Shown: piece by piece, positions 1 through 64,000 of the stretch
Layout: each line of letters starts with the position of its first letter
Position numbering within the stretch: the first letter of the stretch is position 1
DNA from: Verrucomicrobium sp.
Lineage (GTDB): Bacteria > Verrucomicrobiota > Verrucomicrobiia > Methylacidiphilales > GAS474
NCBI GenBank assembly: GCA_028283855.1
Contig: JAPWJX010000003.1
Span: 1,178,001 to 1,242,000, forward strand
Direction of reading: 5' to 3'
DNA length: 64,000 nt
Position numbers and translations under genes: made by a program
The notes under the pieces: generated by a model
Told to the model about the DNA's origin: nothing
Databases searched by the model: none
What the model saw: the letters and a program-made list of their open reading frames with translations, nothing else

Positions 1-319
1 AGTAGACGGTGCGGTCGAAGGAGGTGTAGGCGTTCAGGTGGCCGCCGAGGTCCTGAATCTCCCGGGCCATGCCGGAGTTGCCCCGGCTGGGCGTGCCCTT
101 GAAAAGGAGGTGCTCCAGCAGGTGGGAGAGGCCCGCGCCCAGCCAGCGCCCCTCATGGATGCTGCCGGTGGCGCACCAATACTGGATGGAGACGACCGGC
201 GCGGAGGCGTCGGCGGCGGCCAGGATCTGGAGCCCGTTGGGCAGCTCGGAGGAGACGATCTCCGGAAGGAGGGAGCCGCCCGCGCGCGGGAGGGAGCCTG
301 GGACCAGGGAAGCGATCAA
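1..319 (-). CDS. M16 family zinc metallopeptidase, N-terminal fragment (runs off window)
   Basis: Only the N-terminal ~106 residues are present; the gene continues past base 1. The frame reads through a beta-strand-rich start (ELPNGLQILAA) typical of pitrilysin/processing-peptidase-like proteins, and then has HLLEH, the inverted zinc motif HxxEH of family M16, followed by LFKGT and GGHLNAYTSFDRT, which are also family hallmarks. An in-frame TAG lies just upstream and the first usable start is TTG at 319, three bases after the stop of the Minf_1886 gene, so the two are probably cotranscribed. No signal peptide is obvious. The family identity is secure; the exact start is not. Confidence 0.85.
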   Translation of the reverse strand, partial: MIASLVPGSLPRAGGSLLPEIVSSELPNGLQILAAADASAPVVSIQYWCATGSIHEGRWLGAGLSHLLEHLLFKGTPSRGNSGMAREIQDLGGHLNAYTSFDRTVY

Positions 320-322
320 CGA

Positions 323-802
323 CTATTCTTTCGTGGCGCCGGAGGACTTTTTCCCCGGCTTGTTCTTCCGGGGGCGGGGGACGCGGGGGAGCTTCGTCAG
401 CGAGCCGCGCGGGTCCTGATGGTGGGGCCGGAAGGGCTTCACGAACGCGTCGTGGAAGTTGAACCCTTCCCGGAAATCGTTGAGAGAATCGGTGTCGGTC
501 TTCCCCAGGATGCCGAATTTCACCAGGTTGAAGACGATCTCGCCGAAGTCCTCGCAGCGGGTGATGCCCCACTCGTTGAGGACGGCCTTGCTCATGGGGC
601 CGAACTCGTCCAGGGCGTAGTCGCGCAGGCCGCCCAGGAGTTCCTGGCCGCTGACGTGCCCGCGGGGGCCGTGGCTGGCGCGCTTGAGGTTCTTGAGGGT
701 GTGGTCCAGGCCCTCGCGGACGAAGCCGTAGCAATCGGCCGTGTAGCGGGGGTCGGCCTCGCAGATCTCCTGAATGACTTGAGCAAAATCCCGTTTGGCC
801 AT
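323..802 (-). CDS. Minf_1886 family conserved protein (Verrucomicrobia/Planctomycetes-restricted)
   Basis: 159 aa. The pattern GFVREGLDHTL ... HVSGQELLGGLRDYA ... FGPMSKAVLNEWGI ... CEDFGEIVFNLV ... FNFHDAFVKPF matches the uncharacterised family named after Methylacidiphilum Minf_1886, which is essentially confined to Verrucomicrobia and Planctomycetes. Its function is unknown. The C-terminal ~30 residues are very basic and proline rich (PRPRKNKPGKK), a tail that could bind nucleic acid, but this is inference. It starts with ATG two bases after the stop of the small membrane-protein gene and is followed after three bases by the M16 peptidase, so the three look like one transcript. Confidence 0.88.
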   Translation of the reverse strand: MAKRDFAQVIQEICEADPRYTADCYGFVREGLDHTLKNLKRASHGPRGHVSGQELLGGLRDYALDEFGPMSKAVLNEWGITRCEDFGEIVFNLVKFGILGKTDTDSLNDFREGFNFHDAFVKPFRPHHQDPRGSLTKLPRVPRPRKNKPGKKSSGATKE

Positions 803-804
803 AG

Positions 805-984
805 TTAGTCGGCTTTTTCCGGCTGGGGGGCCGGATTCAGGGGGGTTGAAGGTTGAGTTGGGTGGGTCGCTTGCGCTTCCATCACGTTCCTCACAGCACG
901 GACGATGCCACCTAGGAGGAGGAGGGCAAGAACAAACAGGACAAGTCCCTGTTCCCGCCGGGTAAGCCAGAGGTTAACCTTCAC
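805..984 (-). CDS. Small single-pass membrane protein (59 aa)
   Basis: A short open frame with GTG start at 984 and TAA at 805-807, found by reading the gap between leuS and the Minf_1886 gene. The protein has a basic N-terminus (WLTRREQ), one clear hydrophobic helix at about residues 14-28 (LVLFVLALLLLGG), then a basic residue pair and a short proline-rich tail ending PQPEKAD. An N-terminal helix of the type LTRREQ-hydrophobic also begins ComEA-like proteins, but no helix-hairpin-helix domain follows here. It lies two bases upstream of the Minf_1886 start codon and downstream of a TATAAT box, so it is probably the first gene of that operon. No function can be assigned. Confidence 0.62.
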   Translation of the reverse strand: MKVNLWLTRREQGLVLFVLALLLLGGIVRAVRNVMEAQATHPTQPSTPLNPAPQPEKAD

Positions 985-1014
985 GTGGGGAAGGGGTTGG
1001 CGTGCTTTCTAGGT

Positions 1015-1020
1015 ATTATA
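1015..1020 (-). promoter_or_regulatory. TATAAT -10 box ahead of the small membrane protein/Minf_1886 operon
   Basis: A perfect TATAAT on the minus strand, 30 bases upstream of the GTG at 984 and just outside the leuS stop codon. No convincing -35 hexamer sits 16-18 bases upstream, because that stretch is the end of leuS. It is the only perfect -10 box noticed in this GC-rich stretch. Confidence 0.45.
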
Positions 1021-1042
1021 ACTAGGTGGGGCGGGTTCCGAT

Positions 1043-3511
1043 TTAGCGAACCACGAAGTTGATCAGCTTCTGCGGAACGTAAACGACCTTAAGGACTTCT
1101 TTTCCCGCCACCCAGGGTAAAACTGTCTCATCGGCGCGGGCGGCGGCCTCGACGGCTTCCCGTTCCGCAGCGACGGGGACGGTGACCCGGCCCCGGACCT
1201 TGCCGGAAACCTGGACGACGATCTCGACCTCGCTCTTCACCAGGTAGCGTTCCTCCGCCACGGGCCAGGCCTCGTAGGTCAGGGATTGGGTGTGGCCCAG
1301 CCGCTCCCACAGCTCCTCCGCCAGGTGGGGGGCAAAGGGAGCCAGGAGCAGGACCAGCGTCCGCACGATGGAGCGGGGGCGTTTCTCCTCCTTCGTCAGG
1401 TCGTTCACCAGCACCATCATCTGGGCGATGGCGGTGTTGAACTGGAGGCGGTCGAGGTCGTCGGTCACCTTCTTGACCGTCTCGTGCAGGCGGCGCAGGA
1501 GCGGCTCGGGGGCGGGGACGTCGGCCAGATTGGGGTGGGGCTGCCAGCGGCCTTCCTGGTCTTCCTCCGCCACCAGGCGCCAGGCGCGGCCCAGGAAGCG
1601 GTAGACCCCCTCGATGCCCTGGCTGGACCAGGGCTTCATCTGTTCCAGGGGGCCCAGGAACATTTCAAAGAGGCGGACCGAGTCGGCGCCGTATTCGCCG
1701 ATGATCTCGTCCGGGTTGACGATGTTGCCCAGGGACTTCGACATCTTCTGGTTGTCCTCGCCCAGGATGATGCCCTGGTTCACCAGCTTGCGGAACGGCT
1801 CCGGGGAGGTGACCACGCCGATGTCGAAGAGGACCTTGTGCCAGAAGCGCGCGTAGAGGAGGTGGAGCACCGCGTGCTCCGCGCCGCCGACGTAGAGGTC
1901 GACGCCGCCGCCCTTCCCGCCCAGCCAGTAGCGCTCGGCCTCCGGGGAAATCGGGCCCTGCGCATACGTCGGATCGCAGAAGCGGAGGTAATACCAGCAG
2001 GAGCCCGCCCACTGGGGCATGGTGTTCGTCTCCCGGGTGGAGCCGTCGGGGAGCTGGAGCCACTCCTTCGCCTTGGTGAGGGGGGCTTGGCCATCGGCGC
2101 TCGGCTTGAAGTCGTCGAGGTCGGGCGGCAGCAGCGGCAGCTCGTCCTCCGCCAGGGCGCGGTGCTCGCCGTCCTTCCACAGGATGGGGAAGGGCTCGCC
2201 CCAGTAACGCTGGCGGGAGAAGAGCCAGTCGCGCAGCTTGAACTGCACCTTGGCCTTGCCCGTCCCTTCCTTTTCCAGGAAGGCGGTGATCTTTTTCTTG
2301 GCCTCGGCGGTGGCCAGGCCGTCGAGGAAGCCGGAATTGACGGCGACGCCTTCCCCGGCGAAGCAGCCCTCCACGGGCTGCGGCGGCTGCACCACCTCCA
2401 CGATGGGGAGGCCGAAGGCGACGGCGAACTCGTGGTCCCGCTCGTCGTGCGCGGGGACGGCCATGATCGCTCCGGTGCCGTAGCTGGCCAAAACGTAGTC
2501 GGCGATCCAGATGGGGAGCTTCTGCCCGTTGACCGGATTGACGGCGAAGCCGCCCGTGGCGGTGCCGGTCTTTTCCTTGGCCAGGTCGGTCCGCTCCAGG
2601 TCGCTCTTCGTGGCGGCCTTTTCCCGGTAGGCGCGGACGGCCTCCGCTTGCGCGGGCGCGGTCACGGCGTCGACCAGCGGATGCTCCGGAGCGAGGACCA
2701 GATACGTCGCGCCGAAGAGGGTGTCCGGCCGGGTGGTGAAGACGGTCAGCTTCCGCCGGTCCTCCAGGGCGAAGTCGACCTCCGCCCCCTCGCTGCGGCC
2801 GATCCAGTTCCGCTGCATTTCCTTGAGCGACTCGGGCCAGTCCAGTAGGTCGAGGTCGGCCAGGAGCCGCTCCGCGTAGGCGGTGATTTTCAGCATCCAC
2901 TGGCGCAAGGGGCGGCGGACGACGGGATGGCTGCCGCGCTCGGAGCGGGGGCCTTCCGGCGTCTGGAGGACCTCCTCGTTCGCCAGCACGGTGCCCAGGT
3001 TGGGGCAATACCAGACCGGCGCGTCGGAGACGTAGGCCAGGCCCTTCTTGTAGAGCTGAAGGAAGATCCACTGGGTCCAGCGGAAATACTTCGGATCGGT
3101 CGTGTCGATCTCCCGGTTCCAGTCGTAGGAAAAGCCCATGGAGTCGATCTGCCGCTTGAAGGTGGCCACGTTCTTGGCCGTCGTCTCTCGCGGATGGGTG
3201 CCGGTCTGGATGGCGTATTGCTCCGCGGGAAGGCCGAAGGCGTCCCACCCCATCGGGTGCAGGACGTTGCAGCCGCGCATCCGCTTGTAGCGGGCCACGA
3301 TGTCGGTGGCGGTGTACCCTTCCAGGTGGCCGACGTGCAGGCCCGCGCCGGAGGGGTAGGGGAACATGTCCAGGACGTAGTACTTCGGCTTGTCCGCGCC
3401 GGGCTCGCCCGGGTTGGGCGTGCGGAAAGTCTGCCGCTCCGCCCAAAGGCGCTGCCATTTGGGCTCGAATTCGGCGAAGGGGAACTGCTTGCGGGCCGGC
3501 GTCGTCTGCAT
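1043..3511 (-). CDS. leuS: Leucyl-tRNA synthetase
   Basis: 822 aa, the usual length for bacterial LeuRS. It charges tRNA-Leu with leucine in the cytosol. The class Ia signature HIGH appears as [12 protein letters not shown] near residue 60, the KMSKS loop as KMSKSLGN at about residue 600, and the CP1 editing domain ([21 protein letters not shown]) lies between them. The anticodon-binding and C-terminal domains are complete. I start at the ATG at 3511 ([12 protein letters not shown]), since KQFPF..EPKWQ is the normal beginning of the protein; an in-frame TTG 39 bases upstream is less likely. The first gene diverging from it is rdgB, 85 bases away. Confidence 0.97.
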
Positions 3512-3596
3512 GGGGGCCGGAAGTACACGGGCAAACGGGGGCCGCTTCAATCAAAAACACCCTGGAAATGGGCCGCCCGGCGGGTTACATGGAGCG

Positions 3597-4208
3597 ATGC
3601 CGACCCTCCCCCGCCTCCTCGTCGCCACCCGGAACGCCGGAAAGGCCCGCGAATTCGCCGCCATGCTGGGCGGCCAATGGCGGGTGGAAACCCTGCTCGA
3701 CCATCCCGACCTGCCGGAGCCGGTGGAGGACGGGGCCACCTTCCAGGAAAACGCGGCCAAGAAGGCCCTGACCATCGCCGCCCACGTCGGGCCGGAGGTC
3801 GCGGTCCTGGCGGACGATTCCGGCCTGGAAGTCGACGCCCTGGACGGCGCGCCCGGCGTCTATTCCGCCCGCTACGCCGGGGAGCCGAAGAGCGACGCCC
3901 GGAATAATGAGAAGCTCCTGGCCGCCCTGGCCGGGGTGCCTGCCATTCAACGCGGGGCCCAGTTCCGCTGCTCCCTTTGCCTGGCGCGGGGCGGGGAGGT
4001 CACGGCGGCGAGCGACGGGGTCTGCCGGGGCGCGATCCTGGAGGCGCCGCGCGGGGCGGAGGGCTTTGGCTACGATCCGCTCTTTGTCCCGGAGGGTTTT
4101 TCCCAGACTTTTGCCGAAATGGACGCCGCCGCGAAGCACGCCATCAGCCACCGGGCGCGGGCGTTGGAAGGATTGGCGAAAAAGTTGGGCAGCCTCTCTG
4201 TAAAATAG
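3597..4208 (+). CDS. rdgB: RdgB/HAM1 family XTP/dITP pyrophosphatase
   Basis: 203 aa. It hydrolyses non-canonical purine triphosphates (dITP, XTP) to monophosphates, cleaning the nucleotide pool. All family marks are intact: TRNAGKAREF near the start, LADDSGLEVDAL followed by APGVYSARYAG, GFGYDPLF (base pocket and metal region), and the terminal SHR of AISHRARAL. An SD-like GGAG lies directly before the ATG at 3597. The stop codon is inside an inverted repeat (4196-4221), and 17 bases later a second RdgB-like gene begins. The two are a tandem paralogous pair with quite different pocket residues. Confidence 0.95.
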   Translation: MPTLPRLLVATRNAGKAREFAAMLGGQWRVETLLDHPDLPEPVEDGATFQENAAKKALTIAAHVGPEVAVLADDSGLEVDALDGAPGVYSARYAGEPKSDARNNEKLLAALAGVPAIQRGAQFRCSLCLARGGEVTAASDGVCRGAILEAPRGAEGFGYDPLFVPEGFSQTFAEMDAAAKHAISHRARALEGLAKKLGSLSVK

Positions 4209-4221
4209 GCGAATTACAGAG
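4196..4221 (+). promoter_or_regulatory. Inverted repeat with a one-mismatch copy of the AATAGCCGAATTA motif
   Basis: CTCTGTAA (4196-4203) and TTACAGAG (4214-4221) are perfect 8-bp inverted arms around a 10-base loop. Bases 4204-4216 read AATAGGCGAATTA, one base different from the 13-bp motif found exactly at four other places, and end nine bases before the ATG at 4226. There is no T-run, so it is not a standard terminator. It may be a hairpin between the two rdgB-type genes, a variant regulatory site, or both; the single mismatch makes membership uncertain. Confidence 0.4.
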
Positions 4222-4225
4222 AAGC

Positions 4226-5080
4226 ATGGATGCCTCCCTCCATTTCAGCACGGAAAAGCCGGTCTTGGTCCTGGCGTCTAGCAACGCGGGCAAGATCGCG
4301 GAGCTGAAGAACCTCGTCGGCGACGCGGTTCACCTGGCCACTCCGCCCGATCTGCCGGAGGTCGAGGAAACCGGAAACACCTTCCAGAAAAACGCCCATC
4401 TCAAGTCCCTGGCCATCAGCAAGCACCTGAATCACCCCGGCGTCTTCGTCCTGGCGGACGATTCCGGCATCCAGGTCGACGCGCTGAAGGGCCGTCCCGG
4501 CGTCCTTTCCGCCCGCTACTGCCAGATGGCCAATACCCGCCAGGCCTGGGACCCCCGCACGGTGAAGGAAAACAGCATCACCCCCGCCGAGCGTGAGGTA
4601 GAGAACAACCGCCGAATGATTTCCGATTTAAAGCACGTCCCGGTCCGCCGCCGCGGCGCGCAATTCCACACGGTCCTCTCCCTGGTCCGCGACGGGAAGG
4701 TTCTCATCACGGTCGAGTCGGTTTGCCGGGGGAAAATCGCCCGCAAGGTGCAGGGGGAAAAGGGCTTTTCCTACGACCGCCTCTTCCTGCCCAACGGCCA
4801 GGCGGGCCGCCCCCGCACCTTCGGCGAAATGGAGATGGAGGAGAAGCACCGCTACAGCGTCCGTGCCAAGGCGCTGGAGCAGATGGTGCGGACGATGCGC
4901 CACTACCATCTCCTGCCGGAGGAAACCCCGGTCAAACTGGCCAAGGCCGCCCCGAACGCCCAAAAGGCCGAATTGCGGACGGCGGTCTGGGTTTCCGAAT
5001 CGCTGCGGGGCCGGGACGAACGGGGCCGCCTGCCGATGGTGCGCAACCCGGACGTGCGCTGGCACGGCCGCCAGACTTAA
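4226..5080 (+). CDS. Divergent RdgB-like (HAM1 fold) protein with insertion and C-terminal extension
   Basis: 284 aa against ~200 for the family. The N-terminal half follows RdgB closely (ASSNAGKIAEL, LADDSGIQVDALKGRPGVLSARY). A ~25-residue insertion then follows (around residues 95-125), and the base-pocket motifs are altered: GFGYDPLF has become GFSYDRLF, and the terminal SHR has become SVR (HRYSVRAKAL). About 70 extra residues follow, ending RNPDVRWHGRQT. The triphosphate-binding Asn, Lys and acidic residues are kept, so it may be an active pyrophosphatase with another substrate, or a non-enzymatic relative. It starts 17 bases after rdgB, overlaps the end of purM on the other strand by 4 bases, and has a one-mismatch copy of the orphan-gene motif just upstream. 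Confidence 0.85.
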   Translation: MDASLHFSTEKPVLVLASSNAGKIAELKNLVGDAVHLATPPDLPEVEETGNTFQKNAHLKSLAISKHLNHPGVFVLADDSGIQVDALKGRPGVLSARYCQMANTRQAWDPRTVKENSITPAEREVENNRRMISDLKHVPVRRRGAQFHTVLSLVRDGKVLITVESVCRGKIARKVQGEKGFSYDRLFLPNGQAGRPRTFGEMEMEEKHRYSVRAKALEQMVRTMRHYHLLPEETPVKLAKAAPNAQKAELRTAVWVSESLRGRDERGRLPMVRNPDVRWHGRQT

Positions 5081-6093
5081 CCGAGGCGCACCCGGCCGGT
5101 CCCTTTGACGATCCGGCCGATCACCCTGCCGCCGGAGAGGCGGGCCGCCTGGGCCGCGTCCTTTTCCGCGACGACGAGGACCATGCCGATCCCCATGTTG
5201 AAGACCTGGTAGGGCTCTTCCCCGGCGATCTTTCCCTTTTCCACCAGGAAGCGGAAGAGGGGCGGGATTTCCCAGGAGCCGAGGTCAATCCGCGCGTCGA
5301 CTTTCTTCGGCAGAACGCGGGGGAGGTTGTCCAGGAGGCCGCCGCCGGTGATGTGGGCCATGCCTTTCACGGTCACGGCGCGGCGCGTTTTCCGCAGGAC
5401 GGGCAGGTAGTTGGGGTGGACGGCCAGCAGGGCCTCGCCGAGCGTCCCCTTGAGGCCGGGAAGGCGGCTCTTCAGGGTCAGCTTCAGCTTGTCGAAGAGG
5501 ATGTGCCGGGCCAGGGCGTAGCCGTTCGTGTGCAGGCCGGTGGCGGGCAGGCCGATGAGGGCGTCCCCCGCGCGGATCGAGCGCCCGTCGACGATCTTTT
5601 TCCGGTCGACGACGCCGACGATGGAGCCGACCAGGTCGTAATCCTTCCCGTGGTAGAGGCCGGGCATTTGGGCGGTTTCCCCGCCGATGAGGGCGCAGCC
5701 CGCCCCCTTGCAGCCGCGGACCAGGCCGGTGAGGATCTGCCGGAAGCGCTTCGGCTCCAGCTTGGAGGTGCCGATGTAGTCGAGGAAGAAGAGGGGCTCC
5801 GCGCCCAGGACGGCGATGTCGTTGACGCAGTGGTTCACCAGGTCCTCGCCGATCGTGTCGTGGCGGTCGGCCATCTCGGCGACTTTCAGCTTCGTCCCCA
5901 CGCCGTCGATGGAGCCGACGAGGACGGGGTCCTTCATCTTGGGGAATTTGGCGCGGAAGAGGCCGCCGAAGCCGCCGATGGAGCCGAGGACCTCCGGCCG
6001 CCGCGCGGCGGCGACCAGGGCGCCGATGCCGCCCTTGACGCGGTTGCCCAGGTCGACATCGACGCCGGCCCGGCTGTAGAGCTTTTTCTTCAT
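5077..6093 (-). CDS. purM: Phosphoribosylformylglycinamidine cyclo-ligase (AIR synthetase)
   Basis: 338 aa from the ATG at 6093. It converts FGAM to AIR with ATP, step five of de novo purine synthesis. Recognisable blocks are YSRAGVDVDLGN, the SIDGVGTKLKVA strand, HCVNDIAVLGAEPLFFLDY, GCALIGGETAQMPG, LPATGLHTNGYALAR and AHITGGGLLDNLPR. The ATG overlaps the purF stop by one base (TGATG), so the two purine genes are translationally coupled; a TTG three bases upstream is a possible alternative. It ends convergently with the RdgB-like gene. Confidence 0.96.
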   Translation of the reverse strand: MKKKLYSRAGVDVDLGNRVKGGIGALVAAARRPEVLGSIGGFGGLFRAKFPKMKDPVLVGSIDGVGTKLKVAEMADRHDTIGEDLVNHCVNDIAVLGAEPLFFLDYIGTSKLEPKRFRQILTGLVRGCKGAGCALIGGETAQMPGLYHGKDYDLVGSIVGVVDRKKIVDGRSIRAGDALIGLPATGLHTNGYALARHILFDKLKLTLKSRLPGLKGTLGEALLAVHPNYLPVLRKTRRAVTVKGMAHITGGGLLDNLPRVLPKKVDARIDLGSWEIPPLFRFLVEKGKIAGEEPYQVFNMGIGMVLVVAEKDAAQAARLSGGRVIGRIVKGTGRVRLG

Positions 6094-7586
6094 CAAATGA
6101 GGTGTTCCTGCCAGACGTCGGCCTCATCCAGGAGGGGGCCCGCGCCGGTGGTGGCGTGGCGCTCCAGGCGGAGCTTGTCGGCCTCGTCCTTCACCTCCAC
6201 GGGGTAGTCCCCGTTGAAGCAGGCCAGGCAGAAGCGGTCTTCCGGCAGGCCGCAGGCGCGGACCATGCTGGCGGTGTCCAGGTAGCCCAGGGAGTCGGCG
6301 CCCAGGTATTTCTTGATCGCCTCGGCGTCCATCTGGTTGGCGATCAGGTCGGCCGGGTCGGGGAAGTCGATGCCGTAGTGGCAGGGATGGCGGTGGGGCG
6401 GGCAGCTGATGCGGATGTGGACTTCCTTGGCCCCGGCCTCCCGCAGGTTCACCACGCGGGCGCGGGCGGTGGTGCCGCGGACGATCGAGTCGTCGACGAC
6501 GATGACGCGCTTTCCCTTCACCGCCGCCTTGATGAGGTTGAGCTTCACCCGCACGCCGAAGCTGCGCGTGAGCTGGGAGGGCTGCAGGAAGGTGCGGCCG
6601 ATGTAATGGTTGCGGACGAAGGCCTGCCCGTAGGGGATGCCCGATTCCTCCGCGTAGCCCAGGGCGGCGTAGTTGCCGGAGTCGGGGATGGGGACGACCA
6701 GGTCGGCCTCCACCGGGTGGAGGCGGGCCAGCGCCTGCCCCATGCGGATGCGGGCCTGGGAGACGCCGTGGCCGGAGAGGGTGCTGTCCGGCCGGGCGAA
6801 GTAGACGAACTCGAAGACGCAGAGGGCCTGGCGGGGCTTCGGCACGTAGGGCTTGAGGGAGCGCAGCCCCTGCTCGTCGATGACGACGATCTCCCCCGGC
6901 TCCACGTCGCGGACGAACTCGGCGTGGATGAGGTCCAGGGCGCACGTTTCGCTGGAGAGGACGTAGGCCCCGTCCAGCTTGCCGATGCACAGCGGGCGGA
7001 AGCCGAAGGCGTCGCGCGCGCCGATGATCTCGCTTTCCCCCATGACGACCAGGGAGAAGGCTCCCTGGATGCGGCCCAGGGTCTCGATGATGCTCTGCTC
7101 CCGCGCGGCGGGCCCGCCGCCGGCGGGGCCCAGCTTGGCCATGAGGTGGACGATGATCTCGCTGTCCGTGGTGGTCTGGAAGATGGAGCCCTGGGCCTCC
7201 AATTCCTCCCGCAGGATGCCCGCGTTGACCAGGTTCCCGTTGTGGGCGATGGCCAGCTGCCCCTTGGAGCAGGTGACGGTGATCGGCTGGGCGTTCTTGA
7301 TGTTGCTGGAGCCGGTCGTCGAGTAGCGGACGTGGCCGATGGCGCGGGTGCCAGTGAGGCGCTTGATCTCCGCCTCCGGAAAGACCTGGGAGACCAGGCC
7401 CATGCCCCGGTGGACCTCGAAGGGGAGGCTGTTCCCCGGCGCGCTGACGATTCCCGCGCTCTCCTGCCCGCGGTGCTGGAGGGCGTAGAGGCCGTAGTAG
7501 GTCAGCTCGGCGGCGTTGGGGTGGCCGTAGACGGCGAAGACGCCGCATTCGTGGGAGGGGAAATAGGCGGAATCGGCGGGATCCAT
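6093..7586 (-). CDS. purF: Amidophosphoribosyltransferase
   Basis: 497 aa. It transfers ammonia from glutamine to PRPP, the committed step of purine synthesis. The N-terminal glutaminase nucleophile is Cys14 of HECGVF, which implies removal of a 13-residue propeptide as in the Bacillus-type enzyme. The PRPP loop is VIVVDDSIVRGTTA. Cysteines placed like the Fe-S ligands of the Bacillus enzyme are present (ALCVFEFVYF, ISCPPHRHPC, CLACFNGDYP), so an oxygen-sensitive [4Fe-4S] form is likely. Upstream bases 7587-7735 are shared with the divergent 82-aa orphan gene and contain repeats described separately. Confidence 0.97.
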   Translation of the reverse strand: MDPADSAYFPSHECGVFAVYGHPNAAELTYYGLYALQHRGQESAGIVSAPGNSLPFEVHRGMGLVSQVFPEAEIKRLTGTRAIGHVRYSTTGSSNIKNAQPITVTCSKGQLAIAHNGNLVNAGILREELEAQGSIFQTTTDSEIIVHLMAKLGPAGGGPAAREQSIIETLGRIQGAFSLVVMGESEIIGARDAFGFRPLCIGKLDGAYVLSSETCALDLIHAEFVRDVEPGEIVVIDEQGLRSLKPYVPKPRQALCVFEFVYFARPDSTLSGHGVSQARIRMGQALARLHPVEADLVVPIPDSGNYAALGYAEESGIPYGQAFVRNHYIGRTFLQPSQLTRSFGVRVKLNLIKAAVKGKRVIVVDDSIVRGTTARARVVNLREAGAKEVHIRISCPPHRHPCHYGIDFPDPADLIANQMDAEAIKKYLGADSLGYLDTASMVRACGLPEDRFCLACFNGDYPVEVKDEADKLRLERHATTGAGPLLDEADVWQEHLI

Positions 7587-7647
7587 CGGGAGGCCTTCAC
7601 CTTATGGAAGCAGGGGCGGGAGTAAAGCGGCTTTGCCGTCGCAATTC

Positions 7648-7675
7648 CGTAACAAAGCGTTTCAGGAAACGTAAC
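7648..7675. promoter_or_regulatory. Candidate operator between purF and the 82-aa orphan gene
   Basis: CGTAAC occurs at 7648-7653 and again at 7670-7675, exactly 22 bases apart (two helical turns). Between them lies a perfect inverted repeat, CGTTTC-AG-GAAACG (7658-7671), overlapping the second copy. The block sits 61-87 bases from either start codon in the only sizeable divergent gap of the purine region. It could bind a repressor or activator of purF or of the orphan gene; no known binding protein is identified. Confidence 0.35.
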
Positions 7676-7712
7676 CGAAGCGCCGCCGGTTTTCCGCATG
7701 TGCCGGTTAAAA

Positions 7713-7725
7713 AATAGCCGAATTA
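7713..7725 (+). promoter_or_regulatory. AATAGCCGAATTA motif, copy 1
   Basis: Exact 13-bp copy, ending ten bases before the ATG at 7736 and preceded by TTAAAA. The same sequence lies before three other uncharacterised genes. No Shine-Dalgarno sequence lies between the motif and this ATG, so either the motif is part of a core promoter giving a short-leader mRNA, or it acts in the 5' leader. Confidence 0.7.
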
Positions 7726-7735
7726 AATAAAAGAT

Positions 7736-7984
7736 ATGAACTACGTTCCTTCTGACCGCCCGGATCCCGATGAGCTCGTTTTTGGTGGCTTTGACGCCGA
7801 CCCGAAGTTCTACCAGCAAAAGGACGCCGTTTATAATCCGCCGCAGGTCCATCCGGGCTTCGCCCCCCATTCCCGCGAGCTGCGGGCCAAGGAATCCTTG
7901 GCCGGAGCCGATTTCACCGCTTCCCGCAACGGCCTGGGCCGCGCGCCGGAGGCCGGCACGGGCTCGATCGAGGCGGCGATTTAA
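7736..7984 (+). CDS. Orphan 82-aa hydrophilic protein under the AATAGCCGAATTA motif
   Basis: I do not recognise it. It is soluble-looking, acidic at the N-terminus (PDPDELVFGGFDADPKF), with no signal peptide, helix span or cysteine. The C-terminal half is rich in Ala, Gly and Glu. Reality as a gene is supported by its own motif 10 bases upstream, codon use like its neighbours, and a strong intrinsic terminator 20 bases downstream of the TAA, which makes it a self-contained monocistronic unit. The lack of an SD sequence suggests a short or leaderless mRNA. Confidence 0.65.
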   Translation: MNYVPSDRPDPDELVFGGFDADPKFYQQKDAVYNPPQVHPGFAPHSRELRAKESLAGADFTASRNGLGRAPEAGTGSIEAAI

Positions 7985-8004
7985 CCGTTCCTGACGCGCT
8001 TTCA

Positions 8005-8046
8005 GCCGCGCCTTTCTCCCTTGGGGGAGAGAGGCGCGGCTTTTTT
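8005..8046 (+). terminator. Rho-independent terminator after the 82-aa orphan
   Basis: A long GC-rich stem, GCCGCGCCTTTCTCCC (8005-8020), a TT loop, and its near-complement at 8023-8040, followed by six Ts (8041-8046). This is one of the few textbook intrinsic terminators in the window. Confidence 0.92.
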
Positions 8047-8132
8047 GCGCCATCTTCCCGTCACACGGGAGAAACGGGGAATTCACTTCCCGTACGCGGT
8101 TTCTTAAAAAAGGGCTGCCAGGGTCGGCGGCG

Positions 8133-8540
8133 ATGAACAGCGAACTCGACCGTCAGGCCTCCCGCCTGATCCAGAAGCACGACTACTCCACGCTGGGCGC
8201 CCTCCTGAAGGCCCAGCCCACCCGCCGCGCCCGGGGAGAGGTGGTGGGGGCGATGGTCCGCTTCTACACCCTTTACGATGCGTCCGTCATGGAGATGGGC
8301 TCTTCCGAGCGGGCCGCGATGAAGAGCGATTTGAAGCCGATGATTTTGGCCGCCTCCCCCCACGTCGACCCGAAGGTGCCTTACTACACCGAGCGGGACG
8401 GCCATAACCTGGGCCGGGACCTGACCCTGGGCGATTTTTACCGGGAGGAGAAGGGGCGGAACCTGAGTGGCTTGGGTTTCCGCGCCTCGGCCGCGCTTCC
8501 GCGGGAGCGGGGGGAGCGTCCGGCGCGGGCGCGGGTCTAA
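8133..8540 (+). CDS. Orphan 135-aa protein
   Basis: Not recognised. The ATG at 8133 begins a mostly helical, basic protein (LDRQASRLIQKHDYSTLGALLK) with no signal peptide or membrane segment. A middle stretch (KVPYYTERDGHNLGRDLTLGDFY) looks ordered, and the last ~20 residues are arginine/alanine rich and probably disordered. It has no motif copy upstream; the gap before it contains only the terminator of the preceding gene. It is followed after 41 bases by another orphan in the same direction and may be cotranscribed with it. Confidence 0.6.
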   Translation: MNSELDRQASRLIQKHDYSTLGALLKAQPTRRARGEVVGAMVRFYTLYDASVMEMGSSERAAMKSDLKPMILAASPHVDPKVPYYTERDGHNLGRDLTLGDFYREEKGRNLSGLGFRASAALPRERGERPARARV

Positions 8541-8581
8541 AAACCTTTTCCCCGGGCCGGAAAACGGCGACGATCCGGGGC

Positions 8582-9208
8582 ATGAAGAAGGATCTGGCTC
8601 CCGGCTGGTGGCCCCATCACCTGCCCGACGACGCCTGGGTGCGCGCGGCCCAGGAGATCCGCCCGCCCCAATCCCATTTCAACGCCCCCGCGGCCCTGCT
8701 GCGGGAGACGCTGGAGGACCGCTGCCCGCGCGGCGCCCGCAGCCACGTCATCCGCATCCTCTCCGAGCGGGCGCAGAAGGAAAACTTCCCCCTGCACGAG
8801 GCGGGGAGCGCCTTCCGCCTGGCCACCGCGCTTATCGAGCGGAAGGAATACCATGACCTGGCTGTCCTGGCCGCCGCGCCGGGGACGCGGGAGGGAAAAT
8901 GGAATCTCCTGGCCACCCTCATTTACAGCAGCAAAGGCTGGCATCATTACCCGGTCCGCGCGGAGGATCAGACGCAGGAGGAGATCGCCGCGGCGCTGAA
9001 GCCCGCCATCGCGGCGGCCAGGAAGGGGACTGATCTGGATTACTATGTCCTGAAGGGCCCGCAGGGGGAGGCGATGACCTTTACCCAGTTTTTCCAGGCG
9101 GAGGAGCGGGCCGACCAGCTCAGGAACCTGGGCGAGGCGATTTTCCCGAAGAACGGTCTGCGGTCCCGAGGACCGGAGATCCGGCCGGGGGACGGCCGGA
9201 CGAAGTAG
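8582..9208 (+). CDS. Orphan 208-aa helical protein
   Basis: Not recognised. The protein is predicted to be mostly helical (ETLEDRCPRGARSHVIRILSERAQKE, GSAFRLATALIERKEYHDLAVLAAA), which resembles a helical-repeat fold such as TPR without clear repeats. An aromatic segment (YSSKGWHHYPV) sits in the middle. There is no signal peptide. It ends two bases before the fabH stop on the other strand. It probably forms a two-gene unit with the 135-aa orphan upstream. Confidence 0.62.
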   Translation: MKKDLAPGWWPHHLPDDAWVRAAQEIRPPQSHFNAPAALLRETLEDRCPRGARSHVIRILSERAQKENFPLHEAGSAFRLATALIERKEYHDLAVLAAAPGTREGKWNLLATLIYSSKGWHHYPVRAEDQTQEEIAAALKPAIAAARKGTDLDYYVLKGPQGEAMTFTQFFQAEERADQLRNLGEAIFPKNGLRSRGPEIRPGDGRTK

Positions 9209-9211
9209 CCC

Positions 9212-10243
9212 TTACCACTCCAGGACCGCGCTGGCCCAGGTGAGGCCGCCGCCGAAGGCGACCAGGAGGATGATGTCCCCCTGGTGGAGCATGCCCTTCT
9301 TCGCCGCCTCGTGAAGGGCGACGGGGATGCAGGCCGCCGACATGTTCCCGTAGCGGTCCAGGTTGATGTAGCAGCGGGAGAGGGGGGCCTTCATCTTCTG
9401 CGCGACCGACTCGATGATCCGCACGTTGGCCTGGTGGGGGATGATGAGGGAGATTTCGGAGGAATCGATGCCCGCCTTGGCCAGGCACCGCTCCGCCGAG
9501 TCGTTCATGGCGTTGACGGCGTATTTGTAGACCTCCCGGCCGGACATCTGGAGGGTGTGGAGCTGCTGGTCGATCACGTCGGCCGTGACGGGCAGGCGGC
9601 AGCCGCCGGCGGGGAGGGAAAGGATGTCGGTCTGGGAGCCGTCGGCGCCCATGTCGCTGGCCAATAGGCCGTGGCCGTCCTGCCGGTTGCGGACGATGAC
9701 GGCGCCCGCGCCGTCGCCAAAGAGGACGCAGGTGTTGCGGTCCTTCCAGTTGACGATGGAGGAGAGCTTTTCCGCGCCGATGACCAGGACGGTTTCATAG
9801 ACGTGGGAGGCGATGAACTGCTCCGCAACGATGAGGCCGTAGAGGAAGCCGGAGCAGGCCGCCTGGATGTCGAAGGCGGCGGCGCGCTTGGCGCCGATCT
9901 TCTCCTGGATGTGGCAGGCGGTGGAGGGGAAGATGGTGTCCGGCGTGCAGGTGGCGCAGATGATGAGGTCGATCTCCTCCGGCTTGATCCCGCCTTCCTG
10001 CATGGCCTGAAGGGCGGCGGCGGCGCCCATGTCGGAGGTCATCTCCCCCTCCGCGGCGATGCGGCGTTCCTTGATGCCGGTGCGGGTGGTGATCCACTCG
10101 TCGGTCGTGTCGACGATCTTTTCCAGGTCGGCGTTCGTCAGCACCTTCTCCGGCAGGTAGGCGCCGGTGGAGAAGATCGACGCGTTACGACGCGGATGAG
10201 ACTGCCGCGGATGAATCTTGAGAGTTTTTCTGGGCGCGATCAT
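9212..10243 (-). CDS. fabH: 3-oxoacyl-[acyl-carrier-protein] synthase III
   Basis: 343 aa. It condenses acetyl-CoA with malonyl-ACP to start fatty acid synthesis. The catalytic triad is visible: Cys in DIQAACSGFLYG (~residue 130), His in IPHQANVRII, and Asn in RYGNMSAACIP. The family start is ASIFSTGAYLPEKVLTN; the only conventional start codon in frame is the ATG at 10243, giving a ~20-residue basic N-terminal extension that overlaps the 3' end of plsX by 59 bases. A non-ATG start closer to residue 20 cannot be excluded. It follows plsX as in many bacteria. Confidence 0.94.
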   Translation of the reverse strand: MIAPRKTLKIHPRQSHPRRNASIFSTGAYLPEKVLTNADLEKIVDTTDEWITTRTGIKERRIAAEGEMTSDMGAAAALQAMQEGGIKPEEIDLIICATCTPDTIFPSTACHIQEKIGAKRAAAFDIQAACSGFLYGLIVAEQFIASHVYETVLVIGAEKLSSIVNWKDRNTCVLFGDGAGAVIVRNRQDGHGLLASDMGADGSQTDILSLPAGGCRLPVTADVIDQQLHTLQMSGREVYKYAVNAMNDSAERCLAKAGIDSSEISLIIPHQANVRIIESVAQKMKAPLSRCYINLDRYGNMSAACIPVALHEAAKKGMLHQGDIILLVAFGGGLTWASAVLEW

Positions 10244-11240
10244 GGTGCCGTTGGATCTGTTCGATGATGATCGGGTTGACCCGGTGGGCCACCGCCTCCT
10301 TGGCGACGCGGATGGCGTTCTTGACCGCCTTGGGGCTGGAGGAGCCGTGGGCGATGACGCAGACGCCGTTGACCCCCAGGAGGAGGGAGCCGCCGTATTC
10401 TTCGTAATTGGTCTTCTTCTTGATGGCGTAGAAGGCGGCGCGGGCCAGCCAGGCTCCCAGCTTCCGCAGGGGGGACTTCACCAGCTCGTGCCGCAGCCAG
10501 TGGAAGATGGCGCTGGCCAGGCTCTCGGAGGTCTTCAGGACGACGTTGCCGACGAAGCCGTCGCAGACGACGACTTCCACGGGGTCTTCGAAGAGGTCGT
10601 GCCCCTCGACGTTCCCCTTGAAGGTCAGGCCGGATTCGGCGAGGAGGCGGAAGGCCTCCTTCGTCAGGTCGTTGCCCTTGGCGTCCTCCGTGCCGATGGA
10701 CAGGAGGCCGACGCGCGGGTTGGCGAAGCCGAGGATCTCCCGGGAGTAGATGCTGCCCATGATGCCGTAGTCCAGCAGGTGGCGGGGCGTGGCGCCGATG
10801 TTGGCGCCGGAGTCCATGAGGACGAAGAGGTTCGTCTCCGTGGGCAGCACGGTGGCGATGCCCGGGCGCTCCACCCCGGGGAGGGTGCGCAGCTTGATGA
10901 CGGAGGCGGCCACGGCCGCCCCGGTGTGCCCGGCGGAGACGAAGGCGTCGGCCTTCTCTTCCTTCAGCAGGTCGACGGAGACGCTGATCGAGGAGTCGCG
11001 CTTGCGGCGGACGCTGTCGAGCGGGTTGTCGTGCATCTCCACGACCTGGGAGGCGTGGGCGAATTCGTAGCGCCCCTCCAGGCCGCGCACGTCGTGCTTG
11101 GCCAGCTCGGCCTCCACGCGGGCCCGGTCTCCCACGAGGACGAGGGAGATCTCAGGATACTCGCGGAGGGCCTGGATGGCGCCGGCGATCGGATTGGCGG
11201 GGGCAAAGTCCCCGCCCATCGCATCGAGGGCGATTTTCAA
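10185..11240 (-). CDS. plsX: Phosphate acyltransferase PlsX
   Basis: 351 aa. It makes acyl-phosphate from acyl-ACP for phospholipid synthesis at the membrane surface. It begins with the family's KIALDAMGGDFAP and contains ASQVVEMHDNPLDSVRRKRDSS, VSAGHTGAAVA, VLMDSGANIGATP, LLSIGTEDAKGN and CDGFVGNVVLKTSE. It lies 25 bases after rpmF and overlaps fabH. The last ~25 residues, Ser/Ala rich, fall in the overlap. Confidence 0.96.
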   Translation of the reverse strand: MKIALDAMGGDFAPANPIAGAIQALREYPEISLVLVGDRARVEAELAKHDVRGLEGRYEFAHASQVVEMHDNPLDSVRRKRDSSISVSVDLLKEEKADAFVSAGHTGAAVAASVIKLRTLPGVERPGIATVLPTETNLFVLMDSGANIGATPRHLLDYGIMGSIYSREILGFANPRVGLLSIGTEDAKGNDLTKEAFRLLAESGLTFKGNVEGHDLFEDPVEVVVCDGFVGNVVLKTSESLASAIFHWLRHELVKSPLRKLGAWLARAAFYAIKKKTNYEEYGGSLLLGVNGVCVIAHGSSSPKAVKNAIRVAKEAVAHRVNPIIIEQIQRHHDRAQKNSQDSSAAVSSAS

Positions 11241-11265
11241 AACCGGACGAAAGGGGGCGTGGGCG

Positions 11266-11451
11266 TTATTCGCCCGCGGTCTTCGTCAGGACCTGGCGAC
11301 CGCGGTACATGCCGGTCTTCGGGTCGACGGTGTGGCCCAGATGGCGGTTGCCGGTCTTCTTGTCGGTGAAAAGGCCGGGGGCGGTCCACTTGTTCGCCGC
11401 CTTGCGGGAACGCATGCGGGCCTTCGAGGTCTTCCGTTTGGGAACTCCCAT
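11266..11451 (-). CDS. rpmF: 50S ribosomal protein L32
   Basis: 61 aa. It starts MGVPKRKTSKARMRSRKAANKW, the standard L32 N-terminus. The zinc-binding cysteines seen in some L32 proteins are absent, so this is the cysteine-free form. It lies 19 bases after the yceD stop codon and ahead of plsX, the conserved yceD-rpmF-plsX-fabH order. Confidence 0.97.
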   Translation of the reverse strand: MGVPKRKTSKARMRSRKAANKWTAPGLFTDKKTGNRHLGHTVDPKTGMYRGRQVLTKTAGE

Positions 11452-11470
11452 AAAACTCCTGTTACTCTAA

Positions 11471-11932
11471 TTATATGTTGTCCAATTCTTTCCAAACATC
11501 GGCGCCGTGAATTGGGGACGGCGTTTCGCCTGCCTCGGGATAGGTTTTCCCGCTGATCGGACACTTTCGGTCCGGGGTGAGACGGCACGCCGTCACCACA
11601 GGCAAGTCGAGCAGAATGTCTTCCCGGACCAGGGGTGTCAAGTCCACCGAATCGGGGAGGGGAGCCTCCAGGAGGTGGATGAATTCGTCGATCTGCACAG
11701 GCCAATCGATCCAGTCGGCGCAGCGGCCGCATTGGGTGGAAAGGACGGTGCCCACCTTTCCGGTCACGATCAGGGACTCGCCATCCCGCTGGATGGTGAG
11801 ATCGACTTGCACGGGGCCCTTGGAACGGACTGCGGAGTCTTGGATATCAATGACTTCCGGCGGAAGCTGTTGCTGGATGAAAATGGGATCGTCGTAGATC
11901 CGGGCGGGGTTGAGGACAAGGGGGGAACCCAT
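11471..11932 (-). CDS. yceD: YceD/DUF177 family protein
   Basis: 153 aa from the ATG at 11932 (MGSPLVLNPARIYDD); a longer frame to 12037 would run into the divergent gene and is rejected. Family features are the CGRC pair in the middle and a second cysteine pair near the end (ACRLTPDRKCPISG), probably a metal site. Proteins of this family are linked to 23S rRNA processing and sit directly before rpmF in many bacteria, as here. An AGGG stretch lies close to the ATG. Confidence 0.88.
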   Translation of the reverse strand: MGSPLVLNPARIYDDPIFIQQQLPPEVIDIQDSAVRSKGPVQVDLTIQRDGESLIVTGKVGTVLSTQCGRCADWIDWPVQIDEFIHLLEAPLPDSVDLTPLVREDILLDLPVVTACRLTPDRKCPISGKTYPEAGETPSPIHGADVWKELDNI

Positions 11933-11960
11933 TTCCCTAGAATCGCGCCTGAAAAGGGGT

Positions 11961-11989
11961 TTGTCGAGGGCGAGGTGATCTCCTAATCC
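11961..11989 (+). promoter_or_regulatory. Candidate sigma70-type promoter for the DUF2384 gene
   Basis: TTGTCG (11961-11966), a 17-base spacer, and TAATCC (11984-11989), eight bases before the ATG. The same pattern, TTGnnn-17/18-TAATC, occurs before the genes at 57051 and 58235, which suggests a common local promoter style with short leaders. Confidence 0.4.
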
Positions 11990-11996
11990 AAGAGAG

Positions 11997-12488
11997 ATGG
12001 CCGCCCCCCTTGACCTGACCAACCCGGAGGAGCGCAAGGCGATCAGCCCGGCGGCCCGCCAGGGCTTTCTAAAGATTGCCGACTGCTGGCACCTTCAGGA
12101 AGACGACGCCCGGCGCCTGCTGGGCCTCCCCACGGCGGAGGAGTATGCCGCGCTCAAGGCGGAGGAGAAGCCGGTCCTTTCCCAGGACGCCCTGGAGCGG
12201 ATCAGCTACGTGCTGGGCATGTTTAAGAATTTGCACATCGCCCTCAATCCGCCGCTGGCCGACGAGTGGATGCAGCGGAAGAACCGCAACCCGCTTTTCG
12301 AGGAGCGGACGCCGCTGGCCTACATTCTGGAAGCCCCGGACCAAAAGGAAGCCTGCCGGGAGGTGCGCGGCCTTTTGGAACTCCACGCGCTGGACCAGGA
12401 CACGGAACCCTACGTCACGGCGCTCAAGCGGGCGCACCAGGTCAGCGCCACTCGTGCTTCGGGTAATTCCGCGATAACTCGGGCTTAA
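11997..12488 (+). CDS. MbcA/ParS/Xre (DUF2384) antitoxin-like protein, without a toxin partner
   Basis: 163 aa. Residues ~15-60 look like the N-terminal helical DNA-binding part (ARQGFLKIADCWHLQEDDARRLLGLP), and residues ~65-120 match the toxin-binding DUF2384 domain (LERISYVLGMFKNLHIALNPPLADEWMQ ... NPLFEERTPLAYILE, the NP.F.G.TPL signature). Such proteins normally pair with an adjacent RES-domain toxin, but none is present: yceD lies on one side and hrpB on the other. The C-terminal ~45 residues extend past the domain and the last 47 bases overlap hrpB tail to tail. It may be an orphan antitoxin or a plain regulator. Confidence 0.78.
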   Translation: MAAPLDLTNPEERKAISPAARQGFLKIADCWHLQEDDARRLLGLPTAEEYAALKAEEKPVLSQDALERISYVLGMFKNLHIALNPPLADEWMQRKNRNPLFEERTPLAYILEAPDQKEACREVRGLLELHALDQDTEPYVTALKRAHQVSATRASGNSAITRA

Positions 12489-14982
12489 GCTTCGGGTAGG
12501 ATTCCTTCCAGAAGGTCGTCAGGTTCTGGGTGACCTGGATGGGGCGGTGGTTGGGCGCCAGGACCTGGATGACCAGCGGCACCTTTCCCCCGGCGATCCG
12601 CAGGTCGCCGCCCACCTCGTAGAGATCCTGGATGCGCGCGGCCAGGATGGGGCTGCCCTCCTTCGCGTAGGTGATCTTCGCCTTCCGCTCCCCTTTGGAA
12701 TTTTGCAGGGGCACCCGCTCCGGCGCGTATTTTTCCAGCCACCCCTGCTGCTGGGGGGAGAGCCACGCCTTCACGGCGGGCCAGACGGGGCGGTCCTTGA
12801 TCTCCCGGTAGCTGGTGGCGCCGTGGCAGAGCTGCTCCAAGAGGGTCACGCGGTCCTCCTCGGTCAGGGCGGGCAGCTCCAGCTCCGGCATCCATTCCCG
12901 CAGGCGGTTGAGGCGGACGATCCACTGCTCCACCGCGTCGTCCCAGCCGTGGAGGGGCATCTTCCCTTCCAGGACGCGCTGGGCCAGGAGGGCGGCGGCC
13001 CGGTCGGGATCGGGCGCTTCCTCCCCCGTTTCCTTTAAGACCAGGCCGCGGAAGACGGTGCGGCGCTTTTGGATGACGCGCTTGAGGCTCTCGTCGAAGA
13101 AGACCTCGGCCTTCTCGGAGAAATCGTCCGGGAAGGCGTCGCGCAGCCACTCTTCCTTCACGGTGGTGGCCAGGGAGAGGAGGACGTCGAGCTGGCCGCC
13201 CCGGTTCACCTCCCGCACCTCGGCGGCGACGAAGAAGGGGGCGTCGTGCGCGGCGCTTTCCCGGACCAGGGTGCCGCGCCGGTTGTGGACGATGTCGCAG
13301 CGCAGGGTGCCGCCGTCGAGCCGCCGCGCCAGGTGGTCGGCGAAGCCGACGAGGAGGCACCGCTGGATCACCTCCGGCGGCGCGGGCTTTTCTTCCACGT
13401 TCAGCTTCTGCTGTCCGGCCAGGCGGAGGAAGTTTTCCAAAAGCGGCCCGATCTGCCGTGCGGCCTGGGCGTGGATGCCCAGCATCTTGCAGCGGCCCAG
13501 GTCGAAATTGGATTTCTCCGCGAAGCGCCAGGCGCGCATGAGGAGGAAGAAATCGGATTCCGTCTCCACGCCCAGGAAGTCGTCCCGGTTCTGGCCCATC
13601 TTCTTGTCCGTCTCCCGCAGGAGGAGGGGGCGCCCCTGCATGATGGCGGCGATGAGGGCGACGGGGCGGACGCAGCCGCGCCCGTCCGCCTCCAGGAGCA
13701 TTCGGGCGTAGCGCGGGTGCATGGGGAAGGCGCTCATCCGGCGGCCCACGGCGGTCAGGCGGTTCGCCGCGTCGCACGCGCCGAGGTCCTGCAGGAGCCC
13801 TTCCGCCCGCTCCAGGGCGCGCGGCTCCGGCGGCTCGAACCAGGGGAAGGCCCGCAGGTCCTCCATGCCGCCCGCGCGGAGGGAGAGGACCGCCTCGGAA
13901 AGGTCGAGGCGCTTGACCTCCGGCAGCTCGGAGACGGGGCGGTGCTCGTGCTGTTTGGCCGTCCAGAGGCGCAGGCAGTGGCCCGGCGCGGTGCGGCCCG
14001 CGCGGCCCGCGCGCTGGTCGGCGGAGGCGCGGCTGATCGGCTCCACCAGCAGCGTGTTGATGCCCCGGTAGGGATCGTGCTTGGCGATGCGGGCCAGGCC
14101 GGAGTCGATGACCAGGCGGATGCCGTCGATGGTGAGGGACGTTTCCGCCACGTTCGTCGCCACGACGACCTTCCGCTTGTCGTACGTCGCCACGGCGGCG
14201 TCCTGTTCCTTGGCCGGAAGCTCGCCGAAGAGGGGAAGAAGGATCCATTCCTGCTGCGGCAGGACGGCGCGGAGGGCGGAAAGGGTGCGGTCGATCTCGT
14301 AGCCGCCCGGCATGAAGATGAGGACGTCCCCCTCCGGATGGGCGGGGAGGAGCCGCTGCAATTCGTCGGCGGCCAATTGCCACACGGGGTAGCGGTCGCC
14401 CTCCACCGGCTTGTCGAGGTATTCCATCGTGACGGGGAAGGTCCGCCCGGCGGAGGTGAGCGTGACGCAGGGGGCCAGGTATTTCTCCAGCGCGGCCGCC
14501 TCCAGGGTGGCCGACATGACGACGATCTTCAGGTCGGGCCGGAGCCGCTTTTGCAGGTCGAGGGCGCGGGCCAGCGTCACGTCGGCGTGGAGGTGGCGCT
14601 CGTGGAACTCGTCGAAGACCAGGACGGAGACGCCGGGGAGCGTCGGCTCCGCCAGCATCTGGCGCAGGAGGAGCCCCTCCGTGACGAAGCGGACGCGGGT
14701 CTTGTCCGAGGCGACGCGGTCGAAGCGGATCTGGTAGCCGATTTCCTGGCCCAGCTGCCCGCCGCGCTCCGCCGCCACGCGGGCGGCCAGCATGCGGGTG
14801 GGGAGCCGCCGGGGCTGGAGGACGACGATCTCCCCGTCCCCCGCCAGGCCGCGGTCCAGGAGGATCTGGGGGACCTGGGTCGACTTGCCGGATCCGGTGG
14901 GCGCCTGGAGGATGAGGCGGTTCTCCGTCCGCAGGGCCTCGGCCAGCGCGTCGGCGATCTCGTAGATGGGGAGGCGGCTCAT
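12442..14982 (-). CDS. hrpB: ATP-dependent RNA helicase HrpB
   Basis: 846 aa from the ATG at 14982. It is a DEAH-type superfamily 2 helicase: Walker A LQAPTGSGKSTQVPQ, the DEAH-equivalent box DEFHERH, motif III MSATLEA, and motif VI DQRAGRAGRTAPG. The HrpB-specific C-terminal region is complete and ends KLKPELSRNYPKHEWR. The stop of thiS overlaps this ATG (ATGA), so an RNA helicase is coupled to the thiamine genes; that is probably compaction and not function. Its cellular role in most bacteria is poorly defined. Confidence 0.95.
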   Translation of the reverse strand: MSRLPIYEIADALAEALRTENRLILQAPTGSGKSTQVPQILLDRGLAGDGEIVVLQPRRLPTRMLAARVAAERGGQLGQEIGYQIRFDRVASDKTRVRFVTEGLLLRQMLAEPTLPGVSVLVFDEFHERHLHADVTLARALDLQKRLRPDLKIVVMSATLEAAALEKYLAPCVTLTSAGRTFPVTMEYLDKPVEGDRYPVWQLAADELQRLLPAHPEGDVLIFMPGGYEIDRTLSALRAVLPQQEWILLPLFGELPAKEQDAAVATYDKRKVVVATNVAETSLTIDGIRLVIDSGLARIAKHDPYRGINTLLVEPISRASADQRAGRAGRTAPGHCLRLWTAKQHEHRPVSELPEVKRLDLSEAVLSLRAGGMEDLRAFPWFEPPEPRALERAEGLLQDLGACDAANRLTAVGRRMSAFPMHPRYARMLLEADGRGCVRPVALIAAIMQGRPLLLRETDKKMGQNRDDFLGVETESDFFLLMRAWRFAEKSNFDLGRCKMLGIHAQAARQIGPLLENFLRLAGQQKLNVEEKPAPPEVIQRCLLVGFADHLARRLDGGTLRCDIVHNRRGTLVRESAAHDAPFFVAAEVREVNRGGQLDVLLSLATTVKEEWLRDAFPDDFSEKAEVFFDESLKRVIQKRRTVFRGLVLKETGEEAPDPDRAAALLAQRVLEGKMPLHGWDDAVEQWIVRLNRLREWMPELELPALTEEDRVTLLEQLCHGATSYREIKDRPVWPAVKAWLSPQQQGWLEKYAPERVPLQNSKGERKAKITYAKEGSPILAARIQDLYEVGGDLRIAGGKVPLVIQVLAPNHRPIQVTQNLTTFWKESYPKLKPELSRNYPKHEWR

Positions 14983-15182
14983 CCCCCGGCCACCATGCGG
15001 ATGAATTCGATCCGGTCGCCCGCGGCGACGGGCGTTTCCGGCCACTCGGAATGGAGAAGGGCCTCGCCGTTCCGTTCGACGAGGATGGCCTTGGCAGGGA
15101 GGCTGAACTTCGCGGCCAGATCCTTCAGGAGGGTGCCGGGCGCCACCTCGACGGGCTGCCCGTTGAGAACGATGCCGATCAT
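14979..15182 (-). CDS. thiS: Sulfur carrier protein ThiS
   Basis: 67 aa. It has the ubiquitin-like fold of the sulfur carrier for thiazole synthesis and ends in the required Gly-Gly (RMVAGG), which is adenylated by ThiF and thiocarboxylated. It starts inside the thiH stop (TGATG) and its own stop overlaps the hrpB start. ThiF is not in this window. Confidence 0.94.
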   Translation of the reverse strand: MIGIVLNGQPVEVAPGTLLKDLAAKFSLPAKAILVERNGEALLHSEWPETPVAAGDRIEFIRMVAGG

Positions 15183-16291
15183 CAGGCCCCGAGGCAGACT
15201 TCCCAATCTTTCCAGACCGGCTCCAGGCCCAGCTCCCGCAGCCGCGCGGCGACCTGGGCGGGGCTCCGCTCGTCGCTGACGGAGAACTGCTCCGTGGCGG
15301 TCGCCTCCTTCTCGCTTTCCGCCAGGGAGACGGCGCGGCCTTTTTCCGTGCGGTGGAGGGTGTCGCGGCCCGCGCCGGTGTAGCCGCCGGGCTCGGTGTG
15401 GGAGCCGGCGCTCATCATGGTGACGCCCAGGTTGGCCAGCGCGTCGCGGAAGGCGGGCCGCTCGCGGGTGGAGAGGACCAGGCCGACCTGCGGGAAGGCG
15501 ATGCGCAGGGCGCAGAGGAGCTGGACGAAGTCCCGGTCGGTGAAGGGATGGCGCGGGGCGAAGTCGCCCGCGGCGGGCTTGAGCCGGGGCAGGGAGATGG
15601 TGAGGGAGGCCTTCCAGCAATGTTTCAGCAGGTGGGCGGCGTGGGCGGCCAAGGCCATCGCTTCCGTGCGCCACGGGGCCAGGCCGAAGAGGGCGCCGAT
15701 GCCCAGGCGGCGGAACCCGGCGGCGTAGGCCCGCTCCGGGGTGTCGAGCCGCCAGTCGAAGTCCCGCTTGGGACCGGCTGTGTGGAGTTCCGCGTAGGCT
15801 TCCCGGTCGTAGCTCTCCTGGTAGACGACGAGGCCTTCCGCCCCGGCGGCGGTCAGCGGCAGGTAGGCCTCCGTCTCCATCGGCGCGACTTCGAGCGAGA
15901 CGGAGGGGACGAAGGGGCGGATGCGCGCGACGCACTCCGCCATGTAGCCCTCGGAAACGAACTTGGGATGCTCCCCGGCGACGAGGAGGAGGTTGCGGAA
16001 CCCTTCGGCGGCCAGGTGGCGGGCCTCCGTTTCCACCTGGTCGACGGTGAGCGTGGTGCGGAGGATCGGGTTGTCGCGGGAGAAGCCGCAATACTTGCAG
16101 ATGTTGATGCACTCGTTGGAAAGATAGAGCGGCGCGAAGAGCCGCATCGTCTTGCCGAAGTGGCGGCGGGTGAGCAGCTGCGCCTCGCGGGCGGCGGCTT
16201 CCAGGTCGGCGTCCGGTTCCAGGAGCGCGGCGAAGCGGCGGAGCGCAGCGGCCGGAGGCGGCCCGGCGCGGAACGATTCGGAAAAGGTCAT
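15182..16291 (-). CDS. thiH: 2-iminoacetate synthase ThiH
   Basis: 369 aa. It is a radical SAM tyrosine lyase supplying dehydroglycine for the thiazole ring of thiamine. The [4Fe-4S] motif CxxxCxxC is present as [10 protein letters not shown], preceded by [21 protein letters not shown] and [13 protein letters not shown] are further family blocks. Use of ThiH in place of the oxidase ThiO points to an anaerobic or facultative route. It overlaps thiG by four bases (ATGA) and thiS by one. Confidence 0.95.
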
Positions 16292-17088
16292 CGCGTCCCG
16301 GCGGGCTCCAGGAACCCGGTGAGGGGGCTGGTCGCCTCCGCCTGGACGTGGGCGGGAGCGAGGCCCGTTTCGTAGGCGATCCGCCCGGCCTCCACGGCCA
16401 GCTTGAAGGCGTGGGCCATGGCGGCGGGATCGGGGGCGACGGCCAGGGCCGTGTTCACTAGGACGGCGGAGGCGCCCAGCTCCAGCGCGGCGGCGGCGTG
16501 GGAAGGCGCGCCCAGGCCCGCGTCGACGATGACGGGGACGGTGGCCTGCTCGACGATGATTTCCAGCTGCGCGCGGGTTTCCAGGCCCCGGTTGGAGCCG
16601 ATGGGGGCGCCCAGCGGCATGACGGTGGCCGCGCCGGCGTCTTCCAGGCGCTTGGCCAGGACGGGGTCGGCGTTGATGTAGGGAAGGACGGTGAAACCTT
16701 CCTTGGCCAGGATTTCGGTGGCGGCCAGGGTCTCGATGGGGTCGGGCAGGAGGTAGCGGGGATCGGGGTGGATCTCCAGCTTCACCCACTTCGGCAGCCC
16801 GGCGCTGGCGGCCAGGCGGGCCAGGCGGACGGCTTCCTCCGCGTTCATCGCGCCGGAGGTGTTCGGCAGGAGGAGGTATTTCTCCGGGTCGATGGCGGTG
16901 AGGATGTCGGCGTAGGGGTCTTCCTTCCCCGTGAGGTCGGCCCGGCGCAGGGCGACGGTGACGATCTCCGCGCCGCTCGCTTCCAGCGCGGCGATCATGG
17001 CGGCGTTGGAGGAGAACTTGCCGGTGCCGACCAGGAGCCGGGAACGGAACGTCCGGCCCGCGATCTGCCAGGTTTGGGGAGAAATCAT
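16288..17088 (-). CDS. thiG: Thiazole synthase ThiG
   Basis: 266 aa. It is a TIM-barrel enzyme combining deoxyxylulose phosphate, ThiS thiocarboxylate and the ThiH product. [12 protein letters not shown] is the usual beginning, the Schiff-base lysine is in [10 protein letters not shown], and phosphate-binding loops are [12 protein letters not shown] and [11 protein letters not shown]. The gap to mqnD upstream is only 39 bases with no THI-box riboswitch, so the thi genes may be read from the mqnD transcript. Confidence 0.96.
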
Positions 17089-17127
17089 CAGGGGGCTATT
17101 CTACGCCCGCCGGATCGCCCGCACAAC

Positions 17128-17970
17128 CTATTCGACGAATTCGAGGGGGCCCTGCTTCGGGATCAGGCCCTTCTTTTCCGCCCGGCTCAGGAATTCCCGG
17201 ATGCCCGCGCGGCCCCGCTCGCCGTAGTCGACGGTCAGCTCGTTCACGTACATGCCGATGAAGTCGTCCGCCAGCTGCGTATCCAGGCCCCGGCCAAAGG
17301 GCAGGGCGTAGTCGACGCCCTCCTTCCGGTGGGCCAGGCCGTAGGAGATGCTTTCCTTGAGGATCTTGGAGAGCTCCTGATTGGTTTCCTTCCCCAGGGC
17401 CTTGCGGACGCCGTTGCCGCCCAGGGGGAGGGGGAGGCCGCCGGTTTCCCGGTGCCACCAGGCGCCCAGGTCCTCGCAGAGGACGAGGCCTTCCTTTTGA
17501 TAGGTCAGCTGCCCTTCATGGATGATGAGGCCGACGTCGGCCCGGCCGTCCTTCACGGCGTCAAAGATCTGGTCGAAGGGGACCTCGATCCAGTCAAACT
17601 GCTCGGCGGTCTGGTCCAGGTAGAGCTGGAGGGCCAGGAAGGCGCTGGTGAGCTTGCCCGGGATGGCGATCTTGGCCTTGGCCAGCTCCTCCTTGGAATA
17701 CATCCGCTTGGCCACCAGGCGGGGGCCGTAGTTGTCCCCCATGCTGGCGCCGCTGGGGAGCAGGGCGTATTTGTCCGAAAGGTAGGCGTAGGCGTGGATG
17801 GAGAAGGCGGTGATGTCCAGCTCTTCCCGGAATGCGCGCTGGTTGAGCGTCTCGATATCCTGGAGCAGGTGCTCGAAGGTGTGGCCGCGGGCGTCGATCT
17901 TGTCCTTGGCCAGGGCGTAGAACATGAAGGCGTCGTCCGGGTCGGGGGAATGGCCGAGGGTAAAATGCAT
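17128..17970 (-). CDS. mqnD: 1,4-dihydroxy-6-naphthoate synthase (futalosine pathway)
   Basis: 280 aa. MqnD converts cyclic dehypoxanthine futalosine to 1,4-dihydroxy-6-naphthoate in the alternative menaquinone route. It begins LGHSPDPDDAFMFYALA, as MqnD does, has FSIHAYAYLSDKYALLPSGASMG and the GLIIHEGQLTY loop with its catalytic histidine, and shows the two-lobed periplasmic-binding-like fold pattern. Presence implies menaquinone-based respiration. No other mqn gene is nearby. Confidence 0.92.
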   Translation of the reverse strand: MHFTLGHSPDPDDAFMFYALAKDKIDARGHTFEHLLQDIETLNQRAFREELDITAFSIHAYAYLSDKYALLPSGASMGDNYGPRLVAKRMYSKEELAKAKIAIPGKLTSAFLALQLYLDQTAEQFDWIEVPFDQIFDAVKDGRADVGLIIHEGQLTYQKEGLVLCEDLGAWWHRETGGLPLPLGGNGVRKALGKETNQELSKILKESISYGLAHRKEGVDYALPFGRGLDTQLADDFIGMYVNELTVDYGERGRAGIREFLSRAEKKGLIPKQGPLEFVE

Positions 17971-18126
17971 GGAAAATGACGATTAGAGCCTGTCCTGCGC
18001 TTTGAAAAGGCCGCGTTGCGCCTAAAAATCCCTCTATAAAGGGGCCCGATTCCTGCTGACGAGTCTATTATGCTCTTGATTCTCAAGGCGTTTGGGACGA
18101 AAATACGACAGATGGAGGATCGCGGC

Positions 18127-18924
18127 ATGAACTATCCCATGAACTCCCGTTTCCTGAAACTTCATAAGGCTCTCCTCCTGGGGGCTGCCTGTTCCCTTCT
18201 TTGGGCGGGAGCGGCATTTGCCGCCGGCAAGCCCTTCTCGATGAAGGTCGGCACGAACGACACCCTTTACGTCTACGACACGGCCGGAAACGTGGTGGCG
18301 ACGCTGCCCACCGGCACCATCGGACGGCAGATCGACATCGATTCCTACTCCTTCCAGGTCAGCTATGGCCGCGACGCGGAGGGGAACCTCTCCGTCATCG
18401 TCACCCCGGCGGGTGAGCATGCCACCCCGCTTTTCTTCACCATGAATGGCCGGGAGGTCAACGTGGACTCCACCGGCGTGGCCACCATGACTCTGGCCGC
18501 CAGCGGGGATGTCCGCGTGGAAGGCGGCGCGCTGGGCGGCGTGCGGGTGGATGGAAACGCGTCCAACGCGCAGGTATCGGCCTCTCCCGCCCCGCTTCCC
18601 GCTTCCGCCGCCGCGGCGGAGGCTGCCGCGTCTCCGGCCGCCGCCCCGGCGGCCACCTCCGCCGGCTCTCCCGGCGCGGTGACGCCCGATTCCATCGTGG
18701 CCCTTTACGCTCCCGCTCCCGCCCTGATCCCGGGGCCGACGAATCAGAAGCCCGACGTTTTTGCCACGCCCTACGGAGCGGAAGGCGCGTTCGATCCCGT
18801 GGCCCCGCCCAGCGCCCTGCCGGTGACTCCGGACGTGCGCACGAATCCTTCCGCCGTGATCGACGGCGCCACCGGCCAGTCGATCAACGTGCCGACGAAT
18901 CCCCCGCCGACCACGCCGATCTAA
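18127..18924 (+). CDS. Secreted Ala/Pro-rich protein
   Basis: 265 aa from the ATG at 18127, chosen because GGAGG lies eight bases upstream and the sequence begins with a clean signal peptide (basic KLHK, hydrophobic LLLGAACSLLWAGAA, cleavage near AFA-AG). The mature N-terminal ~120 residues are beta-rich and look folded (TLYVYDTAGNVVATLPTG, GNLSVIVTPAG). The rest is a long Ala/Ser/Pro linker and a low-complexity tail ending NPPPTTPI. It is probably periplasmic or surface located. Function unknown. Confidence 0.8.
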   Translation: MNYPMNSRFLKLHKALLLGAACSLLWAGAAFAAGKPFSMKVGTNDTLYVYDTAGNVVATLPTGTIGRQIDIDSYSFQVSYGRDAEGNLSVIVTPAGEHATPLFFTMNGREVNVDSTGVATMTLAASGDVRVEGGALGGVRVDGNASNAQVSASPAPLPASAAAAEAAASPAAAPAATSAGSPGAVTPDSIVALYAPAPALIPGPTNQKPDVFATPYGAEGAFDPVAPPSALPVTPDVRTNPSAVIDGATGQSINVPTNPPPTTPI

Positions 18925-18934
18925 CCGGCGTCTG

Positions 18935-19864
18935 CTAGTTGGACGGAGGGGGCGTGTGTTCCCGCCCTTCGGTCTGTCCGGCGGGTTCGATGTGGACGTC
19001 GACCTCCGCGACACCCAGGGAGGATTCGATCAGGCGGTCCTTCACGTCATGGGCGATGGCGTGCCCCTTTTCCACTGTCATCTGCCCGTCGACCTCCACG
19101 TGGATGACGACTTGCAGCTCCAGGCCGCTTTTCCGCACGCGGCATTTCTCGATTCGTTCCACCCCTTTGACCGATTCGGCCAGTTCCCGGATCTTCCGCC
19201 GCAGGGCGGCGGGCGGGGCGGCGTCCAGCATGTCGTCCAAGGAGGGGCCCAGGAGGCGCAGGCCGTTGATCGCCACGATGACGCAGGCCACCAGGGCGGC
19301 CACGCCATCGGCGGCGACGTATTTGGGGCCGCCCAGCAGGGCCACGGAGATGCCGACAAAGGCGGCGATGGAGGTGAGGGCGTCGGCCCGGTGGTGCCAG
19401 GCCTCGTTATGGAGGGAGCGGCTTTGCAGATCCTCGCCCGTGCTCAGGACGCGGCGGGCCAGGAATTCCTTGATGACGATGACGATGGCCAGGACGGGCA
19501 GGGTCAGCCAGTGGGGTTCCGGCCCGGGATGGAGGACCTGCCCGACGCCCTGCACGGCGATGACCAGGGAGGCTCCCAGCAGCGCCAGGGCGACGAGGAA
19601 GCCCGCCAGGGACTCGACCTTCCCGTGGCCGAAGGGGTGGGAGGCGTCCGGAGGCCGGAGGGACTGCCGGAATCCCGCCCAGATAATCAGGGAGGTGAGG
19701 GTATCGGCGGAGGACTCGATGCCGTCGGCAAAGAGGGCGGTGGAGTGGCCCAGGACACCCGCGGTGATCTTCACCGCGGCCAGCGCGGCGTTGACCAGCA
19801 GGCCCAGCGTGGTGAGGAAGAGGGCCCGATGGACGCCGTGTTTTTTGGGATGCGCGGGTTCCAT
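18935..19864 (-). CDS. Cation diffusion facilitator family transporter
   Basis: 309 aa. It is an inner-membrane metal/proton antiporter of the CDF family, likely Zn, Fe or Mn. About six membrane helices occupy residues 14-205. The metal-site residues of helices II and V appear as FADGIESSADTL and HHRADALTS, and HPFGHGKVESLAG is the loop between helices II and III. A cytoplasmic ferredoxin-like domain follows (VEVDGQMTVEKGHAIAHDV). The tail is Pro rich. The substrate cannot be read from sequence with confidence. Confidence 0.93.
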   Translation of the reverse strand: MEPAHPKKHGVHRALFLTTLGLLVNAALAAVKITAGVLGHSTALFADGIESSADTLTSLIIWAGFRQSLRPPDASHPFGHGKVESLAGFLVALALLGASLVIAVQGVGQVLHPGPEPHWLTLPVLAIVIVIKEFLARRVLSTGEDLQSRSLHNEAWHHRADALTSIAAFVGISVALLGGPKYVAADGVAALVACVIVAINGLRLLGPSLDDMLDAAPPAALRRKIRELAESVKGVERIEKCRVRKSGLELQVVIHVEVDGQMTVEKGHAIAHDVKDRLIESSLGVAEVDVHIEPAGQTEGREHTPPPSN

Positions 19865-19881
19865 CGGGCGTTCCTTTCCGT

Positions 19882-21627
19882 TTACTTACCCCGCTTTGGG
19901 GCAAAGTGCAAATCGGTCACCGCGCCCAGGTGGGCGGAGCTGACCTGTTCCGCATACTTGGCCAGGACGCCCCGGGTGTAGCGGGGGGCGGGCGTCTTCC
20001 ACTTCTTTTTGCGGGCGGCCAGCTCCCGGACGGGCACGTCCAGGGCGATGACGCGCTTCTGCGCGTCGATGAGGATGGGGTCCCCGTTCTTCACCAGGGC
20101 CAGTGGGCCCCCGACGTAGGCTTCCGGCGCGATGTGGCCGACGACGAAGCCGTGGCTGCCGCCGGAGAAGCGCCCGTCGGTGATGAGGGCCACGTCCTTC
20201 CCCAGCCCCTTGCCCATGACGGCGGAGGTGGGGGCCAGCATTTCCCGCATGCCCGGGCCGCCGCGCGGCCCCTCATAGCGGACGACGATGACGTCCCCTT
20301 TCTTCACGCGGTTGTCCAGGATGGCGGCCAGGGCCTCCTCTTCCGAGTCGAAGCAGCGGGCCTTGCCGCGGAAGGAGAGGCCCTCCTTGCCGCTGATCTT
20401 CGCCACGGCGCCGTCCGGGGCCAGGTTGCCGCGGAGGACGACGAGGTGGCCGTCCGGCTTGATGGGGTCCTCGAAGGGGCGGATGATGTCCTGCCCGGCG
20501 GGGTAATCGGGGGCGTTCTTCAGGTTCTGGGCCACGGTCTTGCCCGTGACGGTCAGGCAGTCGCCGTGCAGGAGGCCCTTGTCCAGGAGCCGCTTCATGA
20601 GCGGCACCAGGCCGCCGATGCGGCAGAGGGCGGCCATGACGTAGCGGCCGCTGGGCTTCAGGTCGGCCAGGACGGGGACCCGCTTGCCGATGCGGGTGAA
20701 GTCGTCCAGCTCCAGCTTCACCCCTGCGGCGTGGGCGATGGCCAGGAGGTGGAGGACGGCGTTGGTGCTGCCGCCCAGGGCCATGACGACGGTGATGGCG
20801 TTCTCAAAGGCCTTCCGCGTCATGATGTCGCGGGGGCGGATATTTTTGGCGATGAGGGGGATGACGGCGGCGCCGGCGTGGCGGCATTCGTCGACTTTCT
20901 CCTTCGACTCGGCGATGGCCGAAGAGCTGTTCGGCAGGCTCATGCCCAGGGCCTCGATGGCGCAGGCCATCGTGTTGGCGGTGTACATGCCGCCGCAGGA
21001 GCCGGGGCCGGGAATGGCGCACTTTTCGATCGCGTCGAGTTCGGTCTGGGGGATCTTTCCGTTGGCGCGGGCGCCGACGGCCTCAAAGACGTTCACCAGG
21101 TCGATGTCCTTCCCCTTGAAGCAGCCGGGCAGGATGGTGCCGCCGTAGACGAAGACGGCGGGCCGGTTCAGGCGGCCGATGGCCATGAGCGCGCCGGGCA
21201 TGTTCTTGTCGCACCCGCCGACGAAGACCAAGCCGTCCAGGCCCTGGCAGCCGACGACGGTCTCGATCGAGTCGGCAATCACCTCGCGGGAGGCCAGGGA
21301 ATACTTCATCCCTTCCGTACCCATGGAGATGCCGTCGGAGACGGTGATGGTGTTGAAGGAGATGGCCTTGCCGCCCGCCGCGTCGACGCCCCCGGCGGCC
21401 TCTTCGGCCAGCTTGTCCAGGTGGATGTTGCAGGGGGTGACCTCGCTCCAGGCGGAGCCGACGCCGATCAGGTTCTTCTTGAAATCTTCGTGCTGGAAGC
21501 CGGTGGGGTAGAGCATCGAGCGGTTCGGCGCGCGCTCCACGCCGTCGACCACCGAGGCGGAAAAAAGGCGGTGGGCGGGGGGCAGGGGTTTCGTCGGCTT
21601 GCGGCTGGGATCGTCGATGGTTCTCAC
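19882..21627 (-). CDS. ilvD: Dihydroxy-acid dehydratase
   Basis: 581 aa. It catalyses the third step of valine/isoleucine synthesis using an Fe-S cluster. The cluster cysteines lie in GGCDKNMPG and [17 protein letters not shown], and a third conserved stretch is [14 protein letters not shown]. The C-terminal block [19 protein letters not shown] is intact. The start is GTG at 21627, with the usual family beginning ([21 protein letters not shown]) about 18 residues in. It stands alone; no other branched-chain gene is near. Confidence 0.96.
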
Positions 21628-21729
21628 GGGAGGTTTAGCGTAGCGAGGAGGGCTTCAAACGGGCAAGGCGTTTGGATTAGCCCGAGGGAAAAGGACGGAC
21701 CGCTTCCGACAGGAAAGGCCGGGGGCCGG

Positions 21730-22524
21730 TTATTTTTCAGGAAAGCGGAAGAAACCGCGCGCCGTGGCGGTGGTGGCGGCGCCCAGGTCGGCCAGGGAAA
21801 GGCCCCGCGCGTCGGCGATGGTCTGGGCGATGAGGCGGGTGTGGGCCGGTTCGCACCGCTGGCCGCGGTGGGGGACGGGGGCCAGGTAGGGGCAATCGGT
21901 CTCCACCATGAACTTATCCAGGGGGATCTTCGCTGCCGTTTCCAGGACCCCCTTGCCGTTCTTGAACGTCACGATGCCGGTGAAGGAAACCAGGTGGCCC
22001 AGGGCGAAGAGCTCTTCCGCCTGCGCCGTGGTGCCGCCGAAGCAGTGGTAGACGCCGCGCAGCCGGCCGGTGAATTCCTTGAGGATGGCCAGGGTGTCGT
22101 CCCAGGAATCCCGCTGGTGGATGACGACGTTGAGTTTCGCCTGGGCGGCCATTTCCAGCTGGGCGCGGAAGGCTTCCGCCTGCAGGCGCTTGATTGCGGC
22201 CACCTGCGCGGGGTCTTCCGGCAGCCGGTGGTAGTCGAGGCCGATTTCCCCCACGGCGACGACGCCGGACTGGGCCAGCAGGGGGCGGATCTCCTCCAAT
22301 TCCGCCAGGGAGCCGGGGCCGACGTCGCACGGGTGGATGCCCACGGTGGCCCAGAGGACGCCGGGATACTCCCGCGTGAGGGCAACGCATTTGCGGCTCG
22401 ATTCCAGGCCGGTGCCGATGGCGATGATTTCCGTGACGCCCTGTTCCCGGGCGCGGGCGACGACCTCGCCCCGGTCGGCGTCGAAGTCGGGGTAGTAGAG
22501 GTGCGCGTGCGTCTCGAGGATCAC
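21730..22524 (-). CDS. tatD: TatD family metal-dependent hydrolase (DNase)
   Basis: 264 aa. It is a TIM-barrel hydrolase of the amidohydrolase superfamily; TatD proteins are 3'-5' exonucleases and quality-control enzymes. Metal ligands are visible in ETHAHLYYPDF, VGEIGLDYH, VVIHQRD, YHCFGG and VETDCPYLAP. The first residue of the DTHxH signature is Glu instead of Asp, as in some members. Its ATG overlaps the stop of the upstream TIGR03790 gene by four bases. Confidence 0.93.
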   Translation of the reverse strand: MILETHAHLYYPDFDADRGEVVARAREQGVTEIIAIGTGLESSRKCVALTREYPGVLWATVGIHPCDVGPGSLAELEEIRPLLAQSGVVAVGEIGLDYHRLPEDPAQVAAIKRLQAEAFRAQLEMAAQAKLNVVIHQRDSWDDTLAILKEFTGRLRGVYHCFGGTTAQAEELFALGHLVSFTGIVTFKNGKGVLETAAKIPLDKFMVETDCPYLAPVPHRGQRCEPAHTRLIAQTIADARGLSLADLGAATTATARGFFRFPEK

Positions 22525-24209
22525 GGCTGCTTCCCCAGGCCGGTCAGGGGGATTTTCGGCGGCGGCCCATTGGGCGGGATGCCGCTGTCGGCGTCCGGGG
22601 CGGGGATGCCGCCGGTGCTGTCGATGGATTTGACCATCTTTTGCAGGCCGAAGTAGACGGCCTCGTTCGGGTAGCGGGAGAGCAGGAGGGAGAGGAGGCG
22701 GCGGGCGTCCTTTTCCCGGAAACGGTTTTCATAGGCGGTGGCGGCCTTCATGTTGTTCCGCATCTGGTCTTCCAGGGTGGGGCTCATGTTGAAGGCCCGC
22801 TCGTAGGCCTCCGCCACGCTGGAATTGGCGGGGAGCAGGCTGGGGTCGCTCATGAGGTCGGCGAAGCCTTCCCAGCCGGCGTAGGTCAGGTGGGGATCGG
22901 CGGTCAGGCGGCTGAGGGCGGCGCGGCACTCGTCCAGGTTTCCGGCGGCCAGGGCGGCAGCGGCCTGCTGGACGCGCAGCTCGTCTTTCCAGACGCTCTC
23001 CGGATCGGCCTTGGCGACGGCCTGGTCCAGCGGCACGGCAAAGGGGGTGTAGAGCGGGTCGCCGACGAAGGTGGTCATCCAGGAAAGGACCTTTTGGGAG
23101 GCGTAGGCCGCCTCAATGAAGGAGCTGCCTTGCAGGAGGCGCCGGATGAAGACGTCCCAGTGGGGCATGAAGTCGAGGTAGGGCTCGTAGACCGCGCCCA
23201 TGGTGGCGGCTACGCCCTTGTCGATGAGCGGGCCGCACCAGTTCTTGTCCGTGGAGCGGAGCGTGAAGGCGCCGAAGGAGTGGATGTGGTAGGCGATCGC
23301 CCCGCGCATGAAGACGGAGCCCTTCAGCCCGGGCCGCATGAAGGGGCCGCCCGCGTTTTCCTGGTACCACCCGGCGTAGATGCCGACGTTGCGCCAGGGC
23401 AGGTTTTCCGCGAAGAGGGGGGGCTTGTGGTCCAGGGTGACGAGCCAGCCCGCCTTGGAAAGTTCCCTGGCGCTGTCGACCAGCTGCTTGTCCCCCTGGT
23501 AGTAGCCGGAATTGGAGTCGCCCAGGCCGCGCGCGTCGATGCAGGCGATGCCGGTCAGGCGGTGCTTTTCCGCGTAGAGGGCGTCGTCGATCATGCGGCG
23601 GACGTCTTCCGCCGTGGGGCCGTCCAGGCGGCCCACCAGGATCATCTCCCGCGCGTCGAGGCTGTCGAAGGCCCGCTCGTATCCCAGGAGCTGGTAGGGA
23701 TTCGGCATCGTGGCGATGAGCGGCAGGCCGACGAGGGGGAGGAGGGCCAGCTCCGAGTCGACCGAGGCGGCGTTCGTGTTCAGCTGGCTGTTGGCGGTGG
23801 GGACTTCCTTCACCGTCGGGTCGTTGGCGACCTTGAGCGGGATCCCCTTCATGAGGACGATGCACCAGATGTCGTTGTGCGTCGCCGCTTTGATCGGGAG
23901 GGTCTGGTTGCCGAAGGGGGAGACGCTCTCCTCCAGGGTCATCCACTTCTTGCGCAGGAGGTGGGCGCGGATCGGCTCCTCGATATGGGTGCGGTATTCG
24001 TTCCGGTCGATCTCCTCCGCCGTGGAGCAGCGGATGCCCAGGATGTGGTCCTTCGGGATGCCGCGCTTCTCCGCGTAGTAGCGGGCCAGGGAGGAGCTTT
24101 CCGGCAGGATGTCGTTGTAGACGACGAGGGTGTGGAGCGCCATCGGCTCGGCGCGCAGGGACGGGGCGGCGCAGGCCAGGAGTGCCAGCGCCAGGAGAAA
24201 ACGGGTCAT
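22521..24209 (-). CDS. TIGR03790 family secreted protein
   Basis: About 562 aa from the ATG at 24209 (MTRFLLALALLACAAP); that start overlaps the stop of the metallo-hydrolase gene (ATGA), and an ATG nine bases upstream is the alternative. It has a signal peptide cleaved near LRA-EP. The core (VVYNDILPESSSLARYYAEKRGIPKDHILGI ... NDIWCIVLMKGIPLKV) matches the uncharacterised family defined as TIGR03790. The C-terminal ~150 residues are helical and TPR-like (AAAALAAGNLDECRAALSRL). It is presumably periplasmic. Function unknown. Confidence 0.85.
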   Translation of the reverse strand: MTRFLLALALLACAAPSLRAEPMALHTLVVYNDILPESSSLARYYAEKRGIPKDHILGIRCSTAEEIDRNEYRTHIEEPIRAHLLRKKWMTLEESVSPFGNQTLPIKAATHNDIWCIVLMKGIPLKVANDPTVKEVPTANSQLNTNAASVDSELALLPLVGLPLIATMPNPYQLLGYERAFDSLDAREMILVGRLDGPTAEDVRRMIDDALYAEKHRLTGIACIDARGLGDSNSGYYQGDKQLVDSARELSKAGWLVTLDHKPPLFAENLPWRNVGIYAGWYQENAGGPFMRPGLKGSVFMRGAIAYHIHSFGAFTLRSTDKNWCGPLIDKGVAATMGAVYEPYLDFMPHWDVFIRRLLQGSSFIEAAYASQKVLSWMTTFVGDPLYTPFAVPLDQAVAKADPESVWKDELRVQQAAAALAAGNLDECRAALSRLTADPHLTYAGWEGFADLMSDPSLLPANSSVAEAYERAFNMSPTLEDQMRNNMKAATAYENRFREKDARRLLSLLLSRYPNEAVYFGLQKMVKSIDSTGGIPAPDADSGIPPNGPPPKIPLTGLGKQP

Positions 24210-24999
24210 AAGGCCCATGTCAGGCCATCATAAGCGACCTCGCACCCGGGCGGCAACTCCCCTTCGCGCGCGGCGTGCGATTTGTGATGGGTCAGGTGGG
24301 TCAGGACGGTGCGCCCCGCCCCGATGGCGCGCCCGGCGGCCACGGCCTCCGCCGTGTTCATGTGGGTGGGGTGGAGGTCGTCCCGCAGGCCGTCCAGGTG
24401 ATGGCCAGCTCCACGCCCTGCAGGCGGGCGCGGGCGGCTTCCGGGATTTCCTTGGCGTCGGGAATGTAGGCCAGGAGCTTCCGGCCCTCCCGCTCAATCA
24501 GGAAACCGTGCGTCTCAGCCCGGCCGTGGACGACCCGCAGGGGCCAGACGGTCAGGGTCCCCAGCCGCAGCGGCGCGTCGGGGGGAAAGACGTGGGGCGT
24601 CGTCCGCACGTAGTGGGGCACCTGGATGGAGGTGTCGAAGGCGTAGGAAAAGGTTTGCCGGAGCAGGGCGACGGTCTCGGGGGAGCCGTAGATGTCCAGG
24701 GGGCGCCCGTTGGCCTCGCAAAAGCGGCGCAGATCGTCGTAGCCGAAGACGTGGTCCGCGTGGTTGTGGGTGAAGAGGACGGCCTCCACCCGGCTTACCC
24801 CGGCGGCCAGGCACTGGAGGCGCAGCTCCGGGGTGGTGTCGATCAGGAAGGGGAGGACCCCGTCGTCCACGTAGAGGGAGGAGCGGGTCCGGCGGTCCCG
24901 GGGGTCGGGGGAACGGCAGACCGCGCAGGGGCAGCCGATCATCGGCACCCCCTGGGAGGTGCCGGAGCCTAGGACGGTGACGCGGACGGGAGCGGCCAT
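24206..24999 (-). CDS. PhnP-like MBL-fold metallo-hydrolase with a single-base frameshift
   Basis: It starts MAAPVRVTVLGSGTSQGVPMIGCPCAVC at 24999 and has the metallo-beta-lactamase motif FTHNHADHVFGYDDL, later VVHGRAETHGF, and YIPDAKEIPE, as in PhnP/phosphoribosyl cyclic phosphodiesterase-like proteins. Near base 24398 the frame breaks. In the frame as given it ends at an early stop, while the other frame continues with the expected LDGLRDDLHPTHMNTAEAV ... VLTHLTHHKSHAA to a TGA overlapping the next gene. Adding one G to the GG run at 24397-24398 gives a 264-aa protein with 795 bases, divisible by three. It may be a sequencing error or a real recent inactivation. Confidence 0.82.
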
Positions 25000-25057
25000 G
25001 GGAGGAAATTTTGTTATCAGTTGGCAGGGCGGACCGGAAGCGGTAAATCGGTGTCCC

Positions 25058-26739
25058 ATGCTCAGCGCCCTGCGGATCAAGAACCTGGCCCTCATCGACG
25101 AGCTCCGGTGGGAGCCGGGCGCGGGATTCAATTCCCTGACCGGCGAGACCGGAGCGGGGAAGTCGATCCTGATCGACGCCCTCATGCTTCTGGCCGGAGA
25201 GCGGGCGGACAAGACCCTCATCCGTTCCGGCGCGGAAAGCTGCGCGGTGGAGGCGGAAGTGGCCCTGCGGCCGCCGCTCCTGGCCCGCGTCGGCGCCCTT
25301 CTGGAAGAGATCGGCGCGGAAAGGTGCGAGGACGGCGTCCTCCTCCTCAAGCGGACCCTGGCCGCCTCCGGCGGCCGCCAGTTCGTGAACGGCAGCCCCG
25401 TCACCCTCCAGGGCCTCAAGCGGCTGGGGGATCTCCTGGTCGACGTCCACGGGCCGCACGACCACCAGTCCCTCCTCCGCACGGAGGAGCAGCTCCGCGT
25501 CCTGGACGCTTATGGCAAGACCACCGGCCTGCGGGAGGAAACCGCCCGGGCGTACGAGGCCTGGCGGGAAATCGGCGCGCGCCGCGCCGCCCTGACGCTA
25601 AGCGAGCGGGAGCGGGAGGAAAAACTCGAGCGCCTGCGCCGCCATCACCAGGACATCGAGCAGGCCCGCCTCCAGCCGGAGGAGGACGTCCAGGTGGAGC
25701 GCGACTTCAAGCTGGCCCACCACGCCCGGCAGATCCTGGAGTGGTCCTCCGCCGTCGCCGCCCAGATCAGCGAGGGGGAGGGCGCGGCCCTCACCGCCCT
25801 GGCGCAGGTGGAGCGGACCCTGGCCGCCTGGCAGAAGATCGACCCCGCCGCCGCGGCCTGGGCGGAGCAGAACCACGCCGCCGTGGCCCAATTGCAGGAC
25901 CTGGCCGCGGAGATTTCCTCCTACGCGGAGCGGGTCGACCTGGACGGCGCCCGCCTCCAGCAGCTGGAGGAGCGGATGGGCCTCCTTCATTCCCTTAAGA
26001 AAAAGTACGGCCCCACCCTGGCCGACGTGATCGCCCACGGCGCCGCCGCCGGGGAGGAACTGCGCGCGTTGGAGGCCGGGGACGAAACGCTGGCCCGCCT
26101 GGAAAAGGAAGAGGCGCAGGCCCGCCGCGCCTTGGAGCAGGCCGCCGCCAAGCTCGGCGCGGCCCGGCGGAAGACCGCCCCCGGCCTGGGTGAGGCGGTG
26201 ACGCGGGAGCTGCGCGAGCTGGGCTTCAAGCAGGCCGCCTTCTCCGTTTCCCTAAAGGAGCGGGAGCCCGGCCCGGCGGGCGCGGACGAGATCGAGTTCC
26301 TCTTCGCCCCCAACGTCGGGGAGGGAGCGCAGCCGCTCCGCGCCATCGCCTCCAGCGGTGAGATGGCCCGCGTGATGCTGGCGGTGAAGACGACGCTGGC
26401 GGAGGTCGATTCCGTTCCCATCCTCGTCTTCGACGAGGTCGACGCCAACGTCGGCGGCGAGACGGCCTGGGCCGTCGGGCGGAAGCTGGCCCGGCTGGGG
26501 AAGACCCACCAGGTCCTGGGCATCACCCACCAGCCGCAGGTCGCCGCGCAGGGGGAGCCCCATTTCCACGTGGCCAAGGAAGTGCGGGACGGCCGCACCG
26601 CCACCGCGCTCCAGCGGCTCGACAAGCCGGGCCGCATCACGGAGCTGGCCCGCATGCTCGGCGGCAAGAGCAAGGAGTCGCTGGCCCTGGCCGAGCGGCT
26701 CCTCCAGGGCGAGCCGAAGAAGAAAGAAAAGGCGGCAGC

Positions 26740-26743
<4 letters not shown>
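25058..26743 (+). CDS. recN: DNA repair protein RecN
   Basis: 561 aa. It is an SMC-like ATPase acting on double-strand breaks. Walker A is LTGETGAGKSILIDAL near residue 30; a long coiled-coil region follows (about 150-350); and the C-terminal lobe has the signature SSGEMARVMLAVK and Walker B ILVFDEVDANVGG. The ATG at 25058 gives the canonical start MLSALRIKNLALIDEL. It is divergent from the metallo-hydrolase and ends tail to tail with the AddB-like gene (4-base overlap). Confidence 0.96.
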
Positions 26744-33535
<6,792 letters not shown>

Positions 33536-33539
<4 letters not shown>

Positions 33540-33889
33540 TACGCCCGGCCCTGCTGGGCGTATTGGCCCTGGGCGCCGGCGGTGTAGCGCGTCGCCTGGC
33601 GGAAGAGGCCGGCGTTGCCCGCCTCCGCGATCACCTGGCGGGCCTGCGCCTTGGCCAGTTCCTTTCCGCGGCCCGGGACCATGTCGTCCTTGCCGATGGA
33701 GGTGTCCCGGCAGATCTTGGAAAGGAGGCCGGGGGCGATCGTCTCCCGGGCATGCATGGGGACGGTGGTGCAGCGGCCGTCCGTGTGCTTCATGAAGCGG
33801 TGGCTCCCCTGGGTGCGGGCTTCGGCGAAGCCGTACTCTTCCAAAACTTTGACCAATTCCGGGCCGGTCAGGCGGGCAAAGCGGGCCAT
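33536..33889 (-). CDS. hicA: HicA-type mRNA interferase with C-terminal extension
   Basis: 117 aa. Residues 1-70 are a HicA toxin: TGPELVKVLEEYGF, the catalytic histidine in GSHRFMKH, and VPMHARETIAPGLLSKICRD, a double-stranded RNA-binding-like fold. HicA proteins usually end here; an extra ~47 residues, rich in Gln, Ala and Gly (GKELAKAQARQV ... GAQGQYAQQGRAY), follow. It starts one base after the hicB stop codon, so antitoxin comes first in the operon. The stop overlaps that of the kinase-MurQ gene on the other strand. Confidence 0.88.
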
Positions 33890-33890
33890 C

Positions 33891-34094
33891 TTACACCTCC
33901 ACTTTCTCGATGCCGATGAAGGCCGGATCGTGCGCCGCCTTTCCCATGCCCAGGCAGAGGTGGATCGCCTCGTGGACGCGCTCCCGCAGGCTTTCTAAAG
34001 AATCGGCCTGCGTGTGGCAGCCCCGCAGGGCGGGCACCGTGGCCAGATAGACCCCTTCGGGGTCGCGTTCGATCAGGACGGCAAACTCGGTCAT
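33891..34094 (-). CDS. hicB: HicB-type antitoxin (short form)
   Basis: 67 aa. It has the partial RNase H fold typical of HicB: AVLIERDPEGVYLATVPALRGCHTQADSLESLRERVHEAI. The C-terminal DNA-binding domain of long HicB proteins is lacking, so autoregulation must work differently or need the complex. It is followed after one base by hicA. The stop TAA is at 33891-33893. Confidence 0.9.
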   Translation of the reverse strand: MTEFAVLIERDPEGVYLATVPALRGCHTQADSLESLRERVHEAIHLCLGMGKAAHDPAFIGIEKVEV

Positions 34095-34135
34095 GCGGGG
34101 AGAAAAGCAGGGCGCATACCAAGTCGCCAGGATGG

Positions 34136-35641
34136 CTAAACCTCTTCTTCCGCAATCTCTTCCGCGTCTTCCCGGCGGTCGAGCCGGACAAAATAGGCGG
34201 CGATTCCCTCCGCCAGCTTCGGGCCGACGCCCTCGACTTCGCCGATTTCTTCCGGCGTGGCGCGGCGGAGACGGTCGACGGAGCCGAAGTGGAGCAGGAG
34301 TGCCTTTTTCCGCGCGGCGCTGACGCCCGGGCAGTCGTCCAGGAGGCTCTCCGTCATCCGCTGTTTGAGGAGGATGGAGTGGTAGGCGTTGGCGAAGCGG
34401 TGGGCCTCGTCCCGGATGCGTTGGAGGAGCTTGAGCGCGCCGGTCGACTTGTCCAGGACCAGCGGCTCGGAAATGCCGGGGCGGTAAATTTCCTCGTTCT
34501 CCTTGGCCAGGCCGATGAGGGGGAGATTTTCCAGGCCCAGGGCCCGGAGCTCCGCCGCCGCCGCGCTGACCTGGCCCTTGCCGCCGTCCACGATGATGAG
34601 GCCGGGCTGCCGCAGGTTCTCCCGCAGCACGCGCCCGTAGCGGCGCCGGACGGCCTCCGCGATGCTGGCGAAGTCGTCCTGCCCCTCCACGCTGCGGATG
34701 CGGTAGCGCCGGTAGCCGGAGCGGTCCGCCTTGCCGTCGCGGAAGACGACCATGGAGGCCACCTTGTGCGTGGTGGAGATGTTGGAAATGTCGAAGCACT
34801 CCATGAGCCGGGGCGGCTCCGCCAGGTTCAGCTCCGCGCCCAGGGCCTCCATGTCCTGCTGGGGGTTGAGGGCCCGGCCGTTGAAGGCGCGCAGGAAGCG
34901 CTTCACCGGCTTGGTCGTCCGGCGGAGGTCTTCCAGGAGGTCGCGGATCTGGGCCGCTTTTTCAAAGTCGAGCCGCGCGGCGGCGGCGTCCCGTTCCTGT
35001 TCCAGCTTGGCCAGCATCTCGGTGGACTGGCCTTCCAGGAAGTCGCAGGCCTGCTTCACCTGGGCCAGGTAGGCGGCGCGGGTGATCTTATGGATGCAGG
35101 GGGCGGAGCAGTTCCGGATGACGTGGTCCAGGCAGTGGCGGAAATCGGCCTCGCCCGGCACCACGGGGCTGCACGTCCGCAGCTTGAACTGCCGCCGGAT
35201 GAGGTTTAGGGAATTGCGCAGGGAGGTGGAGTGCGGAAAGGGGCCGAAGTAGCGGCTCCCGTCCTCCCGCCGCGTGCGGGTGAGCTGGAAGCGCGGGTAG
35301 GGATCGTTCAGGTTCACCTTTACCAGGAGGAAGCGCTTGTCGTCCCGGAAGCTGATGTTGTAGCGGGGCCGGTATTCCTTGATGAGCTTGCTCTCCAGGA
35401 GGAGGGCTTCCGGCTCCGATTTGACGACGTGGTATTCCAGGTCGCAGATGGCGTCGACCAGGGCGCGGGTCTTCCGGTCGGCGTAATCCCGCCGGGAAGG
35501 ATGGAAATACTGGCTGACGCGGCGATGGAGGTCCCGCGCCTTGCCGACGTAGATCACCCGGTCCAGCCGGTCCTTATAGAGATAGACCCCGGGCCGGTGC
35601 GGAAGGGTCCGCAGCTTCTCTTCCAATGGGGTGGCGGCCAC
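34136..35641 (-). CDS. uvrC: Excinuclease ABC subunit C
   Basis: 501 aa, shorter than the ~600 of many UvrC proteins, but all parts are present. They are the GIY-YIG nuclease (GVYLYKDRLDRVIYVGKARDL), a cysteine-containing region (RTCSPVV, RNCSAPCIHKITRAAYLAQV), the UVR motif (LDFEKAAQIRDLLEDL), the RNase H-like nuclease (MECFDISNIS, IIVDGGKGQVSAA, RDEAHRFANAYH) and a C-terminal HhH (VEGVGPKLAEGIAAYF). It makes both incisions in nucleotide excision repair. The start is GTG at 35641. The last residues are very acidic (EDAEEIAEEEV). Confidence 0.95.
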   Translation of the reverse strand: MAATPLEEKLRTLPHRPGVYLYKDRLDRVIYVGKARDLHRRVSQYFHPSRRDYADRKTRALVDAICDLEYHVVKSEPEALLLESKLIKEYRPRYNISFRDDKRFLLVKVNLNDPYPRFQLTRTRREDGSRYFGPFPHSTSLRNSLNLIRRQFKLRTCSPVVPGEADFRHCLDHVIRNCSAPCIHKITRAAYLAQVKQACDFLEGQSTEMLAKLEQERDAAAARLDFEKAAQIRDLLEDLRRTTKPVKRFLRAFNGRALNPQQDMEALGAELNLAEPPRLMECFDISNISTTHKVASMVVFRDGKADRSGYRRYRIRSVEGQDDFASIAEAVRRRYGRVLRENLRQPGLIIVDGGKGQVSAAAAELRALGLENLPLIGLAKENEEIYRPGISEPLVLDKSTGALKLLQRIRDEAHRFANAYHSILLKQRMTESLLDDCPGVSAARKKALLLHFGSVDRLRRATPEEIGEVEGVGPKLAEGIAAYFVRLDRREDAEEIAEEEV

Positions 35642-35699
35642 CCTTGTACTATGGAGCCGAAGCGGGGCTCCGGCAAGAGAGGGAGGTTACCTAGCGGTC

Positions 35700-36503
35700 T
35701 TAGCGGTGATGGCCGCCGCCCCCGCCCCCGCCGCCGCGTCCGCCACCAAAGCCGCCCCGGCTGCCGCCGAAGTCGCCGCGGCCGCCGCCGCCCGGATGGA
35801 CGGTGGGGGGGTGAAAGTCCCCGCGCTGAGGCGGATCGTAATGACGGGGGGGAGAAGGATGCCAGCCGCGGTTGCCGTAGCGGTTGTGGTCGTAGCTGGG
35901 ATGGTAGTAGGGCCCGCGGGGATAAAAGATCACGCCAGGGCCGCAAGGCATGTAGAAATAGGGATCGTAGGAACAGACAGGACCGGGAAAGAGATCAATG
36001 ACGACGGAATACGTCCGGCGGGCCGGAGCGACGACCACGGTGGTCGCGTTGCTGCCCACCTGCGCAGGCTGCTGCTGCTGCGCTGCCGGTTGTTGGGGAG
36101 CTTGCTGAGCGGTTTGGTCCGGGGCGGCTTGCGCTGCGTTGGCGACAGGCTGTTGCGGAGTGGGGGATTGGACTGGAGCCGCTTGCGGCGCGGGTGCGGA
36201 GGCGGGAAGAGGAGCCGACGCAGACTGGGTGGGGACGGGGGATGGAGCGCTTTCCTCCGCCACGTAGGCTGGGGACTTCTTTTGAGAGGACTTGGATTGG
36301 CCCTTCGACGGACGGTCGGGGGCTTGCCGGACATCGGTGCGGGAGACGGGTTCCGTAGCTTGGGGTTGATGGGCCAGGTCGCCGGCGGCTTTTTCAACCC
36401 GGTCGCGATAGACGATGCCGGCGGTGATGCTGGCTCCCAGCGCGACAAGCGCGATGTTTTTAAGAAGTCTGGGTTCCCGGGGAATCTTGTTGATATCGGC
36501 CAT
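35700..36503 (-). CDS. Motif-associated membrane-anchored protein with Gly/His-rich C-terminus
   Basis: 267 aa, not recognised. One N-terminal helix (KNIALVALGASITAGIVY, ~15-32) could anchor it. Residues ~45-150 are a low-complexity Gln/Ala/Pro/Ser linker. A short beta-like block (TYSVVIDLFPGPVCSYDPYFYMPCGPG) with two cysteines follows, then a Tyr/His/Pro and Gly-rich tail ending in repeated GGRGG. Such tails occur in surface or matrix proteins. GGAG is placed properly before the ATG. The AATAGCCGAATTA motif (copy 2) lies 21 bases upstream, inside the short gap after the lipase gene. Confidence 0.72.
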   Translation of the reverse strand: MADINKIPREPRLLKNIALVALGASITAGIVYRDRVEKAAGDLAHQPQATEPVSRTDVRQAPDRPSKGQSKSSQKKSPAYVAEESAPSPVPTQSASAPLPASAPAPQAAPVQSPTPQQPVANAAQAAPDQTAQQAPQQPAAQQQQPAQVGSNATTVVVAPARRTYSVVIDLFPGPVCSYDPYFYMPCGPGVIFYPRGPYYHPSYDHNRYGNRGWHPSPPRHYDPPQRGDFHPPTVHPGGGGRGDFGGSRGGFGGGRGGGGGGGGHHR

Positions 36504-36524
36504 AATGTCTCCTGGTGTTAAGGA

Positions 36525-36537
36525 TAATTCGGCTATT
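36525..36537 (-). promoter_or_regulatory. AATAGCCGAATTA motif, copy 2
   Basis: Exact copy on the minus strand, 21 bases upstream of the ATG at 36503. Six bases upstream of the motif is GGCATTCCC, which also occurs at the identical spacing before copy 3 (54648), so these two sites share a longer block. Directly upstream, ATTCCC-AGG-GGGAAT forms a small inverted repeat running into the motif. Confidence 0.72.
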
Positions 36538-36553
36538 CCCCCTGGGAATGCCG

Positions 36554-37381
36554 CTAAAGGGCTTGAACAGCGCCTTCGACATTGGCCTGCTGCCGGGAAA
36601 CAGGGCGAGCGAAATCGTGCCGCAGGCCGGCTTTACTCTGGGAGGGCATGGCGGGAAGGGAGCTGTTTTCCCGCAGGGCCAGGTCGATGGCGATGGTGCG
36701 GATCGAATGGGGGCGGACGGTGTGCCACAGGATGGAGGAGCTGAGGTGGGGCAGGAGCGTGGGCCGGTCCACCCGCCGGGGCAGGGTTTGCGTCTCCGTA
36801 TTCAGGTAGGGCTGATGCCGCAGATGGGAGTAGAAAAAGGTGGCGATGTCCCCGCTCCGGTTCGTCTCGATGAAGGAGCCTCCCTTTTCGCGCCAGTCGG
36901 CGATGGCCTGCGGCAGGCTTTTTCCCAGCAGGGGCTGGTCCTTCAGGGCGCTCCGGGAAATGGGGAGGGCGTTTTGGCCGTAGCCGCTTAGGCCGTGCTC
37001 CAGCGCGGCGGTCTGCGCCAGGCCGCCGCCCAGGCTGTGGCCGTCGGTGGAAATCTGAAAGCCGGAGTAGGCTTTGCGGATTTGCGGCAGCTTTTCCTCG
37101 AAGGGGCCTTTGATCGCCTCCCAGGCTGCGCCGCCGGAATTGAGCAGGTCGGAACGCAGTTGGGGAAGGCTGTCGGTCCCCTTGAAGGCGATGACGACCT
37201 GCTTCGCCTCCGCGTTGTGGAAGGTGACGAAGCTGTTTTTCCCGTCCGCCGATTTGCCGGAGCTGGAAAGGTCGGCCTCCCACCCGTGAGGCAGCGGCAC
37301 CTCCCGTTTGGCGAAGAGGTCCCAATCCATGTAAGCCGCCCAGGAAAGGCGGGTGGCGACGAGAGGGTGGATGGCAGGCAT
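36554..37381 (-). CDS. Class 3 lipase-like alpha/beta hydrolase, no signal peptide
   Basis: 275 aa. The block QVVIAFKGTDSLPQLRSDL and, ~55 residues on, the nucleophile elbow DGHSLGGGLAQTAAL are the marks of Lipase_3 (triacylglycerol lipase/phospholipase). The acid and histidine are less certain (TNRSGDIATFF; HTVRPHSIRTIA). There is no signal peptide or membrane span, so it is either cytosolic or exported by a dedicated secretion system. Its ATG overlaps the stop of the upstream orphan by one base (TAATG), so the two are translationally coupled. The C-terminal ~40 residues are polar and probably disordered. Confidence 0.8.
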   Translation of the reverse strand: MPAIHPLVATRLSWAAYMDWDLFAKREVPLPHGWEADLSSSGKSADGKNSFVTFHNAEAKQVVIAFKGTDSLPQLRSDLLNSGGAAWEAIKGPFEEKLPQIRKAYSGFQISTDGHSLGGGLAQTAALEHGLSGYGQNALPISRSALKDQPLLGKSLPQAIADWREKGGSFIETNRSGDIATFFYSHLRHQPYLNTETQTLPRRVDRPTLLPHLSSSILWHTVRPHSIRTIAIDLALRENSSLPAMPSQSKAGLRHDFARPVSRQQANVEGAVQAL

Positions 37382-37992
37382 TAGCGGGCTCCGTAGTAGG
37401 CGGCGACCTGCCGCTTGGCTTCTCCCCAAAGGTTTTCCCAGGACGCGATCGAAGCGGAGGGAATCTCCGTTTCTCCAAGAAGGTGTTCCAGCCCGTAGGC
37501 TTCCGGCCAGCGGGGTTCGTATTCGGTTTCCATGCGGAAGCCCTCGGCCAGCCGCAGGCCTTCCTCCACCAGGCGCTTTACCTGGGCGCGATGGCTGGAG
37601 ACGAGAGCCTCCACGCTTTGCAGCGTCTGGGGCCCCGCCACGAGGTAGGCGCGCTGGAGGAACCGCTCGTTAAAGAAAATCTCCTCCCGGCCGGAGGCGG
37701 AGGCGAAGCGAAGCACGTCATGGCAGCCCAGCACGGAAGCCGCCACGACCATGGGAAGCGCCGCGCTGGCTCCGTCCTTCGGGATATAGAAGAGGCCGAT
37801 GATGTCCATCACCTCCGGCGGCGTGTGGAAAAAGGGGCGGCGCTCGAAGTGGGAGAGCGTGGCCTCGAAGTCGGCGCGGGCGCCGGGCTCGTTGCGCCGG
37901 GCCGATTCCGCCAGCTTTAGGAAAGCCAGGCGGCGGCGCTGCCAGAGCGGCGTTTCTTCCACTTCCAGTACGGGTGAGGCGAGGATGGGCAT
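37381..37992 (-). CDS. Orphan 203-aa protein coupled to the class 3 lipase
   Basis: Not recognised. I choose the ATG at 37992 (MPILASPVLEVEE), preceded by GGAG nine bases upstream; a GTG at 38061 would add 23 residues. The protein is soluble, with a hydrophobic middle (GASAALPMVVAASVLGCHDVLRFA) and a helical second half (LVSSHRAQVKRLVEEGLRLAEGF). Its TAA overlaps the lipase ATG, an arrangement that favours a functional pair: a chaperone, inhibitor or immunity-like partner for the lipase is one idea, but nothing in the sequence proves it. Confidence 0.68.
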   Translation of the reverse strand: MPILASPVLEVEETPLWQRRRLAFLKLAESARRNEPGARADFEATLSHFERRPFFHTPPEVMDIIGLFYIPKDGASAALPMVVAASVLGCHDVLRFASASGREEIFFNERFLQRAYLVAGPQTLQSVEALVSSHRAQVKRLVEEGLRLAEGFRMETEYEPRWPEAYGLEHLLGETEIPSASIASWENLWGEAKRQVAAYYGAR

Positions 37993-38071
37993 GCGGGGAA
38001 ACTCCGGAGGGAAAGGAAGCTTCAAGCGTGCCAAAAAGGGCGCCCGGCTAAGGGTTTCCACTCACCGATCT

Positions 38072-38100
38072 TCACGCGCGTTAAGGGTTGAGGCGCGTGA
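38072..38100. repeat. Inverted repeat between hydrolase and orphan genes
   Basis: TCACGCGC (38072-38079) and GCGCGTGA (38093-38100) are perfect 8-bp arms around a 13-base spacer. It lies about 30 bases downstream of the hydrolase stop at 38130 and 80 bases upstream of the orphan start at 37992. No T-run follows on either strand, so it is an operator or a factor-dependent termination hairpin, not a standard terminator. Confidence 0.45.
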
Positions 38101-38129
38101 TGCCGAAGCGGAAGAAAAGAGGGGACCGC

Positions 38130-39062
38130 CTACTTTTGCTCGAAGGCGCCCAAGCTTCCCAGCGCTTGGGTAAAGCCCCCGCCCGCCAGCCATTGCTTGG
38201 CGCGGGCGTCCGCTTTGAGATAGGCGTCCCAGAAAGCCGTCGTGCCTTCGCAGACCAGCCGTTGGAAATCGGCGTCGTGGTCGCCCTTCCCGCCCTGCCG
38301 CATGAGCCGGGGGCGGCCGGAAAAGACCATGTGGTCCCCACCCTGAAAAACGGCGAGGTAGGTGTCCGGCCCCGATGAGCCGTCGAAGACCGCGCGGCGG
38401 TCTTTCGGGTCCTCCTCCCGCAGGCGGCCCCGGTCCTCCGTGCCGGTGAAGTGGAAGGCGGGCTGGTGGATGCCGGAGAATTGCTGGCCGTCGATATGGG
38501 GCAGGCTCATCGCCACGACGGCTTTCACCCGGGGATCGGCCACATGGTCCAACGCCGGATTCCGATGCGAGGCGAATGTTTCGCCCGCCAGCGCCATCGT
38601 CGTATACGCGCCGAAGGAGTGGCCCGCCGCGCCGATGCGGGAGAGGTCGAAGCGGCCCTGCCACGGCCCCGGGGCGGCGTTGAGCGCGGCGACTTGGTCG
38701 ATGGCGAAGGAGATGTCCCGGGGGCGGTCGATGTAGTTTTTCGGATTGGCCATCGCCGCTTTCAGCTCCAGCGGGGAGTGGAGGAGCGCGGCGTCGGAGC
38801 CGAGGTGCTGGACGTGGACGGAGAGATAGCCGTGGGCCGCCCAATAGCGGCCCAGGTAGGCGTAGCCTTCCCGGGAGCCGCCCAGGCCGTGAGAGAAGAA
38901 AAGGACGGGGAGCGGGCCCGCCTGGGAGCCGGGCGCGTAGATCCGCACGGGCACGTCGCGGTCGCGCGCGGCGTCGTGCCACGTCAGGTCGGTGAAGGTG
39001 ACCGCTTCCTCCGCCCCGGCGCGCCACGCCAGCAGGCACCACAGCAGCAGGGCCGTCCGCAT
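38130..39062 (-). CDS. Secreted PAF-acetylhydrolase-like alpha/beta hydrolase
   Basis: 310 aa. A short signal peptide (MRTALLLWCLLAWRAGAEE) is followed by an alpha/beta hydrolase: oxyanion region LFFSHGLGGSREGYAYLGRYWAAHGY, nucleophile elbow GAAGHSFGAYTTMALAG, and a likely histidine in GGDHMVFSG. The layout is that of platelet-activating factor acetylhydrolase/dienelactone hydrolase-like secreted esterases. It is probably periplasmic or extracellular. It is preceded by the ankyrin gene with a 14-base gap in the same direction. Confidence 0.83.
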   Translation of the reverse strand: MRTALLLWCLLAWRAGAEEAVTFTDLTWHDAARDRDVPVRIYAPGSQAGPLPVLFFSHGLGGSREGYAYLGRYWAAHGYLSVHVQHLGSDAALLHSPLELKAAMANPKNYIDRPRDISFAIDQVAALNAAPGPWQGRFDLSRIGAAGHSFGAYTTMALAGETFASHRNPALDHVADPRVKAVVAMSLPHIDGQQFSGIHQPAFHFTGTEDRGRLREEDPKDRRAVFDGSSGPDTYLAVFQGGDHMVFSGRPRLMRQGGKGDHDADFQRLVCEGTTAFWDAYLKADARAKQWLAGGGFTQALGSLGAFEQK

Positions 39063-39076
39063 GGAGGCAGATTGAC

Positions 39077-39655
39077 TTAGACCCGTGCGGAAAGCGAGGC
39101 GGCGAAATCGGCGGGACGGCGGCCCGCGTAATCGGGCAGGGCCGGATCGGCCCCCTGTTCCAGGAGCAGGGCGGCCACGGCCTCGTGGCCTTCCTCCCGG
39201 GCGCGGAGAAGGGGAGTGGCCCCCTCCTCGTCCTGAACGTCCGGGGAGGCGCCGTGCCGCAGGAGGAGGGCCGCGTGTTCCCGCCGCCCCAGCCGGGCGG
39301 CCAGATGCAGGGGCGTTTCCAGCGCGGCGTTGGCCCCGTCCGGATGGATGCCCCGGCGAAGCGCCTCGGCCAGGAACCGGGGATCGGCGACCGCGGCGGC
39401 GTAGCCCAGGACGCTCTCCCCCTCTTCCACCTGCCGCAGAGGATCGGCGCCCGCCTCCAGGAGGGCGGAAAAAGCGGCCAAGTCCCCCGCCGCCACGGCG
39501 AAGTGGAGGAGCGTGACCCCTTCCAGGCCGGGCCGGTCGATGTCGAAGTCCCTTTGCGCCAATTCCCGCAGCGCCTCGCCGTGGCCGCGCGCGGCGATCT
39601 TCCAGCAGGCCAAAAGGCCGGGGTCGGGAAAAAACTCGGCGGGATCGGCCTTCAT
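39077..39655 (-). CDS. Ankyrin-repeat protein coupled to the lipase-GDPD gene
   Basis: 192 aa. Four to five ankyrin repeats cover residues ~40-185 (GVTLLHFAVAAGDLAAFSALLEAGADP, ETPLHLAARLGRREHAALLLRHGASP, GATPLLRAREEGHEAVAALLLEQGADP). No enzyme domain, signal peptide or membrane span is present, so it is a protein-binding scaffold. Its ATG overlaps the stop of the lipase-GDPD gene by four bases (ATGA), so it is made with that enzyme. Ankyrin proteins are known as partners or immunity proteins of some lipolytic effectors; that role here is inference. Confidence 0.88.
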   Translation of the reverse strand: MKADPAEFFPDPGLLACWKIAARGHGEALRELAQRDFDIDRPGLEGVTLLHFAVAAGDLAAFSALLEAGADPLRQVEEGESVLGYAAAVADPRFLAEALRRGIHPDGANAALETPLHLAARLGRREHAALLLRHGASPDVQDEEGATPLLRAREEGHEAVAALLLEQGADPALPDYAGRRPADFAASLSARV

Positions 39656-41388
39656 ACGTAAAGGGCGATGCGGCTGAGCTGGCGGACCAGGCGTCCGGCT
39701 TCCCGCAGGTTGGCGGGGCGGCGCAGCTCGGCGTGTTCCAGGATGATGCCGTGGCGCTGGCGGATCTCGCTCGGCTTCGGGCGGATCGCATCCCAGGCCA
39801 GGCCGGGGGCGTTCGTCGTCACCTCCGCGCCCAGGCTGTTCAGGCGGCGGATCTTGGCCGCGGCGGCCTCCCGCTCCAGCGGCGTGCCGACTTTGGAGTC
39901 GACGGTCCAGGCGGCGACTTTCAGCCCCTCGGCCTGAGCCTCGCGGATCAGCCGGTGGTCGACCTGCCGGGCGGTGATCTGGGAGGCGTCGATGTCGATG
40001 CCCGTCACGCCCGCCGCCTTCGCGCGGGAGATGATCTGCCCGCGGCTCAGGAGGCCGCCCTGCGCGTTGACGTAGAAGGGGCCGAAGCCCTTGCGGGCCA
40101 GGGCGGGCCGCTCGCCTGGGATCCAGAGAGTCTCGAATTCCGGTCCCTGCTTGTGCGCCTGGGCCAGGACGGGCAGGGAAAAGCTGATGATCGTGAACTG
40201 CTTCGGGTCGCGCCCGGACTCGCGCAGCAGTTTGAGCAGCGGCGGGACGATCTTGGCGTTGCCCTTGATCTCGATGTAGGCCTTCTTGCCCGCGGGCAGC
40301 TCGGCCAGGACTTCCTCCAGCAGGGGGATGGGCGTGCCGGCGAAGCGCTCTCCCTTGAATTTTCCGGCGTCGAGCTTGCGCAAAGTCTCCCACGGCGTTT
40401 GGGAGATGCGGTGGGCCGCGCCGGTCTGGCGGTTGGTCGTCGCGTCGTGATGGACGATGAGCTTGCCGTCCGCGCTCATGTGGATATCCATCTCGATGCC
40501 GTCGGCCCCCTCGGCGAAGGCGGCGCGGAAGGCGGGCAGGGTGTTTTCCGGATGCTCGTTGGAGGAGCCCCGGTGGGCGATGACCGGGTGGGCGGGAACG
40601 GGGACTTCCTTAGGCACGTGGGTGAAGAAATGGGGGTCCAGGCGGTAGAGCTTGTCCCGGACGACCTGGAGCAGGGAGTGGCTGGTGTGCCCCTCCAGCG
40701 CCACGCGCAGGGTGCGGCTCAGGCCCTGCGGCATCATGTAGCGGTCCAGGCCTTCCGGCTGCGGCACGGTGTGGATGGTGCCGACCCACGCCTGGTCGGC
40801 GAAGCGGGCCGCGGCGCGGTTGAGCTTGTCGAGCAGCTCGTGCTTCATGATCGGGAGGATGACGTTTTGATCCGCCCAGGCGACGTCCTCCAGGCTCAGT
40901 TGCTCCTGCGTCTTAGGCCCCAGGGAGGCGGGGTTGAAAGCCACGGCGGGCACGCGTGCCTTGGCGGCGGCGAACATGGCCTCCCCGCCTCCGCGCGAGT
41001 TGCCGGTGAGGACCAGCTGCTTGCCCGCCTTTTCCGCCTCCTGCTTCACCAGGAGGGCCAGATCCTGGGCGGCCTGGTAGTCCGGCGTGTATTGCCCGAA
41101 GGCCTGGCGCAGGTTCGACTTCCACTGCTCCACGCTCTTCGTCGGCTCGAAGGCCAGGACCCAGCGGTCTTTGTTCGCTTCCGTGGCTCCCTTGAAGAGA
41201 TGGGCTTTTAGCCCCTGGGCCTCCGCTGCGGCGAAGGCGGCGGCGGGTTCCCGTTCCGGCTTCCAGTCCGCGATGAGGGAGGGATCGTCAAACCAGCGGA
41301 TGTATTCGCAAATGTCGATGAGGGGATGGAGGGCGGCCAGGCGCTCGCCGTCGAGGACCTCCGGGGAGGTTTGGCGGTGGATGATCAT
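39652..41388 (-). CDS. Lipase-like domain fused to glycerophosphodiester phosphodiesterase
   Basis: 578 aa. Residues ~20-250 form a lipase-like alpha/beta domain with the elbow LVLTGNSRGGGEAM (Ser131) and HTVPQPEGLDRYMM near its end. From ~267 a GDPD domain follows: VIAHRGSSNEHPENTLPAF (His272, Arg273, Glu281, Asn282), DGIEMDIHMSADGKLIVHHD and the metal/substrate strand AYIEIKGN. Together they could remove an acyl chain and then split the head group of a phospholipid. No signal peptide is visible. The C-terminus (~60 residues) is basic. It is the first gene of a pair with the ankyrin protein. Confidence 0.85.
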   Translation of the reverse strand: MIIHRQTSPEVLDGERLAALHPLIDICEYIRWFDDPSLIADWKPEREPAAAFAAAEAQGLKAHLFKGATEANKDRWVLAFEPTKSVEQWKSNLRQAFGQYTPDYQAAQDLALLVKQEAEKAGKQLVLTGNSRGGGEAMFAAAKARVPAVAFNPASLGPKTQEQLSLEDVAWADQNVILPIMKHELLDKLNRAAARFADQAWVGTIHTVPQPEGLDRYMMPQGLSRTLRVALEGHTSHSLLQVVRDKLYRLDPHFFTHVPKEVPVPAHPVIAHRGSSNEHPENTLPAFRAAFAEGADGIEMDIHMSADGKLIVHHDATTNRQTGAAHRISQTPWETLRKLDAGKFKGERFAGTPIPLLEEVLAELPAGKKAYIEIKGNAKIVPPLLKLLRESGRDPKQFTIISFSLPVLAQAHKQGPEFETLWIPGERPALARKGFGPFYVNAQGGLLSRGQIISRAKAAGVTGIDIDASQITARQVDHRLIREAQAEGLKVAAWTVDSKVGTPLEREAAAAKIRRLNSLGAEVTTNAPGLAWDAIRPKPSEIRQRHGIILEHAELRRPANLREAGRLVRQLSRIALYV

Positions 41389-41435
41389 GCCGGGCGGAAG
41401 TGAACGCCCGGAAGTTGACGAACGCGTGGCGGAGC

Positions 41436-41453
41436 CGTGATATTTCGATCACG
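41436..41453. repeat. Palindrome upstream of the lipase-GDPD gene
   Basis: CGTGAT-ATTTCG-ATCACG, perfect 6-bp arms and a 6-base centre, 48-65 bases before the ATG at 41388 in a 78-base gap. It could be a dimeric repressor site. A second GC-rich inverted repeat, CGGGCG/CGCCCG, lies at 41391-41410 immediately next to the start codon. Confidence 0.4.
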
Positions 41454-41466
41454 ATCCGGCGGCGGA

Positions 41467-42537
41467 TTATCGCAGCCGCTCGGGACCCGCGCCGGGGGAG
41501 GGGGCGCCGGGCGCGCGCCGGAATTCGGTATCTTCCAGCATCTTGCGCAGGGCGGAGGGGAAGGCCGCTTCCCGGGAAAAGGCCTGGGATTCCCGCAGGA
41601 GGCGTATTTCCTCGGCCACCTCGGACTGAAGGCGGCGCTGTTCCGCGGAAAGCGTTTCCTCCGGCGCGTGGGGGCGGACTGCATGGAGCCGCGCCATTTC
41701 CCGACGGAACCGCCCGCCGGTGAAGGCGTGCAGCTCCGGGCCGAGGCTCCCGGCCAGGCGGCGGTGCGCCTGAGCGGCCCGCTCGTTCTCCAGTTCCAGG
41801 CGGTAGTCTTCCGGCTCCGATGCGGGCAACGGCGCGGGCCGGGGAAGGGCGCGCCGCCCTTCCGGGGAGGCAGCGACCACAAGGGCGCGGTGAAAGGCGG
41901 CGCGCTGCCGGGGGTCGATCTGCTCCTGCCGGAGGTATTTCTCGAAGTGCTCTGCGGAAAGGCCCCGGGGCTCCAAAACGGCGTCCAGGAGCTGGGCGGC
42001 CTTTTCCACCCGCTCCTCCTGCTGGCTGGCCAGGAAGCGGAGGTGGTGGCGGGCGGCCCAGGCGGGCGTCTCCCGCCGCTGCCGGGGCTCCTGCCGCCAG
42101 CGGGATTCGATTTCGCGGAGATGGGCCGCCGGGTCCTCTGCCTTTTCAAGGGCGGCGCGCTCCGCCTCCACCGCGCGGAGGAGCCCGGCGCGGGGGACGG
42201 AAAAGAATCCCTCGATCCCGGCCAGATTTTTCTCCCGGCCCGCGGCCAGCTCCCGTTCAAAGGCGGCGGCCTCGGCGGCGGCCCGCCGCAGGACATCCCG
42301 GTTGTCCCGCATGCGGAATTGGAGCGCGGCCTCGGCGAAGCGGCGCTCCCGCTCCGGTCCCGCGCCGTCTTCCCGCAGCCATTGGCGGAGCTGGGGCTCG
42401 CCCACGCGGAGGGCGTCGGCCTCCCGCAGGAGCGCGCCAAGGAGGGCGGGATCGGCCTCCGGCCGCGCGGCCAGGAGGGCGGAAAAACGGGCCTTCAGCT
42501 CGCCTGCCGCGCCGGGGGAAGTCTGGAAGGCGTCCAT
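41467..42537 (-). CDS. Orphan 356-aa all-helical charged protein
   Basis: Not recognised. It is almost entirely helical, very rich in Ala, Arg, Glu and Leu, with long charged stretches that may form coiled coils (FERELAAGREKNLAGI, LRAVEAERAALEKAED, LSAEQRRLQSEVAEEIRLL). There is no signal peptide, membrane helix or cysteine. It begins six bases after the PhnA-like gene and may be cotranscribed with it. The final ~20 residues are Pro/Gly rich. A structural or secreted role would fit, but nothing specific can be said. Confidence 0.65.
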   Translation of the reverse strand: MDAFQTSPGAAGELKARFSALLAARPEADPALLGALLREADALRVGEPQLRQWLREDGAGPERERRFAEAALQFRMRDNRDVLRRAAAEAAAFERELAAGREKNLAGIEGFFSVPRAGLLRAVEAERAALEKAEDPAAHLREIESRWRQEPRQRRETPAWAARHHLRFLASQQEERVEKAAQLLDAVLEPRGLSAEHFEKYLRQEQIDPRQRAAFHRALVVAASPEGRRALPRPAPLPASEPEDYRLELENERAAQAHRRLAGSLGPELHAFTGGRFRREMARLHAVRPHAPEETLSAEQRRLQSEVAEEIRLLRESQAFSREAAFPSALRKMLEDTEFRRAPGAPSPGAGPERLR

Positions 42538-42543
42538 GGCGGC

Positions 42544-42873
42544 CTACGCCTTTTTGACGAAGCACGCCTTCAAGCCGATGGCCATGCCGTCGATCTTGCA
42601 GGAAATCTCATGGTCCCCGTCGACCAGGCGGATGCCCTTCGCCTTCGTGCCGCCCTTGATGACTTGGGAAGAGCCTTTCAGCTTCAGGTCCTTGACGAGA
42701 GCCACCGTGTCGCCGTCGGCCAGGGGCGTGCCGTGCGCGTCCTTCACCACGCGGCCTTCCTGCGGCGCGGACGCGCGCGGCCACTCATGCCCGCAGGTGA
42801 CGCACTCCCACCGATCGGGGAATTCGAGGATGTCGGGCATCTCGCATTGAGGGCAGGCGGCGGGTTTTTCCAT
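42544..42873 (-). CDS. yjdM: PhnA/YjdM zinc-ribbon protein
   Basis: 109 aa. The N-terminal zinc ribbon has CPQCEMPDIL and CVTCGHEWP, followed by the PhnA domain (DGDTVALVKDLKLKGSSQVIKGGTKAKGIRLVDGDHEISCKIDG), an SH3-like barrel. Despite the old name, the E. coli protein is not part of phosphonate breakdown and its role is unknown. It diverges from the glycan cassette across an AT-rich 85-base gap. Confidence 0.93.
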   Translation of the reverse strand: MEKPAACPQCEMPDILEFPDRWECVTCGHEWPRASAPQEGRVVKDAHGTPLADGDTVALVKDLKLKGSSQVIKGGTKAKGIRLVDGDHEISCKIDGMAIGLKACFVKKA

Positions 42874-42958
42874 TGGGTTATCCTATATTCTTTGTGTTAA
42901 TTTGTATTTTATTTCTCGTCGCTGAATTGCGAAGAAATAACAGCCAGATTTTTCCCGC
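42874..42958. other. AT-rich divergent intergenic region
   Basis: An unusually AT-rich stretch for this window, separating yjdM and the glycan cassette. It probably holds promoters in both directions; candidate boxes such as TATATT and TTGTGT are present, but no pair with clear 17-base spacing stands out. Confidence 0.35.
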
Positions 42959-43933
42959 ATGAAAATTCCATTCATTCATGAGCTGAACCTCCTCAAGGAC
43001 CAAGTCCGCCAGGTCAAGGAATCCACGGAGCAAATCCGGGCCTTGGCCGGGCAGACGCGGGAGGAAGTCGGCTGGATTCAGGAGAAGATGAGCCGCACCG
43101 CCGCCTCGACGGCGGCCAGCGAGTCCCTCCTGCGGCAGATCCAGCTCTACCTGGGGAACGACATCTTCAAGAACCACCTGGCCCGCCTCCATTCCTCCGA
43201 ATTCCCGAAGGAGAACGAGATCGGCGCCAACCTGGCCGCCACGGTGAAGAGCCTGCGCTTCCGGACGGAGCCCGCGCCGGACCGCTCCCGCACCGTGGTA
43301 TGCACGGTGGCGGTAGGGGAGGAATACCGGGAAAAGGTGGCCCCCTGCCTGGAAAGCCACCGCCGCTACTGCCGCGACCACGGCTACGACTATATCGACA
43401 TGGAGATGGAGCCCAATTGGGTTCACCGCCCCCTTTCCTGGTACAAGCTCCCTCTCCTCTTCCGCCTCATGCAGGCGGGCTACGAGCGGCTCCTGGTGAT
43501 CGATGCCGACGCCATGATCACCAACCCTTCCGTCCGGCTGGAGCCCTTTTTCGAGCGGCTCGACGCGGAGGGGAAGGCCATGCTGGCCGCGGAGGAAGAC
43601 GGCGGGGTGAACTGCGGCGTCTTCTTCCTGCGGAAATGCCCGCAGGCGGTCCGCCTCCTGGACCTCATGTGGCTGCACGACATGGACGTGCGGCACGGCC
43701 ACTGGGAGCAGAGGGCATTGCGCGAATTGCTCAACAACTATCGTGCGGTCCACGATGTCCTGGCCGTGGCCGACGGACGGGCCTTCAACAGCTTCCCGCC
43801 GGAGCGGGTTGAGTCGTTCTCCGAGGCCTTTGACCAGCGCAACAGCTGGCAGCCGGGCGATTTCATCTGCCACTTTTCCGGGATCCGCGGGGACCGGCTT
43901 CCTGAATTGATCCGCCAGTACGCGGCGCGTTAG
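42959..43933 (+). CDS. GT34-like glycosyltransferase (GMA12/MNN10 type)
   Basis: 324 aa. An N-terminal helical segment of ~85 residues (ELNLLKDQVRQVKESTEQIRAL) looks like a coiled coil. The catalytic domain runs from ~105: CTVAVGEEYREKVAPCLESHRRYCRDHGYDY, a WYKLPLLFRLM helix, and the DxD motif in VIDADAMITNPSV. GVFFLRKCPQAVRLLD and FICHFSGI near the end are also family-like. It is the first gene of a three-gene same-strand cassette, 13 bases ahead of the next. The sugar and acceptor are unknown. Confidence 0.82.
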   Translation: MKIPFIHELNLLKDQVRQVKESTEQIRALAGQTREEVGWIQEKMSRTAASTAASESLLRQIQLYLGNDIFKNHLARLHSSEFPKENEIGANLAATVKSLRFRTEPAPDRSRTVVCTVAVGEEYREKVAPCLESHRRYCRDHGYDYIDMEMEPNWVHRPLSWYKLPLLFRLMQAGYERLLVIDADAMITNPSVRLEPFFERLDAEGKAMLAAEEDGGVNCGVFFLRKCPQAVRLLDLMWLHDMDVRHGHWEQRALRELLNNYRAVHDVLAVADGRAFNSFPPERVESFSEAFDQRNSWQPGDFICHFSGIRGDRLPELIRQYAAR

Positions 43934-43946
43934 AAGAGTTCTCCTG

Positions 43947-46295
43947 ATGGTTCTGCTCCTGCTCCTCGACGCCTTTCGCGCCAACTACCTGCCCCGCTCC
44001 AGCTATCTGCGGCAACTCGCCCGTGAAGGGGGCCTCGGCACCCTGCGGGAGCCGTTTGGCTTCGTGCCCCGCGCCGCCTATCTGGGCGGCCTCACCCCGG
44101 GCGAATACGGCTACACGAACATGTTCCGCTGCGACCCGGAGAACAGCCCGTTCCTCATGGCGCATGGACTGAAGGACGTCGACGGACTGCGGCGGGAGCA
44201 GTTTCTGCGCGAGCGGATCGTGGACAACGCCAAGGGGCTCCTCCCGTCCTTCGCCGCCAGCTACGTCTCCACGTTGCAGATTCCGATACCCTGGCTGCCC
44301 TACTTCGATCTGGCCGAGCGGCACGCCCCGGACGACAAGCGCAAGGGCTACCGCTCTCTCTACGACCTGCTGCGGGAGCAAGGGGAGAAGTGGTATGAGC
44401 TAATCTGGCCCCTGAGCTTTGCCTATCCCGAGCACGGCGACGAGGCCTTGACGGAGCGCGCCCTGCGGGAGATCGGGCCGGAGCACCGGCTGGCCTTCGT
44501 CCACCTCACGGAATTGGACGGCATGGGCCACGCCTACGGGCCGGAGTCGATCGAGATCCAGCGCGGCATCTGCCGCACGGACGCCCTGGCCCGCCGCCTG
44601 GTGGAGCACTGCCGAAAGATCGACCCGCAGTGCGAGGTGATCCTCTTTGCCGACCATGGCATGCTCACCGTCAACCGCACCATCGACCTCTGGGCGCGGC
44701 TCAGGGAGCTGCCCTTCCGCTTCGGGCACGATTACGTCTACTTCCTCGACTCCAGCATGGCCCGCTTCTGGTTCCACCGGACGGAGGCGCGGGAGGCCGT
44801 CGAGCGGGTGCTCCGTTCCCAGCCCCATGGCCACATCGTGGAGGACGAGGCGGAGATCGAGCGCTTCGCCATCCGCGGGTGCGATCCGCGCAACGGCGAG
44901 CTGATCTTCCTCCTGGACCCCAGCGTGGCCGTCCATCCCAACTTCTTCCAGCGCGACGGCGCGCCCCCGGCGGGCATGCACGGCTACGATCCGGCCGAGC
45001 CGGACAACGAGGGCGTCTTCATCTGCCACGGCCCCGGGACTCCGGCGGGCTCCGCCTTCGGCCCCGTCGACGCCACGCAGATCTACCCCCTCCTGCTGGA
45101 CCGCCTGGGCCTTTCTCCGGGAGACCACACCTCCGTGTCCCTCCCCATGCCGCAGCCGGACGCGGCCTCCCCCTTCACCAAGTCCCGCCTCCCCGGCGCG
45201 GACGAGATGGTGCGGCGGGACCTGAAGACGATTTGCGCCGCCATCCTGCAGGAAACCCCCGACGTCGATGGCATCCTCCTGGGCGGCTCCTTCGGACGGG
45301 GGGAAGGGGGCGTCGCCCTCGTTGACGGACGCCTCCGCGCCGTCAACGACTACGACATCTTCGTCGCCACCCGGCAGCCCCGCTCCGGCCTGGAACTGGG
45401 GAAGCGCCTGGCGCGGGAAATCGGCATCGACTACGTCGACGTCCACTACGCCCCGCTGCGCGCGGAGGATTTCCACCCCACCCAATCCCGCTTCGACCAG
45501 CGCTACGGCACCCAGGTTCTCCACGGCCCGGCCTCTCTCCTCGACGACCTGCCGCCGATGGGCGCGGCCGACATCCCGCTGGAGGAGGGCCACCTCATCG
45601 TCTTCAACCGCATGGCGGGCTTCCTCACCGTCCCCTTCGAGGCGGCTGCGGCGGGCGTTTTCCCGCAGGACGGGCGCTACCTCCAGAACCAGGTGAACAA
45701 GCTCCTCATGGCTCTGGGCGATGCGTGGCTCCTGAAATGGAAGGCCTATGACGTCTCCTACGAGGTCCGCTCCCGCCGTTTCTTCTACATGGGCCGTGCC
45801 GCCTCCCTGCCGGAGGAACTCCTGGAAGCCGTGCGGGACGCCTATCTTTGGAAACTGGAGCCCGTCTACCTGCCCGTGCGGGAGGCGTGGGCGGAAGGCG
45901 GAAAAGCCCCCCGCTTGGCGCTCCGCTCCATGGCCCTGTTGCTTGAGGGAAGCACGGCCCGGCTCCTGCCGGAGGCGATGAACGGCCTAGGCTTCCTCCA
46001 TCCGCAGCCGGAGCGCGACAAGGGGGACCGGGAGCGGCTTGCCGCCGGAGCGCCGGGGCCTCTCTGGCAGGCCTACTTGGCGCAGACCCCGGAGGGCGAC
46101 GCCCGCCGGGCCTTTTACTTCACCAGCCTGCGGCTCTTTCTGGCCTTTGCCGCGGGCGCCGATCAAACGGGCCCCTTGGGCGAGCCCGCCGACGCGCTCT
46201 GGCAGGCGGCCTTTTCAGAAGAAGAGCCCTTCTGGCCATCCTGGAACCGCCTGCGGGCCGAAACCATCGCCGCCTGGGAAACCATGGGCCACTAG
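43947..46295 (+). CDS. Phosphodiesterase (alkaline-phosphatase fold) fused to a nucleotidyltransferase domain
   Basis: 782 aa. The N-terminal ~400 residues are of the type I phosphodiesterase/nucleotide pyrophosphatase fold: first metal Asp in LLLLLDAFRANYL, then HLTELDGMGHAYGP, ILFADHGML and MHGYDPAEPDNEGVF. The usual nucleophile Thr is not clearly at its place (RAAYLGGLTPGEYG). From ~440 a minimal nucleotidyltransferase begins (GGSFGRGEGG, then NDYDIFVATR, the GS...D.D pattern). The last ~250 residues are helical. It lies between two glycosyltransferases, so a role in building or modifying a nucleotide- or phospho-linked glycan is likely; this is inference. Confidence 0.78.
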   Translation: MVLLLLLDAFRANYLPRSSYLRQLAREGGLGTLREPFGFVPRAAYLGGLTPGEYGYTNMFRCDPENSPFLMAHGLKDVDGLRREQFLRERIVDNAKGLLPSFAASYVSTLQIPIPWLPYFDLAERHAPDDKRKGYRSLYDLLREQGEKWYELIWPLSFAYPEHGDEALTERALREIGPEHRLAFVHLTELDGMGHAYGPESIEIQRGICRTDALARRLVEHCRKIDPQCEVILFADHGMLTVNRTIDLWARLRELPFRFGHDYVYFLDSSMARFWFHRTEAREAVERVLRSQPHGHIVEDEAEIERFAIRGCDPRNGELIFLLDPSVAVHPNFFQRDGAPPAGMHGYDPAEPDNEGVFICHGPGTPAGSAFGPVDATQIYPLLLDRLGLSPGDHTSVSLPMPQPDAASPFTKSRLPGADEMVRRDLKTICAAILQETPDVDGILLGGSFGRGEGGVALVDGRLRAVNDYDIFVATRQPRSGLELGKRLAREIGIDYVDVHYAPLRAEDFHPTQSRFDQRYGTQVLHGPASLLDDLPPMGAADIPLEEGHLIVFNRMAGFLTVPFEAAAAGVFPQDGRYLQNQVNKLLMALGDAWLLKWKAYDVSYEVRSRRFFYMGRAASLPEELLEAVRDAYLWKLEPVYLPVREAWAEGGKAPRLALRSMALLLEGSTARLLPEAMNGLGFLHPQPERDKGDRERLAAGAPGPLWQAYLAQTPEGDARRAFYFTSLRLFLAFAAGADQTGPLGEPADALWQAAFSEEEPFWPSWNRLRAETIAAWETMGH

Positions 46296-46306
46296 GAACC
46301 CCACTT

Positions 46307-47305
46307 ATGCCACTCGTTAGCGTCATCATCGCCAATTACAACCACGCGCCCTACCTTGACCGCGCCATCCGCAGCCTCCTGGATCAGACTTGGCCGCACA
46401 TGGAAGTCATCGTCGTCGACGACAACTCGACCGACGCGACGCCGGAAATATTGAGGAAATACGAGGGGGAGCCGCGCGTCCGCGTCCTGTGCCAGGAAAA
46501 CCAAGGCCTGGCCCGCACCCGGAACAACGGCATCGCCATCGCCCGGGGGGAATACATCGGCTTTCTCGACGCCGACGACTATTTTGCACCGGAGAAGATC
46601 GAGAAGCAGGTCCTCGTCCTGCAAAACAATCCCGAATACGACTGGGTTTACTGCGACATGCAGCAGGTCCATCCGGATGGCAGCTTCTTCGACGACTACT
46701 CCATCGGAAAAGCCCGGCCCATCGTGCGGGGAGACATTCTGCCCTCCCTCCTGATCGGCGGCTACTTCCCGCCTCACGTCGCGCTGGTCCGCCGCAGCCT
46801 GCTGGAGGAGGTGGGCGTCTTTACCCCCGACCTGGATGGCCATGCCGATTACGACCTGTGGATGCGCGCCGCCGCCCGCGGCAAGCAGGTCTATTACCTC
46901 GACGAGCGGCTGGCCTATTACACGCGCCAGCCCGGCAGCATGAGCACGGATTGGGACCACATGTCGGAGACGCGCCTGGCGGCCCTCACACGATTGGCGG
47001 AGCAGTTTCCCGGGCCGCTGGCCCGGTCGTTGGAAACGCTCTTCCGCCATGTCGTGGGTCTGACGGGCGCGGCAAACAGTCTTTCCGAGGCTCTGCGCAG
47101 TGCCGAGGAGGAGAAGCGGGAAGAGAATCCTCCTCCTCCGCCTCCTCCTGAGCGGAGTCCCGAAGAGGAGGAGAACGCCCGGCTTTACCGCGAGGAAGTC
47201 GTCCGCCGCCGCCGGATTACCCGCTCTTTGGTCTGGAAGATCGCCACGCCGTTTTTCAAGCTGGAGCGGGCGATTTGGGCTCGCCGTCGGCAGAAGAAGC
47301 GGTAA
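46307..47305 (+). CDS. Family 2 glycosyltransferase
   Basis: 332 aa. GT-A fold: VSVIIANYNHAPYLDRAIRSLLDQTW at the start, EVIVVDDNSTDATPEI, GLARTRNNGIAIARGEYIGFLDADDYF with the DxD, and AHVALVRR-like acceptor region with GHADYDLWMRAA. A polar segment with a run of prolines (ENPPPPPPPERSPEEEE) separates it from a basic C-terminal helix that may touch the membrane. It is the last gene of the cassette; a terminator follows. Confidence 0.93.
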   Translation: MPLVSVIIANYNHAPYLDRAIRSLLDQTWPHMEVIVVDDNSTDATPEILRKYEGEPRVRVLCQENQGLARTRNNGIAIARGEYIGFLDADDYFAPEKIEKQVLVLQNNPEYDWVYCDMQQVHPDGSFFDDYSIGKARPIVRGDILPSLLIGGYFPPHVALVRRSLLEEVGVFTPDLDGHADYDLWMRAAARGKQVYYLDERLAYYTRQPGSMSTDWDHMSETRLAALTRLAEQFPGPLARSLETLFRHVVGLTGAANSLSEALRSAEEEKREENPPPPPPPERSPEEEENARLYREEVVRRRRITRSLVWKIATPFFKLERAIWARRRQKKR

Positions 47306-47343
47306 GCCGAATCAACCGGCCGAGAAAACTTTTCCGACGAAAT

Positions 47344-47371
47344 AATCCCTACGGCCGTCTAGGGATTTTCT
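47344..47371 (+). terminator. Rho-independent terminator of the glycan cassette
   Basis: AATCCCTA (47344-47351), an 8-base loop holding CGGCCG, and TAGGGATT (47360-47367), then TTCTCT. The 8-bp stem is perfect; the T-run is short and interrupted. It lies 39 bases after the GT2 stop. Confidence 0.72.
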
Positions 47372-47416
47372 CTGATAGTTTGGGGCGCGGAAATCGGGCA
47401 GGATGCCCCTGTTTTC

Positions 47417-47791
47417 ATGAAAATCCATTCCCTGCTCTTCTCCCTGATCCTTCTTGGCAGTCTGTCCGGCGCGGCTTTGTGCTGGGCGGCCGCCGATGCC
47501 TCAAGCAAGTCGTCCACCTTCCAGGTCGGGGATTTCACCGTCGTCCGCATAGACGGCCAGGACGCGACTTTTTCACAGCTGAAAAAAGGGATGCGGGCTT
47601 ATGTGACGCCCGATTCCTTCCAGGCCGGCTATGCGGCGAAGATCGACGCCCACACGGCCAAATCGGCCGGGGCCGCCCCGGCTCCCGCCAAGGGTTCCAA
47701 GGCAGCTCCCGCTCTCCCCTCCAAACATTGGTTCATCACGGCGCTGACACCCAAGGCGATCACGGTGAGCTGGCAGTCCGCCGGGGGGTAG
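47417..47791 (+). CDS. Small secreted protein (124 aa)
   Basis: A clear signal peptide (KIHSLLFSLILLGSLSGAALCWAAA, cleavage near WAA-AD) precedes a ~95-residue mature protein that I do not recognise. The mature part has a beta-like stretch (FQVGDFTVVRIDGQDATFSQLKKGM), an Ala/Pro/Lys linker, and another beta stretch (HWFITALTPKAITVSW). Probably periplasmic. The next gene starts 72 bases later in the same direction. Confidence 0.72.
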   Translation: MKIHSLLFSLILLGSLSGAALCWAAADASSKSSTFQVGDFTVVRIDGQDATFSQLKKGMRAYVTPDSFQAGYAAKIDAHTAKSAGAAPAPAKGSKAAPALPSKHWFITALTPKAITVSWQSAGG

Positions 47792-47863
47792 GAATGACGA
47801 AAGAGGGGCGGGAGCTGGAATTCCTGCTTGAAGCCCGTGGGGGGATGCTCCCATACCCTTTCC

Positions 47864-48670
47864 ATGAGAAAGGCATTGTGGATCCTTCTGCCGCTTGTCC
47901 TGGCGGCAGGCGCGGCGTGGGAGGGGATTTCTTATTACCGGGATAATCGCGATTTTACTCCTTGGATGGATTACCCCCAAAAGGAAGCTTTCTTCGAGGA
48001 GCGGGGGATAAAGGATGCTCAGGGGAAGAATTTTTGGGATCGGCGGCATTGGCTAACGGCCGTCCAAGGGCGCTGGCACAAGGGAAAACCCGAATACCGT
48101 TACCGGATCGGGGATGCCCCGGCAAAAGGGGGGTATTGGTGGTGGTGGTGGTACAACCAGAGTCCTGAAAGTTTTCACGATCATCTGCTTGAGATGGAGG
48201 ACCAGTATTGCACGCTGGTTTACATCGACTCCTTCAAGCTCCCCGATGGGACAGTCCGTTATAGCGGCGTCTGGCATCGCACGATCCCGGGGCCGAAAAA
48301 CGAGGCTCCTAAGGAGGAGAAGCCTTCCGACGAAAAGATCAGGCAGGCCTTAGACGATGCGAATACGGCCGTGATCATGGCGGCGGAGGCCGGGGACCTG
48401 GACGCGACGAGGGCGGAACTCCACGGCCTGTTGGCGGTGGTCTACAGTGCGACGGCGACCCCTCAGCAGCGTTTTTCCCGGGAGCGCCTGGAGGCGGCGG
48501 CCTTTTATGTTCCCCGCTGGCAGGAGTATTTGGCCGCGCGGGATGCCGGAGATCCCATGGCCTTCCAGTATTTGCACAACCTGGCCGTCATCACCTCCAC
48601 CTTTGCCCCGTTCCCCACCTCCAGGCTGCTGGAACAGGCGGAGAGGGAGAGAATGGCTCCGCGAAAATAA
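47864..48670 (+). CDS. Exported or membrane-anchored orphan with a Trp5 run
   Basis: 268 aa from the ATG at 47864 (MRKALWILLPLVLAAGAAWEG), which gives a proper signal/anchor; an in-frame TTG 36 bases upstream is rejected because it would bury the signal. Residues ~85-97 contain YWWWWWYN, five tryptophans encoded by five consecutive TGG codons (48137-48151). A helical C-terminal half (EKIRQALDDANTAVIMAAEAGDL) follows. Function unknown. It ends eight bases before the tRNA-Cys gene on the other strand. Confidence 0.72.
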   Translation: MRKALWILLPLVLAAGAAWEGISYYRDNRDFTPWMDYPQKEAFFEERGIKDAQGKNFWDRRHWLTAVQGRWHKGKPEYRYRIGDAPAKGGYWWWWWYNQSPESFHDHLLEMEDQYCTLVYIDSFKLPDGTVRYSGVWHRTIPGPKNEAPKEEKPSDEKIRQALDDANTAVIMAAEAGDLDATRAELHGLLAVVYSATATPQQRFSRERLEAAAFYVPRWQEYLAARDAGDPMAFQYLHNLAVITSTFAPFPTSRLLEQAERERMAPRK

Positions 48671-48677
48671 AAAGGAG

Positions 48678-48749
48678 AGGCGGGAGCCGGAATCGAACCG
48701 GCGCATGGGGCTTTTGCAGAGCCCGGCCTTACCACTTGGCTATCCCGCC
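48678..48749 (-). tRNA. tRNA-Cys (anticodon GCA)
   Basis: 72 bases. The acceptor arms GGCGGGA (48743-48749) and TCCCGCC (48679-48685) pair fully; the anticodon stem is GGGCT/AGCCC with loop CTGCAAA, giving GCA; the T arm has GGTTCGATTC. The discriminator base is U, the identity base of tRNA-Cys. The 3' CCA is not encoded. Confidence 0.96.
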
Positions 48750-48821
48750 AGAGGAAGAGCGGAGAATGTGGCCTATTTCGGCCACGCTGGCAAACCCGGA
48801 ATCACACCCTTAAGCTAAGGC

Positions 48822-49721
48822 ATGATTCAAAAAGTCCTGGTTGTCGGCGGAGGAACGATGGGGAAGGAGATCGCCCTTCAATGCGCCCGGCATGGATGCG
48901 AGGTGGCCATTTTCGATGCCTCTCCGGCGGTAAGGGCCGGGATCGGGTCCGGTTTGGCCGGTCTGGCCGCCACGCTTCCTCCGGGACTTTTGACGGAGGC
49001 CGATCTCCCGGCAGTGCTGGCGCGGATCCGGGCCGTGGAAACCCTGGCCGAAGGAGCCGCCGAGGCCGATCTGGCGGTGGAATGCGTGCCGGAAAATCCG
49101 GAGCTGAAGCGGAAGGTGTTCCGGCAGCTTTCGGAAGCGTGTTCCGACCGGGCCATCCTGGCGACGAACACTTCTTCCCTGGTCCCGTCGATGTTCGCGG
49201 AAAGCTGCCGGTGGCCGGAGCGGCTGGCCGCCTTCCATTTTCACCTGCCGGTGGCGACCTCCAACATCGTCGACGTCATGCCCCACCCGGGCACGTCGCC
49301 GGAGACGATGGCGGAGCTGGAGGCCTTCGCGCGCCGGATCGGGCAGATCCCCATCCGCTATGATCGGGAGTCCCACGCCTATATCTTCAATTCGATCTTC
49401 GGCGCCATGCAGCGGCAGGCGATCGACCTGGTGCTGGGGGAGGTGGCGACGGTGGAGGACGTCGACCGGGCGTGGATGGGGATTTTCCGCATGCCGCTGG
49501 GCCCGTTCGGGATGTTCGACAACATCGGCCTGGATACGATCGCGGAGATTTCCGCCTATTGGGCGGAGACGCTAAATGACGACGCCGGGCGGCGGCGCGT
49601 CGCCTTTCTCAAGAAGATGACGGCGGAAGGGAAGCTGGGAACCAAGGCGGGCCGGGGATTTTACGAGTATCCCGATCCGGCCTACGCGCGGCCCGGCTTT
49701 TTGAGCGCCGATTCCCCCTAG
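48822..49721 (+). CDS. 3-hydroxyacyl-CoA dehydrogenase family protein
   Basis: 299 aa. Rossmann NAD-binding start KVLVVGGGTMGKEIALQCARHG, then DLAVECVPENPELKRKVF, the catalytic region ILATNTSSL and LAAFHFHLPV, and a C-terminal 3HCDH domain (IFNSIFGAMQRQAIDLV, VEDVDRAWM). The His of the usual HFFNP motif is retained, though the motif reads HFHLP. It could act in beta-oxidation or on another 3-hydroxyacyl-CoA. A small palindrome CCTTA-AGC-TAAGG sits just before the ATG. Confidence 0.9.
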   Translation: MIQKVLVVGGGTMGKEIALQCARHGCEVAIFDASPAVRAGIGSGLAGLAATLPPGLLTEADLPAVLARIRAVETLAEGAAEADLAVECVPENPELKRKVFRQLSEACSDRAILATNTSSLVPSMFAESCRWPERLAAFHFHLPVATSNIVDVMPHPGTSPETMAELEAFARRIGQIPIRYDRESHAYIFNSIFGAMQRQAIDLVLGEVATVEDVDRAWMGIFRMPLGPFGMFDNIGLDTIAEISAYWAETLNDDAGRRRVAFLKKMTAEGKLGTKAGRGFYEYPDPAYARPGFLSADSP

Positions 49722-50365
49722 GAATTGGCGAAGAGAAAGAGGTAGTCCCGGGCGTAGTCCGCGTAGGCCTGGGGCCCGTAGAGAGTGGCCGCCGTCTGGA
49801 GGGTCTGGGCGGCGGTGGCGGTGTCCCCCTTGTAGCGGGCGATGGCGGCCTGCGCGAAATAGGCGGCGGGGGTCTTGTCGTCGAAGGCGTTGAGCTGGGA
49901 GGCCTGGCGCAGGGCCTCGCCCAGGTCTTTTTGTCCCAGGGCGCAGTAGGTTAGGGCCAGGACCAGGTCGGGGTCGGCGTTGCCCGGCTGGTAGTGCGCG
50001 GCGTCCTGGTAGGCGATGCGGGCGTCGGCGTAATGGCGCTGGCGGAAGGCGAGGTCGCCCAGGGAGCGCCGGGCGGCGATGCTGCTGGGGTCGAGATGGA
50101 GGGACTCTTCCAGGACGGTCTTGGCTTTGGCGTAGTCTTTAGCGCCGGTGGCGATGCGCCCTTTGAGCACCAGGTAGCGGACACGCTCCTTGTTGGCGTC
50201 CGGGGAGAGGGTGGCCAGGCCCTTTTGGCACAGGGTGTCGGCGTCGGCGTAGTGCTCGGTCTTGTAGGCGGCCAGGGCGTCGGCGTAGACCTCCGCGCCC
50301 CGGCAGGGGAGCGCGGGGCACGCGGCGGCCCACAGCAGCACCAGCAGGACGGCCCGTGATTTCAT
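49718..50365 (-). CDS. Secreted TPR protein
   Basis: 215 aa from the ATG at 50365. Signal peptide (RAVLLVLLWAAACPALPCRG) followed by about four tetratricopeptide repeats (YADALAAYKTEHYADADTLCQKGL, GAKDYAKAKTVLEESLHLDPSS, RQRHYADARIAYQDAAHYQPGN). It is a periplasmic protein-interaction module. It ends within the dehydrogenase stop (4-base overlap) and starts five bases after zwf, so it may be the tail of the gnd-zwf transcript. Confidence 0.83.
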   Translation of the reverse strand: MKSRAVLLVLLWAAACPALPCRGAEVYADALAAYKTEHYADADTLCQKGLATLSPDANKERVRYLVLKGRIATGAKDYAKAKTVLEESLHLDPSSIAARRSLGDLAFRQRHYADARIAYQDAAHYQPGNADPDLVLALTYCALGQKDLGEALRQASQLNAFDDKTPAAYFAQAAIARYKGDTATAAQTLQTAATLYGPQAYADYARDYLFLFANS

Positions 50366-50370
50366 AAGCG

Positions 50371-51879
50371 TTACGCTTCCAAGGGGGGAGCCCAGCCGCG
50401 CCCGTCGTGGCGCATCAGCTCGTCGGCCTCCACGGGGCCCATGGAGCCGGGGGAGTAGAGGGGCAGGGAGGAGTCGTCCTCCGCCGCCCATGCGCCGCGG
50501 ACGGCGTCGATGACGCGCCAGGCCTGCTCCACCTCGTCGCTGCGGGTGAAGAGGGTCGACTCTCCCAGCAGCGCGTCGCAGATGAGGCGCTCGTAGGCTT
50601 CCGGGAAGTAGTGGGCGCCGTCCTTCCGGTAGTGGAAGTCCATGCCCACGGTCTGCAGGGTGGCCTGGTTGGGGGTCTTGGTGTTGAAGTGGAGGTGGAT
50701 GCCCTCGTTCGGCTGGATGCGGATGCGCAGGCGGTTCCGGTGGATGCGGCTCGACGTGTTGGCGAAGAGGACGCCCGGGGGCCGGTTGAAGACGATGTTG
50801 ATCTCGCTGTATTGGTGGCCCAGTCCCTTGCCGGTGCGCAGGTAGAAGGGGACGCCCGCCCAGCGCCAGCTGTCCAGCTCCAGCTTGAGGGCGACGTAGG
50901 TTTCCGTCATGGAGTCCGGGGCGACGCGCTCTTCCTGCCGGTAGGGCGGGATCTGGCGGCCGTTCAGCTGCCCGCCGCCGTATTGGGCGCGGACGGAATT
51001 GCGGCGGACGTATTCCTGGGTGGGGGTGGAGATGGTGCGCAGGACCTTCACCTTCTCGTCGCGGATCGACTCGGCGTCAAGGGAGGCGGGCGGCTCCATC
51101 GCCAGGAGGGAGAGGAGCTGCATCATGTGGTTTTGCACCATGTCGCGGGAGGCGCCGGCCTCCTCGTAGTAGCCGCCGCGGCCCTCCACGGTGACGGTCT
51201 CCGCCACGGTGATTTGGACGTGGTCGATGTAGCGGCGGTTCCAGAGCGGCTCGTAGATGGAGTTGCCGAAGCGGAAGTAGAGCAGGTTCTGGACGGTTTC
51301 CTTCCCCAGGTAGTGGTCGATGCGGTAGATCGACTTTTCCGGGAAGGACCGCTGCAGCTCCGTGTTGAGCTTCTGGGCGCTCTCCAGGTCGGTGCCGAAG
51401 GGCTTTTCGACGATGAGGCGGCGCAGGTGCTTGGCGCCGGGCTGGGGGTTGAGGCCGGCCTTGGCCAGATTGTCGGCGACGACGCCGAAGAAGTTCGGCG
51501 CGGTGGCCAGGTAGAAGAGGCAGTTCTCGCCGTATTGGGCGGCTTCCGGGAGGCCTTTGATCCGCTCGGCCAGTTTCTTGTAGTCGTCCGGGTTGGGGAG
51601 GTCCCCCTGCTGGTAGTAGATGTGGGGGGCCAGCTTGGCCCAGGCTTCCTCGTCGACGGGCTTGGTCTGGGAGAACTTGTCGAGGGCTTCCTTGAGGTCC
51701 TTGCGGAACTCCTCGTCCGTCTTCGGGCGGCGGGCGAAGCCGATGATGGTGAAGCCTTCCGGCAGCTGCCCGTTCTTCTGCAGGTGGTAGAAGGCGGGGA
51801 CGATCTTCCGGTGCGTCAGGTCGCCCGTGGCGCCGAAGATGACGGTGGCCGTGGCGGGAACCTTGGGGGATTGGTTCAT
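50371..51879 (-). CDS. zwf: Glucose-6-phosphate 1-dehydrogenase
   Basis: 502 aa. First enzyme of the oxidative pentose phosphate pathway, making NADPH. The coenzyme fold begins VIFGATGDLTHRKIVPAF, the active site is RIDHYLGKETVQNLL, and VEKPFGTDLESA is present. It lies 35 bases after gnd in the same direction. The start is the ATG at 51879. Confidence 0.97.
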   Translation of the reverse strand: MNQSPKVPATATVIFGATGDLTHRKIVPAFYHLQKNGQLPEGFTIIGFARRPKTDEEFRKDLKEALDKFSQTKPVDEEAWAKLAPHIYYQQGDLPNPDDYKKLAERIKGLPEAAQYGENCLFYLATAPNFFGVVADNLAKAGLNPQPGAKHLRRLIVEKPFGTDLESAQKLNTELQRSFPEKSIYRIDHYLGKETVQNLLYFRFGNSIYEPLWNRRYIDHVQITVAETVTVEGRGGYYEEAGASRDMVQNHMMQLLSLLAMEPPASLDAESIRDEKVKVLRTISTPTQEYVRRNSVRAQYGGGQLNGRQIPPYRQEERVAPDSMTETYVALKLELDSWRWAGVPFYLRTGKGLGHQYSEINIVFNRPPGVLFANTSSRIHRNRLRIRIQPNEGIHLHFNTKTPNQATLQTVGMDFHYRKDGAHYFPEAYERLICDALLGESTLFTRSDEVEQAWRVIDAVRGAWAAEDDSSLPLYSPGSMGPVEADELMRHDGRGWAPPLEA

Positions 51880-51914
51880 GAAGGTGCCCTTGCCGGGGGT
51901 GGGGAAGTCGATGC

Positions 51915-53366
51915 TCACGCGTTGTAGCTGGTGGAGGAGGTGGTGCCCCCCTTGCCGGTCCAGTTGGTGTGGAAGAATTCGCCACGGGGCTTGTCCAGGC
52001 GCTCGTAGGTGTGGGCGCCGAAGAAGTCGCGCTGGGCCTGCAGGAGGTTGGCCGGCAGGTTGGCGGAGCGGTAGCCGTCGTAGAAGGCCAGGGCGGTGGA
52101 GAACGTCGGGGAGGGGACGCCCAGGAGGGCGGCCTGGGAGACGACCTTGCGCCAGGAGGCCTGGCACTTCTCCATCTCCGCCTGGAAGAAGCCGTCCAAG
52201 AGGAGGCTGGAAAGCTCCGGGTTTTTCTCGAACGCGGTCTTGATGTTGCCCAGGAAGCGGCTGCGGATGATGCAGCCGCCGCGCCACATGAGGGCGATGC
52301 CGCCGTAGTTCAGGTGCCAGTTGTTCTCCTTGGCCGCCGCGCGCAGGAGCATGTAGCCCTGGGCGTAGGAGACGATCTTGGAGGCGTAGAGGGCCTTGCG
52401 GATGTCCTCGACGAAGGCGGCCTTGTCGCCGGCGAACTTGTCCTTGGGCCCGCTGAGGACCTTGGAGGCGGCCACGCGGTCGTCCTTGATGGCGGAGAGG
52501 GCGCGGGCGAAGACGGCCTCCGCGATGAGGGTCACCGGGGTGCCGGTGTCGAGGGAGGAGACGACGGTCCACTTGCCCGTGCCCTTCTGGCCGGCGGCGT
52601 CGAGGATCTTGTCGACCAGCGGCTTTCCGTCCGTGTCCTTGTAGGCGAAGATCTGGCTGGTGATTTCGATCAGGTAGGAGTCCAGCTCCGTCTTGTTCCA
52701 GTCGGTGAAGGTCTTGGCCAGCTCGTCCGCGGTCATGCCCAGGGTCTCGCGCATGATGTGGTAGGCCTCGGAGATCAGCTGCATGTCGCCGTATTCGATG
52801 CCGTTGTGGACCATCTTAACGTAGTGGCCCGCGCCGTCCTCGCCCACCCAGTCGCAGCAGGGCTCGCCGTCGGCCTTGGCGCTGATGGCTTGGAAGATCT
52901 CCTTCACCGCGGGCCAGGCTTCCTTGGCGCCGCCGGGCATGATGGAGGGGCCGAAACGCGCGCCTTCCTCGCCGCCGGAAACGCCCGTGCCGATGAAGTG
53001 GAGGCCCTTTTCGGCCAGATACTTCGTCCGGCGGACGGAATCGGGGTAGTGGGAGTTGCCGCCGTCGATGATGATGTCCCCCTTCTCCAGGTAGGGAAGG
53101 AGGTGCTCGATGAACTCGTCGACCGCCGCGCCGGCCTTCACCATGAGCATGACGCGCCGGGGGCGCTTGAGCAGTTTCACGAAGTCCTCGATGGAGTGGG
53201 CGCCGACGACCTTGGTCCCCTTCGCCTCGTTGGCCAGGAACTCGTCGACCTTCTTCACCGTGCGGTTGAAGACGGCGACGGTGTAGCCGTGGTCGTTCAT
53301 GTTCAGGACGAGGTTTTGGCCCATGACGGCCAGGCCGATCAGGCCGATGTCAGCGGTGGGATTCAT
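51915..53366 (-). CDS. gnd: 6-phosphogluconate dehydrogenase, decarboxylating
   Basis: 483 aa. Third step of the oxidative pentose phosphate pathway. NADP-binding start DIGLIGLAVMGQNLVLNMNDHG, then IDGGNSHYPDS, GTGVSGGEEGARFGPSIMPGG, the catalytic KMVHNGIEYGDMQLI, and DWNKTELDSYLIEIT. The C-terminal helical domain is complete. Adjacent zwf makes this a compact NADPH-generating unit; ppk2 is divergent across 100 bases. Confidence 0.97.
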   Translation of the reverse strand: MNPTADIGLIGLAVMGQNLVLNMNDHGYTVAVFNRTVKKVDEFLANEAKGTKVVGAHSIEDFVKLLKRPRRVMLMVKAGAAVDEFIEHLLPYLEKGDIIIDGGNSHYPDSVRRTKYLAEKGLHFIGTGVSGGEEGARFGPSIMPGGAKEAWPAVKEIFQAISAKADGEPCCDWVGEDGAGHYVKMVHNGIEYGDMQLISEAYHIMRETLGMTADELAKTFTDWNKTELDSYLIEITSQIFAYKDTDGKPLVDKILDAAGQKGTGKWTVVSSLDTGTPVTLIAEAVFARALSAIKDDRVAASKVLSGPKDKFAGDKAAFVEDIRKALYASKIVSYAQGYMLLRAAAKENNWHLNYGGIALMWRGGCIIRSRFLGNIKTAFEKNPELSSLLLDGFFQAEMEKCQASWRKVVSQAALLGVPSPTFSTALAFYDGYRSANLPANLLQAQRDFFGAHTYERLDKPRGEFFHTNWTGKGGTTSSTSYNA

Positions 53367-53466
53367 AAAGTAGGGAAGATGGTTCTGCCTCAATTTCTCC
53401 GGCAAGGCCACTCCCTTTTTTCCCGCTTGTCCCCCCGGGCGCGGTGGCTTAACCAATAGGTCTCCG

Positions 53467-54180
53467 ATGCAACGCCTCCGCCGCCTCGACCTCTCAAAAG
53501 ACGTCAGCAAAGCCGAATACCAGGCCACCCTTAAGAAGCTGCAGCTGCGGCTCTTAGAGCGGCAGCTGCGCCTCCGCCAGGACAAGCGCTCCCTCATCCT
53601 CGTCTTCGAGGGGCCGGACGCCTCCGGCAAGGGCGGCGTCATCAAGCGCGTGACCGAGCACCTCGACCCCCGCTCCGTCCGCGTCTATTCCGTCCTCAAG
53701 CCGACCACGGAGGAATACGCCCACCACTATATGTGGCGTTTCTGGACCCGGCTGCCCGCCTACGGGGAGATCGCGATCTTCGACCGGTCCTGGTACGGCC
53801 GCGTGCTGGTGGAGCGGGCGGAGAAATTCGCCACCGACGCGGAGTGGAAGCGGGCCTACCGGGAGATCAACGAGTTCGAGCGCCAGCTGGCCGACGACGG
53901 CGCCATCCTGCTCAAGTTCTACCTCTCCATCGGCAAGGAGGAGCAGCTCCGGCGCTTCCGCGAGCGGGAGGCCGACCCCGCCAAATACTGGAAGATGACG
54001 GAGGAGGATTGGCGCAACCGCCGGAAGTGGGACCGCTACCTGGACTATGCCCAGGACATGGTCAACAAGACCGACCACCGCCACGCCCCCTGGCATCTGG
54101 TGGAGGGGAACAGCAAGTCCTTCGCCCGGCTGAAGGTGCTCAAGACCATCGTCGCCGCCCTCGACCGCCAGCTCAAATGA
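53467..54180 (+). CDS. ppk2: PPK2 family polyphosphate kinase
   Basis: 237 aa. It uses polyphosphate to phosphorylate a nucleotide. Walker A is FEGPDASGKGGVIK, Walker B/lid parts are IFDRSWYGRVLVERAE and FREREADPAKYWKMTEEDWRNR, and the end has NSKSFARLKVL. The residue pattern fits a one-domain class of PPK2; whether it acts on NDP or NMP cannot be decided. The following thioesterase gene starts inside its stop (ATGA). Confidence 0.9.
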   Translation: MQRLRRLDLSKDVSKAEYQATLKKLQLRLLERQLRLRQDKRSLILVFEGPDASGKGGVIKRVTEHLDPRSVRVYSVLKPTTEEYAHHYMWRFWTRLPAYGEIAIFDRSWYGRVLVERAEKFATDAEWKRAYREINEFERQLADDGAILLKFYLSIGKEEQLRRFREREADPAKYWKMTEEDWRNRRKWDRYLDYAQDMVNKTDHRHAPWHLVEGNSKSFARLKVLKTIVAALDRQLK

Positions 54181-54608
54181 GCCGCCCGCCCGCCTCCCAC
54201 ACCACCCGGATCAAGGTCTACTACTTCGATACGGACGCAGGGAACGTCGTCCACAACGTCGCCTACCTCCGCATGGTGGAGGTGGCCCGTACCGAGCTGG
54301 CCGACGCCATGGGCTGGACCCTGGAGGAAATGGGGCGCACCGGGCTGGTCCCCGTCGTCGCCCGCACGGAGATCGACTACCTCAAGCCCGCCCGCCTGGG
54401 CGACACCCTCCGCATCGAGGGCCGGGTGACGAAGCTGGAGAAAATCCGCTTCCACCTGGAATTCCAGCTCTTTCGCGACGCCGATGGCGTCCTCCTGGCC
54501 CGCAGCCACCAGACCATGGTCACGGTCAACCTGGCGACGGGCCGCCCCCAGCCGGTGCCGGAAGCCTGGACCGCCGCTTACCCGGAATTGGTCGGCGTCC
54601 GGGAATAG
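54177..54608 (+). CDS. Hotdog-fold acyl-CoA thioesterase (YbgC-like)
   Basis: 143 aa. IKVYYFDTDAGNVVHNVAYLRMVEVAR is the 4-hydroxybenzoyl-CoA thioesterase/YbgC hotdog start with the catalytic Asp (DTDAGNVVHN), followed by EIDYLKPARLGDTLRIE. Proteins like this hydrolyse short acyl-CoA or acyl-ACP. It is translationally coupled to ppk2; its stop is 39 bases before motif copy 3. Confidence 0.9.
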   Translation: MSRPPASHTTRIKVYYFDTDAGNVVHNVAYLRMVEVARTELADAMGWTLEEMGRTGLVPVVARTEIDYLKPARLGDTLRIEGRVTKLEKIRFHLEFQLFRDADGVLLARSHQTMVTVNLATGRPQPVPEAWTAAYPELVGVRE

Positions 54609-54647
54609 TCCTTCACGCGGGTGAATAAATGGGGCATTCCCCGTCCT

Positions 54648-54660
54648 AATAGCCGAATTA
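54648..54660 (+). promoter_or_regulatory. AATAGCCGAATTA motif, copy 3
   Basis: Exact copy, ending 18 bases before the ATG at 54679. The base before it makes TAATAGCCGAATTA, whose ends TAAT/ATTA are inverted. GGCATTCCC lies six bases upstream, as at copy 2, and is part of a small GGGG-CATT-CCCC hairpin. Confidence 0.72.
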
Positions 54661-54678
54661 GTACAAGAGAGATTCCCT

Positions 54679-55320
54679 ATGAGCACGCCCATCGATCCCA
54701 AGGCCTATTTTGCCGCCCATGTTGAGGAAGCCGCCTTTTTCGCGCGGGAAACCGTTGTCGACATCTCTCTGGGGCACCCCGGTCAGCGAGTGGAGACGGC
54801 GCACGGGCCGCAGGTGCTGAAGAGCATCGCCGGGATCGTCACCGACCGGGACGGCCGCGTGGAGGTCGAGGATCTCGACGTCCTGCGCCGGCAATACGGA
54901 AACCTCCATCTGACCGACAAGGAGGAAACCCACGAGCACCTCGGCGCGCCCTTCCGCGCCGTCCGGGTGAAAGAAGCCGTTTCCTTCCAAACCGCCTGGG
55001 GAGAGGATATCAAGCTGGCCCCGGGCGACATGCTCCTGGAGCAAAAGGACGCGGCGGGAAAAACCTATTATGACGGCTTTTCCGCCGATGCCTTCGCCGC
55101 GACACACGTCCGCACCGCGGCGGACGGTTTCCGCGTCGTGCCCGTCGACATGTCCCTGGACCACCAGGCCCGCGCCGTGAAAAACAATCTGGGCAAGGGC
55201 AACGCGCCCGGCCGGGCCCACCTGCAGGACATCGAGGCGCTGCGCGAACTGGGCGCCACCCGCTCCGGCGAGGTGCCGAAGACCCCCGGCTCCGGGGAGC
55301 ACATTCAGGCTAAGTCCTGA
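54679..55320 (+). CDS. Motif-associated orphan 213-aa protein
   Basis: Not recognised. It is soluble and acidic, without signal peptide, membrane span or cysteine. Residues ~115-150 (AWGEDIKLAPGDMLLEQKDAAGKTYYDGFSADAFAATH) resemble the PGD-type beta fold seen in some small cytoplasmic proteins, but this is weak. The C-terminus is polar (EVPKTPGSGEHIQAKS). It has its own motif copy 18 bases upstream and overlaps nadE tail to tail by 11 bases, so it is a single-gene unit. Confidence 0.7.
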   Translation: MSTPIDPKAYFAAHVEEAAFFARETVVDISLGHPGQRVETAHGPQVLKSIAGIVTDRDGRVEVEDLDVLRRQYGNLHLTDKEETHEHLGAPFRAVRVKEAVSFQTAWGEDIKLAPGDMLLEQKDAAGKTYYDGFSADAFAATHVRTAADGFRVVPVDMSLDHQARAVKNNLGKGNAPGRAHLQDIEALRELGATRSGEVPKTPGSGEHIQAKS

Positions 55321-56947
55321 ACCGCTGCGCCACCGGGATCTGCCGCCCCATGCCAAAGGCGCGGGGGGAAACCTTCAGACCCGGCGCCGCTTGGCGCCGC
55401 TTGTATTCGCTGAACGTCACCTTGTTCAGCACGTCCGCCACCACGGCCGCGTCAAAGCCCGCCGCCACGATCTCCGCCTTGCTCCGGTGCTGCACCACGT
55501 ATAGCTCCAGGATCTGGTCCAGCACCGCGTAGTCCGGCAGGGAATCCTGGTCGGTCTGGTTGGGGCGCAGCTCGGCGCTGGGCGGCTTGGAAATCGAGTT
55601 CTGCGGGATGAGCTCCCGCTGCCGGTTGATCGCGCGGGCCAGGCCGTAGACCTCGCTCTTCGTCAGGTCGGCAATGGGGGCCAGCGCGCCGCACATGTCG
55701 CCGTAGAGCGTGCAGTAGCCCACCGCCAGCTCCGACTTGTTCCCCGTCGTCAGCACCAGGTGGCCGAATTTGTTGGAAACCGCCATTAGCATGAGGCCCC
55801 GCAGGCGGGACTGCACATTCTCCTCCGCGGCGTCCGCCGCGCGGCCCTGAAAGACCGGCCCCAGCTCCTTCTCGACGACCTGGAAGGCGTTCTCGATGGA
55901 AACCACCTCATGCGCGATGCCCAGATTGTGCGCCAGCGCCTGCGCGTCGCTCAGGCTGCCGGGGCTGGAATAGCGGGCGGGCAGGGAGAAGCCGAAGACC
56001 GCCTGCGGCCCCAGAGCCTCCACCGCCAGCGCGGCGACGACGGCCGAATCGATCCCGCCGGAAAGGCCCAGCGCCACGGAGCGGAAGCCGCACTTTCCCA
56101 CATAATCCCGGATGCCCAGGGCCAGGGCGCGGCGGACCGTCTCCTCCTCGTCCAGGCGGGAGGCGGAGGGAGGGCAGGCCCCCTTGAGGTCGACGACCCA
56201 GCCGCCCGTCTCAAACGCCGGAGCCTGGAAAAGGACCTTCCCGTGCGCGTCAAAGGCGGCGCTCTGGCCGTCGAAGATCAGCTCGTCGTTGCCGCCCACC
56301 ATGTTCACCTGGACGATGGGGACGCCCTCGTCCTTGGCGGCGCGGGCCACCATCTCCGTGCGGAGCTTTTCCTTCCCCCGATACCAGGGGGAGGCGGAGA
56401 GGTTGAGGATCACCTCCGCCCCGGACCGGCGCAGCTCGGAAACCGGGTCCAGGCGGTAGCGGCGGTCGGGCCAGAAGTCGGCGTCGTTCCAGATATCCTC
56501 GCAGATCGTGATGCCGATCTTCTTTCCCCGCCAGGCCACCAAAGTCGGCGCGGCGGCCGGTTCAAAGTAACGGTCCTCGTCGAAGACGTCGTAAGTGGGC
56601 AGCAGGGCCTTGTGCGCCGTGTGCTGGATGCGCCCGTCCTCCAGCCACGCGGCCGCGTTCCAAAGGGGGCGGCCGGGCCGCTGGGCGTTCGGCCGGACGC
56701 AGCCGACGCAGAGCGCCGGACCGCCCGCCGTCAGCGCGGCGGCCTGGGCCAGGGCGGCCTCCCCGGCCTCGATAAAGTCGGGCCGCAGGAGGAGGTCGCG
56801 CGGCGGGTAGCCGCACAGGAAAAGCTCCGGGGCCACGACGATCTCCGCCCCTTCCTTGGCCAGCTTCCGGTATCCCTCCCCCAATTGGCGGAGATTCTCC
56901 GCGTAATCGCCGATGGTGGCGTTGAGCTGGAGGAGGCCGATTTTCAT
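55310..56947 (-). CDS. nadE: Glutamine-dependent NAD+ synthetase
   Basis: 545 aa. N-terminal nitrilase-like glutaminase (Glu in VVAPELFLCGYPPRD, Lys in HKALLPTYDVFDE, Cys in ITICEDIWND) makes ammonia for the C-terminal synthetase, whose P-loop is LGLSGGIDSAVVAALA, with TTGNKSELAVGYCTLYGD and SAELRPNQTDQDSLP. It amidates NaAD to NAD. It starts MKIGLLQLNATIGD with ATG at 56947, divergent from the TPR gene. Confidence 0.97.
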   Translation of the reverse strand: MKIGLLQLNATIGDYAENLRQLGEGYRKLAKEGAEIVVAPELFLCGYPPRDLLLRPDFIEAGEAALAQAAALTAGGPALCVGCVRPNAQRPGRPLWNAAAWLEDGRIQHTAHKALLPTYDVFDEDRYFEPAAAPTLVAWRGKKIGITICEDIWNDADFWPDRRYRLDPVSELRRSGAEVILNLSASPWYRGKEKLRTEMVARAAKDEGVPIVQVNMVGGNDELIFDGQSAAFDAHGKVLFQAPAFETGGWVVDLKGACPPSASRLDEEETVRRALALGIRDYVGKCGFRSVALGLSGGIDSAVVAALAVEALGPQAVFGFSLPARYSSPGSLSDAQALAHNLGIAHEVVSIENAFQVVEKELGPVFQGRAADAAEENVQSRLRGLMLMAVSNKFGHLVLTTGNKSELAVGYCTLYGDMCGALAPIADLTKSEVYGLARAINRQRELIPQNSISKPPSAELRPNQTDQDSLPDYAVLDQILELYVVQHRSKAEIVAAGFDAAVVADVLNKVTFSEYKRRQAAPGLKVSPRAFGMGRQIPVAQRFRT

Positions 56948-57006
56948 CCGGTCCTGAATATTTAACCGGCGGAAGAAAGAGGGAAAACAAATTCGTCTTC
57001 GCCGGT

Positions 57007-57035
57007 TTGAATCGGGGGAGGCGGCGGGCTAATCT
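57007..57035 (+). promoter_or_regulatory. Candidate promoter of the TPR gene
   Basis: TTGAAT (57007-57012), 17 bases, TAATCT (57030-57035), then an SD-like AAGGGAAG and the ATG at 57051. The hexamers match the TTGnnn/TAATC pattern seen at 11961 and 58199. Confidence 0.45.
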
Positions 57036-57050
57036 TAAGGGAAGTCCGTC

Positions 57051-58193
57051 ATGAGCGATCCCGATTCGATCAAGCACGAGTTGCAGGCCGTCCTGGGCTA
57101 CTGCGACCTGGGGATGTGGGACGAGGCGCTGGCCGAGGTCGACGAGGCCGAAAGCCGCCAGGCCGAAGGCCCCTCCGCCAAGCTGGACGAGCTGCGCCTG
57201 AATATTCTGCAACGGGCGGAGCGATGGACCACCATGCGGGAGATCGCCGCCCGGGCGGCGGAACGGGAGCCGGTCCGGCCCGCCTGGTTCCTTTCCTGGG
57301 CCTACGCCCTGCGGCGGGAGGTTTCCATCCCGGCGGCGCGGGAAATCCTGGAAAAGGCCCTGCGGCTTCACCCGGCGGAAGCCCTCATCTCCTTTAACCT
57401 GGCCTGCTACGCCGCCCAGCTCGACGAGTGCGAGGCGGCCGCCCGCCACCTGGCCCAGGCCCTGCGGCTCGACCCCAAGCTGGCCAAGAACGCCCAGAAC
57501 GATCCCGACCTGGCCCCCCTGCGCAACCGCGGCCCGCTGCCCGCGCCCCAATCCCCGCCTCCGGCGATCCTCCCTCCGCCCAAGACGCAGCAGTTCGCGG
57601 CGCCGAAGGCTCCCGCTCTGCCGAACGAGTCGGCCGCGCTCCGCGTCTACGTCCGCCATTTGACGGAAGGGGACGCCGCCGCGCGCGCCGTGGCGCTTCA
57701 CGCCCTGGTCCAGGCCCGGGCGGAACCGGTCTTCACGGCCCTCCTCGCCTCGGAGCAAACCGCCGTCTCCCAGCTGGCTAGCCAGGGCCTGTGGGAGTGC
57801 TGGCTGAACGAGGCCGGCCCCGCCGCGCGCCATCTGATCGAAAAAGGCGTCCAGCTCATGGAGAAAAGCGATTTTCCCGTTGCCGAGAGGCTCTTCCGCC
57901 GCCTGATGAACGACTATCCCGATTGGGCGGAGGCGGTCAACAAGCTGGCCACCCTCTGCTACCTCTCCAAGCGGTATGAGGAGAGCCTGAGCCTCTGCCG
58001 CCGCGTGGTGACGATGAAGCCGGACCACTTCGGCGCCTGGCAGGGGATCGAGCTGTGCGCCGTGCAGATGAAGGACTGGTCCGTGGCCCTGGAGGCGGCC
58101 AAGCAGAGCCTGCGCCTCCAGCCCCAGCATCCGGCCCACCGGAAGCTGGTCGAGTCCCTGGAGGCCAAGCTGGGCGGGGAAGAGGAGCGTTGA
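57051..58193 (+). CDS. TPR-repeat protein, cytoplasmic
   Basis: 380 aa, no signal peptide. Helical repeats at residues ~1-150 (GYCDLGMWDEALAEVDEAESRQAEG, ILEKALRLHPAEALISFNLACYAAQL, RHLAQALRLDPKLAK), a Pro-rich linker (~160-190, PAPQSPPPAILPPPK), then a second helical part with further TPRs (AERLFRRLMNDYPDWAEAVNKLATLCY, SLCRRVVTMKPDHFGAWQGIELC). It is a scaffold protein of unknown partner. The following secreted protein has its own promoter-like sequence. Confidence 0.83.
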   Translation: MSDPDSIKHELQAVLGYCDLGMWDEALAEVDEAESRQAEGPSAKLDELRLNILQRAERWTTMREIAARAAEREPVRPAWFLSWAYALRREVSIPAAREILEKALRLHPAEALISFNLACYAAQLDECEAAARHLAQALRLDPKLAKNAQNDPDLAPLRNRGPLPAPQSPPPAILPPPKTQQFAAPKAPALPNESAALRVYVRHLTEGDAAARAVALHALVQARAEPVFTALLASEQTAVSQLASQGLWECWLNEAGPAARHLIEKGVQLMEKSDFPVAERLFRRLMNDYPDWAEAVNKLATLCYLSKRYEESLSLCRRVVTMKPDHFGAWQGIELCAVQMKDWSVALEAAKQSLRLQPQHPAHRKLVESLEAKLGGEEER

Positions 58194-58198
58194 CGGCC

Positions 58199-58228
58199 TT
58201 GCCCTGGATCAGGGGCTTTGCCTAATCT
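58199..58228 (+). promoter_or_regulatory. Candidate promoter giving a near-leaderless mRNA
   Basis: TTGCCC (58199-58204), 18 bases, TAATCT (58223-58228), and the ATG at 58235 only six bases further. If used, transcription would start at or next to the start codon. Confidence 0.38.
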
Positions 58229-58234
58229 CCCGGG

Positions 58235-58801
58235 ATGAAAATCTGGGCGGCGGCGGGACTGTGGCTGGCGGTTTTTCTTCTTCCGGTTTGGGCGGACGAT
58301 CTGGACGCCTCCGTCCAGGTCCTCATGCATGAAAGCACGGGGGACATCGACCGCGGCACGAAGGGGAAAGGGAAGGAAACGGTCACCGCGCCCACGTTCA
58401 CGGTCAAGCTCTCCAACACCGGCATGGACGATATGCCGAACATCACCCTGAAGCTCTACGTGGCCGTGGCCCACAATTGGATCCGCACGGAAACGGAGGA
58501 CCAGCGCCAGGGCCGCATCCAGGAGATCCTGGAAGGAAAGGCCAGCCTGCCCGCCGGAGCCTCCCAGGAGGTCGAAATGGGATCGGTCGAGGTGAAGTCG
58601 AGCGTCACGGGCGATTCGACCCACCATGTGACCTGGTTTGGCGGGGCGGTTTACCAGGGCTACGTGCTGGAGATCTATTCCAACGGCGCCCTTTACCGCG
58701 TGAAAGTGGGCGGCAACACGGCGGCCCGCCGCGCGTATGACGAGTATAAGAAAAACACCGGCGGGGACACCGCGGGGGCGAAGGAAAGCCCCGCTCCCTA
58801 G
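58235..58801 (+). CDS. Secreted beta-rich protein (188 aa)
   Basis: Signal peptide (KIWAAAGLWLAVFLLPVWA-DD) and a mature domain with an Ig-like or jelly-roll beta pattern (TFTVKLSNTGMDDMPNITLKLYVAVAH, EVEMGSVEVKSSVTGDSTHHVTWFGG, QGYVLEIYSNGALYRVKVGG). The last ~25 residues are polar and low complexity. It is likely periplasmic or surface bound. The function is not recognised. It ends ten bases before the stop of the beta-repeat gene on the other strand. Confidence 0.75.
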   Translation: MKIWAAAGLWLAVFLLPVWADDLDASVQVLMHESTGDIDRGTKGKGKETVTAPTFTVKLSNTGMDDMPNITLKLYVAVAHNWIRTETEDQRQGRIQEILEGKASLPAGASQEVEMGSVEVKSSVTGDSTHHVTWFGGAVYQGYVLEIYSNGALYRVKVGGNTAARRAYDEYKKNTGGDTAGAKESPAP

Positions 58802-58810
58802 GTTCGGGAA

Positions 58811-59434
58811 CTAGTAAGCGCGGAACGGGCGTTCCACTGTCCAATCGGTGCCCGTTTTGCCGGTGCTGCGGGTCAGGAGGCGCCCGGCACCGGAGAGTGT
58901 GGTGTGCTTGTTGCCGGTAGGATCGGCCACGGTGGGGCGGGCGTTATCCTTAAAATGGATGTCGATGCTGGCCGTGGGCTGGACGGTGATGTGGGGGGCG
59001 GACTTCTCCTCGCAGGAGACGATGGAAATCGTGTCGGACAGGACGATGCTGGGCTTTGCCTCCCCCTTGGTGACGATATTGGGACGGCGGCTGTAGATGC
59101 TGACTTCCGAAGCCTCCACGACGATCGTGGTTTCCTTCCCCTGTTTGCCGCAAACGGTGATGTCCGGCGCGGCGCCTTCCGTGACGGAGATGAGGGGTTG
59201 GGCGTTGTCCTGAACGTCGACAGTGGCGCGGCCGCCGCCCTGAAGGATGAGAGTCGGCTTGGCGTCCTTTTCGATCACGAAGTTGAGGGAGGAATCCGTA
59301 TGGATCTTCACATCCCCCTGGATGTGGACGAGGGGGGTGGGAATCCGGTTCAGGCGGGCCTGGCCGCGGGCGGTCGTCTGAAGGCGGTCCCAGTCAGCCT
59401 GGGTCTTGAGCGTGATGGAAGGGCGGGACGGCAT
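58811..59434 (-). CDS. Motif-associated beta-repeat protein (207 aa)
   Basis: No family recognised. Residues ~35-180 are a series of short beta strands with a loose repeat of about 16-20 residues, each with an A-x-P-x-I/V core (DAKPTLIL, NAQPLISV, AAPDITV, EAKPSIVL, SAPHITV, NARPTV), which fits a beta-solenoid. Two isolated cysteines (TVCGK, VSCEE). No signal peptide. GAAGGA-like SD (GAAGGAT) touches the ATG, and the AATAGCCGAATTA motif ends only seven bases upstream. Beta-solenoids are common in surface, spike and secreted proteins, but location is not shown here. Confidence 0.75.
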   Translation of the reverse strand: MPSRPSITLKTQADWDRLQTTARGQARLNRIPTPLVHIQGDVKIHTDSSLNFVIEKDAKPTLILQGGGRATVDVQDNAQPLISVTEGAAPDITVCGKQGKETTIVVEASEVSIYSRRPNIVTKGEAKPSIVLSDTISIVSCEEKSAPHITVQPTASIDIHFKDNARPTVADPTGNKHTTLSGAGRLLTRSTGKTGTDWTVERPFRAY

Positions 59435-59441
59435 ATCCTTC

Positions 59442-59454
59442 TAATTCGGCTATT
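59442..59454 (-). promoter_or_regulatory. AATAGCCGAATTA motif, copy 4
   Basis: Exact copy on the minus strand, only seven bases before the ATG at 59434, with GAAGGAT between. If the motif held the -10 box, the mRNA would start just before the SD sequence. It lies in the 56-base gap between infB and the beta-repeat gene. Confidence 0.72.
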
Positions 59455-59466
59455 CCGCCCCCCGGA

Positions 59467-59486
59467 TTCCCCGCTTTTTCGGGGAA
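59467..59486. repeat. Hairpin between infB and motif copy 4
   Basis: TTCCCCG (59467-59473), six-base loop CTTTTT, CGGGGAA (59480-59486). The stem is perfect, but neither side is followed by a T-run, so termination of infB here would need another factor. Confidence 0.45.
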
Positions 59487-59490
59487 ACGG

Positions 59491-61471
59491 CTAGAGGGTC
59501 TGGGCGACCTTCTCGAGCTGGTAGCACTCGATGACGTCGCCTTCCTCGTATTCGGTGAAATCGCCCAGGCGGATGCCGCACTCCAGGCCGGAGCGGACCT
59601 CGGACGCGTCGTCCTGGAACCGCTTGAGGGTGTGGATGCCGCCGTCGTAGATCGGCTGCTTCTTGCGGATGACGCGGGCGCGGGCGTTGCGGACGATGCG
59701 GCCGGTCTGCACGGCGCAGCCCGCCACGGGATACTTGGAAAGCTCGAAGACCTTCTTGACCAGCGCGGTGCCCAGCTGGGTCTCGCGCAGCTCGGGGTCG
59801 AGGAGGCCCGCCATGGCCTCCTTGATCTGGTCGACCAGCTCGTAAATGATGGAGAAGAGCTTGATCTGAACGCCCTCGCGCTTGGCGGCGTTGGCGGCGG
59901 CGTTGTCGGTCTTCGTGTTGAAGCCGATGACGACGGCGGAGCTGGCGCGGGCCAGGATGACGTCCGATTCGGCGATCGGGCCGACGCCGGTGTGGACGAT
60001 CTCCAGGTCGACTTTCTTGCTGTCGATGTTGCGCAGCTGGCCCACGACGGCCTCGATGGAGCCCTGGACGTCGGCCTTGATGATGAGGTTGAGGGTCTTC
60101 TTCTGCCCGTCGGCGATGGTGTCGAAGAGGTTTTCCAGGGTGACCTTCGGCGCGGCCTCGATCTTCTTGAGGCGGAGGGAGGCGGCGCGCTCCTCGGCGA
60201 TCTCGCGCACCTTCTTGTCGCTGTCCATGGTGACCAGCTCCTCGCCCGGGGAGGGGACGCCGGAGAGGCCGATGACTTTCACGGGGGTGGAAGGGCCGGC
60301 TTCCTTGACGTTCTGGCCCAGGTCGTTGATGAGGGCCTTCACGCGGCCGTAGAAGGGGCCGCAGAGGGCGGGCTCGCCCACCTTCAGGATGCCGTCCTGG
60401 ACGAGGACGGTGGCGGTGGGGCCGCGGCCGACCTCGGTCTGGGCCTCCACGACGCGGGCCTTGGCCTCGCCGCGGAAGTGGGCCTTGAGCTCCATGAGCT
60501 CGGCCTGGAGGGTGATCATCTCCAAAAGTTTGTCGATGCCCGTCCCCTTGGTGGCGGAGACTTCAACGGTGATGGTTTGGCCGCCGTATTCTTCCGGCGC
60601 GAGGCCCTGCTCCTGGAGCTGGCCCTTCACGCGCATGGGGTTGGCGGCGGGGAGGTCGCACTTGTTGATGGCGACGATGATGGGGGCGCCGGCGGCCTTG
60701 GCGTGGCTGATGGCCTCCAGGGTCTGGGGCATGAGCCCGTCGTCCGAGGCGACGACCAGGACGACGATGTCGGTCACGGAGGCGCCGCGCGCGCGCATGG
60801 CGGTGAAGGCGGCGTGGCCCGGGGTGTCGATGAAGGTGATGCCGTGTTCCCCGCGCTTCACGGTGTAGGCGCCGATGTGCTGGGTGATGCCGCCGGCTTA
60901 CGCCCGCGGCGACGCGGGTCTTGCGGATGGCGTCCAGGAGGGAGGTCTTGCCGTGGTCGACGTGGCCCATGAAGGTCACGACGGGGTCGCGGTGCTCCAG
61001 CTTGCGCTCCAGCTCGGCGGCGGGCTTGGGCTTTTCGACGGGCTTGGAGGGGGCGGGCGGATGGGCCACGCGGTCCCGCTTTTCCGTCTGGAAGCTGAAG
61101 CCGAGCTTGGCGCTGACTTTCTTGGCCGATTCCTCGTCCAGGACCTGGGTGAGGGTGGCGAAGATGTTCAGCTCCATCAGGTGGTGGATGAGCTGGAAGG
61201 GCTTGAGGCCGAGGTGGGTGGCCAGATCCTTGACGACGATGGGGCCTTTGATGGCGATCGTCTTGTCCGCCGGGGAGGAGGTGACGTTCCCTTCCGCGGG
61301 GGCGGAGGGGGCGGGTTCAGAAGCCTCGGCGGAGGCGGGCTCGGTCGAGGCGGCCTGCGGGGCCTCCGTCGCCGGGGCCTCAGACGCCTTCGGAGCCGCG
61401 CTCTTTTTGGGAGCGGCGGCTTTGTCGGCGGTCTTCTTGGTCTCGACGGTGGCGGCTTTTTCTTTAGGCAT
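59491..61471 (-). CDS. infB: Translation initiation factor IF-2, with a single-base frameshift in the G domain
   Basis: The GTPase that brings initiator tRNA to the ribosome. From the ATG at 61471 the frame covers a Lys/Ala/Pro-rich N-terminus, the IF2_N-like block, and the G1 box [22 protein letters not shown]; then it shifts. Base 60900 (A on the plus strand) is extra: without it the next residues are [12 protein letters not shown], the invariant continuation, and the frame runs on through [15 protein letters not shown] and NKCDLP to the end at 59491. The corrected protein is ~659 aa. As infB is essential, an assembly or read error is by far the likeliest cause. It follows nusA. Confidence 0.93.
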
Positions 61472-61503
61472 GCAGGCGGTGGATCTTAGCGTGGGATGCG
61501 GGT

Positions 61504-62778
61504 TTAGGCGTTCGCGGGCTGGTCGGCCCCGGCCTTGGTCTTCTCGATGGCGGCCTGGCGAATGCCCTTGGCGGCCTCGGGCTCGAGGCCCGGGACGGCG
61601 CCGAGGAAGTCTTCCTCGTCGACCTCCGCGATCGCCTCGACGCTGACGAGGCCGGCGCGGACGATCTGGTCGGCCACGGCCTGCTCGATGGAGAGGGATG
61701 CGGCCAGCTCGCCGGCGGCCTTTGTGATCTGCTCGGCGAAGTTCTCGGCGGCGGTGTGCTCTTTGAGGATGTCGATCTCCCAGCCGGTGATCTTGGTGGC
61801 CAGGCGGGTGTTCTGCCCCTTGCGGCCCAGGGCCAGGGAGTAGTTCTCGCTGTCGACGGTGACCTTCAGGCGGTGGTTGGCCTCGTCGACCTCCAGGCTC
61901 TTCAGCTTGGCGGGCTTGAGGGCCTCCACGGCCAGCTCACGGATGTTGGGGGACCACTTGAAGAGGTCGATCTTCTCGTTGTTCAGCTCGCGGACGATGT
62001 TCTTCACGCGCGCGCCGCGGATGCCGACGCAGGCGCCCACCGGGTCGATCTTCTCGTTGGAGGACCAGACGGCGATCTTCGTGCGGTAGCCGGCCTCGCG
62101 GGCCATGGCCTTGATCTCCACGGTCTTGTCGTTGACCTCGTTGACTTCCAGCTCCAGGAGCTTGCGGACGAAGTTGGGGTGGCTGCGGGAGAGGATGATC
62201 TCCAGGCCGCGCACGCCCTCTTCCACGGCCACGACGTAGGCGCGGATGCGCTCGCCGGGGTTGTATTCTTCCGTGGGGACGCGCTCGCGGGAGGGGAGGA
62301 TGGCCTCGAACTTGCCGAGGTCGACGATGACGTCGCTCCGCTCGAAGCGGCGGACGGTGCCGGTGACGATGGCGCCGGCGCGGTCCTTGAACTCGGAAAA
62401 GATCATCTTCCGCTCGATGCCGCGGAGGGTTTGGTTGATGGTCTGCTTGAAGACCTGGGCGGCGATGCGGCCGAATTCCTTCGGCGTCACCTCCATGTCG
62501 ACGGCGCCGCCGAGCTGGGCTTCCTTGTCGATGTCGCGGGCTTTGAGGAGGGTGATCTGGTCGGCCGGGTTGGTCACCTTTTCCACCACTTCCAGGCGGG
62601 CAAAGGCGCGGAGCTTGCCGCTTTTGGGGTCGATCTCCACGCGGAGATCCTTGGCCGGGCCGAAGCTTTTGCGCGAGGAAGCGAGCAATGCGGCTTGCAT
62701 CGCTTCAATGAGGATCTCCCGTTTGATCCCCTTTTCCTTCTCCATGTATTCCATGATCGCTACAATTTCTTGACTCAT
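61504..62778 (-). CDS. nusA: Transcription termination/antitermination protein NusA
   Basis: 424 aa. N-terminal RNA polymerase-binding domain ([26 protein letters not shown]), S1 domain ([27 protein letters not shown]), KH domains ([50 protein letters not shown]) and a C-terminal acidic region with an HhH-like end ([20 protein letters not shown]). A strong SD, GGAGG, precedes the ATG at 62778. The rimP gene often found upstream is absent; instead an intrinsic terminator lies in the leader. infB follows by 32 bases. Confidence 0.96.
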
Positions 62779-62830
62779 GGTCGCCTCCTTCTTATTGCTT
62801 CTTGCTTCTCTCTCTTTCGGATCCGGAGAC

Positions 62831-62860
62831 AAAAAAGTGGAAACTAGCGAAAGTTTCCAC
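62831..62860 (-). terminator. Intrinsic terminator in the nusA leader (candidate attenuator)
   Basis: On the minus strand: GTGGAAACT (62852-62860), loop TTCGCT, AGTTTCCAC (62837-62845), then six Ts (62836-62831). The 9-bp stem is perfect. No minus-strand gene ends upstream (lpxI runs the other way), and the hairpin lies between a promoter at 62895-62922 and the nusA ATG at 62778. It is therefore in the 5' leader, about 30-60 nt after the expected transcription start. Confidence 0.85.
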
Positions 62861-62894
62861 GGCTCCGAACAAACCGGTGAGCGAAAAGCAAGTG

Positions 62895-62922
62895 ATCCTA
62901 TCAACTTAAGAGAGAGGGTCAA
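62895..62922 (-). promoter_or_regulatory. Candidate promoter of nusA-infB
   Basis: On the minus strand: TTGACC (62917-62922), 16 bases, TAGGAT (62895-62900). This is the best -35 box noticed in the window. Transcription from about 62888 would give a ~110-nt leader containing the terminator at 62831-62860. Confidence 0.6.
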
Positions 62923-62931
62923 GGCCTGAAA

Positions 62932-63780
62932 TTGAATCCCCCCGCCCAAGCTCCTCTGCCGGACCATCTTGGCCTTATCGCCGGGAAGGGGAGCTATCCC
63001 CTGCTGGTCGCCCGGGCCGCCCGGGCGGCGGGCGTGAAGCGCCTTTCCCTTGTTGCCTTCGACCGGGAGACCGATCCCGCCCTCTTTCCCCTGGCCGACG
63101 AGTCCCTCTCCATCCGGGTCGGCGAATTGGGGAAGCTCCTCCGCTTTTGCCGGGACCAGGCGGTCCCCGCGGCCATCATGGCGGGGCAGATCTCCCCCGG
63201 CCACCTCTTTGACCTGAAGCCCGATTGGCGGGCCCTCCTCCTCCTGGCCAAGCTTAAGGAACGCAACGCGGAGACGATCTTCGGCGCCATCGCGGACAAG
63301 CTGGGGGAGGGCGGCACCATCGTCCTGCCCGCCACCACTTTCCTGGAGGATTGCCTGGCCGCTCCCGGCCCTCTGGCCGGTCCCCGCCCGGGCCGCCGCC
63401 AGCGGGAGGACATCGCCTACGGTTTCCGCATCGCCAAGGAGATGGCCCGGCTCGACATCGGCCAGACCGTCGTGGTGAAGCGCGGGACCGTCCTGGCCGT
63501 GGAGGCCTTTGAAGGGACCAACGCCGCCGCCCGCCGCGGCGGGGCGCTGGGCCGGGGCGGCGCGGTCCTGGTCAAGGTGAGCAAGCCGGGGCAGGACTTC
63601 CGCTTCGACGTGCCGGTCGTCGGCCCCCACACCTTTCAGACCGCGCATGAGGCGGGCATCGGCACCATCGCCTGCGAGGCGGGCCGCACCCTTCTTTTGG
63701 AACGGGAGCGGCTGGAGGCCCTGGCCCGGGAGTTTAAAATCTCCCTGGTCGGCGTCAGTCCTTCCGACTCCGCGCTTTAA
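62932..63780 (+). CDS. lpxI: UDP-2,3-diacylglucosamine pyrophosphatase LpxI
   Basis: 282 aa. It cleaves UDP-diacylglucosamine to lipid X in lipid A synthesis, the alternative to LpxH. It has the LpxI (DUF1009) blocks LGLIAGKGSYPLLVARAARAAG, AIMAGQISPGHLFDLKPDWRALLLL, RQREDIAYGFRIAKEMARLDIGQTVVVK and VLAVEAFEGTNAAARRGG. No ATG lies near the start; TTG at 62932 is used. It implies an outer membrane with lipid A. The last 26 bases overlap the acyltransferase gene end to end. Confidence 0.94.
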   Translation: MNPPAQAPLPDHLGLIAGKGSYPLLVARAARAAGVKRLSLVAFDRETDPALFPLADESLSIRVGELGKLLRFCRDQAVPAAIMAGQISPGHLFDLKPDWRALLLLAKLKERNAETIFGAIADKLGEGGTIVLPATTFLEDCLAAPGPLAGPRPGRRQREDIAYGFRIAKEMARLDIGQTVVVKRGTVLAVEAFEGTNAAARRGGALGRGGAVLVKVSKPGQDFRFDVPVVGPHTFQTAHEAGIGTIACEAGRTLLLERERLEALAREFKISLVGVSPSDSAL

Positions 63781-64000
63781 AGATCCGGTTCACCCGGGCC
63801 AGCCAAAACTCGTCGAACCACGTCATCACGGCGACCGCCAGCGCCAGCGGCGGCAGGGTTCCCAATAGCGTGAGCCAGAGCGCCGCCGCGTCCGAAACCC
63901 GCCCGTGGAGATGGACGAAGAGCCAGCTCGACCAGGTGAAGAGGATCAACGGATGGATCAGGTAGAGGGGGAAGGAGATCCGGCCCAGGAACGCGCCCCA
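63755..64000 (-). CDS. Acyltransferase 3 family membrane protein, C-terminal fragment (runs off window)
   Basis: Only the last ~81 residues are present. Visible are GRISFPLYLIHPLILFTW, a hallmark near the end of acyltransferase-3 (OafA/YrhL-like) proteins, and two hydrophobic helices (ALWLTLLGTLPPLALAVAVMTWF), ending with a basic tail (RIFKARSRKD). Such inner-membrane enzymes acylate surface sugars. Its stop lies within the 3' end of lpxI. Confidence 0.85.
   Translation of the reverse strand, partial: WGAFLGRISFPLYLIHPLILFTWSSWLFVHLHGRVSDAAALWLTLLGTLPPLALAVAVMTWFDEFWLARVNRIFKARSRKD

Follow-up and report, generated by a model that had tools for sequence, protein, structure and literature searches.

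Why does an intrinsic terminator stand between the promoter of nusA and its start codon in this Methylacidiphilales genome? We analysed this leader both within the window, i.e. the whole stretch of 64,000 nucleotides in which it lies, and in the genomes of relatives. The answer that we consider likely is that the leader is an attenuator of nusA-infB, very probably under feedback by NusA, and that it represents the local form of the known rimP-leader switch. The features concerned are the following.

59491 to 61471, minus strand: infB, the next gene of the operon (Pfam), in two overlapping frames in the assembly
61504 to 62778, minus strand: nusA, 424 residues (Pfam NusA_N, S1 and KH_5, with KH_NusA_C scoring under its curated cut-off)
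62784 to 62790, minus strand: Shine-Dalgarno sequence AAGGAGG, from the sequence
62803 to 62829, minus strand: 3' arm of a predicted outer stem, TCTCCGGATCCGAAAGAGAGAGAAGCA, which would form only in read-through RNA
62831 to 62836, minus strand: U-tract UUUUUU, the predicted 3' end of the leader RNA
62837 to 62860, minus strand: terminator hairpin, RNA GUGGAAACU-UUCGCU-AGUUUCCAC, supported by its fold, its conservation in the order and the top match of model R1 (see below) in the genome
62863 to 62890, minus strand: 5' arm of the predicted outer stem, TGCTTTTCGCTC..TTCGGAG (own versus shuffled flanks, p=0.022 for this leader)
62895 to 62922, minus strand: nusA promoter TTGACC-16-TAGGAT (TTGACC 62922-62917, 16-nt spacer, TAGGAT 62900-62895)
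62932 to 63780, plus strand: lpxI, the divergent upstream neighbour (Pfam LpxI_N and LpxI_C)

Promoter, hairpin, T6, Shine-Dalgarno sequence and ATG follow one another on the minus strand in the order given in the original prediction. The hairpin DNA, GTGGAAACT-TTCGCT-AGTTTCCAC (62860-62837), forms nine perfect pairs, four of them G-C, and runs into TTTTTT (62836-62831). Based on the -10 box, the transcription start site is predicted near 62888, and the terminated leader RNA would be ~58 nt long. The segment from the start site to the U-tract folds at -18.8 kcal/mol (z = -3.6), and none of 200 shuffled sequences folded equally well. A promoter scan of 4 kb returned a single site, that of nusA, with 0.1 expected from shuffles. 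A loose terminator scan alone was not significant (5 sites vs 4.4 expected). With strict criteria (stem of at least 8 pairs and T6), the census of both strands of the window gave two sites, whereas Markov shuffles yielded 0.1 on each strand. The other strict terminator is found at 8005-8040 on the plus strand and has a 15-bp stem.

The decisive evidence that the leader hairpin is not a product of chance comes from its conservation. Named relatives place the genome in Methylacidiphilales (Verrucomicrobiota). Of 60 relatives, 57 yielded NusA, and 50 leaders were fetched from nine families of Methylacidiphilales, with NusA identities of 54-84%. All 50 harbour a GTGG..CC(A/G)C hairpin with at least six Ts, located 22-70 nt upstream of nusA, so that the check proposed along with the original prediction, conservation of the hairpin in related genomes, came out in its favour. 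A TTGAC -35 box with a spaced -10 box precedes the hairpin in 49 leaders (TTGACC in 48), and the predicted terminated RNAs measure 48-62 nt across the order. Within the stem, GTGG and CC.C never change, and many relatives carry GUGGG there. Inner stem pairs covary, one of them being A-U in 11 sequences, G-U in nine and G-C in seven. The loop and the unpaired stretches are freely variable. When a covariance model of the order's nusA-leader hairpin, R1, was run on the window's genome, the nusA leader was its only strong match (40.7 bits; next site, 22.8 bits). A GAACUC sequence in stem and loop, which we take to resemble the NusA-binding RNA of M. tuberculosis, was set aside, as this likeness is present in only 16 of the 50 cores and absent from the window.

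We then turned to the rest of the class, with 60 nusA leaders drawn from 38 further families. In 45 of them, a terminator was detected no more than 150 nt from nusA, as against 13 of 291 background windows, and three further leaders (L094, L096 and L097) have a hairpin with a four-T tail. The stems are mainly of two types, GTGGG..CCCAC (23 leaders) and AAGTCGG..CCGACTT (20 leaders). No terminator was seen in the nusA leaders of families f31, f21, f34, f29 and f49; this type of control is thus dispensable there. The nusA terminator is gone from the f31 leaders (L126-L129), most of which retain a promoter-like TTGACC, so that attenuation by NusA may have been lost in this family. In lineages with the AAGTCGG stem (L103, L104, L110, L115, L134, L136 and L151), a second conserved hairpin, GCTGG..CCAGC, is found just ahead of the nusA terminator, and 3' of the U-tract there is often GTTCCCC..GGGG. 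The scanned representatives of these tandem-hairpin leaders (L103, L110 and L134) matched no Rfam family.

The class-wide consensus, AGUGGG..CCCACU, matches the rimP leaders of Bacilli, the sequences of which read AGTGGG..CCCACTCTTTT. Model R2, for which verrucomicrobial nusA leaders of the GTGGG..CCCAC type were the only input, was run over 30 Bacilli rimP loci. The rimP leaders were its best matches, 20 of 30 at E<=0.1 and the best at 1e-5. At E<=1, R2 does not match the window's own leader; the arms of its stem are GUGGAAAC/GUUUCCAC, which by their sequence represent a derived variant that has kept GUGG..CCAC. The Rfam model of the rimP leader, RF01770 (gathering score 47 bits), was above its cut-off in none of 60 genomes and in just one of 14 control genomes; no Methylacidiphilales genome passed it. 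It seems too narrow for the published rimP-leader motif. A scan of all Rfam families gave no match at the nusA leader.

Naville & Gautheret (2010; PMC2965389) found no attenuator more ubiquitous than the rimP-leader, which in their account has a conserved stem, lacks a general antiterminator and is probably regulated by NusA. The leader analysed here shares with it a terminator hairpin and U-tract in the leader of a nusA-infB operon, the lack of a general antiterminator and, at class level as revealed by R2, a G-rich 5' arm and a C-rich 3' arm conserved in sequence. Thus, what defines rimP/nusA leader attenuators in a broad sense is found: a terminator between promoter and first gene, a shared conserved stem (at class level) and no visible antiterminator. 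It differs in that the element is placed directly on nusA, with rimP not the first gene of the operon and PF02576 undetected. Furthermore, the stem is GUGGAAAC/GUUUCCAC instead of the published GGGc(...)gCCC motif, RF01770 gives no match, and many members have an extra nested outer stem.

Two other systems invite comparison. According to a review citing earlier work, NusA of B. subtilis stimulates termination in its own 5' leader and thereby regulates itself (PMC12288461). In both cases, the NusA-encoding operon has an intrinsic terminator in its leader; the response to NusA was measured in B. subtilis, whereas here we infer it. In the E. coli metY-rimP-nusA-infB operon, the terminators t1 and t2 are located upstream of rimP, and NusA is reported to repress the operon (PMC6511841). 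There too, terminators separate the promoter from the nusA operon, but they are arranged in tandem behind a tRNA gene (CCCCGATTTATCGGGG and GGGCTTTAGGCCC) and lack the GUGG stem. In addition, RNA-seq of S. agalactiae revealed that two transcripts, one short and one long, share a start at the rimP operon (PMC4448216). The mechanism as such is known already: there is a report of it in B. subtilis, and it has been proposed elsewhere (PMC12288461, PMC2965389, PMC4448216). Which of the two proteins, RimP or NusA, is sensed was a question that the published work on the rimP-leader did not settle (PMC2965389).

The Verrucomicrobiota bear on that question. RimP_N (PF02576) was undetected in the window's genome and in all genomes sampled, i.e. 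62 of the order, 141 of the class and 241 of the phylum. The same search scored in ten of the 14 controls; one RimP-like ORF, in an Acholeplasmatales genome (L040), escaped it. We discarded the idea of a hidden RimP in Methylacidiphilales, as the 22-70 nt between hairpin and nusA leave no room for a gene and RimP_N was not found in the phylum sample. In an Acholeplasma, the leader precedes rimP, and in phytoplasmas, where RimP_N was not found, a GTGG..CCAC terminator with T6 directly precedes nusA. Since the element is found on nusA where RimP is undetected, both in the Verrucomicrobiota sample and in phytoplasmas, it follows nusA rather than rimP. On these genomic grounds, this association would favour NusA as the sensor. 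A phylum in which RimP is undetected and the leader is still on nusA, together with the rimP-less phytoplasmas, amounts to a natural experiment pointing to NusA. What is new is the lack of detectable RimP in the 241 sampled genomes of the phylum with the element directly on nusA, which bears on the protein sensed. One of the most widespread attenuators is also extended to the Verrucomicrobiota, where Rfam is blind to it.

In the predicted fold, the sequences on either side of the hairpin pair to form an outer stem around both terminator and U-tract. The segments CGGAG and CTCCG, which had been thought to offer an alternative fold, do pair, but as part of this outer stem, which is compatible with both the terminator and the U-tract. 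Being nested around the terminator, the outer stem is not an antiterminator. No competing antiterminator was found; averaged over 24 leaders, the hairpin was favoured by 9.3 kcal/mol. In genus g12, a downstream segment can pair with the 5' arm of the terminator, only after read-through. The sequences of the outer stem are wholly different between families, and compensatory changes are few (1 and 0 pairs in the alignments of two genera). What supports it is a set of swap and shuffle tests, in which the flanks of a leader pair better as they stand than after shuffling, with Fisher p = 2e-6 over 15 genera, a value that includes the kinship among genera, and significantly so for only some genera taken singly. 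The outer stem is thus well supported, but not proven. It might, tentatively, be a conserved second part of the switch, e.g. a read-through lock or a landing site for NusA or an RNase, a part undescribed for rimP leaders.

A plausible course of events is as follows. RNA polymerase would start ~28 nt upstream of the hairpin, and the modest, A-U-rich hairpin with its U-tract would stop a fraction of the polymerases, yielding the ~58-nt RNA. NusA is known to assist suboptimal hairpins (PMC8060035); at the RNA exit channel, it would raise the stopped fraction. Abundant NusA would shut down its own operon, and scarce NusA would let more polymerases pass. In the read-through RNA, the outer stem would close around the terminator and leave the Shine-Dalgarno sequence free. 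The attenuator part of the original prediction is strongly supported by conservation and by sequence in common with rimP-leader attenuators, and its NusA feedback is retained as probable.

A constitutive attenuator, with a terminator that fixes the read-through ratio of nusA-infB and NusA as no special sensor, is unlikely. In a leader, every intrinsic terminator reduces expression, and it is we who infer a NusA response here, but the order has kept the stem sequence itself (GTGG..CC.C invariant) and not just its pairing, the stem is common to rimP leaders of another phylum, and a response to NusA is known in B. subtilis from the review mentioned above (PMC12288461). It is improbable that the same terminator serves another effector, i.e. 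a ribosomal protein, NusG, Rho, a small molecule or the translation of a leader peptide. RimP is undetected in the phylum sample, which makes it unlikely as a general effector, and no antiterminator was found, even though the operon also encodes IF2 and most B. subtilis terminators are common to NusG and NusA (PMC8060035). As for a leader peptide, the window has no ATG between start site and hairpin and only five of 50 leaders have one; we abandoned this candidate for want of a consistent ATG across the order. The ~58-nt RNA might act in trans as a small RNA, the function of which would explain the conserved stem. The conserved promoter, length (48-62 nt) and stem would suit this role, which we regard as very improbable given the freely varying loop and single-stranded parts, the position ahead of nusA or rimP and the lack of an Rfam match. 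Lastly, terminators are common between genes, but one serving upstream or antisense transcription is hardly credible here, as lpxI is divergent, leaving no upstream gene in need of it, as originally noted, the plus strand has no T-run after the hairpin, a promoter separates neighbour and hairpin in 49 of 50 genomes, and in other families with the hairpin, lpxI was not found beside nusA.

For NusA-controlled attenuation, cultured Methylacidiphilum offers a directly testable site. Over residues 1-410, the NusA protein of the window aligns with solved NusA structures. After infB comes a 207-residue ORF (58811-59434, minus strand) without a Pfam match. The two infB frames (60563-61471 and 59491-60861) overlap, with a break in the GTPase domain near 60900. 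As the gene is essential, an assembly error is more likely than a real frameshift.
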